Assembly: GCF_900113225.1 (NCBI RefSeq)
Contig: NZ_FOZE01000001.1
Coordinates: 992,001-1,056,000 of the forward strand
Source of the DNA: Mitsuaria sp. PDC51
Lineage (GTDB): Bacteria; Pseudomonadota; Gammaproteobacteria; Burkholderiales; Burkholderiaceae_C
Reading direction: 5' to 3'
Length of the DNA: 64,000 nucleotides
This document shows positions 1-64,000 of this stretch, one piece after another (the stretch's first letter is position 1; every line of letters begins with the position of its first letter). A program made the translations under genes and the position numbers. The notes beneath the pieces were generated by a model. The model was given only the letters and a program-made list of their open reading frames with translations. It did not search any database and had not been told where the DNA came from.

Positions 1-1028
1 GGCTGGGCATCGGCTACCGGCGCGATTGGCCGATGCTGGGCCGCATCCTGGACAAGGCGCTGACGCGCATCGGCGACGACGAGCGGCAGGCGATCGCGGA
101 CCGCTGGATCACGCAGGACACGGCGGCGATGCGCTGGCAGCGCCGGGCGCTGTGGGGCGGCGGGGTCGCGCTGGCGCTGGTGCTGCTCGGGCTGGGCCTC
201 ACGCTGCTCTGGAACCGCGCGTTGCAGCGCCAGGTGCGGCTGCGCGGCGAGCTGCTGCAGCGCGAGCTCGGCGAGCGCATGCGGCTGCAGGACGCCGACC
301 GGGCCCGCGAGCTGGCCGAGGTGACCAGCCGCACCAAGAGCGAGTTCCTCTCCCAGGCCAGCCATGAGCTGCGCACGCCGCTCAACGCGGTGCTGGGCTT
401 CAGCCAGCTGCTGGCGCACGATCCGCAGCGGCCGCTCGACGAGACGCAGCGCGCGCGGCTGCGGCACATCGACGAGGCGGCCAAGCACCTGCTGGTGCTG
501 ATCGAGGACATGATGACGCTGTCGCGGGTCGAGGCGAACACGCTGACCGTGCAGTCGCTGCCGCTGCAGGCCGGGCCGCTGCTGCGGCGGGTGGTGGAGC
601 TGGCGCAGCCGGCGGCGCAGGCCGCGGGCGTGGACCTGCGGATCGGCCTGACGCCGGAGGAGGACCGCACGCTGCCGATGGTCCAGGCCGATCCCATCCG
701 GCTCGAGCAGGTGCTGCACAACCTGATCTCCAACGCGATCAAGTACAACCGGCGCGGCGGCTGGGTCCAGGTGCGCGCCAGCGCGGAGCCACGCGGCTTC
801 CGCATCGAGGTGGTGGACAACGGCATCGGCCTGAGCGTCGAGCAGCGGGCGCAGCTCTTCCAGCCGTTCAACCGGCTCGGGCGCGAGGAGCAGCCCGGCC
901 ATGGCATCGGGCTGGTCATCTGCAAGCAGCTGATGGACCGGATGGGCGGGCGCATCCTGGTCGACAGCGAGAGCGGGAAGGGATCGCGGTTCACGCTGGA
1001 GCTGCCGGCGGTGCCGGGCGTGGCCTGA
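1..1028 (+). CDS. Sensor histidine kinase, 5'-truncated by window start
   Basis: C-terminal 341 residues of a membrane sensor kinase; the reading frame is open from base 3 and the start lies upstream of the window. The first residues resemble the end of a periplasmic solute-binding (SBP_bac_3) sensor domain, as in BvgS/EvgS-like kinases. One transmembrane helix follows (about nt 155-215), then a HisKA domain with the phospho-acceptor His in the S-H-E-L-R-T-P motif (nt 363-365). The HATPase_c domain has an N-box (NLISNAIKYN), a G1 box (DNGIGLS) and a G2 box (GHGIGLVICK). The protein ends after the ATPase domain with no receiver. Its input ligand and partner regulator cannot be seen here. Confidence 0.9.
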   Translation, partial: LGIGYRRDWPMLGRILDKALTRIGDDERQAIADRWITQDTAAMRWQRRALWGGGVALALVLLGLGLTLLWNRALQRQVRLRGELLQRELGERMRLQDADRARELAEVTSRTKSEFLSQASHELRTPLNAVLGFSQLLAHDPQRPLDETQRARLRHIDEAAKHLLVLIEDMMTLSRVEANTLTVQSLPLQAGPLLRRVVELAQPAAQAAGVDLRIGLTPEEDRTLPMVQADPIRLEQVLHNLISNAIKYNRRGGWVQVRASAEPRGFRIEVVDNGIGLSVEQRAQLFQPFNRLGREEQPGHGIGLVICKQLMDRMGGRILVDSESGKGSRFTLELPAVPGVA

Positions 1029-1159
1029 CAACGTCCGCACCACCGCACCACGGCGCCATCGCGCCACCTCGCCGCCGCATGGCGACATTTGCGGATCGCG
1101 GCATCGCCTCACCGGCGTGGTCTGGCACACTGCGCGCCCTGCGCAGTACCCTCCCGACC

Positions 1160-2431
1160 ATGCCCAATACTTCCTCTCCCCGCCGCGCCATCGTCATCGG
1201 CGGCGGCCCCGCCGGCCTGATGGCCGCGGAACGCCTGGCGCTCGCCGGCGTGTCGGTCGACCTCTACGACGCCATGGCGTCCGTCGGCCGCAAGTTCCTG
1301 CTCGCGGGCAAGGGCGGGCTCAACCTGACCCACTCGGAAGCGCGGCCCGACTTCGACACCCGCTACTACGAACGCCAGGCCGGCGTCGCCGCCTGGCTCG
1401 ACCGCTTCGACGGCGAGGCGCTGCGGGCCTGGACGCAGGGACTCGGCGTCGAGACCTTCGTCGGCAGCTCGGGGCGCGTCTTTCCCAAGGACATGAAGGC
1501 CGCGCCGCTGCTGCGCGCCTGGCTGTCGCGGCTGCGCGGGCAGGGCGTGCGCTTCCACATGCGGCATCGCTGGCTCGGCTGGGACGAGGCCGGCGGGGTG
1601 CGCCTGCGCTCGCCGGACGGTGAATCGACCGCGACCGCCGATGCGGTCGTGCTGGCGCTGGGCGGCGCGTCCTGGCCCCAGCTGGGCTCGGACGGCCAAT
1701 GGGCGCCGCTGCTGGCGCAAGCCGGTGCGGCGGTGGCGCCGCTGCGCGCCGCCAACTGCGGCTTCGACCTCGGCGCGCCGCGCGAGGGTGCGGCGAGCGG
1801 CTGGTCGCCGTTCTTCGCCGAGCGCTTCGCGGGCCAGCCGGTCAAGCCGGTCGCGCTGAGCGCCGAGGGTGTGGACGGCCAGCGCTTCTCGCGCCAGGGC
1901 GAGTTCGTGGTGACCGCTTCCGGCATCGAAGGCTCGCTCGTTTATGCCGCATCCGCGTTGCTGCGCGAGCGCATCGCGCGCGATGGCGAGGCGCTCGTCC
2001 AGCTCGACCTGCTGCCCGGCCGCGACGCGGCCTGGGTGGCGGAGCAGGTCGCCCATCCGCGCGGATCGCGCTCGATGTCCTCGCACCTGAAGAGCCGGCT
2101 GAACATCGAGGGCCTGAAGGCCGGCCTGCTGCACGAGGTGCTGACGAAGGAGGCCTACGCCGACGCGGCGGTGCTGGCGCGCACGCTCAAGGCGCTGCCG
2201 CTGCGCCTGGTGGCGGCGCGCCCGGTGGCCGAGGCCATCAGCACCGCGGGCGGCGTGACGCTGGAGTCGCTGGACCAGCGGCTGATGCTGAAGACCCGTC
2301 CCGGCGTGTTCCTCGCCGGCGAGATGCTGGACTGGGAGGCTCCGACCGGCGGCTACCTGCTGACGGCGTCGATGGCCAGCGGCGTCGTCGCGGGCGAGGG
2401 CGCCGCCGCGTTCCTGGCTAACGGGGCGTGA
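1160..2431 (+). CDS. NAD(P)/FAD-dependent oxidoreductase, HI0933/TIGR03862-like flavoprotein
   Basis: Encodes 423 residues. An N-terminal Rossmann motif G-G-G-P-A-G-L binds FAD and is followed by the family signature GRKFLLAGKGGLNLTHSE. The C-terminus carries the second FAD contact, F-L-A-G-E-M-L-D-W-E-A-P-T-G-G-Y. These mark the HI0933/YhiN-like group of aminoacetone-oxidase-type flavoproteins, whose physiological substrate is not established. The ATG at 1160 is preferred over an in-frame ATG at 1079 because residues before MPNTSS are low in family character and the dinucleotide fold normally starts within about 12 residues. Annotated as monocistronic; a GC-rich hairpin follows at about 2446-2462. 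Confidence 0.85.
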   Translation: MPNTSSPRRAIVIGGGPAGLMAAERLALAGVSVDLYDAMASVGRKFLLAGKGGLNLTHSEARPDFDTRYYERQAGVAAWLDRFDGEALRAWTQGLGVETFVGSSGRVFPKDMKAAPLLRAWLSRLRGQGVRFHMRHRWLGWDEAGGVRLRSPDGESTATADAVVLALGGASWPQLGSDGQWAPLLAQAGAAVAPLRAANCGFDLGAPREGAASGWSPFFAERFAGQPVKPVALSAEGVDGQRFSRQGEFVVTASGIEGSLVYAASALLRERIARDGEALVQLDLLPGRDAAWVAEQVAHPRGSRSMSSHLKSRLNIEGLKAGLLHEVLTKEAYADAAVLARTLKALPLRLVAARPVAEAISTAGGVTLESLDQRLMLKTRPGVFLAGEMLDWEAPTGGYLLTASMASGVVAGEGAAAFLANGA

Positions 2432-2555
2432 TCGTCGGCGGCTGAAGGGGCGCCGAGCCCCTCTGTCCGCCGGGTTGCCGAGCGGACGGGTCAGCCACCG
2501 GGCCGCCGTGTGGCGTGGACGGCACGCGGGGAAGCGTGCTGCCCGCCCGGGTCCT

Positions 2556-2578
2556 GGCCCGCCAGCCGTGGGCGGGCC
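2556..2578. terminator. GC hairpin between flavoprotein gene and small lysine-rich gene
   Basis: Perfect 8-bp inverted repeat (GGCCCGCC / GGCGGGCC, 7-nt loop) in the intergenic region where the plus-strand flavoprotein and the minus-strand small gene converge. There is no T-run, so it may be a weak bidirectional terminator or only an RNA-stabilising hairpin. Confidence 0.35.
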
Positions 2579-2610
2579 CGAGGTGGGCCTTGGACGGGCC
2601 CGAGGCGGCC

Positions 2611-2757
2611 TCAGCCCGCCTTGTTCTTCAGCTTGCCCTTGGGCATCACGGACGTGACGGGCGCGACCGGACGGTCGGAGGACGTCTCCCGGGGGGCGCC
2701 GGTGTCCTTCTTGGGCTTCTTGTTGGCCTTGTCGTTGCGTTGCTCGCCTTTTGGCAT
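2611..2757 (-). CDS. Small lysine-rich protein of unknown function (48 aa)
   Basis: Encodes 48 residues beginning MPKGEQRND and ending KGKLKNKAG, with two KGxx(N)K-type stretches and a KKPKKD core. The protein is strongly basic with no membrane segment. A strong ribosome-binding site (AAGGAG, 8 nt spacing) precedes the ATG at 2757, which decides the start against a longer reading from 2811. Small KKPKKD-type proteins of this size occur in Burkholderiales as hypothetical proteins (recollection of the family, not searched). It lies alone on the minus strand between two plus-strand genes. Nothing here indicates its role. Confidence 0.6.
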   Translation of the reverse strand: MPKGEQRNDKANKKPKKDTGAPRETSSDRPVAPVTSVMPKGKLKNKAG

Positions 2758-2989
2758 GTCGTGGGCTCCTTCTTCAGCGGTCGTTGTCGTTCTGCGATCG
2801 TCGCCGCGCACGCAGGCAGGCCGGGCCGCGGCGACCGGCGCACTCTACTACCGCCAAGGCCGGTCCGCGCGGGCCTCGCGCGCGACGCGACGCGCCGCCG
2901 GCTGCCGAGGCGTTAGCGCTTTGCGTTACCCTCTGCGCTCGGCGCGACCCGCTGGCGCGGGCAGTCCAGGCGCCGCCAGGGAGGATGGC
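2758..2989. other. Intergenic region upstream of the small gene and the hybrid kinase
   Basis: 232 bases of divergent intergenic sequence. It holds the ribosome-binding site of the small minus-strand gene next to 2757 and a GGGAGG ribosome-binding site at 2979-2985 before the kinase gene. No confident promoter or repeat was seen. Confidence 0.4.
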
Positions 2990-4102
2990 ATGGACGCAGC
3001 ACCAGCGACGGGCGGACGCACCGTCCTGCTCGTCGACGACGATCACTCGCATCGCTACGCGCTCCGGCGTCGGCTGGAGCTGGCCGGCTTCGCCGTCATC
3101 GAGGCCGCCGACGGGACCGCGGCGCTGCGGCTGGCGACCAGCGTGGACGCGATCATCCTCGACGTCCTGCTGCCCGACATCAGCGGCTACGAGGTCTGTC
3201 GCCAGCTTCGCGCGGCGGAGGCCGGCGTGGGTGTGCCCATCGTGCTGGTATCCGGCGTCTACATCGCCGAGGACGACCAGGTCCGCGGCCTGCAAGGCGG
3301 CGCGGATGCGTACCTGACGCGGCCGGTCGACGACGAGGTGCTGATCGCCAACCTGCGTGCGCTGCTGCGCCAGCGCGACACGCTGCGGGCGCTGTCCGAG
3401 GCGCTCGAGCAGAAGCGGCGCGACGAGGAGCGGGCGCGCGACCTGTTCCTCGCGATCCTGGGCCACGACCTGCGCAATCCCCTCGACGCCATCGCCATGA
3501 GCAGCGAGCTGCTGGCGCGCGCGCCGGTCTCGGCGTCGACGACCCAGAAGATGGCCGCACGCATCACCGCCGCTGCCCGGCGCATGGCGCACATGCTGGA
3601 CGACATCCAGGACTACGCGCGCAGCCAGCTCGACGCGGAACTGCTGCTGCGGCGCGCGCCGCAGCGCCTGGGCGCACTGGCCTCAGCCGCGATCGACGAG
3701 GTGCGCGGCGCCTATCCAGGCATCACGGTCGATGCCGTGCTGGAGACGTCGGATGAAGGCTGGTGGGATGGCGACCGGCTGGCGCGGGTCATCGCCAACC
3801 TGCTGCGCAATGCGGTGGAGCATGGGGCCGTGGGCCGGCCCATCGTCGTGCGCACCGAGGCGCGTGGCGCGTGGCGCCATCTGTCGGTGCGCAATGAAGG
3901 CGCGCCGATCCCGGACGAGGTCCGGGCCGGGCTGTTCGAGCCGCTGGTGCGCGGTGGGGCGCAGGCGCCCGCCGCGGGCAACATGGGCCTGGGGCTCTTC
4001 GTGTGCCGCGTGATCGTCGAGGCACACGGCGGGCGCATCGTGGTGGAGACCGGTGCCGCGGGCACCGAGTTCCGCATCGAGCTGCCCGCGCAGCCGTCCT
4101 GA
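2990..4102 (+). CDS. Response regulator-histidine kinase hybrid (REC-HisKA-HATPase)
   Basis: A soluble protein of 370 residues with no membrane segment. Residues 10-130 form a receiver domain with acidic pocket D16-D17-D18 and phospho-acceptor D58 (ILDVLLPD). The invariant receiver lysine is replaced by Arg111 (Y-L-T-R-P-V-D). A short coiled linker leads to a HisKA domain with His159 (G-H-D-L-R-N-P-L), then HATPase_c with NLLRNAVEHGA, and G-box remnants at N-E-G-A-P-I and N-M-G-L-G-L. The ATG at 2990 follows a GGGAGG site by a few bases; an in-frame reading extends upstream but looks non-coding. Receiver-first kinases normally act as integrators downstream of another kinase or phosphotransfer protein, which is not in the window. 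Confidence 0.85.
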   Translation: MDAAPATGGRTVLLVDDDHSHRYALRRRLELAGFAVIEAADGTAALRLATSVDAIILDVLLPDISGYEVCRQLRAAEAGVGVPIVLVSGVYIAEDDQVRGLQGGADAYLTRPVDDEVLIANLRALLRQRDTLRALSEALEQKRRDEERARDLFLAILGHDLRNPLDAIAMSSELLARAPVSASTTQKMAARITAAARRMAHMLDDIQDYARSQLDAELLLRRAPQRLGALASAAIDEVRGAYPGITVDAVLETSDEGWWDGDRLARVIANLLRNAVEHGAVGRPIVVRTEARGAWRHLSVRNEGAPIPDEVRAGLFEPLVRGGAQAPAAGNMGLGLFVCRVIVEAHGGRIVVETGAAGTEFRIELPAQPS

Positions 4103-4110
4103 GGGACGGC
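4093..4110. terminator. Hairpin across the end of the hybrid kinase gene
   Basis: 7-bp inverted repeat GCCGTCC / GGACGGC with a 4-nt loop spanning the stop codon at 4100-4102, between converging genes. No T-run is present, so terminator function is a guess. Confidence 0.3.
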
Positions 4111-4119
4111 GCGGTCCGC

Positions 4120-4332
4120 TCAGATCACGCGGATGTTGGAGGCTTGCGGGCCCTTGGGGCCGTCCTTCGGCTCGAACTCGACCTTCGCGCCTTCGGCGAG
4201 GGTGCGGAAGCCGCCGGAGCTCTGGATCTCGCTGTGGTGGGCGAACAGGTCCTTGGAGCCGTCGGTCGGGGTGATGAAGCCGAAGCCCTTGTCGTCGCTG
4301 AACCACTTCACGGTGCCGGTCTTGGTCGTCAT
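4120..4332 (-). CDS. Cold-shock domain protein, CspA family
   Basis: Encodes 70 residues forming one OB-fold cold-shock domain that binds single-stranded RNA/DNA. RNP1 (K-G-F-G-F-I) and RNP2 (L-F-A-H-H-S) are intact, and the opening [18 protein letters not shown] is standard for the family. The ATG at 4332 is preceded by AGGAAA with good spacing; an upstream in-frame extension to 4401 would add 23 atypical residues and is rejected. About 200 bases of non-coding sequence lie upstream, consistent with the long regulated 5' leader common in csp genes, though no cold-box could be assigned. Which paralogue this is, and whether it is cold-inducible, cannot be told. Confidence 0.93.
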
Positions 4333-4631
4333 GGTGTTTCCTTTTTTGAAGAAGATGAACGGAGATACCCGGCACGCGGGCGCGCGCCGGGACAGACACA
4401 CTCAAGAACCGTCAGCGGGGGGAATGCTGGGCAGGCCACGCGCGCGGGATCCGGGAGGACCGGCGGGGCTGCGGAAGAAGACCTCTGAAGAAAGGCCTTG
4501 CGCGAATCTATCGCGGCACTCTAGCACGCGCGGCTGACGGCCGGCCGGTGCAAAGTCGCACCGGCCGGCCGCCCGTGACGCCGAGATCGGCGACGGATCG
4601 CCGCCGGATCACCGCTGGAGCGCGTCGCGCC
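4333..4631 (-). promoter_or_regulatory. Upstream region and presumed leader of the cold-shock gene
   Basis: 299 bases between the cold-shock gene and the M28 peptidase gene, both on the minus strand. It contains the cold-shock ribosome-binding site and a large perfect hairpin (4538-4571, listed separately). The remainder shows no open frame worth calling. A promoter for the cold-shock gene must lie here but no convincing -35/-10 pair was found. Confidence 0.4.
4538..4571 (-). terminator. Perfect 14-bp hairpin downstream of the peptidase genes
   Basis: Inverted repeat with 14-bp perfect arms (4538-4551 and 4558-4571) and a 6-nt loop, about 60 nt beyond the stop of the M28 peptidase gene in its direction of transcription. 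The arms are almost pure G/C and no U-run follows, so this is either a Rho-assisted terminator or an mRNA 3'-end stabiliser. It also insulates the cold-shock gene that lies next on the same strand. Confidence 0.5.
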
Positions 4632-6242
4632 TCACTGCGGCCGGTAGGTCACCTTCAGCTGGTAGTTGCCCGCCGAGTAGCCGTAGACCAGCACGTAGAC
4701 ATCGCCGTTGGCCGTCATCGTGACGCTGCAACCTTCGGTCGAGCTGGACCCGTCCGACTTGCAGGTGTAGCTGGACGTCGTCGGCACCGCGCCCTTGCGC
4801 ACGTACAGGTCGATGTCGCCGGTGCCGGTGGTGCTGGCCGCGAGCGCGCCGCCGCTGGCCACCTTGAACGGCCCGAAGCTGCGGCTCTGGCCGCGCGTCA
4901 GGCTGCCGCTGAAGTTCTCCGTCCGGTCCACCGGCGGCGGCGTGCCCGGCCCGTCGCTGCCCAGCTCCACCGCATAGGCCGCGGCCATGCGCGCGAACTT
5001 CAGCGCATGGTCGGCCTGGCTGCCCATGTTGGCGTAGGTGTCGTTGGCGGTGTGGATGTAGGGGTTGGAACTGCTCATGCCGGCCTCGAAGGGCATGCTC
5101 GCGAAGTAGCCCTTGGCATTCCACGACGCATGGTCCGAGCAGGCGTAGCCGCAGCGGTCGGTCCCCACCCGCAGCGTCGGCAGGTAGGTCGCGATCACGT
5201 TGGACAGGAAGGTGTTCTGCCCGCTGTCGGTGTAATCGCTGAACAGGTAGATGTCGTTGGCCGCGCCCTTGTAGTTGGTCATGTCCAGCTGCAGCACGCC
5301 CACCACGTTGACGCCGGCCGCGGCGAAGCTGTTGGCGATCTCCTGCGAGCCGCGCAGGCCGACCTCCTCGGCGGCGTAGGCCATGAACTTGATGGTGCGG
5401 CGCGGCTTGTAGTTGGCCTGCACCAGGGCGCGCAGCACCTCGGTCAGGCTGGCCACGCCGGAGGCGTCGTCGTCCGCGCCGGGCGCGCGCATGGTCTCGC
5501 CCGAGCCGCCGGACTGGTTGATCGAGTCCAGGTGCGCGCCCATCACGATGACCTCGCTGCCGTTGTCGGTGCCCTGGATGGTGGCGATCACCGACTTCTG
5601 CGCCCAGTTCGGATGGCTGAACTGCTCGACGCTGATGTCGGCGCGGCCGCCGGCCAGCGTCGTCCACTTCTGCCGCAGCCAGTTCGAGGCGGCGACGCCG
5701 CTGCTGCTGGTGTAGTAGCGGTTGGTGTTGGCGGACAGGTCGACGATGGTCTGCCCGATGTTGCTGGCCTGCATCTGCGACAGGATGGGCGTGACGACCG
5801 ACTGCTGGTCGATCACGTAGCTGGGCCGCGAGGCCACCAGCGCCGCCGCCAGCCGCTGCGCGCCCACCGGCGTGCTGTGGCGCTGCAGCGAGGCCAGGCC
5901 CGCCTCCCGTGTCGGGTGGTACATGTAGCCGCCGCAGCGCTTGAGCTCCTCGTGGATCGAGTGGCTCAGCGAGGCGAGCACGTCCTCGTCGACCTCGACC
6001 AGGTGCAGGCCCTCGTTGCGCACGGCGCGCGCGGAGGCGGAGGCGCTGGCGGCCGCGAGCGCCGAGCCGTCCTGCGCCGCATCGGCCTGGACGCTGGCGA
6101 CCGCGCGCGCGGCCGGACGGTGTTTCTGCAGCTGGGCCAGCGCGGCGTCGCCGAGGCTGATCCAGACCTTCTCGCCCGCATGGGCCGGCGTGAGCGCGGC
6201 CATGCCGACGCACAGCGCGCTGAGGATGAAGAACTGACGCAT
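4632..6242 (-). CDS. Secreted M28 leucyl aminopeptidase with PPC domain
   Basis: A precursor of 536 residues with an N-terminal signal peptide ending at A-H-A. The catalytic domain resembles Vibrio proteolyticus aminopeptidase. The di-zinc ligands can be read as His237, Asp257, Glu293, Asp320 and His397, with Glu292 as general base (A-H-L-D-S, G-A-D-D-D-A-S-G, A-A-E-E-V-G, L-D-M-T-N, I-H-T-A-N-D). The stretch DRCGYACSDHASW, including its cysteines, is characteristic of these exported aminopeptidases. Residues from about 440 to the end form a pre-peptidase C-terminal (PPC) domain, usually removed after export. It lies 74 nt downstream of the M4 peptidase gene on the same strand. Family knowledge suggests type II secretion and release of N-terminal hydrophobic residues from peptides. 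Confidence 0.93.
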   Translation of the reverse strand: MRQFFILSALCVGMAALTPAHAGEKVWISLGDAALAQLQKHRPAARAVASVQADAAQDGSALAAASASASARAVRNEGLHLVEVDEDVLASLSHSIHEELKRCGGYMYHPTREAGLASLQRHSTPVGAQRLAAALVASRPSYVIDQQSVVTPILSQMQASNIGQTIVDLSANTNRYYTSSSGVAASNWLRQKWTTLAGGRADISVEQFSHPNWAQKSVIATIQGTDNGSEVIVMGAHLDSINQSGGSGETMRAPGADDDASGVASLTEVLRALVQANYKPRRTIKFMAYAAEEVGLRGSQEIANSFAAAGVNVVGVLQLDMTNYKGAANDIYLFSDYTDSGQNTFLSNVIATYLPTLRVGTDRCGYACSDHASWNAKGYFASMPFEAGMSSSNPYIHTANDTYANMGSQADHALKFARMAAAYAVELGSDGPGTPPPVDRTENFSGSLTRGQSRSFGPFKVASGGALAASTTGTGDIDLYVRKGAVPTTSSYTCKSDGSSSTEGCSVTMTANGDVYVLVYGYSAGNYQLKVTYRPQ

Positions 6243-6268
6243 GGATGGTTTCTCCAGGAATGGCGAAG

Positions 6269-6298
6269 CCGGCGCGCCGCACGAAGGCGGCGCGCCGG
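6269..6298 (-). repeat. Perfect 12-bp hairpin between the two peptidase genes
   Basis: Arms 6269-6280 and 6287-6298 are perfectly complementary (CCGGCGCGCCGC / GCGGCGCGCCGG) around a 6-nt loop, in the 74-nt gap between the M4 stop and the M28 start. No U-run follows on either strand. It could be a partial terminator or processing/stabilising hairpin setting the ratio of the two peptidases. Confidence 0.55.
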
Positions 6299-6316
6299 AG
6301 TCGGTTCAGGCGGGGA

Positions 6317-8547
<2,231 letters not shown>

Positions 8548-10281
8548 ATGTCGCCCATGGACACGACACCCACCGCGCCCGGCGCCCCCGATGTCCCCAC
8601 CGCCGCAGGTCCCGCTGCCGCCGCCGGGGCCACGGGCTGGCGCACCCACGAGGTCACCAACCAGGTCGACGAGCTGGCCGGGCACTCGCCGCTGGCCATC
8701 GACCCGGCGCTGCGCGAGGCGCTCGCGCGCGCCGGCGCGGACGCCTTCGTGCCGGGCCTGGCCGAGTACGCCATCTGGCTCGGTCGTCCCGAGACCCAGG
8801 CCATCGCCGAGCGCATCAACCGGGTGACGCCGACGCTGGAGAGCTTCGACAAGCGCGGCCGGCGCATCGACCGCGTCGAGTTCGATCCCGGCTGGCATGC
8901 GCTGCTCGCCGCCTACCGGCGGGCGGACCTGGTCGCGATGCCGCTGCGCGACGAACGCCCCGGCCGCTGGGCGGCCTGGGCCGCCGGCTTCTACCTGCAC
9001 GGACAGATCGAGGCCGGCACGCTCTGCCCGGCGACGATGACGCAGGCCAGCATCCCGGTGCTGCGGCGCGAGCCGGCGCTGTGGGCGGCGCTGCGCGAGC
9101 AGCTCCTGAGCACCGACTACGACGGCCGCGACCTGCCGCTGGCGGACAAGCGCTCGATCTGGCTGGGCATGGGCATGACGGAGAAGCAGGGCGGCTCCGA
9201 CGTGCGCGCCAACACGACCCGCGCCGAGCCGGTGGGCGCCGGCGGCCGCGGCGCCGACTACCGGCTCACCGGGCACAAGTGGTTCTTCTCCGCGCCGATG
9301 TGCGACGCCCACCTGGTCGTGGCCAAGACGCCGGACGGCGCGCCGGGCTGCTTCTTCGTGCCGCGCTGGCGCCCGGACGGCACGAAGAACGCGGTCCACA
9401 TCCAGCGCCTCAAGGACAAGGTCGGCAACCGCAGCAACAGCAGCTCCGAGGTCGAGTTCCAGGACGCCCACGGCGTGCTGATGGGCGAGGAGGGCCGCGG
9501 CATCCCGACCATCATCGAGATGGCGACCTACACGCGGCTGAACTGCGTCGTCGGCAGCGCGGCGATGCTGCGCCAGGCGCTGGTGCAGGCGCTGCACTAC
9601 GCGCGCCACCGCAGCGCCTTCGGCAAGCGCCTGGCGGCGCAGCCGCTGATGCGGGCGGTGCTGGTGGACCTGGCGCTGGAGAGCGAGGCCGCGATGCAGC
9701 TGAGCCTGCGGCTGGCCCAGGCCTTCGAGCGCCAGGACGATCCGGGCGAGCGCACCTGGATGCGGCTGGTGACGCCGGCGGCGAAGTTCTGGGTCTGCAA
9801 GCGCGCCGTCGAGCTGACCGGCGAGGCGATGGAGGTGCTCGGCGGCAACGGCTACATCGACGACGGCGTGATGGGCCGGCTCTACCGCGAGGCGCCGGTC
9901 AACTCGATCTGGGAGGGCTCCGGCAACGTGATGTGCCTGGACGTGATGCGCGCCGTCGCGCGCGATCCGCAGGCCTTCCTCGCGCTGCTGGACGGGCTGG
10001 GCCAGGCGCTGCGCGACGACGCGCCGGCGCGCGCGGAGCTGGACGCGCTGCGGGCGATGCTCGCCACGCCGCCGGACCAGCTGGAGGCGCTGGGCCGCCG
10101 CTTCGCGACGCGGCTGGTGCTGCTGGCGCAGGCGGCGCTGCTGCGGGCGCATGCGCCGGCCTTCGTCGCCGACGCCTTCATCGCGAGCCGTTTCGATCCG
10201 CGCTGGGGCGCCGTGGCGGGGGCGCTCGACCTGCGCGGCCTCGATGCCGACGCGGTGCTGCACAGGGCCTTCCCGGCGTGA
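8548..10281 (+). CDS. aidB: AidB-type acyl-CoA dehydrogenase
   Basis: Encodes 577 residues with clear similarity along its length to E. coli AidB: W-x-T-H-x-V-x-N-Q near the start, then GMGMTEKQGGSDV, GHKWFFS, RLKDKVGNRSN, and EAMEVLGGNGY with PVNSIWEGSGN. The fold is an FAD acyl-CoA dehydrogenase with the C-terminal extension that binds DNA in AidB. In E. coli the protein is part of the Ada adaptive response to alkylation and can protect DNA, although its enzymatic substrate is uncertain. The ATG at 8548 follows AGGAG with 9-nt spacing; the N-terminal Pro/Ala-rich stretch is longer than in E. coli. No ada or alk gene is adjacent, so whether it is alkylation-inducible here is unknown. Confidence 0.9.
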   Translation: MSPMDTTPTAPGAPDVPTAAGPAAAAGATGWRTHEVTNQVDELAGHSPLAIDPALREALARAGADAFVPGLAEYAIWLGRPETQAIAERINRVTPTLESFDKRGRRIDRVEFDPGWHALLAAYRRADLVAMPLRDERPGRWAAWAAGFYLHGQIEAGTLCPATMTQASIPVLRREPALWAALREQLLSTDYDGRDLPLADKRSIWLGMGMTEKQGGSDVRANTTRAEPVGAGGRGADYRLTGHKWFFSAPMCDAHLVVAKTPDGAPGCFFVPRWRPDGTKNAVHIQRLKDKVGNRSNSSSEVEFQDAHGVLMGEEGRGIPTIIEMATYTRLNCVVGSAAMLRQALVQALHYARHRSAFGKRLAAQPLMRAVLVDLALESEAAMQLSLRLAQAFERQDDPGERTWMRLVTPAAKFWVCKRAVELTGEAMEVLGGNGYIDDGVMGRLYREAPVNSIWEGSGNVMCLDVMRAVARDPQAFLALLDGLGQALRDDAPARAELDALRAMLATPPDQLEALGRRFATRLVLLAQAALLRAHAPAFVADAFIASRFDPRWGAVAGALDLRGLDADAVLHRAFPA

Positions 10282-10334
10282 CCTAAACTCGCGCGCTTTC
10301 GTTGCTTTCCCGGGCCTTCGGCCCCGTCGCTGTT

Positions 10335-12665
<2,331 letters not shown>

Positions 12666-12867
12666 TCCGCGGCGGGCGAGGAGACCGGGCGCTGTTCGCC
12701 CCGGCCCCGCCGCCGTGGCGACTCCCGCCGCGCCGGGGCCGGCCGGCCATGCCGTCCGCGGCGTCGAATCGCGTTTGATCCCACATTTTTCGCGGCCGGT
12801 CGCAGCCGAGGTGTCAGAACGGGCGGCGTGCAGCTACGCTGCGCGCCGTTTACCGTCAATGACAAAA

Positions 12868-12892
12868 GTCGACACATCGCCATCGTGTCGAC
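12868..12892 (+). promoter_or_regulatory. Perfect 8-bp inverted repeat upstream of the TonB receptor gene
   Basis: GTCGACAC (12868-12875) and GTGTCGAC (12885-12892) form perfect arms around a 9-nt spacer. The second arm ends 19 nt before the TTG start of the receptor gene and just upstream of its GGGAG ribosome-binding site. Arms and spacing suit a dimeric repressor operator or an RNA hairpin that controls translation. It does not resemble a canonical Fur box. Confidence 0.45.
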
Positions 12893-12911
12893 ACGAATCT
12901 CGGGAGCCCCC

Positions 12912-15107
12912 TTGAAGACCCACGCCATCGCCAGGGCCTGTGCCCTTGTCTGCCTGACCGTCGCCCTGCCCGCGGTGTCCGCCTGGGCCCAGGAAGCGCC
13001 CCCGGGCATGGGCAACGAGCCGGCCGCGGGCCGCCGCCTGGATCGCGTCGAGATCACCGGCCGCGCCAACGATTCGGACCTGCGCCGCCGCGCGCCGGTG
13101 GCCAAGCAGGTCTACGGGCGCGAGGAGCTGGACCGCTACGGCGACACCAGCGTGGCCGACGTGCTCAAGCGGCTGCCCGGCGTCAACGTGGCCGACGGCG
13201 CCCCCCGCATGCGCGGGCTGGGCTCGGGCTACACGCTGATCCTGATCAACGGCGATCCGGCGCCCCCGGGCTTCAAGCTGGACCAGCTGGATCCGGCGCA
13301 GGTCGAGCGCATCGAGGTCACCAAGGGCCCCAGCGCCGACCAGAGCGCACAGGCCGTGGCCGGCGCGATCAACATCATCCTGAAGGAGGCGCCGCGCGTG
13401 TCGCAGCGCGACCTGCGCATCGGCGCCGGCTACAACATCAACCATCCGGTCCCCTCGGCCACCTTCACCTTCGGCGAGCGCTTCGGGCCGGTCTCGCTGT
13501 CGGTGCCGGTGTCCGCCTTCCAGTGGCTGCAGGAGATGCGTTCCTCGACCGAGCGCAACGGCACCGACCTGAACGACCAGCCGGTCGTCGCCGCGCAGCA
13601 CGGCAAGATGCGCAACTGGGGCCACGCCTTCAACTCCGCGCCGCGCGCGACCTGGAAGATCAGCGACGACGAGAGCGTGTCGCTGCAGGGCTTCGCGCAG
13701 AAGGGCTGGTGGAACAACTCGGTCCGCCTGGTGCCGGACGGCCAGTACAAGACACCGCGCCTGGATGACGACAGCGACAACCAGGGCGTCTGGCAGATGC
13801 TGCGCGCCAACCTGCAGTGGAACAACCGCTTCAGCGAGACGCAGAAGTGGGAGCTCAAGGCCGGCGTGCAGGATGCGAAGAACCACATCGAGAACCACAC
13901 GCTGAACGCGGCCGCGCCGGTGGACGCGCTGATCGACAGCCGCGACCGCAGCCTGACCCAGGCCGGCAAGTACAGCCAGATCCTGGGCGACGAGCACACG
14001 GTGACGCTGGGCTGGGACTTCGAGTTCCGCAAGCGCGACGAGATCCGCGACACCACCGTCGCCGGCGGCGAGCAGCTGCCCGCGCTCAACGGCGAGAACT
14101 TCGGCGCGCGCATCCGCCGCCAGGCCTTCTTCATCCAGGACGAGTGGGAGATCAACCCGCAGTGGTCGACCTACTTCGGCCTGCGCCATGAGCGCATCGT
14201 CACCACCAGCCGCGGCGTCGCCACCGATGCGCGCAACAGCTCCAGCGTGCTGTCGCCGCTGTGGCACCTGACCTACAAGCTGGACCCGAAGGCGCGCGAC
14301 ATGATCCGCGCCAGCCTGACGCGCAGCTACAAGGCGCCGGAGCTGACGCAGATGCTGGGCCGCTACACGCTGAACAGCAAGTTCCCCGACCCCGGCCAGG
14401 CCAACGACGAACTCAATCCCGACCGCGTCGGCAATCCGGGCCTCAAGCCGGAACTCGCCACCGGCCTGGACATCGCCTACGAGAAGTACCTGAGCGGCGG
14501 CAGTCTCTTCAGCGTCGGCCTGTTCCACCGCAACATCAGCCAGCTGATCCGCAACGTCGTGACGCTGGATCCGGCCAGCGCGCTGGTGCCGGTGCCGCGC
14601 TACGTGATCCGCCCGACCAACTTCTCCAGCGCCACCACCAGCGGCATCGAACTGGAGCTCAAGGGCCGCGCCGGCGAGCTGTTCCCGTCGCTGTTCGAGG
14701 CCAGGACGCCGCTGAACCTGCGCAGCTCGTTCAGTGTCTACCGCTCGCGGGTGAAGGCCGTGTCCGGGCCGGACAATCGCCTGGACCAGCAGCAGCCCTG
14801 GACCGCCAACCTGGGCTTCGACTACCGCTTCAGCGGCGTGCCGGTCACCACCGGCGCCAACCTGAACTACACGCCGGTCTACACGGTCCGCCAGACCGAC
14901 CGCCAGCAGGTCGAGTTCTCGCGCAACCGCGGCCTGGACGTCTTCGCCCAATGGATGGTCAACCCCAAGACCTCGGTCCGCTTCTCGGCCAATAATCTCT
15001 TCCCGCTCGACGCGCGGGCCGAGACCACGCTGGCCAATGGCGACTACTACGCCACCGGCCGCAGCCTCAAGCCCTGGTTCCAGCTCAACCTGGAAATGAA
15101 GCTCTGA
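12912..15107 (+). CDS. TonB-dependent outer-membrane receptor
   Basis: A precursor of 731 residues from a TTG start preceded by GGGAG. The signal peptide reads MKTHAIARACALVCL and ends at A-W-A-Q. A TonB-box-like segment (R-V-E-I-T-G) precedes the plug domain (about residues 50-160: DVLKRLPGVNV, then IEVTKGPSADQ). A 22-strand barrel with TonB_dep_Rec signatures follows. The last residue is Leu, not the usual aromatic. Such receptors import ferric siderophores, haem, vitamin B12 or sugars using ExbBD-TonB. No neighbouring gene betrays the ligand. The upstream region has a palindrome that may report on it. Confidence 0.9.
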   Translation: MKTHAIARACALVCLTVALPAVSAWAQEAPPGMGNEPAAGRRLDRVEITGRANDSDLRRRAPVAKQVYGREELDRYGDTSVADVLKRLPGVNVADGAPRMRGLGSGYTLILINGDPAPPGFKLDQLDPAQVERIEVTKGPSADQSAQAVAGAINIILKEAPRVSQRDLRIGAGYNINHPVPSATFTFGERFGPVSLSVPVSAFQWLQEMRSSTERNGTDLNDQPVVAAQHGKMRNWGHAFNSAPRATWKISDDESVSLQGFAQKGWWNNSVRLVPDGQYKTPRLDDDSDNQGVWQMLRANLQWNNRFSETQKWELKAGVQDAKNHIENHTLNAAAPVDALIDSRDRSLTQAGKYSQILGDEHTVTLGWDFEFRKRDEIRDTTVAGGEQLPALNGENFGARIRRQAFFIQDEWEINPQWSTYFGLRHERIVTTSRGVATDARNSSSVLSPLWHLTYKLDPKARDMIRASLTRSYKAPELTQMLGRYTLNSKFPDPGQANDELNPDRVGNPGLKPELATGLDIAYEKYLSGGSLFSVGLFHRNISQLIRNVVTLDPASALVPVPRYVIRPTNFSSATTSGIELELKGRAGELFPSLFEARTPLNLRSSFSVYRSRVKAVSGPDNRLDQQQPWTANLGFDYRFSGVPVTTGANLNYTPVYTVRQTDRQQVEFSRNRGLDVFAQWMVNPKTSVRFSANNLFPLDARAETTLANGDYYATGRSLKPWFQLNLEMKL

Positions 15108-15177
15108 ACCTGACGATCAGGCGAGGAGCGACCGGCCGCGTCGGGCGTCGTTGCCCCATGAAAGGACGAACCGCCCG

Positions 15178-16260
15178 ATGCAGGCCTTGCAGATCCTCGC
15201 CGGACCCCGTGCGCGCCAACGGCTGCGCGACCATGGCCTGCGCGCCGCCGACGTGCGCGCCGTGCCCGGCGCGGCCGGCGGCCCCAAGGGGCTGATCCTC
15301 AGCGCGCTCGACGCCCATCTGTTCGGGGAGTTCCTCCCGTCCGGCGGCCAGGAGGTGCACCTGCTGGGCGCCTCGATCGGCGCCTGGCGCATGGCCACCG
15401 CCTGCCTGAGCCGCGACGCCGCCGGTTGCCGCGCCGAGTTCGAACGCCTCGCCCACGACTACGCCCACCAGGACTACGAGTCCGAGCCCGGCAAGCGCCC
15501 GAGCGCCGCGACCGTCACCCGCGCCTTCTCGCAGAAGCTGGCCGAGATCTTCGGCGGGCGCGAGGCCGAGGTGCTCGCCCATCCCCAGTTCCGGCTGCAT
15601 GTGTTCACCTCGCGCGGGAAACATGTGCTCGGGCGGGAAGGGCGGCTGCGCACGCCGCTGGGCTACCTCGGCGCCTTCGCGGCCAATGCGATGTCGCGCC
15701 GCGCGATGGGCGCCTGGCTGGAGCGGGTGGTGTTCTCCGACAAGCGCTCGCCGCTGCCGATGCCGCTCGCGGACTACCGCAGCCACCAGGTCGCGCTGGA
15801 CGCCGGCAACCTCAAGCCCAGCCTGCTGGCGAGCTGCTCCATCCCGTTCTGGCTGCAGGCCGTGCACGACATCGAAGGCGCGCCCGCCGGCGCCTACTGG
15901 GACGGCGGCATCACCGACTACCACCTGCACCTGAACTACGCGGCGATGGTGGGCGACGGCATCGCGCTCTATCCGCATTTCCAGTCGAGCGTGATTCCCG
16001 GATGGCTGGACAAGGCGCTCAAGCACCGGCACCGCACCAGCGCCTTCCTCGACAACGTCGTGCTGCTGACGCCCAACCCCGAGTGGGTGAAGACGCTGCC
16101 CAATGGCAAGCTGCCCGACCGCAACGACTTCCAGCGCTACCTGAACGACGTGCCGGGCCGCGCCCGCGACTGGCTGCGCGCGGTGCGCGAGGGCGAGCGC
16201 CTGCGCGACGAATTCCAGGAGGCCTGCAGCCGCCCGTCGCTCGACATCCAGGCGCTCTGA
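15178..16260 (+). CDS. Patatin-like phospholipase/acyl hydrolase
   Basis: Encodes 360 residues. The patatin elements are present: a glycine-rich oxyanion loop (G-A-A-G-G-P-K-G, about residues 31-38), the nucleophile elbow G-A-S-I-G with Ser66, and the Asp of the catalytic dyad in W-D-G-G-I-T-D. No signal peptide or membrane helix was seen, so it is probably cytoplasmic. The ATG at 15178 was chosen over an in-frame TTG at 15151 because AAAGGA lies 11 nt upstream. The natural lipid substrate is unknown. The promoter of the thrS operon appears to lie within its last codons. Confidence 0.85.
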   Translation: MQALQILAGPRARQRLRDHGLRAADVRAVPGAAGGPKGLILSALDAHLFGEFLPSGGQEVHLLGASIGAWRMATACLSRDAAGCRAEFERLAHDYAHQDYESEPGKRPSAATVTRAFSQKLAEIFGGREAEVLAHPQFRLHVFTSRGKHVLGREGRLRTPLGYLGAFAANAMSRRAMGAWLERVVFSDKRSPLPMPLADYRSHQVALDAGNLKPSLLASCSIPFWLQAVHDIEGAPAGAYWDGGITDYHLHLNYAAMVGDGIALYPHFQSSVIPGWLDKALKHRHRTSAFLDNVVLLTPNPEWVKTLPNGKLPDRNDFQRYLNDVPGRARDWLRAVREGERLRDEFQEACSRPSLDIQAL

Positions 16261-16268
16261 GCTACACT
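16241..16268 (+). promoter_or_regulatory. Candidate promoter of the thrS-infC-rpmI-rplT operon
   Basis: TCGACA (16241-16246) and TACACT (16263-16268) are separated by 16 nt and match sigma-70 hexamers at 5/6 and 4/6 positions. The -35 lies inside the end of the patatin gene. It would start a transcript about 45 nt before the candidate thrS leader peptide. Confidence 0.5.
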
Positions 16269-16317
16269 GCCGCCTTCATTTCTTTTTCCAACAAGGACCG
16301 GGAAAGGCGAATCGGTT

Positions 16318-16356
16318 ATGACACCGCGGACTAGCACCTCCACTGCGAAGGTTTGA
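16318..16356 (+). CDS. Candidate threonine-rich leader peptide for thrS (12 aa)
   Basis: A 12-codon frame, [12 protein letters not shown], containing four threonine codons (ACA, ACT, ACC, ACT), the last three within five codons. AAAGG at 16303-16307 lies 10 nt upstream. The stop codon is directly followed by a G/C segment (16357-16366) containing GCCGCG, which can pair with CGCGGC in the 5' arm of the terminator at 16417-16425. That arrangement is what a transcription attenuator needs. Ribosome stalling at Thr codons would leave the segment free and favour antitermination; completion of the peptide would cover it and allow termination before thrS. This is inference from sequence layout. Confidence 0.6.
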
Positions 16357-16416
16357 GCGGCCGCGGCTCGTCACGTCTTTTCCCCTGCTGTCCGGAAACA
16401 GTCAGCACCCCAGATC

Positions 16417-16449
16417 AAGCGCGGCAAGTGGCCGCGCTTTTTGTTTTCT
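16417..16449 (+). terminator. Attenuator-type intrinsic terminator before thrS
   Basis: Perfect 9-bp stem AAGCGCGGC / GCCGCGCTT with a 5-nt loop, followed by a T-rich tract (TTTGTTTTC). It ends 13 nt before the thrS ATG and follows the threonine-rich leader, so it should control read-through into thrS rather than end the preceding gene. Confidence 0.75.
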
Positions 16450-16462
16450 GGAGTACCCGAAC

Positions 16463-18388
16463 ATGTCCCAAATTTCCATCCAACTGCCCGACGGTTCGAA
16501 GCGCGAGTTCCCGCAGCCGGTGACCGTCGCCGAGGTGGCCGCCTCGATCGGCACGGGCCTGGCCAAGGCTGCGCTGGCCGGCCGCGTCGGCGCGGGCGAG
16601 AACGCCCGGCTCGTCGACACGAGCTTCCTCATCGACCAGGACACGCAGCTGGCCATCGTCACGGACAAGGATCCGGACGGGCTGGAGGTGATCCGCCACT
16701 CGACGGCCCACCTGCTGGCCTACGCGGTCAAGGAGCTGTTCCCCGACGCCCAGGTCACGATCGGCCCCGTCATCGAGCACGGCTTCTATTACGACTTCTC
16801 CTACAAGCGCCCCTTCACGCCCGAGGACCTCGCGGCGATCGAGGCCAAGATGGCCGAGCTCGCGAAGAAGGACGAGAAGGTGACGCGCTCGGTGCTGCCG
16901 CGCGACGAGGCGGTGCAGTACTTCAAAGGCATCGGCGAGGCCTACAAGGCCGAGATCATCGAGAGCATCCCGGCCGACCAGGACGTGTCGCTCTACGCCG
17001 AGGGCGGCTTCACCGACCTGTGCCGCGGCCCGCACGTCCCGTCCACCGGCAAGCTCAAGTTCTTCAAGCTGATGAAGGTGGCGGGCGCCTACTGGCGCGG
17101 CGACCACCGCAACGAGCAGCTCCAGCGCATCTACGGCACGGCCTGGGCGACGAAGGACGACCTGACCAACTACCTGCGCATGCTCGAGGAAGCCGAGAAG
17201 CGCGACCACCGCAAGCTCGGCAAGGAGCTGGAGCTGTTCCACATCGACGAGCACGCGCCGGGCGTGGTGTTTTGGCATCCCAAGGGCTGGACGGTGTGGC
17301 AGGAAGTCGAGCAGTACATGCGCCGCGTGTACCGCGACAACGGCTACCAGGAAGTCAAGGGCCCGCAACTGCTCGACAAGACGCTGTGGGAGGCCACGGG
17401 CCACTGGGACAAGTACCGCGACAACATGTTCACGACGGAATCGGAGAAGCGCGATTACGCGCTCAAGCCGATGAACTGTCCCGGTCACATCCTGATCTTC
17501 AAGCACGGCATCAAGAGCTACCGCGATCTGCCGCTGCGCTTCGGCGAGTTCGGCCAGTGCCATCGCAACGAGCCCACGGGCGGCCTGCACGGCATCATGC
17601 GCGTGCGCGGCTTCACGCAGGACGACGGCCACATCTTCTGCACGGAAGACCAGATCCTGGCCGAATGCGTGGCGTACACGGCACTGTTGCAGAAGGTCTA
17701 CAAGGACTTCGGTTTCGAGAACATCATCTACAAGGTCGCGACGCGCCCCGAGGCGCGCATCGGCTCCGATGAGGTCTGGGACAAGGCCGAGTTCGCGCTG
17801 ATGGAGTCGCTGCGCGCCTCCGGCGTGGAATTCATCATCGCCCCCGGCGATGGCGCCTTCTACGGTCCGAAGATCGAATACACGCTCAAGGACGCGATCG
17901 GCCGCCAGTGGCAGTGCGGCACGATGCAGGTCGACTTCTCGATGCCGGGCCGCCTGGGCGCCGAGTACGTCGGCGAGGACGGCGAGCGCCGCACGCCCGT
18001 GATGCTGCATCGCGCGATCGTCGGCAGCCTGGAGCGTTTCATCGGCATCCTGATCGAGCAGCACGCCGGCGCGCTGCCCGTCTGGCTGGCGCCGACGCAG
18101 GTGGTTGTCGCGAATATCACGGACGCCCAGGCGGATTACGTTTCAGACATTGTGAAATCGCTGCAAAAACAAGGGCTTAGGGTCCAGGCCGATTTGCGCA
18201 ATGAAAAGATCACGTATAAAATCCGCGAGCATTCGCTGCAAAAAGTCCCGTTCATCCTCGTCGTCGGCGACAAGGAAAAGGCGAACGGCGCGGTTGCAGT
18301 GCGCGCCCGAGGCAACCAGGATCTGGGCGTGATGTCGCTGGAGGACTTCGTCTCGAAGCTCTCGACGGCCATCGCGGACAAAGCCTGA
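16463..18388 (+). CDS. thrS: Threonyl-tRNA synthetase
   Basis: Encodes 641 residues, full length for a class II ThrRS. The order is: TGS domain (residues 1-60), editing domain (about 65-225, with H-S-T-A-H-L-L-A), catalytic core (about 245-535), and anticodon-binding domain (about 540-641). The zinc-binding cysteine is in M-N-C-P-G-H; motif 2 lies around [12 protein letters not shown]. It charges tRNA-Thr with threonine in the cytoplasm. It heads the conserved operon with infC, rpmI and rplT, and expression is probably set by the leader attenuator immediately upstream. Confidence 0.98.
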
Positions 18389-18455
18389 GTCGGGCGCTTT
18401 TTGCGTTTATTGATCTCTTCGGACCCTTGCCAAGGCCCGTTTAAAGGTAACCACC

Positions 18456-19004
18456 ATCGCTACTTTTGCTGACCGTCGTGCGATTCCGGAGCGCAAGCAC
18501 CGCCTGAACCGCGAAATCACCGCTTCCGAAGTCCGTCTGAATGGCCCGGAGAACGAGCCGATCGGCATCGTCTCGATCCAGGAAGCGCTCCGGATGGCCG
18601 GTGACCTGGACGTCGATCTGGTTGAGATTGCCGCGACAGCGGTCCCGCCGGTCTGCCGGTTGATGGACTACGGCAAGTTCAAGTACCAGGAGCAGAAGCG
18701 CGCGGCGGAAGCCAAGTCCAAGCAGAAGGTCATCGAGGTCAAGGAAGTCAAGTTCCGTCCGGGCACGGACGAAGGCGACTACCAGATCAAGATGCGCAAC
18801 CTGCGCCGCTTCATCGCGGAGGATGGCGACAAGGGCAAGGTCACGCTGCGCTACCGCGGCCGCGAGATCACCCACCAGGACATCGGCATGCGCATGCTGG
18901 AGCGCATCCGCGATGAACTGGCGGACGTGGCGGTGGTGGAGCACATGCCCAAGCTGGAAGGGCGCCAGATGATCATGGTGCTCGCGCCGAAGAAGCGCAG
19001 CTGA
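18456..19004 (+). CDS. infC: Translation initiation factor IF-3 with AUC start codon
   Basis: Encodes 182 residues. The N-domain ([15 protein letters not shown]) is complete only if translation starts at the ATC at 18456, which sits 8 nt after AAAGG; no ATG, GTG or TTG fits the family N-terminus. The first ATG (18594) would delete 46 conserved residues. Rare AUU/AUC/AUA starts in infC are known to serve autoregulation because IF-3 rejects non-canonical start codons. The C-domain contains KVKFRPG-like and G-R-E-I-T-H motifs. It binds the 30S subunit, blocks subunit joining and proofreads initiator tRNA. Spacing from thrS is 67 nt. Confidence 0.95.
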
Positions 19005-19048
19005 TGCGCCGGGCCGGCCCGCGGGTCGGCCCTCGCCTCGCAAGGGGT

Positions 19049-19084
19049 GCAAACAGAACCGGGCTGCGGCCCGGTTCTGTTTGC
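19049..19084 (+). terminator. Perfect 15-bp hairpin between infC and rpmI
   Basis: GCAAACAGAACCGGG pairs perfectly with CCCGGTTCTGTTTGC around a 6-nt loop, 45 nt after the infC stop. The 3' arm is U-rich but no U-run follows the stem, so it is probably a partial terminator or an mRNA processing/regulatory structure within the operon. Confidence 0.55.
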
Positions 19085-19103
19085 AAGGCGTTGTTCTTGC
19101 AGA

Positions 19104-19156
19104 CCTGGCCTGTCGATCTGGTCGTCGACAGGCTCATTAGTCTCCTGCAGGCCAGG
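19104..19156 (+). promoter_or_regulatory. Mutually exclusive hairpins in the rpmI leader (candidate L20 operator)
   Basis: CCTGTCGA (19109-19116) pairs with TCGACAGG (19125-19132). Alternatively CCTGGCCTG (19104-19112) pairs with CAGGCCAGG (19148-19156). The two share 19109-19112, so they cannot form by simple nesting and may make a pseudoknot. In E. coli the rpmI-rplT mRNA is repressed by L20 binding to structured RNA in this same intergenic position. That analogy is the basis for the call; no L20 site was matched base by base. Confidence 0.45.
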
Positions 19157-19210
19157 CAAGTACTCCGGAACCCGGGGTCGCCTGCAGGGACGCACATAGA
19201 AGGAGCAGTC

Positions 19211-19414
19211 ATGCCCAAGATGAAGACCAAGAGCAGCGCGAAAAAGCGTTTTCGCGTTCGTCCGGGTGGCACCGTCAAGCGCGGTCAGGCGTTCAAGCGC
19301 CACATCCTGACCAAGAAGACCACGAAGAACAAGCGCCAGCTGCGTGGCGCCACGACCGTGCATGAGACCAACATGGGCCACATCGCCGCGATGCTGCCCA
19401 CCGCTGGTCTGTAA
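19211..19414 (+). CDS. rpmI: 50S ribosomal protein L35
   Basis: Encodes 67 residues starting [16 protein letters not shown], the standard L35 opening, with the basic K-K-x-x-K-R core and R-G-A-T near the end. An AGGAG ribosome-binding site precedes it. Translation is expected to be coupled to rplT, which starts 26 nt after its stop. Structured RNA upstream may mediate L20 autorepression. Confidence 0.98.
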
Positions 19415-19440
19415 TCCAGCAGTAGACAAGGAGATACAAC

Positions 19441-19797
19441 ATGCCTCGCGTCAAACGTGGTGTCACCGCACGTGCTCGTCACAAGAAGGTCCTGGCCCTG
19501 GCCAAGGGCTTCCGTGGTCGTCGCAAGAACGTCTTCCGCATCGCCAAGCAGGCGGTGATGAAGGCGGGCCAGTACGCCTACCGTGACCGCCGTGCCAAGA
19601 AGCGCGTGTTCCGCCAGCTGTGGATTGCCCGTATCAACGCGGCAAGCCGTGGCCTGGGTCTGAGCTACAGCAAGTTCGTGGCCGGCCTGAAGAAGGCCCA
19701 GATCGACATCGACCGCAAGGTCCTGGCCGATCTCGCCGTCAACGATCCTGCTGGTTTCGCCAGCATCTTCGCCAAGGTGAAGGCCGCTCTGGCTTAA
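19441..19797 (+). CDS. rplT: 50S ribosomal protein L20
   Basis: Encodes 118 residues with the canonical [18 protein letters not shown] start and the Y-A-Y-R-D-R-R and R-I-N-A motifs. L20 is an early-assembly 23S rRNA binder and, in characterised bacteria, the autogenous repressor of the rpmI-rplT message. It follows rpmI with an AAGGAG site. Three consecutive hairpins follow its stop before pheS. Confidence 0.98.
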
Positions 19798-19861
19798 TTG
19801 CCAAGGTCCGTTGGCGGGTGCTCGCCCGTGGACGGACTGGCAACTCCGGCGTTGCCGGAGT
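19798..19861 (+). promoter_or_regulatory. Overlapping hairpins between rplT and pheS
   Basis: Directly after the rplT stop, TTGCC (19798-19802) can pair with GGCAA (19839-19843), with inner GTCCGT/ACGGAC pairing. GGCAAC (19839-19844) can instead pair with GTTGCC (19851-19856). ACTCCGGC (19843-19850) pairs with GCCGGAGT (19854-19861). The alternatives exclude each other and precede an intrinsic terminator, as in an attenuator, but no phenylalanine-rich leader peptide was found. Confidence 0.4.
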
Positions 19862-19871
19862 CGCCCTTTTC

Positions 19872-19904
19872 AAAGGCCGACACCCTGGTGTTCGGCCTTT
19901 TTTC
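19872..19904 (+). terminator. Intrinsic terminator between rplT and pheS
   Basis: AAAGGCCGA-CACC pairs with GGTGTTCGGCCTTT (one bulged base), followed by six T residues. It ends about 90 nt before the pheS ATG. It either ends the thrS-rplT operon or attenuates read-through into pheST. Confidence 0.8.
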
Positions 19905-19994
19905 ATTCCGGCGCGGTGGTGCGATGTTCGCCATTTCACCGTCGCGCCCTTCGATTTCCGCCAACGACGCCAGATGCCGCATCGGCGCCCCGCG

Positions 19995-21032
19995 ATGAAC
20001 GACCTCGATCAACTGCTGCAACAGGCCACCGGCGATTTCGCCGCCGCCACGACTCCCGCTGACCTGGAGAACGCCAAGGCCCGCTTCCTGGGCAAGACCG
20101 GCCAGGTCACCGAGCTGATGAAGGGCATGGCCGCGCTGTCCGTCGAGGAGAAGAAGACCCGCGGCGCGCAGATCAACCAGCTCAAGCAGGGCATCGAGGC
20201 CGCGCTGACCGCGCGTCGCCAGGCGCTGGCGGATGCCGAACTCGAGAAGCAGCTCAAGGCCGAGGCGCTGGACGTGACGCTGCCCGGTCGCCAGCGCGGC
20301 ACCGGCGGCCTGCACCCGATCACGCGGGCGATGGAGCGCATCGAGGCCATCTTCGGCTCGATGGGTTTCGACGTGGCGGACGGCCCGGAGATCGAGAACG
20401 ACTGGTTCAACTTCACCGCGCTGAACACGCCGGAAGACCATCCGGCCCGCTCGATGCATGACACCTTCTACATCGAAGGGGGTCACGTCTTGCGCACGCA
20501 CACCAGCCCGATGCAGATCCGCTACGCGGTGCAGCACGTCAAGAAGCATCGCGCGCTGATCGACGCTGGCCAGCCGATGCCCGAGATCCGCGTGATCGCG
20601 CCGGGCCGCACCTACCGCGTCGACAGCGACGCGACGCATTCGCCGATGTTCCACCAGGTCGAGGGCCTGTGGGTCGGCGAGAACATCAGCTTCAAGGACC
20701 TCAAGTCCGTCTACGTGAACTTCATGCAGCAGTTCTTCGAGACGACGGACATGGAGATCCGTTTCCGCCCCAGCTACTTCCCGTTCACCGAGCCCAGCGC
20801 CGAGATCGACATGATGTTCGGCTCCGGTCCGCTCAAGGGCCGCTGGCTGGAGGTGTCGGGCTCGGGCCAGGTGCACCCGCAGGTGATCCGCAACATGGGC
20901 CTCGATCCCGAGCGCTACATCGGCTTCGCCTTCGGCTCGGGCATCGACCGCCTGGCCATGCTGCGCTACGGCGTCAATGACCTGCGCCTGTTCTTCGACG
21001 GCGACCTGCGCTTCCTGTCGCAGTTCAAGTAA
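19995..21032 (+). CDS. pheS: Phenylalanyl-tRNA synthetase alpha subunit
   Basis: Encodes 345 residues. An N-terminal coiled-coil (about 1-85) that contacts tRNA is followed by the class II catalytic core with [35 protein letters not shown] and motif 3 [10 protein letters not shown]. It forms the alpha2-beta2 enzyme with PheT, whose gene follows 39 nt downstream. The ATG at 19995 gives the family start [11 protein letters not shown]; the frame stays open upstream but the added residues are not family-like. Confidence 0.98.
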
Positions 21033-21071
21033 GCACGGCTGTCAGTCGCCTAGAGAGCAAGAGAGAAACAC

Positions 21072-23495
21072 ATGCAATTCCCTGAGAGCTGGCTGCGGGC
21101 CTTCTGCAATCCCGCGCTGAACACGCAAGAACTGGCCGAGCTGCTGACGATGTCCGGCCTGGAGGTCGAAGAGCTGCGCCCGGTGGCGCCGCCGTTCCAC
21201 GGCATCGTCGTGGCGGAGATCGTCGAAGCCGTGCAGCATCCCGACGCGGACCGCCTGCGCGTGTGCAAGGTCAACGCCGGCGGCCCCGAGCTGCTGCAGA
21301 TCGTCTGCGGCGCGCCGAACGCGCGCGTGGGCATCCGCGTGCCGCTGGCCACGATCGGCGCCGAGCTGCCCCCGGGCGAGGACGGCAAGCCCTTCAAGAT
21401 CGGCAAGGGCAAGCTGCGCGGCGTCGAGAGCTTCGGCATGCTGTGCTCGGCCCGCGAGCTGAAGCTGTCCGAGGACCATGGCGGCCTGCTCGAGCTGGCC
21501 GCGGACGCGCCGCTGGGCGAGGACATCCGCAAGCACCTGAACCTGGACGACACGCTGTTCACGCTGAAGCTGACGCCGAACCTGGCGCACGCGCTGAGCG
21601 TCTACGGCATCGCCCGTGAAGTGGCCGCACTGACCGGCGCGCCGCTGATCGCGCCGGAGATCCAGCCCGCCGCCGTCGCCAACGACGCCAAGCTGCCGGT
21701 GCGCATCGAGGCGCCGGACCTGTGCGGACGCTTCTCGGGCCGCGTGATCCGCAACGTCGACACGACGGCCAAGACCCCGCAGTGGATGGTCGACCGCCTG
21801 GCCCGCTGCGGCCAGCGCTCGGTGTCGCCGCTGGTGGACATCTCGAACTACGTGATGTTCGAGCTGGGCCGCCCGTCCCACATCTTCGACCTGGACAAGA
21901 TCCATGGCGAACTGATCGTGCGCTGGGGCAGGAAGGGGGAGCAGCTCAAGCTGCTCAACGGCAACACCATCGAGGTCGACGAGCAGGTCGGCGTGATCGC
22001 CGATCGCGAGCAGGTCGAGTCGCTGGCCGGCATCATGGGCGGCGACGCCACCGCCGTCTCCGACGACACGAAGCACATCTATGTCGAGGCCGCGTTCTGG
22101 TGGCCGAAGGCGGTGATGGGGCGCTCGCGCCGCTACAACTTCTCGACCGACGCCGGCCACCGCTTCGAGCGCGGCGTCGATCCGGCCGGCACCGTCGATC
22201 ACATCGAGCGCATCACGCAGCTGATCCTGTCCATCTGCGGCGGCCCGGAAACGACGTGCGGCCCGATGGACGACCAGACCACGCAACTGCCCGAGCGCAA
22301 GCCGGTCGCGCTGCGCGTCGAGCGCGCCGCCAAGGTCATCGGCATGCCGGTCACGCAGGCCGACTGCGAAGGCGTGTTCCAGCGCCTGGGTCTGGCGTTC
22401 ACGTCGGCGCCGGGCGTGATCACGGTGACGCCGCCGTCGTTCCGCTTCGACCTGCAGATCGAGGAAGACCTGATCGAGGAAGTCATCCGCGTGCTGGGTT
22501 ATCCGAAGCTGCCGTCGACGCCGCCGCTGGCGCCGGTGGTCGGCAAGGTGCGCACCGAATCGCGCCGCGCGACGCACGCGCTGCGTCACGCGATGGCCGG
22601 CCTGGGTTACTTCGAGACCATCAACTTCAGCTTCGTCGAGGCGCGCTGGGAGCAGGAGCTGGCCGGCAACGCCAACCCGATCCAGCTGCTGAACCCGATC
22701 GCCGCGCCGCTGGCGGTGATGCGCACGTCGCTCATGGGCTCGCTCGTGCAGGTGCTGCGCAACAACCTGTCGCGCAAGGCGCCGCGCGTGCGCGTGTTCG
22801 AGATCGGCCGCGTGTTCCTGCGCGACGCCTCGGTGCAGGAAAGCGATACCACGATCGCCGGCATCGCGCAGCCGATGCGCCTGGCCGGCCTGGCCTGGGG
22901 GCCGGCGGACCAGCAGCAATGGGCGCAGAAGGACCGTGCCGTCGACTTCTTCGATGTGAAGGGCGACCTCGAAGCGCTGTTCGCGCCGCGCGCGCTGAGC
23001 TTCGAAGCGGCTGCCCATCCCGCGCTGCATCCGGGCCGCAGCGCCCGTGTGCTGCTGGACGGCGTCGAGATCGGCGTGATCGGCGAGCTGCATCCGAAGT
23101 GGCGCCAGGGCTACGAACTGCCGTCGGCGCCGGTGCTGTTCGAGCTGTCGCTGGACGCGGTGCTGGCGCGCACGCTGCCGCAGGGCCAGGGCGTCCCGCG
23201 CCTGCAGGCGGTGCAACGCGATCTGGCGCTGATCGTCAATGAGCAGGTGACCTATGCCTCCCTCATGCGGGCGATCGAATCCAGCGGCGAAGCCCTGGTA
23301 CGCTCGGCGCGTCTGTTCGACGTCTTCAAGCCCGCCCAGCCGACGGCGGAGCTGCAGGCGGGCGAACGCAGCCTGGCCGTGCGCCTGGAGCTGCTCGATG
23401 ACGAGAACACGCTGACCGACGAACGCATCGAGCAGGCGGTGGCGAAGGTGGTGACGCAGCTGGGCGAACGCCTGGGCGCGCGCCTGCGGGGCTGA
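21072..23495 (+). CDS. pheT: Phenylalanyl-tRNA synthetase beta subunit
   Basis: Encodes 807 residues, full length. It has the N-terminal tRNA-binding OB fold (about 40-150), a B3/4 editing domain, a B5 domain, an inactive synthetase-like core, and a C-terminal FDX-ACB anticodon-binding domain (about 715-807, opening [12 protein letters not shown]). The editing site hydrolyses Tyr-tRNA-Phe. It begins [14 protein letters not shown] after a purine-rich stretch and lies between pheS and ihfA in one operon. Confidence 0.98.
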
Positions 23496-23508
23496 GGGGG
23501 AGGGGAGG

Positions 23509-23880
23509 ATGTCGATGAACGATGACGATCTGAAGGAGCAGGCGCGGGTGCTGCTCGGCAGCCTGGAGACGCCCACGCTGACCAAGGCCGAGCTGGCGGA
23601 ACTGCTGTTCGACAAGCTCGGCCTGAACAAGCGCGAGTCCAAGGACATGGTCGAGGCCTTCTTCGACATCATTCATCAGAGCCTGTCCAGCGGCCGAGAG
23701 GTGAAGCTGTCGGGCTTCGGCAACTTCAACATCCGGCGCAAGGCGCCCAGACCCGGCCGCAACCCGCGCACCGGCGAAGCGATCCCCATCAAGGCCCGCA
23801 ACGTCGTGACGTTTCATGCGAGTCACAAATTGAAAGAAGCGGTCCAGGGCAACACGCCGACGGGCAGTGACTTCGAGTAG
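23509..23880 (+). CDS. ihfA: Integration host factor alpha subunit
   Basis: Encodes 123 residues. It is a DNABII-family protein with [19 protein letters not shown] at the dimerisation helices and [10 protein letters not shown] leading into the [11 protein letters not shown] arm whose proline intercalates and bends DNA. The N-terminus is about 20 residues longer than in E. coli IhfA, and an ATG at 23515 is an equally acceptable start. It follows pheT by 13 nt, the same linkage as in E. coli (pheST-himA). It is an architectural nucleoid protein used in recombination, replication and sigma-54 promoters. Confidence 0.96.
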
Positions 23881-23920
23881 AGTCTGACCCTTCCCGCCGC
23901 CGCCGGAGCCGCTGATCCCC

Positions 23921-24382
23921 ATGGACGTCCAGCTTCCCGCCATTCCCGCCAAGCGCTACTTCACCATCGGTGAGGTGAGCGAGCTGTGCGGCGTGAAGCC
24001 CTATGTCCTGCGTTACTGGGAACAGGAATTCACGCAGCTCAAGCCGATGAAGCGGCGGGGCAACCGGCGCTATTACCAGCACCATGAGGTGCTGCTCATC
24101 CGCCGCATCCGCGATCTGCTCTACGACCAGGGCTTCACGATCAGCGGCGCGCGCAATCAATTGACCGATGCCGGCAGCCATGCCGCCAACGCGCAGGAGT
24201 TCCGCGCGGAAGCGCTCGCGTCGGCGCAGCTCGAGGCCTACCGCGATCACCGCGAAGCATCGCGTGCGCTCGCCGCCGACTTCGCCGACGGCGCGGCGCA
24301 CACCACGGTGTCGCTCGAGAAGCTGACGCTGGAGCAGGTGCGCGACGAGCTGTTGGCGATTCGAGAGAGTTTGCTTGCATGA
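23921..24382 (+). CDS. MerR family transcriptional regulator
   Basis: Encodes 153 residues. The N-terminal winged HTH (about 14-85) opens Y-F-T-I-G-E-V-S-E-L-C-G-V-K and contains L-R-Y-W-E and R-R-Y-Y, as in the MlrA/HspR-like branch of MerR. No metal-binding cysteine pair is present; the C-terminal helices probably only dimerise. It lies 40 nt after ihfA, a linkage widespread in proteobacteria, and is followed by tRNA-Pro whose promoter overlaps its last codons. Its target genes are unknown. Confidence 0.93.
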   Translation: MDVQLPAIPAKRYFTIGEVSELCGVKPYVLRYWEQEFTQLKPMKRRGNRRYYQHHEVLLIRRIRDLLYDQGFTISGARNQLTDAGSHAANAQEFRAEALASAQLEAYRDHREASRALAADFADGAAHTTVSLEKLTLEQVRDELLAIRESLLA

Positions 24383-24404
24383 GCCGCAAAATTGCGTATA
24401 GAAT
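24375..24404 (+). promoter_or_regulatory. Promoter of tRNA-Pro
   Basis: TTGCAT (24375-24380) and TAGAAT (24399-24404) are separated by 18 nt; TATAGA at 24397-24402 with a 16-nt spacer is the alternative. This places the start a few bases before the mature tRNA at 24417. The -35 overlaps the merR stop codon. Confidence 0.7.
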
Positions 24405-24416
24405 CTGAGGCTTCGT

Positions 24417-24493
24417 CGGGGTGTAGCGCAGCCTGGTAGCGCACTTGCATGGGGTGCAAGGGGTCGCGAGTTCGAATCCCGCCACCCCGACCA
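24417..24493 (+). tRNA. tRNA-Pro (anticodon GGG)
   Basis: 77-nt cloverleaf. The acceptor stem CGGGGTG pairs with CACCCCG, followed by discriminator A and an encoded CCA end. The D-arm is GCGCAGCCTGGTAGCGC; the anticodon stem CTTGC / GCAAG encloses loop ATGGGGT with anticodon GGG and purine 37; the T-loop is TTCGAAT. It reads CCC (and CCU by wobble). The C1-G72 pair and A73 are prokaryotic tRNA-Pro identity features. It closely resembles E. coli proL. Confidence 0.98.
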
Positions 24494-25816
24494 TTAATAA
24501 GAAGAATCGGAAAGCCCGGTACCGCAAGGTGCCGGGCTTTTTGCTTTCCGGCGCTTGCGCTTCGAAGGGGCCAAAGGATCCAAGGGGGCAGAGCGTCCCG
24601 AGGGGCCCAGGCCCATCCAGGGTCGCAGCGCGTTGACGCGCATCGCCACGAGCGCGGCGAGCAGGCAGCCGAGCGCGGTGATCGCCACCAGCGCGAACGC
24701 TTCCAGCGCCAGCGGCCAGTGCAGCGGCGCCAGCAGGTGGCCCGCGATGACCGTCACCGTCTGGTGGACCAGATAGAACGGGAACACCGCCAGCGTCAGC
24801 CAGCGCAGCATTGGCGAATCGCGGTCGGCGAACCACTGCCGACCGAAGCCCATCACCGCCACGATCGGCAGCCACTGCTTGCCGGCGTTGAGCGCGCGCA
24901 GCGCCATCAACAGCGCGTCCGGGAAATCCTCGCCATGGGCCTGGCGCCACGCGCTCCTGATCGCTTCCGAGAGCCCCTGCACGGCGATGTAGCCCAGCAG
25001 CGCGGCCCAGCGCCAGCGGCGCGCGGCGGCCCAGGCGCCGTGCCGGTCGTCGCGCGACCCGAACAGCGCAAAGCCCAGCAGGAACATCGCGGCGTACACG
25101 CCATGCTGGTAGCCGTCGTGGAGCAGGTCGTGGGTGGTGGGAAAGCGCTCCAGCAAGTGCTGGCGCAGCAGCGCGAAGACCAGCCAGGGCACCCAGAGCA
25201 GCCGGCCGTCGGCCACCAGCCGCCCCCATGCCGGATGCGCGAGCACTCGGCGCCCGCCGGGCAGCATCAGCGCCAGCAGCACCAGCACGGTGTAGGTCCA
25301 GAGGTAGGGCAGGAACCAGAGGTGGTTCCAGGTCGGCAGCGCCAGGCAGTCGTCGCCGCGGCAGAAGCCGTGGTACGCCTGGAAATAGAGCTTCAGGAAA
25401 TCCAGGTAGCTGCCGCTGTAATGGAGCTTCTCAACCACCTCGAGGTAGGCCTGCGGCGGCACGATCACCGCCATCCCGAACAGCAGCGGCAGCAGCAGGC
25501 GCTGGCTGCGCGTGGCGAGCAGCGCACCGGGGCGCTCCGCGCGTTGCGCCATCAAGGCGGTCGCCGCGCCCGAGATCACGAACAGCAGCGACATCCGCCA
25601 GGGGTTGAGCCACAGCATCCAGGCCTCGAGCGCCGGGACGAGCCGCGGCGACTTCACATGCCAATCCCAGCTCACGTAGAACATGCCCGAGTGGTAGAGG
25701 ATGAGCAGCGCGAAGGCGATCACGCGCAGCCAGTCCAGTTCGGTCAGGCGGGACGATCCAAGGGGCGCTCCGAGGGGCGACCCCGTTCGGGGGAGGGCGG
25801 GGGAGGGGGTGTTCAT
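24494..25816 (-). CDS. Membrane acyltransferase, acyltransferase-3 family (MdoC/OpgC-like)
   Basis: Encodes 440 residues with about ten hydrophobic segments. The opening ELDWLRVIAFALLILYHSGMF holds the conserved Arg and the catalytic His of acyltransferase-3 proteins; S-L-L-F-V-I-S-G-A follows in helix 2 and F-P-F-Y-L-V-H-Q near the end. MdoC-like members succinylate periplasmic glucans; others O-acylate surface sugars, so the acceptor is open. The start is uncertain: ATGs at 25816 and 25828 both lack a strong ribosome-binding site. The last 35 residues are hydrophilic and basic, and the gene runs through the tRNA terminator to stop one base from the tRNA end. It is divergent from the LytTR regulator. 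Confidence 0.82.
   Translation of the reverse strand: MNTPSPALPRTGSPLGAPLGSSRLTELDWLRVIAFALLILYHSGMFYVSWDWHVKSPRLVPALEAWMLWLNPWRMSLLFVISGAATALMAQRAERPGALLATRSQRLLLPLLFGMAVIVPPQAYLEVVEKLHYSGSYLDFLKLYFQAYHGFCRGDDCLALPTWNHLWFLPYLWTYTVLVLLALMLPGGRRVLAHPAWGRLVADGRLLWVPWLVFALLRQHLLERFPTTHDLLHDGYQHGVYAAMFLLGFALFGSRDDRHGAWAAARRWRWAALLGYIAVQGLSEAIRSAWRQAHGEDFPDALLMALRALNAGKQWLPIVAVMGFGRQWFADRDSPMLRWLTLAVFPFYLVHQTVTVIAGHLLAPLHWPLALEAFALVAITALGCLLAALVAMRVNALRPWMGLGPSGRSAPLDPLAPSKRKRRKAKSPAPCGTGLSDSSY
24511..24546 (+). terminator. Intrinsic terminator of tRNA-Pro
   Basis: AAAGCCCGGTACC pairs with GGTGCCGGGCTTT (one G-U pair) around GCAA, followed by five T residues. On the opposite strand the same bases encode the last residues of the acyltransferase, so the element lies inside that gene. 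Confidence 0.9.
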
Positions 25817-25936
25817 GGCGGCCAGCATCGGTGCCGGGGCCGGGCGCGGCGTCGGAATGTGACGAGCCGCCCCCGCGCGGTGACGATCCGCCCCGTCCCA
25901 GGGGCGACGATCGACCGCCACCGCGCCGCGCCCGCC

Positions 25937-25942
25937 TACACT
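25937..25942 (+). promoter_or_regulatory. -10 element for the LytTR gene, 8 nt before its ATG
   Basis: TACACT ends only 8 nt upstream of the ATG at 25951 and there is no ribosome-binding site. This suggests a leaderless or nearly leaderless transcript. No good -35 hexamer was seen at the right distance. Confidence 0.35.
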
Positions 25943-25950
25943 GCGCCGCC

Positions 25951-26841
25951 ATGACCGAGGACAAGTGGCTGCGGCTGTACCTGACCCATCGGCGCTGGGT
26001 GGAGCGCGGCGCCTGGGCCTTGCTGCTGCTCGGCTCCGCGATCGCCAACACGATCACCACCAACCTCGACATCCGCCGCGCCGGTCTCGCCTTCAAGGCG
26101 TGGGAGCCGGCGGTCTGGGAGTTCTCCAGCGCCATCCTCTGGCTGATCCTGATTCCCTGGATCCTGCGCGCCGCCGACACCCGGCCGCTGCGCTGGGGCC
26201 AACTGCGCCGCCATCTGCCATGGCACCTGCTGTTCGCGCTGATCACCAGCCTGGCGCATGTCCTTGGTATGGTGGCGCTGCGCAAACTGGCCTATGCGAC
26301 GCAGGACGCGCATTACGACTTCGGCGACTGGCCGCTCGAGCTGGTCTACGAGGCCCTCAAGGACGTGCGCAGCTATGCCTTCATCCTGCTGATCGCGGGC
26401 GCCTACCGCCTGTTCGTCTGGCGCTGGCAGGGGGAAGCGAGCGTGCCAGTCCCCGCGCCCGACAGCGGGCCCGCACCGGCGCCCAGCAGCGCGCCCGCGC
26501 CTGCGCCCGCCGCGCTGCCCGAGCGCCTGCTGGTGAAGAAACTCGGCAACGAATTCCTGTTGCCGGTGGACGAGATTGAGTGGGTGCAGGCCTGCGGCAA
26601 CTACGTCAACCTGCATCGCCAGTCCCATGACTACCCGCTGCGCAGCAGCCTGGGCGCGTTCGAGCAGCGCCTCGATCCGGCGGTGTTCGCGCGGGTCCAT
26701 CGCAGCTACCTGGTGCGGCTGCGGCTGATCGAGGCCATCGAGCCCACCGAGTCCGGCGATGCCCACCTGCGCCTGCGCGACGGCAGCCGCGTGCCCTGCA
26801 GCCGCACCTATCTGGAGCGGCTGCGGCAGCGTCTTGTCTGA
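25951..26841 (+). CDS. Membrane-bound LytTR family transcriptional regulator
   Basis: Encodes 296 residues. Four hydrophobic segments lie in the first about 165 residues (near 15-40, 48-70, 85-110 and 130-160). A Pro/Ala-rich linker (about 172-190) leads to a C-terminal LytTR DNA-binding domain: LLVKKLGNEFLLPVDEIEWV, then GNYVNLH and FARVHRSYLVRL. The layout suggests a one-component regulator that senses a membrane or lipid signal. It faces the acyltransferase gene with about 134 nt between starts, a likely target. Neighbouring genes concern the envelope, which fits, but this is inference. Confidence 0.88.
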   Translation: MTEDKWLRLYLTHRRWVERGAWALLLLGSAIANTITTNLDIRRAGLAFKAWEPAVWEFSSAILWLILIPWILRAADTRPLRWGQLRRHLPWHLLFALITSLAHVLGMVALRKLAYATQDAHYDFGDWPLELVYEALKDVRSYAFILLIAGAYRLFVWRWQGEASVPVPAPDSGPAPAPSSAPAPAPAALPERLLVKKLGNEFLLPVDEIEWVQACGNYVNLHRQSHDYPLRSSLGAFEQRLDPAVFARVHRSYLVRLRLIEAIEPTESGDAHLRLRDGSRVPCSRTYLERLRQRLV

Positions 26842-26889
26842 CGGGGCGATCTCCTGTCCGCCGAGTTCACCGGACCGCCCCCGCGCGGC

Positions 26890-26895
26890 TATGCT
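26890..26895 (+). promoter_or_regulatory. -10 element for the Mla-like operon, 9 nt before its ATG
   Basis: TATGCT at 26890-26895 ends 9 nt before the ATG at 26905, with no Shine-Dalgarno sequence between. It is a candidate leaderless start for the permease gene. Confidence 0.4.
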
Positions 26896-26904
26896 CTGAC
26901 CCCA

Positions 26905-28062
26905 ATGGACGCCCCCCTGGATTCCCCCGCCGCCGCCGACCCGTCGCCGCGCCTGCTGCGCGAGCCCGGTGAAGGCGGCCGCGTGCGGGCGCGGCTGGAG
27001 GGCGACTGGACGCTGCTCGCGCTGCGCGAGCGGGTCGAGGCGCTGCGGGGCGAGCTCGGCGAGGTGCCGACCGCGAACGTCTCCTGGGACCTGAGCGCGG
27101 TGCGGCGGCTCGATCCGACCGGCGCGCTGCTGCTGTGGCAGGCCTGGGGGCGCCGCCAGCCCGAGGACCTGCGATGGCCGCCAGCGCCGATGAAGGACAT
27201 GTTCCAGGCGCTGTTCGCGCGCCTGGGCAGCAAGCAGGGCAAGCCGGCGCGACCGCCGCGGATCCAGAACGTCCGCCAGTTCGGGCAAGGCCTGCTGAAC
27301 CTGGCGAGCCACCTGCTCGACGCGGTCGCGCTGCTGGGGCAGGTGACCCGCGACCTGGGCACGCTGGCGCGCCATCCCAACCTGATCGCGTGGAAGGACA
27401 TCTCCGCGCACCTGTACCGCAGCGGCGCGCAGGCGCTGGGCATCACCGCGCTGGTGGGCGTGCTGGTGGGCATCACGCTGTCCTACCTGACCGCCAAGCA
27501 GCTGCAGAGCTATGGCGCCGACATCTACGTCATCAACATCCTGGGCATCAGCGTCTGGCGCGAGCTCGGACCGCTGCTGGCGGCCATCCTGGTGGCCGGG
27601 CGCAGCGGCTCGGCGATGACCGCGCAGCTGGGCGTGATGCGGGTGACGCAGGAGCTGGACGCGCTGTCGGTGATGGGCATCTCCCACACGATCCGGCTGG
27701 TGCTGCCCAAGATGGCGGCGCTGGCACTGTCCTTGCCCCTGGTGATGACCTGGACCAGCTGCATGGTGCTGCTGGGCGGCATGGTGGCCGCGCGGGCGAC
27801 GCTGGGGCTGGACTACGTGCAGTTCCTGCAGGGCCTGCCCGCCGCGGTGCCGGTGGCCAACCTGTGGCTGGGGCTGTCCAAGTCCGCGGTGTTCGGGCTG
27901 ATGATCGCGTTCGTCGCCTGCCACTTCGGCCTGCGGATCAAGCCCAACAGCGAAAGCCTGGGGACCGGCACCACCGATTCGGTGGTGAGCGCGATCACCG
28001 TGGTCATCATCGTGGACGCGATCTTCGCGGTGATGTTCTCCGACGTGGGACTGAAGCAATGA
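26905..28062 (+). CDS. MlaE-family lipid ABC transporter permease with N-terminal STAS domain
   Basis: Encodes 385 residues. Residues 1-95 form a STAS-like domain (MlaB homologue) fused to an MlaE/YrbE permease (about 130-385) with five to six helices. The permease signatures are G-V-L-V-G-I-T-L-S-Y, WRELGPLLAAILVAGRSGSA and the later EL-D-A-L-x-V-M-G-I. In E. coli MlaB and MlaE are separate proteins of the MlaFEDB complex moving phospholipids between inner and outer membranes; here one polypeptide supplies both. It is the first gene of a four-gene operon and overlaps the ATPase gene by 4 nt (ATGA). Confidence 0.93.
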   Translation: MDAPLDSPAAADPSPRLLREPGEGGRVRARLEGDWTLLALRERVEALRGELGEVPTANVSWDLSAVRRLDPTGALLLWQAWGRRQPEDLRWPPAPMKDMFQALFARLGSKQGKPARPPRIQNVRQFGQGLLNLASHLLDAVALLGQVTRDLGTLARHPNLIAWKDISAHLYRSGAQALGITALVGVLVGITLSYLTAKQLQSYGADIYVINILGISVWRELGPLLAAILVAGRSGSAMTAQLGVMRVTQELDALSVMGISHTIRLVLPKMAALALSLPLVMTWTSCMVLLGGMVAARATLGLDYVQFLQGLPAAVPVANLWLGLSKSAVFGLMIAFVACHFGLRIKPNSESLGTGTTDSVVSAITVVIIVDAIFAVMFSDVGLKQ

Positions 28063-28925
28063 ACGAGTGCATCGAACCCGGTCCGGCCGAAGCGGTCGAC
28101 GCGCTGGAGGTCCAGGCCGGCGATCCCGTGATCGAGGTGCGCCACGTGGGCACGGTGCTCGGCGGCGTGCGCATCCACAAGGACCTGAACCTGACCGTCA
28201 CGGCCGGCGAGGTGCTGGGCATCATCGGCGGCTCGGGCAGCGGCAAGACCACGCTGCTGCGCCTGATGCTGGGCCTGGAGCGCCCCAGCGAGGGCGAGGT
28301 GCTGGTCTTCGGCCAGAAGCTGGGCAAGTGCGAGGCGACCGACCTGGCGCGGGTACGGCACCGCTGGGGCGTGCTGTTCCAGCAGGGCGCGCTGTTCTCC
28401 GCGCTGACCGTGTTCGACAACATCGCGCTGCCGCTGCGCGAGCTCAAGAGCCTGCCCAAGGACCTGATCGCGGAGCTGGTGATGACCAAGCTCCAGCAGG
28501 TCGGCCTGAAGCCGGAGGACGGCATCAAGATGCCGGCCGAGCTCTCGGGCGGCATGGTCAAGCGGGTGTCGCTGGCGCGCTCGCTGATCATGGATCCGCA
28601 GCTGCTGTTCCTGGACGAGCCGACCGCGGGCCTGGACCCGGCGAGCTCCAAGGGCTTCGTGCAGCTGATCGAGAGCCTCAAGCGCGAGATGGCGCTGACG
28701 GTGGTGATGGTCACCCACGACGTGGACACGCTGTTCGCGATCGCCGACCGCGTGGCGGTGCTCGCGGACCAGCACCTGATCGCGCACGGGCCGCTGGAGC
28801 AGGTGGTGAACCAGCCGCATCCGTTCATCCGCAACTTCTTCCTCGGGCATGCGGAGCGCTGCGCCGCGGACAACCTGCGCAGCTATCGCGACGCGCTGCA
28901 TCACCGGGACGAGCTGGCCGCCTGA
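28059..28925 (+). CDS. MlaF-like lipid ABC transporter ATP-binding protein
   Basis: Encodes 288 residues. It is a complete nucleotide-binding domain: Walker A G-G-S-G-S-G-K-T-T, Q-loop L-F-Q-Q-G-A-L-F-S, signature L-S-G-G-M-V-K-R, Walker B L-L-F-L-D-E-P with D-loop A-G-L-D-P, and the switch histidine in V-T-H-D. The Q-Q-G-A-L-F-S and L-S-G-G-M wording is typical of MlaF/Mce ATPases rather than other importers. An N-terminal extension of about 25 residues is unusual. The start codon overlaps the permease stop, implying translational coupling. Confidence 0.95.
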   Translation: MNECIEPGPAEAVDALEVQAGDPVIEVRHVGTVLGGVRIHKDLNLTVTAGEVLGIIGGSGSGKTTLLRLMLGLERPSEGEVLVFGQKLGKCEATDLARVRHRWGVLFQQGALFSALTVFDNIALPLRELKSLPKDLIAELVMTKLQQVGLKPEDGIKMPAELSGGMVKRVSLARSLIMDPQLLFLDEPTAGLDPASSKGFVQLIESLKREMALTVVMVTHDVDTLFAIADRVAVLADQHLIAHGPLEQVVNQPHPFIRNFFLGHAERCAADNLRSYRDALHHRDELAA

Positions 28926-28979
28926 ACGCGGGGGCGGTGGGCTTCACCAGGACAACGACAAGAGGATTCGGGCGGGCAC

Positions 28980-29942
28980 ATGGAAAACAAGGCGCATGCA
29001 TTGGCCACCGGGCTGTTCGTGCTGCTGCTGGGCGCGGCGCTGGTGGTGATCGTGCTGTGGTTCCGCGGCGACCGCGGCGACACGCAGACCTTCACCGTGG
29101 TCGCCGCCTCCGGCGTGCCGGGGCTCAACGTCAAGGCGCCGGTGAAGCTGCGCGGCGTGCAGATCGGCAAGGTGGATTCGATCCGCTTCGACCCGGCGCA
29201 GCCGCGCCAGATCCTCGTCGACATCGAGGTGGACTCGGACGCGCCGATCGCGCCGGGCACGCAGGCCAAGCTCGGTTACCAGGGCATCACCGGGCTGTCC
29301 TTCATCGACCTGGACGACGGCAGGGAGCCGGCGGATCCCCGGCAGAGCGTGCTGCAGACGCGGCGCATCCCGCTGGCGCCCGGCTTCCTCGACCAGTTGC
29401 AGGACGTCGGCCCGAAGCTGGCGGCCGGCGCGCTGGCGACGATGGACCGGATCCAGAAGGTGCTCAGCGACAGCAACCAGCAGCAGCTGTCGCAGACGCT
29501 GGCCCACCTGAACGAGGCCTCGGGCGAGCTCAACGCGCTGGTCAAGGAGCTGCGCCCGACCGCGCAGGCGCTGCCCGCGCTGGTGAAGAACACCGACGGG
29601 CTGGTGGTCGCCGGACGCGACACCCTGGGCAACGTGGACACGCTCGCGAAGCAGGGCGGCGCGCTGGTCGAGGAATACAAGGGCAAGGCCGTCGCGATCG
29701 ACCAACTGGGCGATGCGGCCGCGCAGCTGCAGCGCACGCTCCGGCGCGTGGAGCTGTCGCTGGTCGGCTCGGCGGACAAGCCGCGCCAGCGCGCGGTGCT
29801 GGACGACCTGTCGCAGGCCGCGCGGGCCCTGGAGCGCGCGGCGCAGAACATCGGCGACCAGCCGCAAAGCCTGATCCTCGGGCCCCGGCCCGCGGAACCC
29901 GGCCCCGGCGAATCCGGCTTCGAGGCGGGAGCGAAGAAATGA
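28980..29942 (+). CDS. MCE/MlaD family lipid-binding protein
   Basis: Encodes 320 residues. One N-terminal membrane anchor (about 8-28) is followed by a single MCE domain (about 40-115: F-T-V-V-A-A-S-G-V-P-G-L, then APVKLRGVQIGKV). A long helical region (about 150-300) is longer than in E. coli MlaD (183 residues), so it may form a periplasmic tube like PqiB or YebT rather than a short ring. It probably hexamerises on the permease. AGAGGA lies near 28960-28966. It overlaps the lipoprotein gene by 4 nt. Confidence 0.92.
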   Translation: MENKAHALATGLFVLLLGAALVVIVLWFRGDRGDTQTFTVVAASGVPGLNVKAPVKLRGVQIGKVDSIRFDPAQPRQILVDIEVDSDAPIAPGTQAKLGYQGITGLSFIDLDDGREPADPRQSVLQTRRIPLAPGFLDQLQDVGPKLAAGALATMDRIQKVLSDSNQQQLSQTLAHLNEASGELNALVKELRPTAQALPALVKNTDGLVVAGRDTLGNVDTLAKQGGALVEEYKGKAVAIDQLGDAAAQLQRTLRRVELSLVGSADKPRQRAVLDDLSQAARALERAAQNIGDQPQSLILGPRPAEPGPGESGFEAGAKK

Positions 29943-30571
29943 TCGAACGCGAAGAACTTCCCCGCACCGGCGGCGTGCGCCGCGCCTGGACGATCGGCGC
30001 CGCCGCGCTGGCCGTCGTGCTGATGGCCGCCTGTGGCAGCCGCGCGCCGGCGCCGACGCAGCGGGACCTCGGTCCCGTCCCCGCCTGGCCGGCGCAGGCG
30101 CCGCTGGCCAAGCGCGTCGAACTGCAGGCGGTGACCGCGCCGGAGACCCTGCAGGGCACCGGCATCGCCTACCGGCTCGCGGACGCCGACCCGTACGCGC
30201 GGCGCGTCTACCGCGACTCGCGCTGGGCGGCGCCGCTGCCGGTGCTGGTGGCCACGCGGCTGCGCCAGCAGATCGCGCGCGCGCCGGTCGCGCCGGGCGC
30301 CGATCCGCAAGTGGTGATCGGCGTCACGCTGGAGCTGGAGGAAAGCCTGCAGAGCTTCTCCAGCGCGTCGCGCAGCGAGGTGCAGGTGCGCCTGATGGCG
30401 ACGGCGGAGGACGGGTCGCAGCGCGCGTTCGACCGGACCGAGCCGGCGGGCGGCAATGCCGAGGGCGCCGTGAAGGCGACCGCGGCGGCCGTGGACGCGC
30501 TGGCGCCGGAGATCGCGACCTGGGCCGCGAGCCTGTCGCCGCGGCCCACGCCGGCACGCGGCCGTCGCTGA
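29939..30571 (+). CDS. ABC transport auxiliary lipoprotein, PqiC/DUF330-like
   Basis: Encodes 210 residues. The signal peptide ends in a lipobox (L-M-A-A-C-G) with the acylated Cys near residue 32. The mature part resembles PqiC-type auxiliary lipoproteins (ABC_trans_aux), with a central A-x-P-V-L-V-A-T-R-L-R-Q-Q segment. Such proteins sit in the outer membrane as the partner of long MCE tubes. The gene replaces the soluble MlaC expected in a classic Mla operon. An ATGA overlap couples it to the MCE gene. The operon ends here, converging on the J-domain gene. Confidence 0.85.
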   Translation: MIEREELPRTGGVRRAWTIGAAALAVVLMAACGSRAPAPTQRDLGPVPAWPAQAPLAKRVELQAVTAPETLQGTGIAYRLADADPYARRVYRDSRWAAPLPVLVATRLRQQIARAPVAPGADPQVVIGVTLELEESLQSFSSASRSEVQVRLMATAEDGSQRAFDRTEPAGGNAEGAVKATAAAVDALAPEIATWAASLSPRPTPARGRR

Positions 30572-30658
30572 GCCTCGCGCAACCCCGTCTTGGGAGCGGG
30601 ACGGCGCATGTGGGGCACGCGCTCGCCGGCGCCCCGTTCCGCCTCGCGGGAGAAAGGC

Positions 30659-31513
30659 TCAGACCGCCGCGATGCCGCCGCCCAGGCGCTGCTGGCGCTG
30701 GCGCAGGAAGGCTTCGGCCATGCTGGACTCGGGCTGCAGGCGCTGCCCGATGTAGAGCTCCTGGCGGCGCTCGGTGATCTGGGCGCGCAGGCGGTTGGCC
30801 ATGATGGCCAGCGGGTCGAGGCCCTTCTTCTCGGCGCGCTCGATCGATTCGCCGAGCGCATGCATCGTGTGGTTCTTGAGCAGGGCGGTATGGGCCTGCA
30901 CCACGCGCAGCCTGCCCTGCACCGCGCGCTCCGCGTTGCGCAGCCATTCCAGGACCGCGTCGGCGTCGCCGCCGCGCACCTTCACCAGGCTCTCGCCCGC
31001 GGCCAGCAGCAGCGCTTCCAGCCGCCCGCGGTCGCCGCTCGCGTAGGCCTCGTTGACCTCGGCCATCTTGCGTTCGCGCCGGGCGCGCTCGGCATCGTCC
31101 GGCGCCAGGTCCGGATGCAGCCGCTTCGCGGCGCGGCGGTAGAGCGTCTTGAGCGGCGGCGGGCCGACCTGGACCAGGCCGCCCTCGGGCTCCGCCGGCA
31201 AGGGCGCGCCGGCGGGCAGCACCGGCAGCTGCGGCATCGCGGTGGCGCGGGGGGATTCGGGCGGGCGGGTGTCCAGGCCGTTGCGGGCCAGTGCCTCGTG
31301 CAGGTAGCGCATCGCGCAGTAGAGCTGCGATTCCAGCGCGTCCAGCTCCATGTAGAGCGGCCCCAGGGCGGCGACGTAGCGGTCGACGAAACGCTGCATC
31401 CGCTGCCGGCACTCGGCGTAGTCGGCTTCCTGCGAGGCCAGGAAGCGCTGGAGCTCGACCAGTTGCTCGCGGCGGCGTTCGAATTCGCGCGGCGTGATGG
31501 CCTGGCTGAGCAT
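30659..31513 (-). CDS. J-domain protein with N-terminal coiled-coil
   Basis: Encodes 284 residues. The N-terminal 75 residues are helical and charged (R-E-F-E-R-R-R-E-Q-L-V-E-L). The J-domain core lies around 125-170 as L-Y-R-R-A-A-K-R-L-H-P-D-L-A, keeping the HPD tripeptide that stimulates DnaK. The C-terminal half is helical, with E-R-R-Q-E-L-Y near the end. There is no zinc-finger or G/F region, so it is not a general DnaJ; it probably directs DnaK to a specific client. The ATG at 31513 lies downstream of the pyrophosphatase terminator. Confidence 0.8.
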   Translation of the reverse strand: MLSQAITPREFERRREQLVELQRFLASQEADYAECRQRMQRFVDRYVAALGPLYMELDALESQLYCAMRYLHEALARNGLDTRPPESPRATAMPQLPVLPAGAPLPAEPEGGLVQVGPPPLKTLYRRAAKRLHPDLAPDDAERARRERKMAEVNEAYASGDRGRLEALLLAAGESLVKVRGGDADAVLEWLRNAERAVQGRLRVVQAHTALLKNHTMHALGESIERAEKKGLDPLAIMANRLRAQITERRQELYIGQRLQPESSMAEAFLRQRQQRLGGGIAAV

Positions 31514-31585
31514 GTTGAGCGGAGTCCCTGGACGATGGCGGTATGTGCGCCGATTCTGCCGCGAGCGCCTGAGCGCCGAAAGCGC

Positions 31586-31613
31586 AAACAGCCCCTCGCG
31601 GGGCTGTTTTTCT
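31586..31613. terminator. Bidirectional terminator between hppA and the J-domain gene
   Basis: AAACAGCCCC pairs with GGGGCTGTTT around TCGC. A T-run follows on the plus strand; on the minus strand, where hppA ends, the U-rich part lies mostly within the stem arm (GTTTGCGCTTT). It should end hppA transcription before the J-domain gene. Confidence 0.75.
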
Positions 31614-31651
31614 CAGCGTTTTCACGGGGGCGCGTGCGCCCCCCGCCCACG

Positions 31652-33847
<2,196 letters not shown>

Positions 33848-34151
33848 GTGTGTGTCTCCTCTCGCTGATCGCCATCCTGTGAAGACGTTCCATCCAGCGG
33901 GCGCCGGGCCTGCGCGCACGCAACAGCAACAGTCCGTCGACCCATGCTAAGGCCGTGAATACCGCATGGCATGAGCGTTTACCAGCGGATCACAGGGCTT
34001 TGCAAGGCGGGTGTCAGGCTTTGCGGGATGGGCACGCCGGAGCCGGGCAAGGACTGGCCCCGGGCACGGCCCGTGCCCCGTCGGTAGGCTTTACGCGGCC
34101 TTCATCGGTCGCGCGGTGTCGTCATCGTCCGCGCCGTCACGCCTGGCGCCG
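33848..34151. other. Intergenic region between hppA and the citrate synthase-like gene
   Basis: 304 bases, both flanking genes on the minus strand. It contains a short GC hairpin (GGGCAC / GTGCCC, 34062-34078) that may help end the citrate synthase transcript, and must contain the hppA promoter. No convincing -35/-10 pair or coding frame was seen. Confidence 0.4.
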
Positions 34152-35369
34152 TCACCGTTTCCGGCGGGCCTTGCGCGGGTCGGGCGCCTGGGCCGCGCTC
34201 GGGCCGATGTAGCGACCGCGCGGACGGATCACCGAATCGACGGCCAGTTGCTCCATCGCGTGCGCGAGCAGGCCCACGCTGCGTGCGATCGCGAAGATCG
34301 CGAACGCCGCGTCGGCGGGCAGCCGGTAGCGCGCGACCAGCGCCGCGAGCGCCACGTCCATCGACGGCGGCAGGCCGGTGAGCGTCACCACGCGCTCGAT
34401 CAGGCGTGCGATCGCGGCCGGCGGCTTGAACTCGTCCATCAGCGCCGCGGCGCGCGGATCGCCGTCCGGATAGATGGGGTGGCCGAAGCCGGGCAGCGGC
34501 ATCGCGGCGGCGAGGTAGCGGTCCACCACCGCGTCGGCGCCTTCGCGCTCGACCTCGTCAAACAGCGCGCGCACGCGCCCGGAGGCGTCGCCATGCAGCG
34601 GACCGGAGAAGGTGGTCAAGCCCGCGAGCAGGCAGGCCGGCAACGAGGCGCCGGTCGACGCGGTGATGCGGGCGGAAAACGCGGAGCTGGTGATCTCGTG
34701 GTCGGCGGCGAGCACCAGCGTCTTGCGCAGCAATGCGGCGACGGCCTTCGGCAGTCCCCAGCCGCGCGCGAGGCGCTCATGCAGCGGCCGGTCGTCCTCC
34801 TCCGAGGCGCCGAAGGCGACCGCGAGGCGGCCCACCAGGCCGGCGGCCTCTTCGACCAGCACGCGCGGCAGGCGGCCGCGCGTCGAGTGCCCGGTCGCGG
34901 TCAGCGCGGCCAGCTCGGCGAACGCCCGGGCCCGGCCCACGGGCAGCGAGGCCACCACGTCCAGCGCCGACGCGGCCGGCGATCCCGGCACACCCACGGG
35001 ACTCGGGAAGCCGGGCGCCTGCTCGAGGTTCCACAGCAGTTGCGCGGCGTCCTCCAGCGTCGCCGTCGCCGCGAGCTCCACGACGTCGACACCGCGGTAG
35101 AAGGGCCGCCCGCCGGAGAAGGTCGAGATCGCCGTCGGCAGGCTGGGCTCGGCGCCGAACAGCGTCGTGGCCGCGAGCGTCTCGCGCGTGCGCCCGGTCT
35201 CCTTGCGCCGCAGCAGCGCCTTCACGTCCTCGGCGCGGTAGAGGCTGCGGCGCGAGTCGGCCGGATCGGGGCTGACGCCGATCCGGCCGCGGCTGACGTA
35301 GGCGTAGATCGTCTGCGCGCGCACGTCGAGGGCGTCGCGGGCTTCGTCCAGGGTCATCCAGGGGGACAT
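34152..35369 (-). CDS. Citrate synthase-like protein with N-terminal helix-turn-helix
   Basis: Encodes 405 residues. Residues 1-55 form a MerR/excisionase-type HTH (M-T-L-D-E-A-R-D-A-L-D-V, then I-Y-A-Y-V-S-R-G-R-I). The rest is a citrate synthase fold with the catalytic residues in place: His in A-A-D-H-E-I-T-S-S, His in F-S-G-P-L-H-G-D, and Asp in P-S-M-D-V-A-L-A-A-L. G-F-G-H-P-I-Y is the citryl-binding loop. It could condense acetyl-CoA with a keto acid and regulate genes in response. The protein diverges from a tricarboxylate-binding (Bug) gene, and the space between has a palindrome. It is not the main TCA enzyme (different length and domain layout from GltA). Confidence 0.87.
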   Translation of the reverse strand: MSPWMTLDEARDALDVRAQTIYAYVSRGRIGVSPDPADSRRSLYRAEDVKALLRRKETGRTRETLAATTLFGAEPSLPTAISTFSGGRPFYRGVDVVELAATATLEDAAQLLWNLEQAPGFPSPVGVPGSPAASALDVVASLPVGRARAFAELAALTATGHSTRGRLPRVLVEEAAGLVGRLAVAFGASEEDDRPLHERLARGWGLPKAVAALLRKTLVLAADHEITSSAFSARITASTGASLPACLLAGLTTFSGPLHGDASGRVRALFDEVEREGADAVVDRYLAAAMPLPGFGHPIYPDGDPRAAALMDEFKPPAAIARLIERVVTLTGLPPSMDVALAALVARYRLPADAAFAIFAIARSVGLLAHAMEQLAVDSVIRPRGRYIGPSAAQAPDPRKARRKR

Positions 35370-35481
35370 GCGTGGGCGGGAATCTGGTCGTCGAGGTCGT
35401 CAATGTAATCGTCAACATCAGGCGTGTCCAAGCGCTCGCGTCGAGACACGCGCCGTCTTTTCGTCGGCGCCAGCGATTTGA

Positions 35482-35500
35482 ATTGATCTTGATGATCAAT
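35482..35500 (+). promoter_or_regulatory. Palindrome in the citrate synthase-like/Bug divergent region
   Basis: ATTGATC (35482-35488) and GATCAAT (35494-35500) are perfect arms around TTGAT. The surrounding 100 bases are clearly AT-richer than the genome and carry further TTGAC/GTCAA motifs near 35395-35415 and 35501-35507. It is a candidate operator for the divergently encoded HTH-citrate synthase protein. Confidence 0.5.
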
Positions 35501-35610
35501 ATTGACGATGCAGTGGCGGACCCGCAGCATGAGTCCACGCGACATCGACGAGGGTCGTCCAGAAATCCTCGCGGTGCCGACCTCATGCCCACCCCCACGG
35601 AGACAACCGC

Positions 35611-36606
35611 ATGACCCGCATGAATCCCGCGCGCCGCCTGGCCGCGCTGACCCTCCTGAGTTCGGCCAGCCTGGCATCGCTCCCCGCCTGGGCGCAGAGC
35701 CCGGCGGCTGCTGCCAGCGCCTATCCGTCCAAGCCGATCACGATCGTGGTCGGCTCCAGTCCCGGCAGCACCACCGATGGCCTGGCCCGCGCGATCGGCG
35801 CGGAGATCACCGCCGCCACCAAGGTGCCGGTGGTCGTCGAGAACAAGGCCGGCGCCAGCGGCGGCATCGCGGCCCAGGCGGTGGCGCGGTCTGCGGCGGA
35901 TGGCTACACGCTGTTCATCACCACCAACACGACCCAGGCCGCCAATCCTCACCTTTTCCGCAAGCTGGCCTACGACCCGGTGAAGGACTTCGCCCCGGTG
36001 GGCGCGCTGGTCAAGGGCTATCTGCTGCTGGTGACGCATCCGCGGGTGGCCGCCCGCAACGTCACCGAGCTCAGCGCGATCGCGAAGCAGCAGCCGTTGA
36101 CCTTCGGCGCGGGCAGTTCGTCGGCGCGCGTCGCGGCGGAGCTGTTCCAGCAGATGACGAAGACCCAGCTGACCTATGTGCCGTACAAGGCCAATCCGCA
36201 GGCGATGGTCGACCTGGTCGGCGGCCAGGTGGACCTGATGATCGTGGACCTCACCACCAGCCTGCCGCAGGTCAAGGCCGGCAAGCTGAAGGCGCTGGGC
36301 GTGAGCAGTCCCCGGCGCTCCCCGCTGGTCCCGGACCTGCCGACGATCGCCGAGGCCGGCCTGCCCGGCTACGAGATCAGCTACTGGAACGCGGTGTACG
36401 CGCCCGCCGGCACGCCCGCGCCGGTGGTCGAGCGCCTCAACGCCCTCATGCAGAAGGCCATGACCGCCGAGCCGGTGCGGCGCTTCGTCGAGCAGAACGG
36501 CATGGAGCCCTTCACCTCGACGCCGGCCGAGCTGGCGAGCTTCCAGGCGGCCGAGTACCGGCGCTGGGGCGCCGTCATCAAGGCCGCCGGCATCCAGCCC
36601 GAATGA
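35611..36606 (+). CDS. Bug family (TctC) tripartite tricarboxylate periplasmic binding protein
   Basis: A precursor of 331 residues: signal peptide to A-W-A-Q, then the mature solute-binding fold with YPSKPITIVVGSSPGSTTD, V-V-E-N-K-A-G-A-S-G-G-I-A, YVPYKANPQAMVDLVGGQVD and the conserved D-L-P-T-I-A-E-A-G-L-P-G-Y. Bug proteins bind carboxylates, and most are orphans without TctAB, as here. GGAG precedes the ATG. It is 61 nt upstream of a 2-hydroxyacid dehydrogenase in the same direction. The divergent citrate synthase-like regulator suggests a di- or tricarboxylate or hydroxy-acid utilisation unit. Confidence 0.92.
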   Translation: MTRMNPARRLAALTLLSSASLASLPAWAQSPAAAASAYPSKPITIVVGSSPGSTTDGLARAIGAEITAATKVPVVVENKAGASGGIAAQAVARSAADGYTLFITTNTTQAANPHLFRKLAYDPVKDFAPVGALVKGYLLLVTHPRVAARNVTELSAIAKQQPLTFGAGSSSARVAAELFQQMTKTQLTYVPYKANPQAMVDLVGGQVDLMIVDLTTSLPQVKAGKLKALGVSSPRRSPLVPDLPTIAEAGLPGYEISYWNAVYAPAGTPAPVVERLNALMQKAMTAEPVRRFVEQNGMEPFTSTPAELASFQAAEYRRWGAVIKAAGIQPE

Positions 36607-36667
36607 GGCGCGCGGCCCGGCCGCCCGTTCCCCATCGCCTCCCATCCGTCATCCCGAAGAGAGCGCC

Positions 36668-37621
36668 ATGAAGCCGCACATCCTGCAACTGAACCCCATC
36701 CTCGTGCCGTCGATCAATGCGCGGCTGGACGAGCTGTACACGATGCACCGCCTGTTCGAGCAGGCCGACCCCGATGCCTACATCGCGACGCACGGCGCCG
36801 CGATGCGCGGCGTCATCACGGGCGGCCACACCGGCATCTCGAGGTCGCTGATGGAGCGGCTGCCGGCGCTGGAGGTGGTCGCGGTGAACGGCGTCGGGAC
36901 CGACGCGGTCGACCTGGCCTATGCCCGGTCGCGCGGCCTGCCGGTGACCGGCACCTTCGGCGCGCTGACCGAGGACGTCGCCGACATGGCGCTGGGCCTG
37001 CTGCTGGCGACCTGCCGCCACCTCGGCGCCGTCGACCGCTTCGTGCGCGGCGGCCTGTGGCCGAAGTTCCCGCAGCCGGGGGCGCTGCCGCTGGCGCGTC
37101 GCGTCAGCGGCATGCGGGTGGGCATCGTCGGGCTGGGGCGCGTCGGCCGGGCGGTGGCGGAGCGCGTCGGCGCCTTCGGCTGCCCGGTGCGCTACACCGA
37201 CCTGAAGGAGATCCCCGGCGTGGCCTGGGCCTTCGAGGCCGACCTGGTGCAGCTCGCCCGCGACAGCGACGCGCTGATCGTCTGCGCCGCCGCCGACCAG
37301 GCGCGCGACCTGGTCGACGCGGCGGTGCTGGACGCGCTGGGCCCGCGCGGCTTCCTGATCAACGTCGCGCGCGGCCGGCTGGTGAAGGAGGCGGACCTGG
37401 TCCGCGCGCTGCAGGAGCGGCGCATCGCCGGTGCGGGGCTGGACGTCTTCGCGGACGAGCCCAACGTGCCGCCGGCGCTGCTGGACATGGACAACGTCAT
37501 GCTGCAGGCCCACCGCGCCAGCGCCACCGAGGAGACGCGCGCGGCGATGGGACAGATGGTGCTGGACAGCCTGGCCCAGGCGCTGGCCGGCGAGCGGCCG
37601 GCGCACAGTCTCACCACCTGA
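36668..37621 (+). CDS. D-isomer-specific 2-hydroxyacid dehydrogenase
   Basis: Encodes 317 residues. The NAD(P) fold has G-L-G-R-V-G, and the catalytic trio is Arg in N-V-A-R-G-R, Glu in D-V-F-A-D-E-P and His in Q-A-H-R-A-S-A-T. The sequence resembles the glyoxylate/hydroxypyruvate reductase branch more than D-lactate or phosphoglycerate dehydrogenase, but substrate cannot be fixed from sequence. It is probably co-transcribed with the Bug gene and acts on the imported acid or its product. Confidence 0.9.
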   Translation: MKPHILQLNPILVPSINARLDELYTMHRLFEQADPDAYIATHGAAMRGVITGGHTGISRSLMERLPALEVVAVNGVGTDAVDLAYARSRGLPVTGTFGALTEDVADMALGLLLATCRHLGAVDRFVRGGLWPKFPQPGALPLARRVSGMRVGIVGLGRVGRAVAERVGAFGCPVRYTDLKEIPGVAWAFEADLVQLARDSDALIVCAAADQARDLVDAAVLDALGPRGFLINVARGRLVKEADLVRALQERRIAGAGLDVFADEPNVPPALLDMDNVMLQAHRASATEETRAAMGQMVLDSLAQALAGERPAHSLTT

Positions 37622-37753
37622 GGTGGCGCGACGGGACGCCCCAACGGGCGACCCTCCCCGCCGTGATGGGGGAGGGCGTCAGGGCCGGTTCAGGCGACCC
37701 TCTAGAATCGCGGTTTTCCCGGATTCCTCCGGATTCACTCGCCGTCCACCACC

Positions 37754-38293
37754 ATGAGCCTGCACAAAGTCACCCCCGGCGCGAAGGCGCCCGAGCAGTT
37801 CAACGTCGTCATCGAGATCCCGATGAACGCTGACCCGATCAAGTACGAGGTCGACAAGGAAAGCGGCGCGCTGTTCGTCGACCGCTTCATGACGACGGCC
37901 ATGCATTACCCCTGCAACTACGGCTACATCCCGCAGACGCTGGCCGATGACGGCGATCCGGTGGACGTGCTAGTGATCACGCCGTTCCCGCTGACCCCCG
38001 GCGTGGTGGTGACCTGCCGCGCCATCGGCGTGCTGCAGATGGACGACGAAGCCGGCGGCGACGCCAAGCTGCTGGCGGTGCCGACGACCAAGATCCTGCC
38101 GATCTACGAGCACTGGACCAAGCCCGAGGACATCAACCAGATGCGCCTGAAGGCGATCCAGCACTTCTTCGAGCACTACAAGGACCTGGAAGCCGGCAAG
38201 TGGGTGAAGGTCAAGGGCTGGGAAGGCCCCGAGGCCGCCAAGAAGGAAATCACCGACGGCCTGGCCAACTACGCGAAGGCGCAGCAGGGCTGA
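37754..38293 (+). CDS. ppa: Soluble inorganic pyrophosphatase, family I
   Basis: Encodes 179 residues. It has the family I signature D-G-D-P-V-D-V-L-V with the metal-binding aspartates, E-I-P-M-N near the start and [10 protein letters not shown] in the active site. It hydrolyses pyrophosphate in the cytosol to pull biosynthetic reactions. TAGAAT at 37703-37708 may be its -10 element. A strong terminator follows. Confidence 0.97.
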
Positions 38294-38340
38294 GGCGAAC
38301 ATCGGCGACCGGACAGCTCGCTGGCCGGTCCCGCACAAGT

Positions 38341-38375
38341 GACAAAGGCGCCCCGAGGGGCGCTTTGTCGTTTCT
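38341..38375 (+). terminator. Intrinsic terminator of ppa
   Basis: GACAAAGGCGCCCC pairs with GGGGCGCTTTGTC (one bulged G), followed by GTTTCT. It separates ppa from the lower-GC defence-like module. Confidence 0.8.
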
Positions 38376-38418
38376 GACTCGCCTTTAGCCGGCACTGGTT
38401 GTCGATCTTGATGGGGAG

Positions 38419-38448
38419 TTGCAGAAAAATTTCATTTCGACTCATAAC
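38419..38448 (+). promoter_or_regulatory. Candidate promoter of the RloAB-like module
   Basis: TTGCAG (38419-38424) and CATAAC (38443-38448), 18-nt spacer, in an AT-rich stretch just after the ppa terminator. Each hexamer matches sigma-70 at four or five positions. It gives a leader of about 40 nt before the ATG at 38496. Confidence 0.5.
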
Positions 38449-38495
38449 TGGCGTACATTCAGCGCTGGTTCGGCGAGAAGCTGCGGGAAAACCGT

Positions 38496-39776
38496 ATGTT
38501 GATTGAATTCACTGTCGAGAACTTTCGGTCGATCCACCAGCCGGTCACGCTCTCCATGGTGGCCGCGTCCCGGTTGCAGAAACGGGGCAACGTGGTCCCC
38601 GCCGGAATACTCGACGAGAAGAGCTTCCCTCCTTTGCTGAAGGCCGCGGCCGTCTACGGGCCGAATGCGTCGGGCAAGAGCACCTTGATGTTGGCCTTCC
38701 GGGCCTTGTTCGACATGGTCGAACGTTCGCCGTCGGCAGACCTTCGCAAATTGCCGGCCGCCCCGTTCCGGTTTGACAAGGACGCCCGTTCCCGACCGTC
38801 CCGCTTCGAGATCAATTTCATCCACGAGGGGATTCGCTTCGGATATGAACTGGCGATCTCCGCCGAACGTGTCCATCGTGAAGTGCTGACGCGATATCGC
38901 AGGGGAAAAGGCTGCAAGCTCTATGACCGCCGCCTGATGGACGGGCAAGAGGTCTACGAGTTCGGGGAGCAACTGGAGGGCGGCCACGCGCTCGCGAATG
39001 TGTGGCGTAGTCTGACGGGCCCGCAGACACTGTTTCTCGCCCAAGCGGTTGCCAACAGCAGTGCTGAACTCACGCAATTGCGGGTTCCGTTCTCCTGGCT
39101 CCGGCGCATGTATGTCTCAGGCATTGGCGGCATGCAGGCCATGGCGCACATGTCGCAGCACATGATTGCGCAGTCTTCAAAGTTCGCAGAGTTCGTGACG
39201 GGATTCCTGTCCGACGTCGACGTCCCGGTCACGGACATCTCAGCGAAGCCGGTCGTGGCCGGCTCGGCGTCCCACGACCTGACGGACCTGGATCCAAGGA
39301 CTCGTCGCGATCGATTCGCGCAGATCAGCTCCCTGGATGTCGAGACCACGTTGACGCACCGCACGGCGCTGGGCACGGCCAAATTCGACTTCGAGGAAGA
39401 GTCCAGCGGGACGCAGAATCTTCTCGGCTTCGCCTTCCCGTGGCTGGTGTTTGGGGAACATCTCCATCCCGATGCGTTTGACTTCTGCTTCATCGACGAG
39501 TTCGACAGCAGCCTTCACCCCAAGGTCGTGGCGGAACTCGTAAGGCGACACATCGAGCGGGCTCATCCGACACAACTGGTGTTCACGACGCATGACACGC
39601 ATCTCATGGATGCGAAGCTGCTTCGGCGAGATCAGTTCTGGCTCACGGAGCGTGATGAAACGGGCGCGACGCAATTGCGCTGCGTTCATGACTTCGAAGG
39701 GCGCGAGGGGGAAGACATCGAGAAGCGCTATTACGAAGGCCGGTACCGGTCGTTGCCATTCATCCGAGGCCAATGA
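38496..39776 (+). CDS. RloA/AbiLi-like AAA ATPase (AAA15/AAA21)
   Basis: Encodes 426 residues. It has an SMC-like ATPase head: N-terminal strand FTVENFRSI, Walker A Y-G-P-N-A-S-G-K-S-T (about residue 55), ABC-type signature E-E-S-S-G-T-Q-N, Walker B F-C-F-I-D-E-F-D and switch histidine F-T-T-H-D-T-H-L-M-D. There is no Toprim or nuclease domain in this chain. Overlap with the RloB gene is 4 nt (ATGA). Base composition is visibly lower in GC and codon use less biased than its neighbours, a sign of transfer. By family it is the sensor/regulator half of a RloAB or AbiL-type phage-defence pair. Confidence 0.85.
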   Translation: MLIEFTVENFRSIHQPVTLSMVAASRLQKRGNVVPAGILDEKSFPPLLKAAAVYGPNASGKSTLMLAFRALFDMVERSPSADLRKLPAAPFRFDKDARSRPSRFEINFIHEGIRFGYELAISAERVHREVLTRYRRGKGCKLYDRRLMDGQEVYEFGEQLEGGHALANVWRSLTGPQTLFLAQAVANSSAELTQLRVPFSWLRRMYVSGIGGMQAMAHMSQHMIAQSSKFAEFVTGFLSDVDVPVTDISAKPVVAGSASHDLTDLDPRTRRDRFAQISSLDVETTLTHRTALGTAKFDFEEESSGTQNLLGFAFPWLVFGEHLHPDAFDFCFIDEFDSSLHPKVVAELVRRHIERAHPTQLVFTTHDTHLMDAKLLRRDQFWLTERDETGATQLRCVHDFEGREGEDIEKRYYEGRYRSLPFIRGQ

Positions 39777-40405
39777 CGATGACGCGCGATGCAGGCTCTT
39801 TCAAGCGCGGTGGACCAAGGCTCAGGCAGGCCGTGGCGCTGGTGATTTGCGAGGACGCGCGCTCATCCCGGGAATACTTGATCGACGCGAAAGCGCACTT
39901 CCGCGCAGTCGCGGAGATCGAGGTGATTCACAGCGGCCATACCGATCCTCTCGGAATCGTCCGCACCGCGATCTCCAGGTCGAAGAAGTACGACACCGTG
40001 CTGTGCGTCATCGATCGGGACACCCACGATCAAAGGAACTTTGACCAAGCCCAGCGGGAAGCGGCAGCTAGCGGGAAGGTCCAGGTCTTCACGTCCTACC
40101 CTTGTTGCGAGTACTGGCTGCTGCTTCACTTCCAGTACGTCCGTGCGCCCTATCAGCAGCAGGGAAAGCGCTCGCCGGCTGATTGCGCACTCCGCCATTT
40201 GAGGGAGCAGCCGGAGATGGCGGACTATGCCAAGGGCAGCGTCAAAGGACTGTTCGACAAGCTGCTGCCGCGGTTGGCGGCTGCTTGCCGGCATGCCGAG
40301 CGTTCCATGGCAGATGCGGAAGCTGACGCCGAGAAGAATCCGAGTACCCCGATGCATCAAGTCATCGCGAGCTTCAAGCGGCTTGGCAAACCCCAGCCGA
40401 TCTGA
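39773..40405 (+). CDS. RloB/AbiLii-family putative nuclease
   Basis: Encodes 210 residues. RloB proteins are thought to have a Toprim-like fold; here an acidic position lies in V-I-C-E-D-A-R-S-S, a D-x-D in V-I-D-R-D-T-H-D, and the family signature S-Y-P-C-C-E-Y-W-L-L-L-H-F around residue 107-119. The C-terminal part is helical. The start overlaps the ATPase stop (ATGA), as usual in RloAB/AbiL operons. It probably acts on RNA or DNA when the ATPase senses infection; the target is not known. It ends 5 nt from the converging acyltransferase gene. It shares the lower GC of the ATPase gene. Confidence 0.82.
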   Translation: MTMTRDAGSFKRGGPRLRQAVALVICEDARSSREYLIDAKAHFRAVAEIEVIHSGHTDPLGIVRTAISRSKKYDTVLCVIDRDTHDQRNFDQAQREAAASGKVQVFTSYPCCEYWLLLHFQYVRAPYQQQGKRSPADCALRHLREQPEMADYAKGSVKGLFDKLLPRLAAACRHAERSMADAEADAEKNPSTPMHQVIASFKRLGKPQPI

Positions 40406-40410
40406 GGCTC

Positions 40411-41721
40411 TCAATCGGGGCGTTCGAGCTCCGGTGCGGCCTTGAACGGCTGATGCCGCTCCAGCTCGTCGATGTACTCGTCCATCGCCTGGCCCTCGCG
40501 CTGGAGGAAATCGGCGACCGCCTCCCGGAACTGCGGATGCGCCAGCCAGTGCGCCGAATGCGTCGCCACCGGCATCAAACCGCGCGCCATCTTGTGCTCG
40601 CCCTGCGCGCCGCCCTCGAAGCGGCGCCAGCCGTTCTCCAGGCACCAGGCCAGCGGCTGGTAGTAGCAGGCGTCGAAATGCAGGTGGGGGATGTAGCGCG
40701 TCGAGCCCCAGTAGCGCCCATACGCGGCGCGCTGCGATTCGTCGATCGCCACCAGCGAGGCCGCGACGCGCTCGCCCTGATCGTCGCGGGCCACGAACAT
40801 CAGCCAGTGCGCCGGCATGTCCGTCGCCATGCGCGCGAAGAAGTCGCGCGTCAGGTAGGGCTTGTTGCGGTGGGCCAGGTAGGTCAGCGTGTAGCACTCG
40901 TAGAAGAAGTCCCAGTCCGCCGCCGTGATCGCGGCGCCGCGCAGCGTCTCGAAGCGAATGCCGGCCTCGGCGACCTTGCGCCGTTCCTGCTGGATCTTCT
41001 TGCGCTTCTCGCGCTGCAGCGTCGCGAGGTAGTCGGCGAAGGCGCGCGGCTGGCCGTCCCCCGTCCAGTGGAACTGCACCTGCTGCCGCGCCAGCCAGTC
41101 GTCGCCGGTGAGCGCGCGCTGGTCCTGCTCGTCGCCGAAGAGCACGTGCACCGACGACAGTTCGGAGCGCGCCGTCAGCGCGCGCAGCGCCTTCACCAGC
41201 CAGGCGCGGGCCGCGTCGTCACGGGCCAGCAGCCGGCTGCCGGGCACCGGCGTGAAGGGCACGGCGACCAGCAGCTTGGGGTAGTAGGGGAGGCCGTGGC
41301 GCTCGTAGGCATCGGCCCAGGCCCAGTCGAAGACGTACTCCCCATAGGAGTGCCCCTTGAGGTAGGCCGGGCAGGCGGCGATCAGCGTGTCGCCCTCCCA
41401 CACGCTGAGGAACTGCGCCTGCCAGCCCTTGCTCGCCACCGCCGAGCCTGACGCCTGCATCGCCTCGAGGTACTCGAGCTTCATGAAGGGCGACGGCCAG
41501 GGGGAGGCCGCCAGCAGCGCGTTCCATTGGTCGCGCGGCAGCGCGGCGGGATCGTCGTCGACCCGGATCAGCGGCTGTGCGGCGTGTGGCGTCTCGGCAG
41601 CGGTGCGACCGACGGCCGGGCCCGGCGCGGCGTCCGCGTCCGGCGCGGCCACGGGGGAGGACCGCGGGGGACGCGCGGGGGAGGATGGGGGGAACGGGGA
41701 GGGGGGCGAGGGCGCGGTCAT
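40411..41721 (-). CDS. GNAT-fold acyltransferase, DUF482 (FemAB-like)
   Basis: Encodes 436 residues. The N-terminal about 50 residues are Pro/Ala/Ser-rich and low complexity. The conserved part starts near L-P-R-D-Q-W-N-A-L-L and includes LQREKRKKIQQERRK, G-R-Y-W-G-S, and LHFDACYYQPLAWC with the late G-G-A-Q-G-E-H-K signature of DUF482 proteins. These are annotated as peptidoglycan-related acetyltransferases without biochemical proof. The ATG at 41721 gives MTAPSP; a TTG at 41730 is possible. It is divergent from nadE, with 49 nt between starts. Confidence 0.85.
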   Translation of the reverse strand: MTAPSPPSPFPPSSPARPPRSSPVAAPDADAAPGPAVGRTAAETPHAAQPLIRVDDDPAALPRDQWNALLAASPWPSPFMKLEYLEAMQASGSAVASKGWQAQFLSVWEGDTLIAACPAYLKGHSYGEYVFDWAWADAYERHGLPYYPKLLVAVPFTPVPGSRLLARDDAARAWLVKALRALTARSELSSVHVLFGDEQDQRALTGDDWLARQQVQFHWTGDGQPRAFADYLATLQREKRKKIQQERRKVAEAGIRFETLRGAAITAADWDFFYECYTLTYLAHRNKPYLTRDFFARMATDMPAHWLMFVARDDQGERVAASLVAIDESQRAAYGRYWGSTRYIPHLHFDACYYQPLAWCLENGWRRFEGGAQGEHKMARGLMPVATHSAHWLAHPQFREAVADFLQREGQAMDEYIDELERHQPFKAAPELERPD

Positions 41722-41770
41722 GCGCGGCAAATCTTAGGGGCAAGCTCAAAGCCCTCGCTTTGATGGCAGG

Positions 41771-43876
41771 ATGAGCCCCATGCAAGCGACGACGCCTTCC
41801 ACCCCAAGCGCGGCCGCCCACGCCGGCCCGTCCTTCGACAACCTCTACACCCATGACTTCGCCCGCGTCGCGGTCGGCGTGCCGCTGTGCCGCGTCGCCG
41901 ATCCGGCCTTCAACGGCGAGCAGACGGCGCAGCTGCTGCGCGAGGCGGCGGCCGACGGCGCCGCGATCGCCGCGTTCCCGGAACTGGGACTGGCCGCCTA
42001 CACCAGCGACGACCTCTTCCATCAGCGCCCGTTGCTCGACGGCTGCGAGGCCGCGCTGGCGCATCTGCTGGCCGTCTCCAAGGACCTGCCCACGGTGGCG
42101 ATCGTCGGCCTGCCGCTGCGCGTCGAGCACCGCTTGTTCAACTGCGCCGTCGTGTTCCAGCGCGGCCGCCTGCTGGCGGTGCTGCCCAAGACCTACCTGC
42201 CGAACTACGGCGAGTTCTACGAGGCCCGCCAGTTCAACGCCGCCGACGAGGCGATCTCCGAGGAGATCACGCTGCTCGGCCAGCGGGTGGCCTTCGGGAC
42301 CCGCATCGTGATCGCCGCCAGCGACCTGCCGCTGCTGCGCCTGCATGTCGAGATCTGCGAGGACGTCTGGACGCCGATCCCGCCGTCGTCCTATGCGGCG
42401 CTCGCCGGTGCGACGGTGCTGGTCAACCTGTCGGCCTCCAACATCACGGTCGGCAAGTCGGGCTATCGGCACCAACTGGTCGGTCAGCAGTCGGCCCGCT
42501 GCCTGGCGGCCTATGTCTACAGTTCGGCCGGCGCGGGCGAGTCCAGCACCGACCTGGCCTGGGACGGTCAGGCGCTGGTCTACGAGAACGGCAGCTTCCT
42601 CGCCGAGAGCGAACGCTTCCAGCGCCGCTCGCAGCTGGTGGCGGCGGATGTCGACCTCGAACGGCTGTCGCGCGAGCGCATGCGGCAGACCAGCTTCGGC
42701 GACTCGGTGCGCCACCACGCGCCGCTGCTGAAGGGCTTCCGCACCGTCGAGTTCGAACTGGGCCTGGACCGCGCGCAGCCGCTGCCGCTGCGCCGCCGCG
42801 TCGAGCGCTTCCCGTATGTGCCCGCCGATCGGCAGCGCCGCGACGAGCGCTGCAACGAGGTCTTCCATATCCAGGTCCAGGCACTGGTGCAGCGGCTGGT
42901 TTCGAGCGGCATCCACAAGCTGGTCGTCGGCATCTCGGGCGGGCTGGACTCGACGCATGCGCTGCTGGTCGCCGCGCGCGCGATGGACCAGATGGGGTGG
43001 CCGCGGTCGAACATCCTGGGCGTCACGATGCCGGGATTCGCGACGGGTAGCCGCACCCGGGACCAGGCGCTGCGCCTGATGCGGGAGATCGGCTGCGAGG
43101 CCCGCGAGATCGACATCCGTCCCAGCTGCGAGCAGATGCTCAAGGACCTCGGCCACCCGTACGCGAAGGGCGAGCCGGTCTACGACGTCACCTTCGAGAA
43201 CGTCCAGGCCGGCGAGCGCACCAGCCACCTGTTCCGGCTGGCCAACCACACCGGCGCGCTGGTGCTGGGCACGGGCGATCTCAGCGAACTCGCGCTGGGC
43301 TGGTGTACCTACGGCGTGGGCGACCACATGTCGCACTACAACGTGAATGCGTCGGTGCCCAAGACGCTGATCCAGTACCTGGTGCGCTGGGTCGCGGAGA
43401 CCGAGCAGCTCGGCCATGCCGGGCGTGATGTGCTGCTCGACATTCTCGGCACCGAGATCAGCCCGGAGCTGGTGCCGCAGGACGCGGCCGCCGAGGGGTC
43501 CGGCCTGCAGAGCACCGAGGACCGGATCGGCCGCTACGAGCTGCAGGATTTCAACCTGTTCTACACGATCCGCCATGGCTACTCGCCCACGAAGATCGCG
43601 TTCCTGGCGCGGCACGCGTGGGGCGACCGGACGCGAGGCGACTGGCCCGACGGCGAGCATGTGCGGCGCAATGAATACCCGCTGGCGGAGATCAAGCGGG
43701 TGCTGCGGATCTTCGTGAGCCGCTTCTTCCGCGGCAGCCAGTTCAAGCGCAGCTGCGTGCCCAACGCGCCCAAGGTCGGCAGCGGCGGATCGTTGTCGCC
43801 GCGTGGGGACTGGCGCGCGCCGAGCGATTCCGAGCCGGCGGTCTGGCTCGCGGACCTGGACCGTATCCCGGATTGA
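41771..43876 (+). CDS. nadE: Glutamine-dependent NAD+ synthetase
   Basis: Encodes 701 residues. An N-terminal nitrilase-type glutaminase domain (about 30-320) has Glu in F-P-E-L-G, Lys in [13 protein letters not shown] and Cys in E-I-C-E-D-V-W. The C-terminal synthetase domain (about 370-690) has the ATP-binding loop G-I-S-G-G-L-D-S-T and [12 protein letters not shown]. It makes NAD from deamido-NAD using glutamine nitrogen. A P-II gene follows 108 nt downstream; P-II regulation of glutamine-dependent NadE is reported in related proteobacteria, making this pairing meaningful. Confidence 0.97.
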
Positions 43877-44323
<447 letters not shown>

Positions 44324-44357
44324 CCGTCCGGGCCCGTCGCGGGTCCCCTGAATGAAG

Positions 44358-44398
44358 AAAGGGCGGGGCGCCGATCGGCGTCCCGCCCTTGTTCATTT
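44358..44398. terminator. Bidirectional terminator between the P-II and dgkA genes
   Basis: AAGGGCGGG and CCCGCCCTT flank an inner CGCCGA/TCGGCG repeat, a nearly perfect 16-bp stem with one G-U pair. T-rich sequence follows on the plus strand and the mirror AAAG gives CTTT on the minus strand. It serves both converging genes. Confidence 0.8.
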
Positions 44399-44419
44399 CG
44401 CGCGCTGGATCGGAGCGCC

Positions 44420-44797
44420 TCAGCGCAGGTGCTGCCAGATCGCCGCGAGCCAGATCCCGCCGGCCAGCACCAGCGACAGCAGCACGGCGGCGCTGGCGAT
44501 GTCCTTGGCGCGCTTGCTGAGCTCGTGGAGCTCGAAGGAGACGCGGTCGATCGCCGCCTCGACCGCCGAATTGAGCAGCTCGACGATCAGCACCAGGATC
44601 AGCGACCCCAGCAGCAGCGCGACCTGCACCCAGTCCCGGCCCAGCCAGAACGCCAGCGGCGTGCCGATGATCGTCAGCCAGGTTTCCTGGCGGAAGGCGC
44701 TTTCGCCGACGTAGGCGGCGCGCAGTCCGGCCCAGGAGTAGCCGGCGGCGTGCAGGATGCGGTCCAGGCCGGTGCGGCCCTTGTGGGGATTGCTCAT
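44420..44797 (-). CDS. dgkA: Diacylglycerol kinase, DgkA family
   Basis: Encodes 125 residues with three membrane helices. The family active-site helix E-L-L-N-S-A-V-E-A-A-I-D-R is intact, and the amphipathic start contains G-Y-S-W-A-G-L. It phosphorylates diacylglycerol released by periplasmic glucan or lipid-A modification and returns it to phospholipid synthesis. It starts 19 nt after the RDD gene stop with no clear ribosome-binding site, so translation may be coupled. The frame is open further upstream but those residues overlap the RDD gene and are rejected. Confidence 0.92.
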   Translation of the reverse strand: MSNPHKGRTGLDRILHAAGYSWAGLRAAYVGESAFRQETWLTIIGTPLAFWLGRDWVQVALLLGSLILVLIVELLNSAVEAAIDRVSFELHELSKRAKDIASAAVLLSLVLAGGIWLAAIWQHLR

Positions 44798-44816
44798 CGT
44801 CGGGAGGGGCAGGGGA

Positions 44817-45371
44817 TCAGGAATCGGCCGGCTGCGGCGCGGCGCGCTTCTTTGCGCGTGGTGGCGGCAGCTGCGTGACCAGGCGCGTGCCGCAGATGAC
44901 GTCGTGCAGGAACTGCCGCTGTGGATGCAGCCGCGCCAGCAGCAGGTAGCCCGCCACACCAGCGAACATCGCGCCGAAGATGGCGCCGGTGCTTCGGTCC
45001 AGTCCCAGCAGGTGGACGCTGGCCAGTGCCGGCAGGAACCACAGCCAGGCGGCAAGGTAGCGCGCCGTGGCGCGCGCCTGCGTGAGCGGTCGGCCCTGGG
45101 CGTCGACGACCCGCAGGTGCCAGGCGCGCATCGCAACCGTCTGGCCGCCGCGCGACCAGAACCAGATGAAGTAGATGCCCAGGATCAGGAACAGGAAGGC
45201 TTGCAGGCCCTGTGTGCCGACCAGCGCGTTGCGCTGCTGGGTGAGCGTCGAATACAGCCAGCCGGCGATGAAGACGACGCCGAACAGGACGACGCCTTCA
45301 TAGATGAAGGACGCGAGGCGGCGCATCAGGCCGGGCGGTGCGTCGCCGCCGGCAGCGGGTGCGGAGGTCAT
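44817..45371 (-). CDS. RDD family membrane protein
   Basis: Encodes 184 residues. It begins with a short flexible segment, then the RDD motif region R-R-L-A-S-F-I-Y-E-G with three to four membrane helices, and the late H-D-V-I-C-G-T-R-L-V typical of RDD proteins. The function of the family is unclear; some members affect ion exchange. It is in the ECF-sigma operon, 9 nt after DUF3106. Confidence 0.88.
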   Translation of the reverse strand: MTSAPAAGGDAPPGLMRRLASFIYEGVVLFGVVFIAGWLYSTLTQQRNALVGTQGLQAFLFLILGIYFIWFWSRGGQTVAMRAWHLRVVDAQGRPLTQARATARYLAAWLWFLPALASVHLLGLDRSTGAIFGAMFAGVAGYLLLARLHPQRQFLHDVICGTRLVTQLPPPRAKKRAAPQPADS

Positions 45372-45380
45372 CCGGCGAGT

Positions 45381-46151
45381 TTAGCGGCTGGCCCCGGTGC
45401 GGCGAGGCAGCAGCGTGTGCGGGTCGAGACCGGCTTCGCTCGGGGCGCGCAGCGGGCGGCCGGGCGCCGCGCTGGCGCCGGGCAGCGGTGGATCGGCGCG
45501 CTGCGTCATCAGCACCGTCGTCGCGCCGGGCAGCGCCTGGACGATGGTGGGGCCGGTGACGGCGGTCAGCGGCGCGCGCTGGATCGGCGCCTTGGCGCGA
45601 TGAGAGACGGCGGAAGCCGGCGCCTCACGGCCGGCGGCCGAGGCCTTTTCGGCCGCGCGTTCGGCCAGGCGCTGGCGCTTCTCGGCGGGCAGGGCCTGAT
45701 AGGCGTCCCACTTCTCGCGCAGCTTCGATTCCTGCTCGGGTGCGCGCAGTTCGCCGGCATGCTGGTAGCCGATGCGCGCGCGTTGGCGCTCGGCGGGCGA
45801 CATGCGGGTCCACTCCACCATCCGTTCGCGCAGCCGGTGTTGCTGCTCGGTGGGGAGCGTCGGATAGCGGGCGGCGATTTCCAGCCACTTGCCCTTGCGG
45901 GCGCCGTCGAGCTGGTCCCACTCCTTCGACAGGGGTGCGAGGGCTTCCTTCTGGGAAGCGCTCAGCGACGCCCAGTTCACATTGGCGACCAGCACACCGG
46001 GAGCGGTGGCGCGCGCGGCAGCAGACGCGTGCGACGTGGGCGCGGATGCGGAAAGAGAAGTGGGGGCTGGCGCGGGGGCGGGGCCCTCCTGCGCCGATGC
46101 AGCGACACAGCCGAGCGCCGCGCAGAGCGCGATCGTCGTCAGGCGACGCAT
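45381..46151 (-). CDS. DUF3106 exported protein
   Basis: Encodes 256 residues: signal peptide (MRRLTTIALCAALG to A-S-A-Q), then an Ala/Pro/Ser-rich linker. The DUF3106 helical region (about 60-160) has repeated W-x-x-L and L-P-x-E-K-R-Q-R-L-style helices (for example L-S-K-E-W-D-Q-L, M-V-E-W-T-R-M-S). The C-terminal third is low-complexity. The pattern of short helices with M-S-P-x-x-R resembles periplasmic stress sensors such as the CpxP/RseA-regulon proteins, but the function is not established. It lies between DUF3619 and RDD genes in the ECF-sigma operon. Confidence 0.82.
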   Translation of the reverse strand: MRRLTTIALCAALGCVAASAQEGPAPAPAPTSLSASAPTSHASAAARATAPGVLVANVNWASLSASQKEALAPLSKEWDQLDGARKGKWLEIAARYPTLPTEQQHRLRERMVEWTRMSPAERQRARIGYQHAGELRAPEQESKLREKWDAYQALPAEKRQRLAERAAEKASAAGREAPASAVSHRAKAPIQRAPLTAVTGPTIVQALPGATTVLMTQRADPPLPGASAAPGRPLRAPSEAGLDPHTLLPRRTGASR

Positions 46152-46228
46152 CGTCGAGAAATCAGGGAAAACGCCGAGAGGGCCGATGAGAGCCGAAGAG
46201 AGGCGGAACGATCTGGCCACGCGCCGCC

Positions 46229-46747
46229 TCACTGCGACGATTTCGCTTCGTCGGACTTCTCGCCTTCCTCGGGGCTGTTGGCGTTGCTCGGGTCGTTCGG
46301 CGCCTCGTTGAGGTATTCGCGGAAACCCGGATCGCTGTACGCCGCCGGCGGGAGCGGCTTGGAGAGCATCTCGGTGTCGAGTTCGGCCGCGCTGCGGATC
46401 TGCTCGTACCACTGGCTGTGCTGGATCAGCAGCAAGCCCCCCAGCAGCAGCGCCAGCGGCAGCAGCGCCGCGGCCTTGCGCCAGCGCGGGGTCTTCTCGC
46501 CACCGCCCAGCGCGAGCGTGCCGTTGCCCACATGGCGCGTTTCGGAAGCGGCCTGAGTCGGCGCGGCGGCGCGCGCGGCCATGGCCTTGGCGAGCGCCTG
46601 CTCACGCGCGAAGCGCAATCTCTCCTGGATGTCGCCGGACAGGGTCTCGCTCTGCTCGGTCAAACCCGCGGCCACCCGGAGGCCGAAACGGGTCACGCGC
46701 GCTTCCGCCTCCAGCGGCAGCGGCGTTCCTGGCGTGTTCTTCTTCAT
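46229..46747 (-). CDS. DUF3619 single-pass membrane protein, probable anti-sigma partner
   Basis: Encodes 172 residues. The N-terminal cytoplasmic portion has helices with R-V-T-R-F-G-L-R-V-A-A-G-L and E-R-L-R-F-A-R-E-Q-A-L. One membrane helix (about 91-108) follows, then an acidic periplasmic tail ending in a Glu/Ser-rich stretch. It overlaps the sigma factor stop by 4 nt (ATGA). Position, topology and coupling are those of anti-sigma factors, although there is no ZAS/HxxxCxxC motif. The role is inferred from context. Confidence 0.78.
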   Translation of the reverse strand: MKKNTPGTPLPLEAEARVTRFGLRVAAGLTEQSETLSGDIQERLRFAREQALAKAMAARAAAPTQAASETRHVGNGTLALGGGEKTPRWRKAAALLPLALLLGGLLLIQHSQWYEQIRSAAELDTEMLSKPLPPAAYSDPGFREYLNEAPNDPSNANSPEEGEKSDEAKSSQ

Positions 46748-47310
46748 AGCGAGATTCCCTTGGCTTTCAGCGTTTTGGCCAGCGCATGCACGGCGCGGGA
46801 GCAGTGTGTCTTGACGCTGCCCTCCGAGCAACCCATGACCGCCGCCGTTTCGGCAACGTCGAGTTCTTCCCAGTAACGCAGGAGGAAGGCTTCCCGTTGA
46901 CGCGCGGGCAATGCTGCAACTTCCTGTTCGATGGCGGCCAGCACTTGAACGCGCGAGACCTCGTCCGCGGCGGACAGCGCCCCCATCGAGCCTTCCTGCG
47001 TCTCCAGCATTTCCAGCAGGTCGAAGTCCTCGCCGGACTCGCCCCCCTCGAAATCCGACAGGTTGCTGAAGACGGCGTTGCGGACCTTCTGACGCCGGAA
47101 CCAATCCATCGTCGCGTTCGACAGGATGCGCTGGAACAGCAGCGGCAACTCCGCCGCCGGCCGATCGAAGTATTTCTCCGCCAACCGGATCATGGCGTCC
47201 TGGACGATGTCCAGTGCGGCGTCCTCGTCTCGCACCATGTACACCGTGCGCTTGAAGGCACGCCGGTCGACGGTCTTGAGAAAGTCGTTGAGTTCTTTGT
47301 CTGTGGCCAA
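46744..47310 (-). CDS. ECF-type RNA polymerase sigma factor
   Basis: Encodes 188 residues from a TTG start. Region 2 holds D-A-A-L-D-I-V-Q-D-A-M-I-R-L; region 4 holds L-P-A-R-Q-R-E-A-F-L-L-R-Y and the HTH V-A-E-T-A-A-V-M-G-C-S-E-G-S-V-K-T-H. There is no region 1 or 3, fitting the ECF group. It heads a conserved Burkholderiales unit with DUF3619, DUF3106, RDD and dgkA, all coding envelope proteins, so its regulon is likely an envelope stress response. No strong ribosome-binding site precedes the TTG. It diverges from ilvB. Confidence 0.92.
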   Translation of the reverse strand: MATDKELNDFLKTVDRRAFKRTVYMVRDEDAALDIVQDAMIRLAEKYFDRPAAELPLLFQRILSNATMDWFRRQKVRNAVFSNLSDFEGGESGEDFDLLEMLETQEGSMGALSAADEVSRVQVLAAIEQEVAALPARQREAFLLRYWEELDVAETAAVMGCSEGSVKTHCSRAVHALAKTLKAKGISL

Positions 47311-47413
47311 TGGGCTGGCGCCGGAAAGGGCGGTCGGGCAGGCAAAACGGCGCGGATTATCGCACCAGCGCTACAGATCGCCACCGCCGACCGGTCGTGC
47401 GCGGGTTTGCGTG

Positions 47414-47419
47414 CATAAT
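47414..47419 (+). promoter_or_regulatory. Possible -10 element upstream of ilvB
   Basis: CATAAT (5/6 match to TATAAT) lies about 150 nt before the ilvB ATG in the ECF-sigma/ilvB divergent region. No matching -35 is evident. It would give a long leader that contains the small frame at 47532. Confidence 0.3.
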
Positions 47420-47531
47420 CGGCCCCTCGCACACCGCAGTTTTTGTCTCAAGTAGGCCGCCCGACCACGGCGCCCCTGTTTTTGACGCGACGTTTCAAGT
47501 CCGCTTCACAAGAGCGCGAGGAGAAGCACCG

Positions 47532-47663
47532 ATGGTTTTTCGTCAGAGAAAATCTCAGAGGTTCGACATATGGACATGTCTGCCGCGGACATCAAACGTG
47601 CAGCGATCACGGAAGCTCGCTCACAACCGCACCCCCATTCCGTCAGTTCCGGCCAGGAACTGA
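47532..47663 (+). CDS. Possible 43-aa upstream frame overlapping the ilvB start
   Basis: An ATG at 47532 with GAGGAG 8 nt upstream (47518-47523) opens a 43-codon frame (MVFRQRKSQRFDIW...). It runs past the ilvB start in another frame. The ribosome-binding site is better than most in the window. The peptide is basic and not enriched in Ile, Val or Leu, so a classical attenuator peptide is not indicated. It could limit or couple ilvB initiation. Confidence 0.3.
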   Translation: MVFRQRKSQRFDIWTCLPRTSNVQRSRKLAHNRTPIPSVPARN

Positions 47664-49366
47664 ATGGCTCCGAAATCCTGGTTCAGAGTCTTCAAGCCGA
47701 AGGCGTGAAGTTCCTCTGGGGCTATCCAGGCGGTGCCGTCCTCTACATCTACGACGCGCTCTACAAGCAGGACGCCATCCAGCACGTGCTGGTCCGTCAT
47801 GAGCAGGCCGCCGTGCACGCGGCCGACGGCTACGCCCGGGCGACCGGCGAAGTCGGCGTCGCGCTGGTGACCTCGGGTCCCGGCGTCACGAACGCGATCA
47901 CCGGCATCGCGACGGCGTACATGGACTCGATCCCGATGGTGATCATCACCGGTCAGGTCCCCACGCCCGCCATCGGCCTGGACGCCTTCCAGGAGTGCGA
48001 CACCGTCGGCATCACGCGCCCGATCGTCAAGCACAACTTCCTGGTCAAGGACGTCCGCGATCTCGCCACGACGCTGAAGAAGGCCTTCCACATCGCGCGC
48101 ACCGGCCGGCCCGGCCCGGTCGTGGTGGACATCCCCAAGGACGTCTCGCTCAACCGCACCGCGTTCCATTACCCGGAGCGCGTCGAGATGCGCTCCTACA
48201 ACCCGGTGAAGAAGGGCCACAGCGGCCAGATCCGCAAGGCGGTCCAGCTGCTGATGGGCGCCAAGCGTCCCTATATCTATACCGGTGGCGGCGTGATCCT
48301 GGGCGAGGCCACGGCCGAGCTGCGCCAGCTGGTGGAGCTGCTGGGGTATCCCTGCACCAACACGCTGATGGGCCTGGGCGCGATGCCCGGCACCGACCCG
48401 CGCTTCCTGGGCATGCTCGGCATGCACGGCACCTACGAGGCCAACATGACGATGCAGCACTGCGACGTGCTGCTGGCCGTGGGTGCCCGCTTCGATGACC
48501 GCGTCATCGGCAATCCGAAGCACTTCGCGTCGGTCGACCGCAAGATCATCCACATCGACATCGACCCGTCGTCGATCTCCAAGCGCGTGCGCGTGGACAT
48601 CCCGATCGTGGGCGACGTCAAGGACGTGCTGCAGGAACTGATCGCGCAGATCAAGGAAGCGCAGGCGCGGCCCGACGCGGACTCGATCAACGCCTGGTGG
48701 AGCCAGATCAACGACTGGCGCAAGCGCGACTGCCTCGCCTACAAGCAGTCCAGCGACGTCATCAAGCCGCAGCAGGTCGTCGAGACGCTGTGGAACCTGA
48801 CCCGCGACCGCGACGCCTACATCACCTCCGATGTCGGCCAGCACCAGATGTGGGCCGCGCAGTTCTATCGCTTCAACGAGCCGCGCCGCTGGATCAACTC
48901 CGGCGGCCTGGGCACGATGGGCGTGGGGCTGCCCTATGCGATGGGCATCAAGCTGGCCAAGCCGGAGGCGGACGTGTTCTGCATCACCGGCGAGGGCAGC
49001 ATCCAGATGAACATCCAGGAGCTGTCCACCTGCCAGCAGTACAAGACGCCTGTGAAGGTGGTCTCGCTGAACAACCGCTACCTGGGCATGGTGCGGCAGT
49101 GGCAGGAGCTGGACTACGGCAAGCGCTACTCGCACAGCTACATGGATGCGCTGCCTGACTTCGTCAAGCTGGCCGAGTCCTATGGGCATGTGGGCCTGCT
49201 GGTGGAGAGACCCTCGGATGTCGAGCCCGCGCTGCGCGAGGCGATGCGCTTGAAGGACCGCACCGTCTTCCTGGACGTGCGCACCGACCCGACCGAGAAC
49301 GTCTGGCCGATGGTCCAGGCGGGCAAGGGCATCTCCGAAATGCTGCTGGGGTCCGAGGACCTCTGA
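47570..49366 (+). CDS. ilvB: Acetolactate synthase large subunit
   Basis: Encodes 598 residues, the catabolite-independent biosynthetic type. The N-terminal ThDP domain has the catalytic Glu in V-R-H-E-Q-A-A-V-H-A-A-D-G-Y; a central FAD-binding region and a C-terminal ThDP motif G-E-G-S with N-N (about 475-505) follow. It condenses pyruvate with pyruvate or 2-ketobutyrate in Ile/Val/Leu synthesis. AGAGG lies 8 nt before the ATG at 47570; the N-terminal 35 residues are a variable extension. It forms an operon-like run with ilvN and ilvC. Confidence 0.96.
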   Translation: MDMSAADIKRAAITEARSQPHPHSVSSGQELNGSEILVQSLQAEGVKFLWGYPGGAVLYIYDALYKQDAIQHVLVRHEQAAVHAADGYARATGEVGVALVTSGPGVTNAITGIATAYMDSIPMVIITGQVPTPAIGLDAFQECDTVGITRPIVKHNFLVKDVRDLATTLKKAFHIARTGRPGPVVVDIPKDVSLNRTAFHYPERVEMRSYNPVKKGHSGQIRKAVQLLMGAKRPYIYTGGGVILGEATAELRQLVELLGYPCTNTLMGLGAMPGTDPRFLGMLGMHGTYEANMTMQHCDVLLAVGARFDDRVIGNPKHFASVDRKIIHIDIDPSSISKRVRVDIPIVGDVKDVLQELIAQIKEAQARPDADSINAWWSQINDWRKRDCLAYKQSSDVIKPQQVVETLWNLTRDRDAYITSDVGQHQMWAAQFYRFNEPRRWINSGGLGTMGVGLPYAMGIKLAKPEADVFCITGEGSIQMNIQELSTCQQYKTPVKVVSLNNRYLGMVRQWQELDYGKRYSHSYMDALPDFVKLAESYGHVGLLVERPSDVEPALREAMRLKDRTVFLDVRTDPTENVWPMVQAGKGISEMLLGSEDL

Positions 49367-49519
49367 GACCGCTGACGGCTCGAAGCCGTCCGGCGTGACG
49401 CGCGTTACCGCGCGCGTCGCGGCCGGCGGCGGAAAGCCAGAGGCGCTCGGAGCGATCCGGCCCATTCCCTGAATCGAAGAGCGTGGCCAAGGGCCGTCCG
49501 GTTACCGCCGGCGGTCTGA

Positions 49520-51103
<1,584 letters not shown>

Positions 51104-51122
51104 TCGCCTGATCAACACCTCG

Positions 51123-51160
51123 ACAGCCCGGCCTGCGCAAGCAGCCCGGGCTGTTTGTCT
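51123..51160 (+). terminator. Intrinsic terminator of the ilv operon
   Basis: ACAGCCCGG (51123-51131) pairs with CCGGGCTGT (51146-51154) around a 14-nt loop, followed by TTTGTCTT. Confidence 0.7.
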
Positions 51161-51222
51161 TCCAGCCGCCGGCCTCCCGACTGAGCCCCCCGCAGTCAGT
51201 ACCCCGGCTGCTTGTCTTCCAG
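51149..51222. repeat. Pair of 17-nt near-identical direct repeats
   Basis: GGCTGTTTGTCTTCCAG (51149-51165) and GGCTGCTTGTCTTCCAG (51206-51222), one mismatch, 57 nt apart, between ilvC and pssA. The first copy overlaps the 3' part of the ilvC terminator, so the second may be a relic of a terminator duplication. Confidence 0.6.
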
Positions 51223-51260
51223 GCGGCACCCGTGGCGTGGCTTTGCCAGGCCGCCGGGTG

Positions 51261-51300
51261 CGCCCCCTTGAGGGGGCCGGCGCAAGCCGGTAGGGGGTGG
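51261..51300 (+). repeat. Tandem-hairpin extragenic element before pssA
   Basis: GCCCCC-TTGA-GGGGGC is followed directly by CCGGC-GCAA-GCCGG and TAGGGGGTGG. The wording CCCCCTTGAGGGGGCCGGCG...GCCGG is familiar from intergenic regions of many Burkholderiales as a dispersed element (recollection, not searched). It ends just before the pssA -10 element. Confidence 0.55.
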
Positions 51301-51302
51301 GT

Positions 51303-51308
51303 TATCCT
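51303..51308 (+). promoter_or_regulatory. -10 element for pssA, 8 nt before its ATG
   Basis: TATCCT ends 8 nt upstream of the ATG at 51317, with no ribosome-binding site between. It is a candidate leaderless transcript. Confidence 0.4.
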
Positions 51309-51316
51309 CCCGGCCC

Positions 51317-52165
51317 ATGAATTCGACTCAGAACAAGAACGTGGACCTGCTCGACGAGGACGAGCCCGACGTCCTCGACGCCCCGCAGCGCCCGCGCCAC
51401 AAGGGCATCTACTTGCTGCCCAACCTGTTCACCCTGGCCGCGCTGTTCAGCGGTTTCTATGCCGTGGTGATGGGCATCGGCGGGCGCTTCGAGCAGTCCG
51501 TCTACGGCATCTTCGCGGCCATGGTGCTCGACAGCCTGGACGGCCGCGTCGCGCGCATGACCAACACGCAGAGCACCTTCGGCGAGCAGATGGACTCGCT
51601 GTCCGACATGGTGTCCTTCGGCGCGGCGCCGGCGCTGATCATGTATTCCTGGGCGCTGCAGGGACTGGGCAAGTGGGGCTGGTTCGCCGCCTTCGTCTAC
51701 ATCGCTGGCGCGGCGCTGCGGCTGGCGCGCTTCAACACCAACATCGCCGTCGTGGACCGCCGCTTCTTCCAGGGCGTGCCCAGTCCCGCCGCGGCCGCGC
51801 TGGTGATGAGCCTGATCTGGGCGCTGGACAGCGCCGGCTACAAGGACATCCACCGCGATCCGGCGCTGGCCTGGCTGGCCTTCGGCTTCACGCTCTATGC
51901 GGGCCTCACGATGGTGACCAACGCGCCGTTCTACAGCTTCAAGGACATCACCTTCAAGCGCTCGGTGCCTTTCATCGTGCTGGTGGTGATCATGCTGGCC
52001 ATCGCGGCGATCAACATCGATCCGCCGCGGGTGCTGTTCGGCGTCTTCTGCGCCTATGGCATCTCGGGCTACGTCGTCTACGCGGTGCGGCGCGCCAAGG
52101 GCAAGCCGGCCAGCGTGATCGCGATGTCGACCGACGAGCCCGATGAAGCAGGCCTTCACCGATAG
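51317..52165 (+). CDS. pssA: CDP-diacylglycerol-serine O-phosphatidyltransferase
   Basis: Encodes 282 residues with about eight hydrophobic segments. The CDP-alcohol phosphotransferase motif is complete: D-S-L-D-G-R-V-A-R ... F-G-E-Q-M-D-S-L-S-D, giving the DG-x2-AR-x8-G-x3-D-x3-D pattern. It makes phosphatidylserine, the precursor of phosphatidylethanolamine, at the inner membrane. The acidic N-terminus (D-E-D-E-P-D) is typical of Burkholderiales homologues. It sits between ilvC and leuA, a gene order shared by many Burkholderiales. Confidence 0.94.
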   Translation: MNSTQNKNVDLLDEDEPDVLDAPQRPRHKGIYLLPNLFTLAALFSGFYAVVMGIGGRFEQSVYGIFAAMVLDSLDGRVARMTNTQSTFGEQMDSLSDMVSFGAAPALIMYSWALQGLGKWGWFAAFVYIAGAALRLARFNTNIAVVDRRFFQGVPSPAAAALVMSLIWALDSAGYKDIHRDPALAWLAFGFTLYAGLTMVTNAPFYSFKDITFKRSVPFIVLVVIMLAIAAINIDPPRVLFGVFCAYGISGYVVYAVRRAKGKPASVIAMSTDEPDEAGLHR

Positions 52166-52200
52166 CGAACGCTTGCGGCGCGTGCATTCGCCCATTCGCG

Positions 52201-52230
52201 TTGACGCCCGCCGCGCCGCGCCCCTATATT
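52201..52230 (+). promoter_or_regulatory. Promoter of the leuA leader
   Basis: TTGACG (52201-52206) and TATATT (52225-52230), 18-nt spacer, match sigma-70 at 5/6 positions each. The -10 ends 8 nt before the leader-peptide ATG at 52239, so transcription should begin at or within 1-3 bases of that ATG. Confidence 0.8.
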
Positions 52231-52238
52231 CGACGCCC

Positions 52239-52316
52239 ATGACGTTCGTGTCCGCCTCCACCAGCCAAGCCTTCGGGCTGTCGCTGCTACTACTAGCTGA
52301 ACCTCGGGTTCGCTAG
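52239..52316 (+). CDS. leuL: leuA leader peptide, leucine-rich (25 aa)
   Basis: Encodes 25 residues starting MTFVSASTS and containing the run L-S-L-L-L-L read from CTG-TCG-CTG-CTA-CTA-CTA. CTA is a rare codon in a genome this GC-rich, so three in a row should be very sensitive to charged tRNA-Leu. A short hairpin (GAACC / GGTTC, 52299-52311) overlaps the end of the frame, and an intrinsic terminator follows 40 nt after the stop. This is the standard layout of a leucine attenuator. There is no Shine-Dalgarno sequence, and the promoter spacing suggests leaderless translation. Confidence 0.85.
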
Positions 52317-52355
52317 ATCGCGCACGTCCGTCCATCCAGACGCTCATCCCAGATC

Positions 52356-52394
52356 AACGGCCCGAATGCAACTCGCAGCGGGCCGTTTCTGTTT
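52356..52394 (+). terminator. leuA attenuator terminator
   Basis: AACGGCCCG (52356-52364) pairs with CGGGCCGTT (52379-52387) around a 14-nt loop, followed by TCTGTTT. It lies between the leader-peptide stop and the leuA ATG. The CCCAGATCAA sequence before the stem also precedes the thrS attenuator stem, a shared feature of the two. Confidence 0.8.
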
Positions 52395-52441
52395 CTGGAG
52401 AGTCTGCGAGTTGCGCCCCTGAACCCACCAGGAACGCTCCC

Positions 52442-54127
52442 ATGCTCAAGCAACCGCAGACCAAGTACCGCGCCTTCGCCCCCATCGCCCTCCCGGACCG
52501 CCGCTGGCCCGACGCGCAGATCACGAAGGCGCCGCTGTGGCTGAGCACCGACCTGCGCGACGGCAACCAGGCGCTGATCGAGCCGATGGATCCCGAGCGC
52601 AAGCTGCGCATGTTCCAGATGCTGGTGAAGATCGGCTTCAAGGAGATCGAGGTGGGCTTCCCCTCGGCCTCGCAGACGGATTTCGATTTCGTCCGCATGC
52701 TGATCGAGGACGGCCACATCCCTGACGACGTGACCATCCAGGTCCTGACGCAGGCCCGCCAGCCGCTGATCGAGCGCACCTTCGAATCGCTGGTCGGCGT
52801 GCCGCGCGCGGTCGTCCATCTCTACAACGCGGTTGCGCCGGTGATGCGCCGCGTCGTGCTGAACATGAGCGAGGACGAGATCGTCGAGCTGGCCGTGACC
52901 CACACGGCGATGATCCGCGAACTGGCCGCGAAGCAGCCGGAGACGGACTTCCGCTTCGAGTACTCGCCGGAGATGTTCTCGGGCACCGAGCTGGCCTTCT
53001 CCAAGCGCGTCGTCGACGCCGTGACCGCGGCCTGGGGACCGACGCCCGAGCGCAAGATCATCATCAACCTGCCGACCACCGTCGAGCATTCGACACCCAA
53101 CATCTACGCCGACATGATCGAGTGGATGGGCCGGAACATCGAACGCCGCGACAGCGTCATCCTGTCGGTCCATCCGCACAACGACCGCGGCACCGGCACC
53201 GCCGCCGCCGAGCTGGCGCTGATGGCCGGCGCCGACCGCGTCGAGGGCTGTCTGTTCGGTAACGGCGAGCGCACCGGCAACCTGGACCTGGTCAACGTCG
53301 CGCTCAACCTGTACACGCAGGGCGTGCATCCGGAACTGGACTTCTCCGACATCGACGAGGTCCGCCGCTGCGTCGAGCACTGCAACCAGATCCCCGTCCA
53401 TCCGCGTCATCCGTATGTCGGCGAGCTGGTCTACACCTCGTTCTCGGGCTCGCACCAGGACGCGATCAAGAAGGCCTTCGCCGCCCGCAAGGAGGGCGAC
53501 GTCTGGGAGATCCCCTACCTGCCCATCGACCCCAAGGACCTGGGCCGCAGCTACGAGGCGGTGATCCGCGTCAACAGCCAGTCGGGCAAGGGCGGCATCT
53601 CCTACCTGCTCGAGGCCGAATACGGCATCGAGCTGCCGCGCCGCCTTCAGATCGAATTCAGCCAGATCGTCCAGGGCGTGATGGACACGAACGGCAAGGA
53701 GCTCGGCGCGGCGGACCTCTGGCGCATCTTCGACCGCGAATACGGCGTCAGGCAGGCGCCGGCGCTGCACCCGCAGATCGACACCGGCGAGGATGGCCAG
53801 ACCCGCGTGCAGGCGCAGGCCGACCTGTGCGTGCGCATGGTCCGGATCGACGGCCAGGGCAAGGGCCCGATCGATGCCTTCGTCGAGGGCCTGAACAAGC
53901 TGCTCAAGACCCAGGTCCGGGTGCTCGACTACCACGAGCATGCGATGGGCAGCGGCGCCGATGCGCAGGCCGTGGCCTACCTGGAGCTGCGGGTCGGCGA
54001 GGCGACGCTGTTCGGCGTCGGCATGGACGGCAACATCGCCTCGGCGTCGCTGAAGGCGATCGTCTCGGGCCTGCGCCGCGCCTCGCAGCGCGGCGTGCTC
54101 AAGCTCGCTGACCGCATCGCGGCCTGA
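52442..54127 (+). CDS. leuA: 2-isopropylmalate synthase, long (class II) type
   Basis: Encodes 561 residues. The TIM-barrel begins [13 protein letters not shown] with the metal-binding Asp, and H-P-H-N-D-R-G-T-G holds the metal-binding histidines; G-N-G-E-R-T-G-N follows. The C-terminal about 125 residues form the LeuA allosteric dimer domain. The sequence style ([19 protein letters not shown]) is that of the actinobacterial/long LeuA class rather than E. coli. It commits 2-ketoisovalerate to leucine. It is controlled by the leader attenuator. A second, short-type synthase gene follows after 84 nt. Confidence 0.95.
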
Positions 54128-54165
54128 GCCGCCGGGGCCCGCCGGCCGCCTAAACTCGCTGACCG

Positions 54166-54185
54166 GGACCCGGACCACCGGGTCC
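54166..54185 (+). repeat. Hairpin between the two isopropylmalate synthase genes
   Basis: GGACCCGG pairs with CCGGGTCC around ACCA, within the 84-nt gap. No T-run follows. A TAAACT hexamer at 54151-54156 precedes it. It may lower read-through or stability between the genes. Confidence 0.4.
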
Positions 54186-54211
54186 GCCCCGCCACCGCAA
54201 GGAAGCCTCCC

Positions 54212-55753
54212 ATGTCCGACCAACTGATCATCTTCGACACCACCCTGCGCGACGGTGAGCAGTCGCCCGGCGCGTCCATGACCAAGGACGAGAAGCTGCG
54301 CATCGCGCGGCAGCTGGAGCGGCTGAAGGTGGACGTGATCGAGGCCGGCTTCGCGGCCGCCAGCCACGGCGACTTCGAGGCGGTCAAGGCGATCGCCGAC
54401 GCGATCCGCGACAGCACCGTCTGCTCGCTGGCGCGGGCCAACGATCGCGACATCGCCCGCGCCGCCGAGGCGCTGAAGGGCGCGGCGCGTTCGCGCATCC
54501 ACACCTTCATCGCCACCAGCGAACTCCACATGGAGAAGAAGCTGCGCATGACCCGCGAGCAGGTGCTGGAGCAGGCGATCCAGGCGGTGCGCTTCGCCCG
54601 CAACCTGACCGACGACATCGAGTTCTCGCCCGAGGACGGCTACCGCTCCGATCCGGAGTTCCTGGCCCGCGTCGTCGAGGCGGTGATCCGCGAGGGTGCC
54701 CGCACGATCAACATCCCGGACACCGTCGGCTACGCGATCCCCGAGCTCTACGGCCAGTTCATCAAGACGCTGCGCGAGCGCGTGCCCAACTCGGACCAGG
54801 CGATCTGGAGCGTCCACTGCCACAACGACCTGGGCATGGCGGTGGCCAACTCGCTGGCCGGGGTGAAGATCGGCGGCGCGCGCCAAGTGGAGTGCACGAT
54901 CAACGGCCTGGGTGAGCGCGCCGGCAACTGCTCGCTGGAGGAGGTCGTGATGGCGGTGAAGACCCGCCGCGACTATTTCGGCCTGGACGTGCGGGTCGAT
55001 CCCTCGCAGATCGTGGCGGCGTCCCGGATGGTGTCGCAGACCACCGGCTTCGTGATCCAGCCCAACAAGGCGGTGGTCGGTGCCAATGCCTTCGCGCATG
55101 CCTCGGGCATCCACCAGGACGGCGTGCTCAAGGCCCGCGACACCTACGAGATCATGCGCGCCGAGGACGTGGGCTGGAGCGCCAACAAGATCGTGCTGGG
55201 CAAGCTCTCGGGGCGCAACGCCTTCAAGCAGCGCTTGCAGGAACTGGGCGTGGAGCTGGCGTCCGAGGCGGAGATCAATGCCGCCTTCGTTCGCTTCAAG
55301 GACCTGGCCGACCGCAAGGCCGAGATCTTCGACGAGGACATCATCGCGCTGGTGATGGACGAGTCGGTCACGCAGGACCAGGAGCACTACCGGCTGGTGG
55401 CGCTGGCGCAGCGCTCCGAAACCGGTGAACGCCCGCAGGCGCAGGTCGTCTTCGCCGCCGGCGAGACCGAGTACCGCACCGAGAGCGACGGCAACGGCCC
55501 GGTCGACGCGGTGCTCAAGGCGATCGAGAGCAAGGTCGGAAGTGGGGCCGAAATGCTGCTGTATTCGGTCAGCGCGATCACCAGCGGGAGCACAGAATCC
55601 CAGGGCGAAGTGACGGTGCGCCTGCAGCATGCCGGACGCGTGGTGAACGGCGTGGGGGCAGACCCCGATATCGTCGTCGCCTCCGCGAAAGCATATTTGA
55701 GCGCTCTGAACAAGCTTCAAAGCAAAACGGAGCGGGTCGCCGCCCAAGGTTGA
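54212..55753 (+). CDS. leuA: 2-isopropylmalate synthase, short (class I, E. coli-like) type
   Basis: Encodes 513 residues. The barrel has [13 protein letters not shown] and H-C-H-N-D-L-G-M-A, with [12 protein letters not shown]. The C-terminal regulatory domain (about 390-505) includes V-S-A-I-T-S-G. It matches the standard proteobacterial LeuA. AAGGAAG precedes the ATG. Lying immediately downstream of a class II synthase, it gives two enzymes for one step, perhaps with different leucine sensitivity. Citramalate synthase is an alternative for one of them, but G-N-S/T-type motifs do not decide this by eye. Confidence 0.93.
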
Positions 55754-55835
55754 CAGGACAGCGCACGCCGGCCGCCCGGTCGCGTCGGATGGCACGGATT
55801 CGGGCACTTTAAGAGCCTGCGTTAAGTCATTGATC

Positions 55836-55864
55836 TTGCCGGTCTTTCAGCGATCCCCTAAACT
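55836..55864 (+). promoter_or_regulatory. Promoter of the PBP7-type endopeptidase gene
   Basis: TTGCCG (55836-55841) and TAAACT (55859-55864) with a 17-nt spacer. Its CCTAAACTCGC wording recurs before tex (about 10283) and before the second leuA (about 54150). Confidence 0.6.
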
Positions 55865-55887
55865 CGCGCCCACTTCTGGGGACTGGA

Positions 55888-56967
55888 TTGAAGACCATTG
55901 CGACATTGCTGTCTGGTGCCGCGCTCAGCGGCGTCATGTTGCTGACGGGCCTGACCGCCAGTCTCCTGCCGGTTCAACCGGCGCAGGCGGCCACGGCGTC
56001 GTCCTCCAAAGCCAAGGTGAAGAGCGTGCGCAAGGCCAAACCGGCCCCGCGCTCTCCCCGCAAGGTGGCCGCCCGCGCGGCGGCACCGGCCCGGGAAGTG
56101 GCCCTGTCCAAACCGTCCTTCGGGACGATGTACGGGCTGCATGACACCGAGGACCCCCTCGACCTGAAATCCAGCGTCGCCTATGTCGTCGACCAGGACA
56201 CCAACGAGGTCCTGTTCTCGAAGAACCCGTCGGCCGTGCTGCCGATCGCGTCCATCACCAAGCTGATGACCGCGCTGCTGGTGGTCGAGGCCAACCAGTC
56301 GCTCGACGAGAAGCTCGAGATCACCGACGAGGACAAGGACACCGAGAAGTTCACCGGGTCGCGCCTGGCCATCGGCACCGAACTGACCCGTGGCGAACTG
56401 TTGCACCTGGCGCTGATGTCCTCGGAGAACCGCGCGGCCCATGCGCTCGGGCGCAACTACCCGGGCGGCCTGGAGGCCTTCGTCGCGGCGATGAACGCCA
56501 AGGCGCGCGCGCTGGGCATGATGGACACCCATTACGTCGAGCCCACCGGCCTGTCCAGCCGCAACCAATCCAGCGCGGCCGACCTCGCCAAGCTGGTCAA
56601 GGTCGCTCACGCTTTCCCGCTGATCCGCGAGCTGTCGACCTCGTCCGAATACACCGTGGCCCTGGGCCGCCGGCAGGTCCGCTTCGGCACCACCAATGGC
56701 CTCGTCCGCAAGGGCGATTGGGACATCGGCCTGCAGAAGACGGGCTTCATCAATGAAGCGGGACAGTGCCTGGTCATGCAGGCCCAGCTGGCCGGCCGCA
56801 AGCTGATCATGGTGTTCCTGGACTCCGCTGGAAAGTACTCCCGGATCGGCGACGCCGAACGCGTCCGCAAGTGGCTCACCGGTGCCGCCTCGCCGCTGGC
56901 GGGCGTGGCGACGGCCCCCGCCGCCGCGACGACCGCGGCCGTGATCCCGGCGGTGTCGGCGAAGTAA
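55888..56967 (+). CDS. pbpG: D-alanyl-D-alanine endopeptidase, PBP7/PbpG-like
   Basis: Encodes 359 residues from a TTG start. A signal peptide (to A-Q-A) is followed by a Lys/Arg/Ala-rich linker. The serine DD-peptidase domain has S-I-T-K (nucleophile Ser and Lys), S-S-E-N and Q-K-T-G, the three active-site motifs. It lacks the C-terminal amphipathic anchor of PBP5. PBP7-type enzymes cleave peptide cross-links in murein during growth. An Ala/Thr-rich tail ends the protein. A terminator separates it from the converging IclR gene. Confidence 0.92.
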   Translation: MKTIATLLSGAALSGVMLLTGLTASLLPVQPAQAATASSSKAKVKSVRKAKPAPRSPRKVAARAAAPAREVALSKPSFGTMYGLHDTEDPLDLKSSVAYVVDQDTNEVLFSKNPSAVLPIASITKLMTALLVVEANQSLDEKLEITDEDKDTEKFTGSRLAIGTELTRGELLHLALMSSENRAAHALGRNYPGGLEAFVAAMNAKARALGMMDTHYVEPTGLSSRNQSSAADLAKLVKVAHAFPLIRELSTSSEYTVALGRRQVRFGTTNGLVRKGDWDIGLQKTGFINEAGQCLVMQAQLAGRKLIMVFLDSAGKYSRIGDAERVRKWLTGAASPLAGVATAPAAATTAAVIPAVSAK

Positions 56968-57010
56968 TCGCCGGAGCGCCCCGGAGCAAGCGGCCTCCGG
57001 CTGAATGCAG

Positions 57011-57035
57011 AAGCGGACCCTCGGGTCCGCTTTTT
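57011..57035. terminator. Terminator after the PBP7-type gene
   Basis: AAGCGGACC pairs with GGTCCGCTT around CTCG, followed by five T residues. It lies between converging genes and may serve both. Confidence 0.85.
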
Positions 57036-57053
57036 CGTGGGGGCCCGCGGAAT

Positions 57054-57821
57054 TCAGCCGCGGAAGCCCAGCGCGGCGGAGATCCGCGTCGCCGTCTCCT
57101 TCAGGCGCGGCAGCCAGCCTTCCTCGAGCCGGTCCGCGGGCGCGGAGATCGACAGCCCCGCCACCAGCTTGCCCTGATCGTCGTAAATGCCGGCGGCCAT
57201 GCAGCGCACGCCCAGCTCGAGCTCCTCGTCGTCGCGCGCGACCCCGCGCTGGCGGACCAGCGCCATCTCGCGCTCGAGCTGGCTGATGTCGGTCAGGCTG
57301 TTGCGGGTATGGCCCGACAGGCCGGTGCGGGTCGCGTAGGCGCGCACCCGCTGGGGATCGTCGCTCGCCAGGAACAGCTTGCCCACCGAGGTCAGGTGCA
57401 GCGGCGCCCGGCCGCCGACGGCGCGCACGACCTGCATGCCGCTGCGCTCGGAATAGGTCCGCTCGATGTAGACGATCTCGTCGCCCTGGCGCACCGACAG
57501 GTTGACCGGCTGATGGGTCAGCTTGTGCAGCTCGCGCATCGGGCCGATCGCCGCCTCGCGGACGTCCAGCCGCGCCTTGACCAGGTTGCCCAGTTCCAGC
57601 AGCCGCATGCCGAGCCGATAGCTGCCGGCCTCCGGGCGGTCGACGAAGCGACCCAGCGCCAGGTCGTTCAGGATGCGGTGGGCGGTGGAGGGATGCAGGC
57701 CGGTGGTTTCGCTGATCAACTTCAGCGACACCGGATCCTGGTGCTGGGCCAGGACGTCCAACAGCGCGAAGGTGCGCTCAAGGACCTGGATCGCGGGGGT
57801 CTGGAGCTCCTTGGACTTCAT
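57054..57821 (-). CDS. IclR family transcriptional regulator
   Basis: Encodes 255 residues. The N-terminal winged HTH (about 10-70) has V-L-E-R-T-F-A-L-L-D-V-L and T-T-G-L-H-P-S-T-A-H-R-I-L. The C-terminal effector domain (about 85-250) has R-A-P-L-H-L-T-S-V-G-K, the IclR dimer/ligand signature. Members control aromatic or carboxylic-acid catabolism. No catabolic gene is adjacent; the nearest is hpnE on the same strand upstream. A possible self-operator lies upstream at 57841-57866. Confidence 0.92.
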   Translation of the reverse strand: MKSKELQTPAIQVLERTFALLDVLAQHQDPVSLKLISETTGLHPSTAHRILNDLALGRFVDRPEAGSYRLGMRLLELGNLVKARLDVREAAIGPMRELHKLTHQPVNLSVRQGDEIVYIERTYSERSGMQVVRAVGGRAPLHLTSVGKLFLASDDPQRVRAYATRTGLSGHTRNSLTDISQLEREMALVRQRGVARDDEELELGVRCMAAGIYDDQGKLVAGLSISAPADRLEEGWLPRLKETATRISAALGFRG

Positions 57822-57840
57822 GGCGGACGATTGTGAAGGA

Positions 57841-57866
57841 TTTCGCTCAGGTTTTGCATGGCGAAA
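57841..57866. promoter_or_regulatory. Inverted repeat upstream of the IclR gene
   Basis: TTTCGC (57841-57846) and GCGAAA (57861-57866) are perfect arms 14 nt apart; TTTTGC at 57852-57857 gives a closer imperfect partner (TTTTGC-ATG-GCGAAA). It lies 20-45 nt from the start codon, where an autoregulatory site is expected. Confidence 0.4.
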
Positions 57867-57941
57867 CCGAGAGCCGCATCTAGCGGGCGCATTCCGTCGC
57901 TTTTGCCCATCAGCGGTGCGTGGCGCCGCGATGAATCCCCC

Positions 57942-59225
57942 TCAGGAGGTGGCGTCGGTCCCGGATTGCCGCATTGCGGAACGGGCTGCGGCGAGCCCGC
58001 TGCGCACGGCGCCTTCCAGCGTCGCCGGATAGGGACCGGCCAGGTAGTCGCCGGCGGCCCACAGCGCCGGCGCGATCGGCGCCTCGGGGCGAATCCGACC
58101 CGGCGTGCAGGCGAAGGTCGCGCGCTTCTCGCTGAGCACGCGGACCAGCTTCGGCGCGCGCTGCCAGGGCAGGTGCCGGATGGCCTGTTCGAGGGCTGCG
58201 GCCCCGGTCGCTTCCAGGCCTCGTTCGACCCAAGGCGCCGCGCCGCTGATGACCAGGCTGAACAGGCCGGGATGTTGGCCCAGTTGGCCCAGGTCGAAGG
58301 CGAACTGCGCCGGCTCGGTGGCGGATTCCCGCAGCGCGACCATCGTCGCGGGCAGTGCCGAGCCGGCGCTTTCCAGGTAGACGGTCACGATGGGTTGGAA
58401 CTCGAAGGCGCCGGCGATGGCGCTCCAGCGCGGCGCGAGGTCGCGGGTGAGCCGGGCCGCCTCCACCGAGCTGCAGGCGACGACGACCGCGTCGGCAGGC
58501 TCCCCGTCGACCAGCCAGCCGCGCCCCGATGCCTCCAGTCTTTGAACGCGCTGTGTGCGGAGCTGGGCGCCTCGCGCGAGCAGCCAGTCGCGCGCCGGTG
58601 TCGGCAGCAGGGCGCTCAGGCCGCGCCGTGGCAGCAGCAGGTCCGCGCTGCCCGGGCCGCTGAACAGCGCGTCCTTCAGCACGCGCAGGAAGACCTGCGC
58701 GCTCGCCTGCGACGCCGGCGTGTTCAGGGCGGCGACGCACAGCGGATCGATCAGGTCATCGCGGACCGCGCGCGGCAGGTGGGCGCAGAGCTCGGCCACC
58801 GTGAGCGCCGGGTCGCAGCGGAAGCCGCGCATCGTCCAGCCGCTGCTCGCCATCAGGAACCGCATCCGGTCGGGCCAGGACCAGGCCGCACAGCCCAGCA
58901 CCCCGCGCAGGAAGGCGAGCGTGGGCAGGCCGGCGGGCAGGGTGAGGGTGTCGCGGTCGGGATAGCGCAGCCGCAGCGGCATGCGCAGCAGGTCCGCCTC
59001 GGGGTCGGCGCCGACGCGGCGCATCAGCGCCAGCGATGCCGTGTAGGCGCCGATCAGGATGTGCTGGCCGTTGTCCAGCGCCGGCTCGCTGCCTTCGAGG
59101 CTGCGCGCCCGGCCGCCGAGCGTCGGCGCCATCTCGAACAGCGTGACGGCGGCGCCCAGCGAGACCGCCTCCACGGCTGCGGCCAGGCCGGCCCAGCCGC
59201 CGCCGATGACGGCGATGCGGGTCAC
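57942..59225 (-). CDS. hpnE: Hydroxysqualene dehydroxylase HpnE
   Basis: Encodes 427 residues from a GTG start one base after the hpnD stop. It is an FAD-dependent amine-oxidase fold: N-terminal I-A-V-I-G-G-G-W-A-G-L-A-A-A with L-G-G-R-A-R, and the C-terminal W-A-A-G-D-Y-L-A-G-P-Y-P-A-T-L-E-G-A. It reduces hydroxysqualene to squalene as the third step of the HpnCDE route. The TGAGGTG junction suggests translational coupling. Apart from family, the position after hpnC and hpnD secures the name. Confidence 0.93.
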   Translation of the reverse strand: MTRIAVIGGGWAGLAAAVEAVSLGAAVTLFEMAPTLGGRARSLEGSEPALDNGQHILIGAYTASLALMRRVGADPEADLLRMPLRLRYPDRDTLTLPAGLPTLAFLRGVLGCAAWSWPDRMRFLMASSGWTMRGFRCDPALTVAELCAHLPRAVRDDLIDPLCVAALNTPASQASAQVFLRVLKDALFSGPGSADLLLPRRGLSALLPTPARDWLLARGAQLRTQRVQRLEASGRGWLVDGEPADAVVVACSSVEAARLTRDLAPRWSAIAGAFEFQPIVTVYLESAGSALPATMVALRESATEPAQFAFDLGQLGQHPGLFSLVISGAAPWVERGLEATGAAALEQAIRHLPWQRAPKLVRVLSEKRATFACTPGRIRPEAPIAPALWAAGDYLAGPYPATLEGAVRSGLAAARSAMRQSGTDATS

Positions 59226-59226
59226 C

Positions 59227-60129
59227 TCAGCGCCCGCGCCAGTTGGTCTTCATCGCGATCCACAGCTTGCGCAGCGGCGTCAGCGCGATGCGTTGCTGCA
59301 GGACCTGGAACTGCTCGGCCTCGATCTCGCGCAGCAGCGTGCGGTAGATGTTGGCCATCATGACGCCGGGCTTCTGCGCCTTGCGGTCGGCCTCGGGCAG
59401 CAGCGCCATGGCCTCGTCGTAGAGGCGGTGCGCGCGTTCGGCCTGGAACTTCATCAGCGCCAGGAAACGGTCGCTGTAGCCCCAGGGCGCGTCGCGCTTG
59501 AGGATCTCGTGGGCCTTGACGTCAAACTGCTGCAGCTCGCTCACCGGCAGGTAGATGCGACCGCGGCGCGCGTCGTCGCCGACGTCGCGGATGATGTTGG
59601 TCAGCTGCATCGCCAGGCCCAGCTTGTGGGCGTAGGCGATGGTCTGGGCGTCGGTGCGGCCGAAGATGCCCGACGCCACCTCGCCCACCACGCCCGCTAC
59701 CAGGTGGCAATAGCGCTGCAGGCCGGCGAAGTCCAGGTAGCGCGTCTGCTCCAGGTCCATCTGGCAGCCGTCGATGACGGCCAGCAGGTGCTCGACGCGG
59801 ATGTCGTAGTCCTTCACGTGCGGCAGCAGCGCCTTCATCGCCGGGTGCGAGGGCTGGCCGTTGAAGGCGCTCATGACTTCCTTGCGCCACCAGGCCAGCT
59901 TGGTCGCGGCCACGCCGGGATCCGAGACCTCGTCGACGACATCGTCGACCTCGCGGCAGAACGCGTAGAACGCGGTGATCGCCGCGCGCCGCGGCGGCGG
60001 CAGGAAGAGGAAGGCGTAATAGAAGCTCGAGCCGCTGGCGGCGGCCTTCTGCTGGACGTACTGCTCCGGCGTGGAGGCGGCGCCGGCGCTGGCCGTCGCA
60101 TCGGGGGTCTTGTCGGTCTTGGTGCTCAT
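59227..60129 (-). CDS. hpnD: Presqualene diphosphate synthase HpnD
   Basis: Encodes 300 residues. A squalene/phytoene synthase fold with two Asp-rich Mg2+ sites: R-E-V-D-D-V-V-D-E and N-I-I-R-D-V-G-D-D. An N-terminal Lys/Thr/Ala-rich segment of about 20 residues precedes Q-Y-V-Q-Q-K. It condenses two farnesyl diphosphates to presqualene diphosphate. The ATG at 60129 overlaps the hpnC stop (ATGA); the frame is open far upstream, but that part is hpnC antisense-frame and rejected. Confidence 0.94.
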   Translation of the reverse strand: MSTKTDKTPDATASAGAASTPEQYVQQKAAASGSSFYYAFLFLPPPRRAAITAFYAFCREVDDVVDEVSDPGVAATKLAWWRKEVMSAFNGQPSHPAMKALLPHVKDYDIRVEHLLAVIDGCQMDLEQTRYLDFAGLQRYCHLVAGVVGEVASGIFGRTDAQTIAYAHKLGLAMQLTNIIRDVGDDARRGRIYLPVSELQQFDVKAHEILKRDAPWGYSDRFLALMKFQAERAHRLYDEAMALLPEADRKAQKPGVMMANIYRTLLREIEAEQFQVLQQRIALTPLRKLWIAMKTNWRGR

Positions 60130-60998
60130 CGCGCCGTCCCTTCGCGGCGGGTGTTGCTGGAGATCGCGTTCATCGTCAGCGCGCGCCACAGCAACAGGGG
60201 CGCGTCGGCGGCGCCGACGGTGGGGCGCCGCAGCAGGGCGGCGAAGCGCATCGCCTGCAGCCTGTCGAGAATGCGAAGGCCGCCTTGTACCACCAAGCGC
60301 AGCTCCCAGCCGGCCCGGCCCGGGATCCGGTGGACCAGCGGCGCCCCGTCCGCCATCAGCGCGCGGGCCCAGGCGCAGAGCTCGGCGATCAGCGCCCGCG
60401 CCGCCGGACTGTCGCGCAGGGACAGCAGGTCCTGTCCCTCGACGCCGTGACGCCGGCGGTCCTCCAGCGGCGCGTAGATCCGGCCGCGCGGACCGTCGAC
60501 GGTGAAGTCCTGCCAGAAATTGATCAGCTGCAGCGCCGAGCAGATCGCGTCCGATTGCCTCAGCGCGTCGGCGTCGTCGATGCCGTACAGGTGCAGCAGC
60601 AGCCGCCCGACCGGGTTGGCGGAGCGCCGGCAGTAGTCCAGCAGTTCGGCGCGGGTGGCGTAGTCGGTCTTGACCAGGTCCTGCTCGAAGGCGTCGAGGA
60701 GGTCCTCCAGCAAGGGCAGCGGCAGCCGATGCTCGGCGATCGCGCGCGCCAGCGGTGCGAACACCCGCGCGGCCCAGCGCGGGGAGGGCGCCCGGCCCGC
60801 CGCCACCGCGCGCAGGTCGGCGCGGTAATCGGCGAGGTCGCGCAGTCGCTGGCCGGCGCTGGTATCGCCTTCGTCGGCCAGGTCGTCGGCGGTGCGCGCG
60901 AAGCTGTAGATCGCCATGATCGCGGGACGCAGCGCCGGCGGACACAGCCAGGAAGCGACAGGAAAGTTTTCGTAGTGCTCTATGCTCACGGCCGGCAT
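60126..60998 (-). CDS. hpnC: Hydroxysqualene synthase HpnC
   Basis: Encodes 290 residues. Squalene/phytoene synthase-like, with H-Y-E-N-F-P-V-A-S at the start, F-A-R-T-A-D-D-L-A-D-E as the first Asp-rich motif and L-I-N-F-W-Q-D-F as the second. It converts presqualene diphosphate to hydroxysqualene. It leads the hpnCDE operon. The cyclase (shc) and later hopanoid genes are not in the window, so the end product may be hopanoids or another squalene derivative. Confidence 0.94.
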   Translation of the reverse strand: MPAVSIEHYENFPVASWLCPPALRPAIMAIYSFARTADDLADEGDTSAGQRLRDLADYRADLRAVAAGRAPSPRWAARVFAPLARAIAEHRLPLPLLEDLLDAFEQDLVKTDYATRAELLDYCRRSANPVGRLLLHLYGIDDADALRQSDAICSALQLINFWQDFTVDGPRGRIYAPLEDRRRHGVEGQDLLSLRDSPAARALIAELCAWARALMADGAPLVHRIPGRAGWELRLVVQGGLRILDRLQAMRFAALLRRPTVGAADAPLLLWRALTMNAISSNTRREGTAR

Positions 60999-61118
60999 TC
61001 TCCGCTGAGCGGCGATGCCGTTTCCGACAACCTGACGCCCCGATCCCCGCGCCGTTCCCCGGGAACGTCAAGAACCGCAGTACACGAGCAGTACCCCGGC
61101 GAACCGTACGCCGTCGGT

Positions 61119-61147
61119 TTGACACGTCCGGACACGCTGAATACATT
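61119..61147 (+). promoter_or_regulatory. Strong promoter of the RND efflux operon
   Basis: TTGACA (61119-61124) and TACATT (61142-61147) with a 17-nt spacer: a perfect -35 and a fair -10. It lies in the region divergent to hpnC. Confidence 0.85.
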
Positions 61148-61161
61148 ACTGACCGGTCAGT
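61148..61161 (+). promoter_or_regulatory. TetR-type operator at the efflux promoter
   Basis: ACTGACCGGTCAGT is a perfect 14-bp palindrome directly after the -10 element, and a further GTCAGT half-site follows. The wording resembles operators of TetR/AcrR-like repressors of efflux pumps. Binding here would block initiation. No tetR gene is seen to the left; it may lie beyond the right end. Confidence 0.75.
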
Positions 61162-61211
61162 CAGTTACTCCGGTGCCCTCCTAGGGGCGCCGCGGCTTTG
61201 TCGAGGTGTTC

Positions 61212-62450
61212 ATGCCCCAACGGTCTCTTGTGTCCCTGCCCGCCGCCGCGCCCGGCCTGGCGTCCATCGCGCCGTCCGGGCGTGTTGTTTCCGGAACCTG
61301 GGTTGCCGGAACCTGGGGCCGCGCGCTGACCGGCGGCCTGGCGGCGATCGCCGTCGTGGTGCTGGCCGCCTGCGGCAAGCAGGCGCCGCCGCCGGAGCCC
61401 GACCGCTACGTGCGCACGCTGGTGCTGACGCCGCAATCGGCCGGCCTGCAGCGCGAGTTCGCCGCCGAAGTCCGTGCCCGCGTCGAGTCGCGGCTGTCCT
61501 TCCGCGTCGCCGGCAAGATCCTGGAGCGCCGCGTGGACCTGGGCTCGGTGGTGAAGCCGGGCCAGACGCTGGCGCGCATCGACAGCTCGGACCTGGTGCT
61601 CGCGCAGGAGGCGGCCAAGGCCTCGGTGCTGGCGGCCCGGGTGAACCGCGACCAGCTCGGCGCCGATTACCGGCGCTACATCGACCTGCACCGGCAGGGC
61701 TTCATCAGCGCCGCCGAACTGGACCGCCGCGATGCCGCCTTCAAGGCCGCGCAGGCGCAATACGAATCGGCGCGCGCGCAATCCGACGTGCAGCGCAACC
61801 AGGCGCAGTACTCCAGCCTGGTGGCGGACGCGCCCGGCGTCGTCACCGGCATCGATGCCGAGCCCGGCATGGTCGTGGCCGCCGGCACGCCGGTGGTGCG
61901 CGTGGCCAACGACGGCCCGCGGGACATCGTCTTCTCCGTGTCCGAGGACCAGGTGGCGCTGGTGCGTGCCGCCGCGGCGCGGCCCGACGGCCTGAAGGTG
62001 CGCCTGTGGACCGACACCAAGGCCGAGCCGCAGCCGATCAAGCTGCGCGAGCTGGCCGCCGCCGCCGATCCGGTGACGCGGACCTTCCTGGTGAAGGCCG
62101 AACTCAACGACCAGAACGTCCGCCTGGGCCAGACCGCCACGGTGATCCTGACCGGCACGCCGTCGGACAACGCGATCAAGCTGCCGCTGAGCGCGGTGAT
62201 GGAGTCGCAAGGCAAGAGCGCCGTGCTGCTGCTGGACCCCAAGACCATGACCGTGCAGCCCCGGCCGGTGACCGTCGTCGGTGCGGAAGGCAACGAGCTG
62301 GTGGTGCAGGGCCTGGCGCCCGGTATGGAGATCGTGGCCGCCGGCGGCCATGTGCTGACGCCCGGCCAGAAGGTCAAGCGCTTCCGCCCGCCGGGCACGC
62401 CGGTCGAGGGCTCGCCCTCGCCCGCGCCGTCCGGCGCCGCGTCTCGCTGA
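61212..62450 (+). CDS. RND efflux periplasmic adaptor (membrane fusion protein)
   Basis: A lipoprotein precursor of 412 residues; the lipobox is V-L-A-A-C-G (Cys near residue 56). After it come the barrel-sandwich/lipoyl halves (S-F-R-V-A-G-K-I, then V-V-K-P-G-Q-T-L-A-R-I), an alpha-hairpin (about 140-205) and the beta-barrel and proximal domains. It connects an RND pump to an outer-membrane channel. The ATG at 61212 is preferred to a GTG at 61206 because GAGG lies just upstream. It starts the operon with the permease and is controlled by the TetR-type site. Confidence 0.93.
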   Translation: MPQRSLVSLPAAAPGLASIAPSGRVVSGTWVAGTWGRALTGGLAAIAVVVLAACGKQAPPPEPDRYVRTLVLTPQSAGLQREFAAEVRARVESRLSFRVAGKILERRVDLGSVVKPGQTLARIDSSDLVLAQEAAKASVLAARVNRDQLGADYRRYIDLHRQGFISAAELDRRDAAFKAAQAQYESARAQSDVQRNQAQYSSLVADAPGVVTGIDAEPGMVVAAGTPVVRVANDGPRDIVFSVSEDQVALVRAAAARPDGLKVRLWTDTKAEPQPIKLRELAAAADPVTRTFLVKAELNDQNVRLGQTATVILTGTPSDNAIKLPLSAVMESQGKSAVLLLDPKTMTVQPRPVTVVGAEGNELVVQGLAPGMEIVAAGGHVLTPGQKVKRFRPPGTPVEGSPSPAPSGAASR

Positions 62451-62466
62451 TCCTCGGGAGCGCTGA

Positions 62467-64000
62467 ATGAGCAACCCGAGCCGCGCCGGTTTCAACCTCT
62501 CGCGCTGGGCGCTGGAGCATGCCCCGCTGACGCGCTACCTGATGGTGGTGCTGATGGTGCTGGGCTTCGCCGCCTACTTCCAGCTGGGCCAGGACGAAGA
62601 CCCCCCGTTCACCTTCCGCGCGATGGTCGTGCAGGCCTACTGGCCCGGCGCGACGCCGCAGCAGATGGCCGAGCAGGTCACCGACAAGATCGAGCGCACC
62701 CTGCAGGAGGTGCCGCATGCCGACAAGATCCGCAGCTACACCAAGCCGGGGGAGTCGCTGACCATCTTCCAGGTGAAGGACAACACCTCGCCGGGCGAGG
62801 TGCCCCAGCTCTGGTACACGGTCCGCAAGAAGATCGGCGACCTCAAGCCCACCTTGCCGCAGGGCGTGCTGGGGCCCTTCTTCAACGACGAGTTCGGCGA
62901 CGTCTACGGCTCCATCTTCGCGCTGTCCTCCGACGGCGGCTTCTCGATCGAGGAGTTGCGCCAGCAGGCCGAGGCGGTGCGCTCCGAGCTGCTGCGCGTG
63001 CAGGACGTGGCCAAGGTCGACCTCTTCGGCGTGCAGGCCGAGAAGCTGTTCATCGAGATCTCGCAGAAGCGCCTGGCCGAACTGGGCCTGGACTTCAACC
63101 AGGTGGTCTCGCAGCTCAACGCGCAGAACGCGGTCGAGAGCGCCGGCGTCATGGACGCCAGCAGCGCCAACGTGCAGATCCGCATCGAGGGCCAGCTCAA
63201 TTCCGTCCAGGCGCTGAGCGACTTCCCGATCCGTGGCACCAACCCGACCACCGGCGCCGCCAGCAGCCTGCGCCTGGGCGACATCGCCACGGTGCGCCGC
63301 GGTTATGTCGACCCGGCCACGACGATGGTGCGCTTCAACGGCAAGCAGGTCGTGGCCCTGGGCGTGTCGATGGGCAAGGGCGGCGACATCATCGCGCTGG
63401 GCAAGGCGCTGCAGGCCACCGTCAAGCGGCTGCAGCAGCAACTGCCCGCCGGCATCACGCTGCAGCAGATCCAGGACCAGCCCGCCGCGGTGAAGACCTC
63501 CGTCGGCGAGTTTGTCCACGTGCTGATCGAGGCCGTCATCGTCGTGCTGGGCGTGAGCTTCATCAGCCTGGGCCTGCACACCAAGCCGCTGCGCATCGAC
63601 GTGTGGCCGGGCCTGGTGGTCGGCATCACCATCCCGCTGGTGCTGGCCATCACCTTCGTGGTGATGCTGTATGCCGGCGTGGGGCTGCACAAGATCTCGC
63701 TCGGTTCGCTGATCATCGCGCTCGGCCTGCTGGTCGACGACGCCATCATCGCGGTCGAGATGATGGTGCGCAAGCTGGAGGAGGGCTACGACAAGATGCA
63801 TGCGGCGACGTACGCCTACGACGCCACCGCCAAGCCGATGCTGACCGGCACGCTGATCACCGCGGTGGGTTTCCTGCCCATCGGCCTGGCCAAGTCCACC
63901 GTCGGGGAATACACCTTCGCGATCTTCGCGGTGACCGCCGCGGCGCTGGTGATCTCGTGGATCGTCTCGGTCTACTTCGTGCCCTACCTGGGCGCGCTGC
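62467..64000 (+). CDS. RND efflux permease, 3'-truncated by window end
   Basis: The first 511 residues of an inner-membrane proton-driven pump of the AcrB/HAE1 superfamily. Helix 1 follows L-T-R-Y-L-M-V-V-L-M; the porter loop lies between about 45 and 340. The proton-relay helix 4 holds L-L-V-D-D-A-I-I-A-V-E-M with the paired Asp. The sequence begins M-S-N-P-S-R-A-G-F-N-L-S. Substrates cannot be fixed. It starts 16 nt after the adaptor stop. The gene is open to the last base, so it continues beyond the window; no break is seen. Confidence 0.93.
   Translation, partial: MSNPSRAGFNLSRWALEHAPLTRYLMVVLMVLGFAAYFQLGQDEDPPFTFRAMVVQAYWPGATPQQMAEQVTDKIERTLQEVPHADKIRSYTKPGESLTIFQVKDNTSPGEVPQLWYTVRKKIGDLKPTLPQGVLGPFFNDEFGDVYGSIFALSSDGGFSIEELRQQAEAVRSELLRVQDVAKVDLFGVQAEKLFIEISQKRLAELGLDFNQVVSQLNAQNAVESAGVMDASSANVQIRIEGQLNSVQALSDFPIRGTNPTTGAASSLRLGDIATVRRGYVDPATTMVRFNGKQVVALGVSMGKGGDIIALGKALQATVKRLQQQLPAGITLQQIQDQPAAVKTSVGEFVHVLIEAVIVVLGVSFISLGLHTKPLRIDVWPGLVVGITIPLVLAITFVVMLYAGVGLHKISLGSLIIALGLLVDDAIIAVEMMVRKLEEGYDKMHAATYAYDATAKPMLTGTLITAVGFLPIGLAKSTVGEYTFAIFAVTAAALVISWIVSVYFVPYLGAL

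Follow-up and report, generated by a model that had tools for sequence, protein, structure and literature searches.

The region upstream of thrS in Mitsuaria sp. PDC51 raises the question of whether this gene, known from Escherichia coli as the classic example of a gene controlled at translation by a synthetase, is governed by a ribosome that reads threonine codons in a short leader frame. A preliminary description of the window (the whole stretch of 64 000 nucleotides that was analysed) had placed a threonine leader peptide and an attenuator in front of thrS. This reading is supported by the comparison of relatives, both in the Thr codons and in the stems, and the leader is likely to be a ribosome-mediated (trp/pheM-type) transcription attenuator by which thrS is tuned to the charging of tRNA-Thr.

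The thrS leader in the window

The features of the locus are collated in Table 1. The frame of 12 codons, four of them for Thr, that the preliminary description had placed before thrS was recovered on the forward strand, with an ATG start codon (16318–16320) and a TGA stop codon (16354–16356). Thr occupies positions 2, 5, 7, and 9 of the peptide; codon 6 is Ser (AGC) in the window and ACC in the nearest relative (L002). The stop codon is followed by GCG and then by GCCGCG (16360–16365; downstream sequence GCGGCCGCGGCTC), which is able to pair with CGCGGC of the terminator 5′ arm. This pairing, too, had been described beforehand, and it was found to start 3 nt past the stop codon and to match an arm that begins 60 nt beyond it. 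The terminator itself (AAGCGCGGC-aagtg-GCCGCGCTT, 16417–16439) proved to be perfect as claimed, with a 9-bp stem, a 5-nt loop, and a T-rich tail that extends to approximately 16449; its distance to the start of thrS is 23 nt. The ribosome-binding site of thrS, located by eye, is GGAG at 16450–16453.

Table 1. Coordinates of the proposed attenuator and of its target gene in the window.
Feature	Position	Strand	Remarks
sigma-70-like promoter	TCGACA 16241–16246, 16-nt spacer, TACACT 16263–16268	+	overlaps end of upstream patatin-like gene
conserved leader ribosome-binding region (AAGGACCGGGAAAGGCG...GGTT)	16291..16317	+	part of a block matched separately in many family genomes (approximately query 36–84), and of the alignment
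leader peptide frame, four Thr codons	16318..16356	+	frame plus coding signature in relatives
strand 1 (ACCGCGGACTAGCACC)	16323..16338	+	end of codon 2 to codon 7; partner 16349–16367
strand 2 (GGCCGCGGCTC)	16359..16369	+	partner either strand 1 or terminator 5′ arm
strand 3, terminator 5′ arm (AAGCGCGGC)	16417..16425	+	
strand 4, terminator 3′ arm (GCCGCGCTT, 16431–16439) and T-rich tail	16431..16449	+	3:4 hairpin −16.5 kcal/mol
thrS, threonyl-tRNA synthetase, proposed regulated gene	16463..18388	+	domains TGS, tRNA_SAD, tRNA-synt_2b, HGTP_anticodon

Taken alone, the terminator is not beyond chance (one terminator-like site in 15800–17000 versus a shuffle mean of 0.8), and the duplex of 16359–16369 with the terminator 5′ arm (−14.1 kcal/mol) lies 1.2 SD below shuffles. 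It is the conservation among relatives, not the score of the window alone, that places the leader and its pairing above chance.

The mechanism proposed for these elements is as follows: Transcription would start approximately 40 nt upstream of the leader frame, as judged from the −10 element, and a ribosome would translate the leader (MTPRT...). With ample Thr-tRNA the ribosome would reach the stop codon and cover strand 2; the terminator (3:4) would then form, and most transcripts would end near 16449. With scarce Thr-tRNA the ribosome would stall at codons 5–9 and cover strand 1, whereupon strands 2 and 3 would pair and the polymerase would continue into thrS. If the leader were not translated at all, 1:2 and 3:4 would form and transcription would stop. 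The net effect would be more ThrRS when charged tRNA-Thr is short. Stalling, read-through, the transcription start site, and the effect on the level of thrS are in each case predicted from the sequence.

The proteins encoded behind thrS are, in order, IF-3, L20, and PheT. A weak terminator-like site (18383–18395) directly behind the thrS stop codon bears on the co-transcription of infC. The preliminary description had the attenuator govern infC, rpmI, and rplT as well, an extension that none of the results supports. No ATG is present at the expected start of infC, for which inspection by eye gave ATC (18456–18458) as the likely start codon; rare infC start codons are known elsewhere. The gap between rplT and pheS (19840–19905) contains, also by eye, a GC-rich hairpin region and a hairpin that ends in TTTTTT (AAGGCCGACACC...GGTGTTCGGCCTT). 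This hairpin is possibly a pheS attenuator; no Phe-rich leader was seen before it, and a simple terminator scan did not list it.

Conservation and coding selection in relatives

Of 149 relatives searched at the DNA level, 94 gave matches, which fall into two separate recurring blocks at the beginnings of the leader and of thrS, in some cases with the terminator as well. The leader frame was present in 65 of the 70 same-family loci that were read and absent from five, a count that is biased upward because 64 of the 70 had been chosen by DNA similarity to this same region; the remaining six had been picked through the ThrS protein, and all six carry the frame. A less biased count was obtained from the leader 18-mer, which occurs with at most one mismatch in 222 of 299 family genomes and which, at up to three mismatches, has a single copy in the genome of the window. 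In a class-wide sample the 18-mer was found in 3 of 369 genomes, all three from the family of the window; this sample bounds other orders only, and for this 18-mer only, because few genomes of Burkholderiales were included in it. Among the matches listed in named genomes (at least 118 stretches), thrS follows within 400 nt downstream in 115 of 118, and in the other three the motif is so close to the edge of the available DNA that thrS is out of view. The genera listed include Variovorax, Massilia, Janthinobacterium, Comamonas, Acidovorax, Rhodoferax, Cupriavidus, Herbaspirillum, and Undibacterium.

Leaders from two sources were used in the following comparisons, 84 selected by homology and 115 from the scan of named genomes; the sets overlap in part and were dereplicated jointly to 74 and 84 (158 in total). 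Upstream of the leader a promoter was found as a sequence element: of 157 dereplicated leaders, 93 have a −10-like hexamer in the 75 nt before their ATG (5.4 in shuffles), most commonly at a distance of 48–52 nt. A terminator was assigned to 195 of 199 leaders, to one of them by hand, in a count made without a shuffle control. In one locus of the same genus as the window (L017) the terminator is kept and the leader frame is missing. Its place is occupied by short direct repeats (CGTTCAAGCGC units, by eye).

Codons 2–5 of the leader are nearly fixed at the nucleotide level (ACA CCG CGA/CGG ACT/ACG). Codon 5 is Thr in all 84 homology-selected leaders, a result favoured by the string (up to five mismatches) with which these leaders were placed; the string includes the first two bases of codon 6, and the pattern of the named scan ends before that codon. 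Thr stands at codon 6 in 52 of 74 homology-selected leaders and, among the matches listed in the named scan, in 68 of 84, with a third base so free that all four Thr codons are in use. At codon 7 the corresponding counts are 41 of 74 and, again among the matches listed, 40 of 84. From codon 8 onward, Thr accounts for 67 of 494 in-frame codons in the first set and for 63 of 575 among the matches listed in the second (13.6 % and 11 %). In the other two frames the counts are 11 and 10 of 420 codons for the first set and 10 and 16 of 491 for the second (2.0–3.3 %), so that the in-frame density of Thr codons is three to six times that of the other frames. Retention of Thr with free third bases from codon 6 onward points to translation of the leader. 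Judged from these codons, the leader frame is under coding selection for Thr in the relatives. The locus thus presents a short frame with a ribosome-binding site upstream of thrS in which Thr codons are over-represented.

The 84 homology-selected leaders vary in their stop codons (TAG in 40, TGA in 32, TAA in 12), and one has a GTG start. Their peptides contain two (11 leaders), three (12), four (23), five (26), six (10), or seven (2) Thr residues. A possible mini-hairpin at the start of the leader (YGGU/ACCG) was noticed by eye; at base −5, T or C stands in 59 of the 74 homology-selected leaders and in 77 of 84 among the matches listed in the named scan, but G in 13 and 6, respectively.

Outside the family, 54 loci were inspected, which represent 31 families of the order with one to seven loci per family. 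A leader of the MTP type is present in 18 and another short frame, identified by eye, in 14, mostly with an Arg-Thr core (that of L098 has Thr and no Arg-Thr pair); no leader was found in the remaining 22. A fixed rule for the Arg-Thr pair finds 11 leaders among 36 loci versus 0.19 in shuffles. Of the 54 loci, 36 have a tRNA-Val(GAC) gene on the same strand in the approximately 600 nt before thrS (12 of 18 with an MTP-type leader, 9 of 14 with another short frame, and 15 of 22 without a leader); none of the six family loci scanned has one. Examples within L071–L130 are L094, L102, L110, and L116, and the leader frame and the terminator often come next. In L099, L104, and L109 the gap from the 3′ end of tRNA-Val to the start of thrS is at most approximately 25 nt and holds no leader and no terminator, as if tRNA and synthetase shared one transcript. 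A terminator precedes thrS in 12 of the 22 leaderless loci, nine of which also have tRNA-Val; because leaderless loci carry both, the leader may be a later addition to the tRNA–thrS arrangement and the terminator. The idea that the leader is a remnant of tRNA-Val was rejected, since 21 of the 32 leader-bearing loci of other families contain tRNA and leader next to each other. A wider scheme is regarded as rather unlikely: an order-wide leader that predates the family would sense tRNA-Thr by a fixed Arg-Thr codon pair (CGA-ACN) and not by a run of Thr codons, and would often be co-transcribed with the tRNA-Val(GAC) before it, which would put tRNA, leader, and synthetase on a single transcript; in a few lineages thrS would directly adjoin tRNA-Val without leader or terminator.

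Competing pairings and folding models

The pairings of the 158 dereplicated leaders were compared with dinucleotide shuffles of the sequence around strand 2. Both were stronger than expected, with a median z of −0.81 for 1:2 (Wilcoxon p=2e-14) and of −1.03 for 2:3 (p=7e-16); the control with strand 1 reversed gave z=+0.12 (p=0.83). The margins of the window itself are small for the two pairings (z=−1.2 and −0.9). When terminator arms were swapped between species, strand 2 was found to prefer its own arm (84 leaders, p=0.001). The same value was obtained with 53 dereplicated family leaders (p=0.001), and no such preference was seen outside the family (n=18, p=0.28). In the swap test and in the cruder equilibrium measure given below, L066 (family f3) was counted with the family, whose 66 leaders are the 65 mentioned above and L066; the 18 leaders of other families would be 19 with it.

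Covariation of strand 2 with the terminator arm holds at one position flanking the pairing core. The test was anchored solely on this shared core and performed with 114 leaders, 44 of the 158 having been left out because strand 2 or the arm showed no clear core. The base beside the core is complementary in 79 of the 114 versus 51±4.4 in permutations; the complementary pairs are chiefly G-C (40) and T-A (27), and all 27 A bases of the arm at this position face T in strand 2. The second flanking position is weak (Watson–Crick pairs 62 versus 55.6, p=0.03; with G-U included 74 versus 72, p=0.27), and no covariation was found at the third and fourth. On a ThrS tree of 99 loci (41 of 140 were dropped, 12 with short ThrS and 29 without a core), the arm changes from C to A on four branches, each with T already in strand 2, and strand 2 reverts from T to G on three branches on which the arm has C. 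Both sides change together on one branch three times, where 0.93 such cases are expected (p=0.054); of the 21 one-sided changes, 12 leave the position unpaired. Mutually exclusive pairings 1:2, 2:3, and 3:4 were thus found mainly within the family.

The preliminary description had named conserved Thr codons and compensatory changes in the stems of related thrS upstream regions as the check on its proposal. Both were observed: Thr is kept while third bases change, and the competing stems are kept with a compensatory G-C/T-A difference between strand 2 and the terminator arm.

Folding was modelled for the free RNA, for a ribosome stalled at codon 6, and for a ribosome at the stop codon. Over the 158 leaders the probability of 2:3 was 0.46 (free), 0.62 (stalled), and 0.52 (at stop), and that of 3:4 was 0.86, 0.77, and 0.93, respectively. 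The stalled state had a 2:3 probability at least 0.1 higher than that of the free RNA in 78 of 158 leaders and lower in 4; relative to the ribosome at the stop codon it was 0.1 higher in 65 of 158, but lower in 24. With codons 1–9 shuffled, the probability of 2:3 was 0.50, and the real codons lowered it only to 0.46 (47 of 158 leaders lower, 29 higher, p=0.017). Most of the rise in 2:3 hence results from hiding 28 nt in itself, and strand 1 is only weakly specific in the model. With a cruder equilibrium measure a clear rise was seen in only 12 of 66 and 2 of 18 leaders.

For the window, the model predicts 1:2 together with the terminator in the free RNA, 2:3 in an unfinished transcript with codons 1–9 covered, and the terminator in RNA covered to 9 nt past the stop codon. 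In the finished transcript with codons 1–9 covered, strand 2 is paired with the terminator 3′ arm in the best structure; the terminator probability of the full-length transcript is 0.72 when stalled and 0.96 otherwise. These model results agree with an attenuator in direction and fall short of proof, because equilibrium folding is a poor proxy for co-transcriptional folding.

Alternative explanations and known systems

Frame, selection for Thr, promoter-like element, terminator, and competing pairings together make up the anatomy of a ribosome-mediated attenuator. The terminator could instead simply end an upstream transcript (that of the patatin-like gene in the window, that of tRNA-Val in many other families), with thrS expressed from its own promoter or by leakage and the frame incidental. 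Such an arrangement is seen in the nine of 22 leaderless other-family loci in which tRNA-Val, terminator, and thrS follow one another, and L017, with its terminator and no leader, would also suit it; it is nevertheless quite improbable, given the coding selection on the frame, the −10 element upstream of the leader (93 of 157 versus 5.4), the 2:3 covariation, the lack of a tRNA in the six family loci scanned, and a terminator that in the window lies only 23 nt from the start of thrS. Very improbable is an RNA element bound by ThrRS, in analogy to the E. coli operator, or by another factor, which would control translation or termination with no ribosome as sensor and with the frame secondary. 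From codon 6 onward Thr is kept while third bases are free, and no Rfam family reaches its gathering score over the leader. Conservation of codons 2–5 down to their third bases (ACA, CCG, CGA/CGG, ACT) exceeds the needs of peptide coding and speaks for such an element, although it is also explicable by the pairing of strand 1.

The least probable of these explanations is that a ribosome stalled on the frame reports translation stress in general or a specific nascent peptide (MTPRT or an Arg-Thr core) rather than Thr-tRNA. The enrichment of Thr at the later codons of the family leaders argues against it, as does the occurrence of the element, among the matches listed, before thrS only; on its side are the nearly fixed first five residues, the Arg-Thr pair that recurs as CGA-ACN in 11 of 36 distant loci (0.19 in shuffles), and two distant Arg-Thr leaders with a single Thr codon (MGFRTCMPDSMHRF and MFRTCSLALYC).

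Three of the known parallels to the attenuator governed by tRNA-Thr charging that is preferred here come from E. coli. In pheM–pheST, a ribosome-mediated attenuator inside the thrS–infC–rpmI–rplT–pheST cluster, a Phe-rich leader and a terminator precede the synthetase genes; the window likewise has a leader rich in the cognate amino acid, a terminator, and an aminoacyl-tRNA synthetase gene, but with Thr in place of Phe and with the leader in front of the cluster, not inside it. E. coli thrS is regulated at translation: ThrRS binds a tRNA-like hairpin in the leader mRNA and blocks ribosome binding. The same gene is thus controlled through its leader mRNA, whereas the window has a translated frame and a terminator instead. 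The thrL leader of thrABC in E. coli shares the Thr codons and the attenuator; it belongs to a biosynthetic operon and senses Thr and Ile, and it is set apart from the window by this type of operon, not by sequence comparison. In Firmicutes, the T-box riboswitch of thrS binds uncharged tRNA-Thr directly, and antitermination raises thrS without translation. The outcome is alike, with thrS raised when tRNA-Thr is uncharged, but the leader of the window would be translated. No T-box match was found at the gathering score over the window, nor up to E=5 on 16200–16520.

In the Rfam search of the window only a tRNA-Pro elsewhere reached the gathering score. In the search of 16200–16520 up to E=5, four sub-threshold rows on 16318–16472 (ar9, mir-7918, ncS025, and STnc310, the last on the minus strand) were attributed to chance on a GC-rich hairpin; this includes the Burkholderia sRNA ncS025 (15.3 bits versus a cutoff of 46, E=2.2). 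The main text of the 2017 ncS025 paper contains neither "threonyl" nor "leader".

A leader peptide upstream of thrS has been proposed for Streptomyces lividans (thrL–thrS, PMC8079986), with 18 residues (MKRVRPFLETTPGFVPAR), two of them Thr, a leaderless transcript, and no clear terminator. It resembles the window in having a Thr-containing leader before thrS and differs in these features and in belonging to another phylum. A 2004 survey by Vitreschak and colleagues is cited in the same paper. In PMC2965389, E. coli ThrRS is named as self-regulating, and Figure 1 of that paper covers 65 attenuated gene families; Table S3 of PMC5688073 comprises 82 short 5′ UTRs. No thrS leader peptide was found for Burkholderiales in the literature covered, which includes subscription papers, figures, and supplements only incompletely. 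With a thrS leader peptide already proposed in Streptomyces, the probable Burkholderiales attenuator belongs to a known kind of switch.

If Burkholderiales do use a leader peptide and a terminator, thrS has switched its mechanism of control within the proteobacteria, at a point that can be located on a tree. Two hundred genomes or more (222 of 299 in the sample of one family) would gain a short gene and an expected RNA of approximately 170 nt, a leader RNA that may be listed as an sRNA in RNA-seq work.
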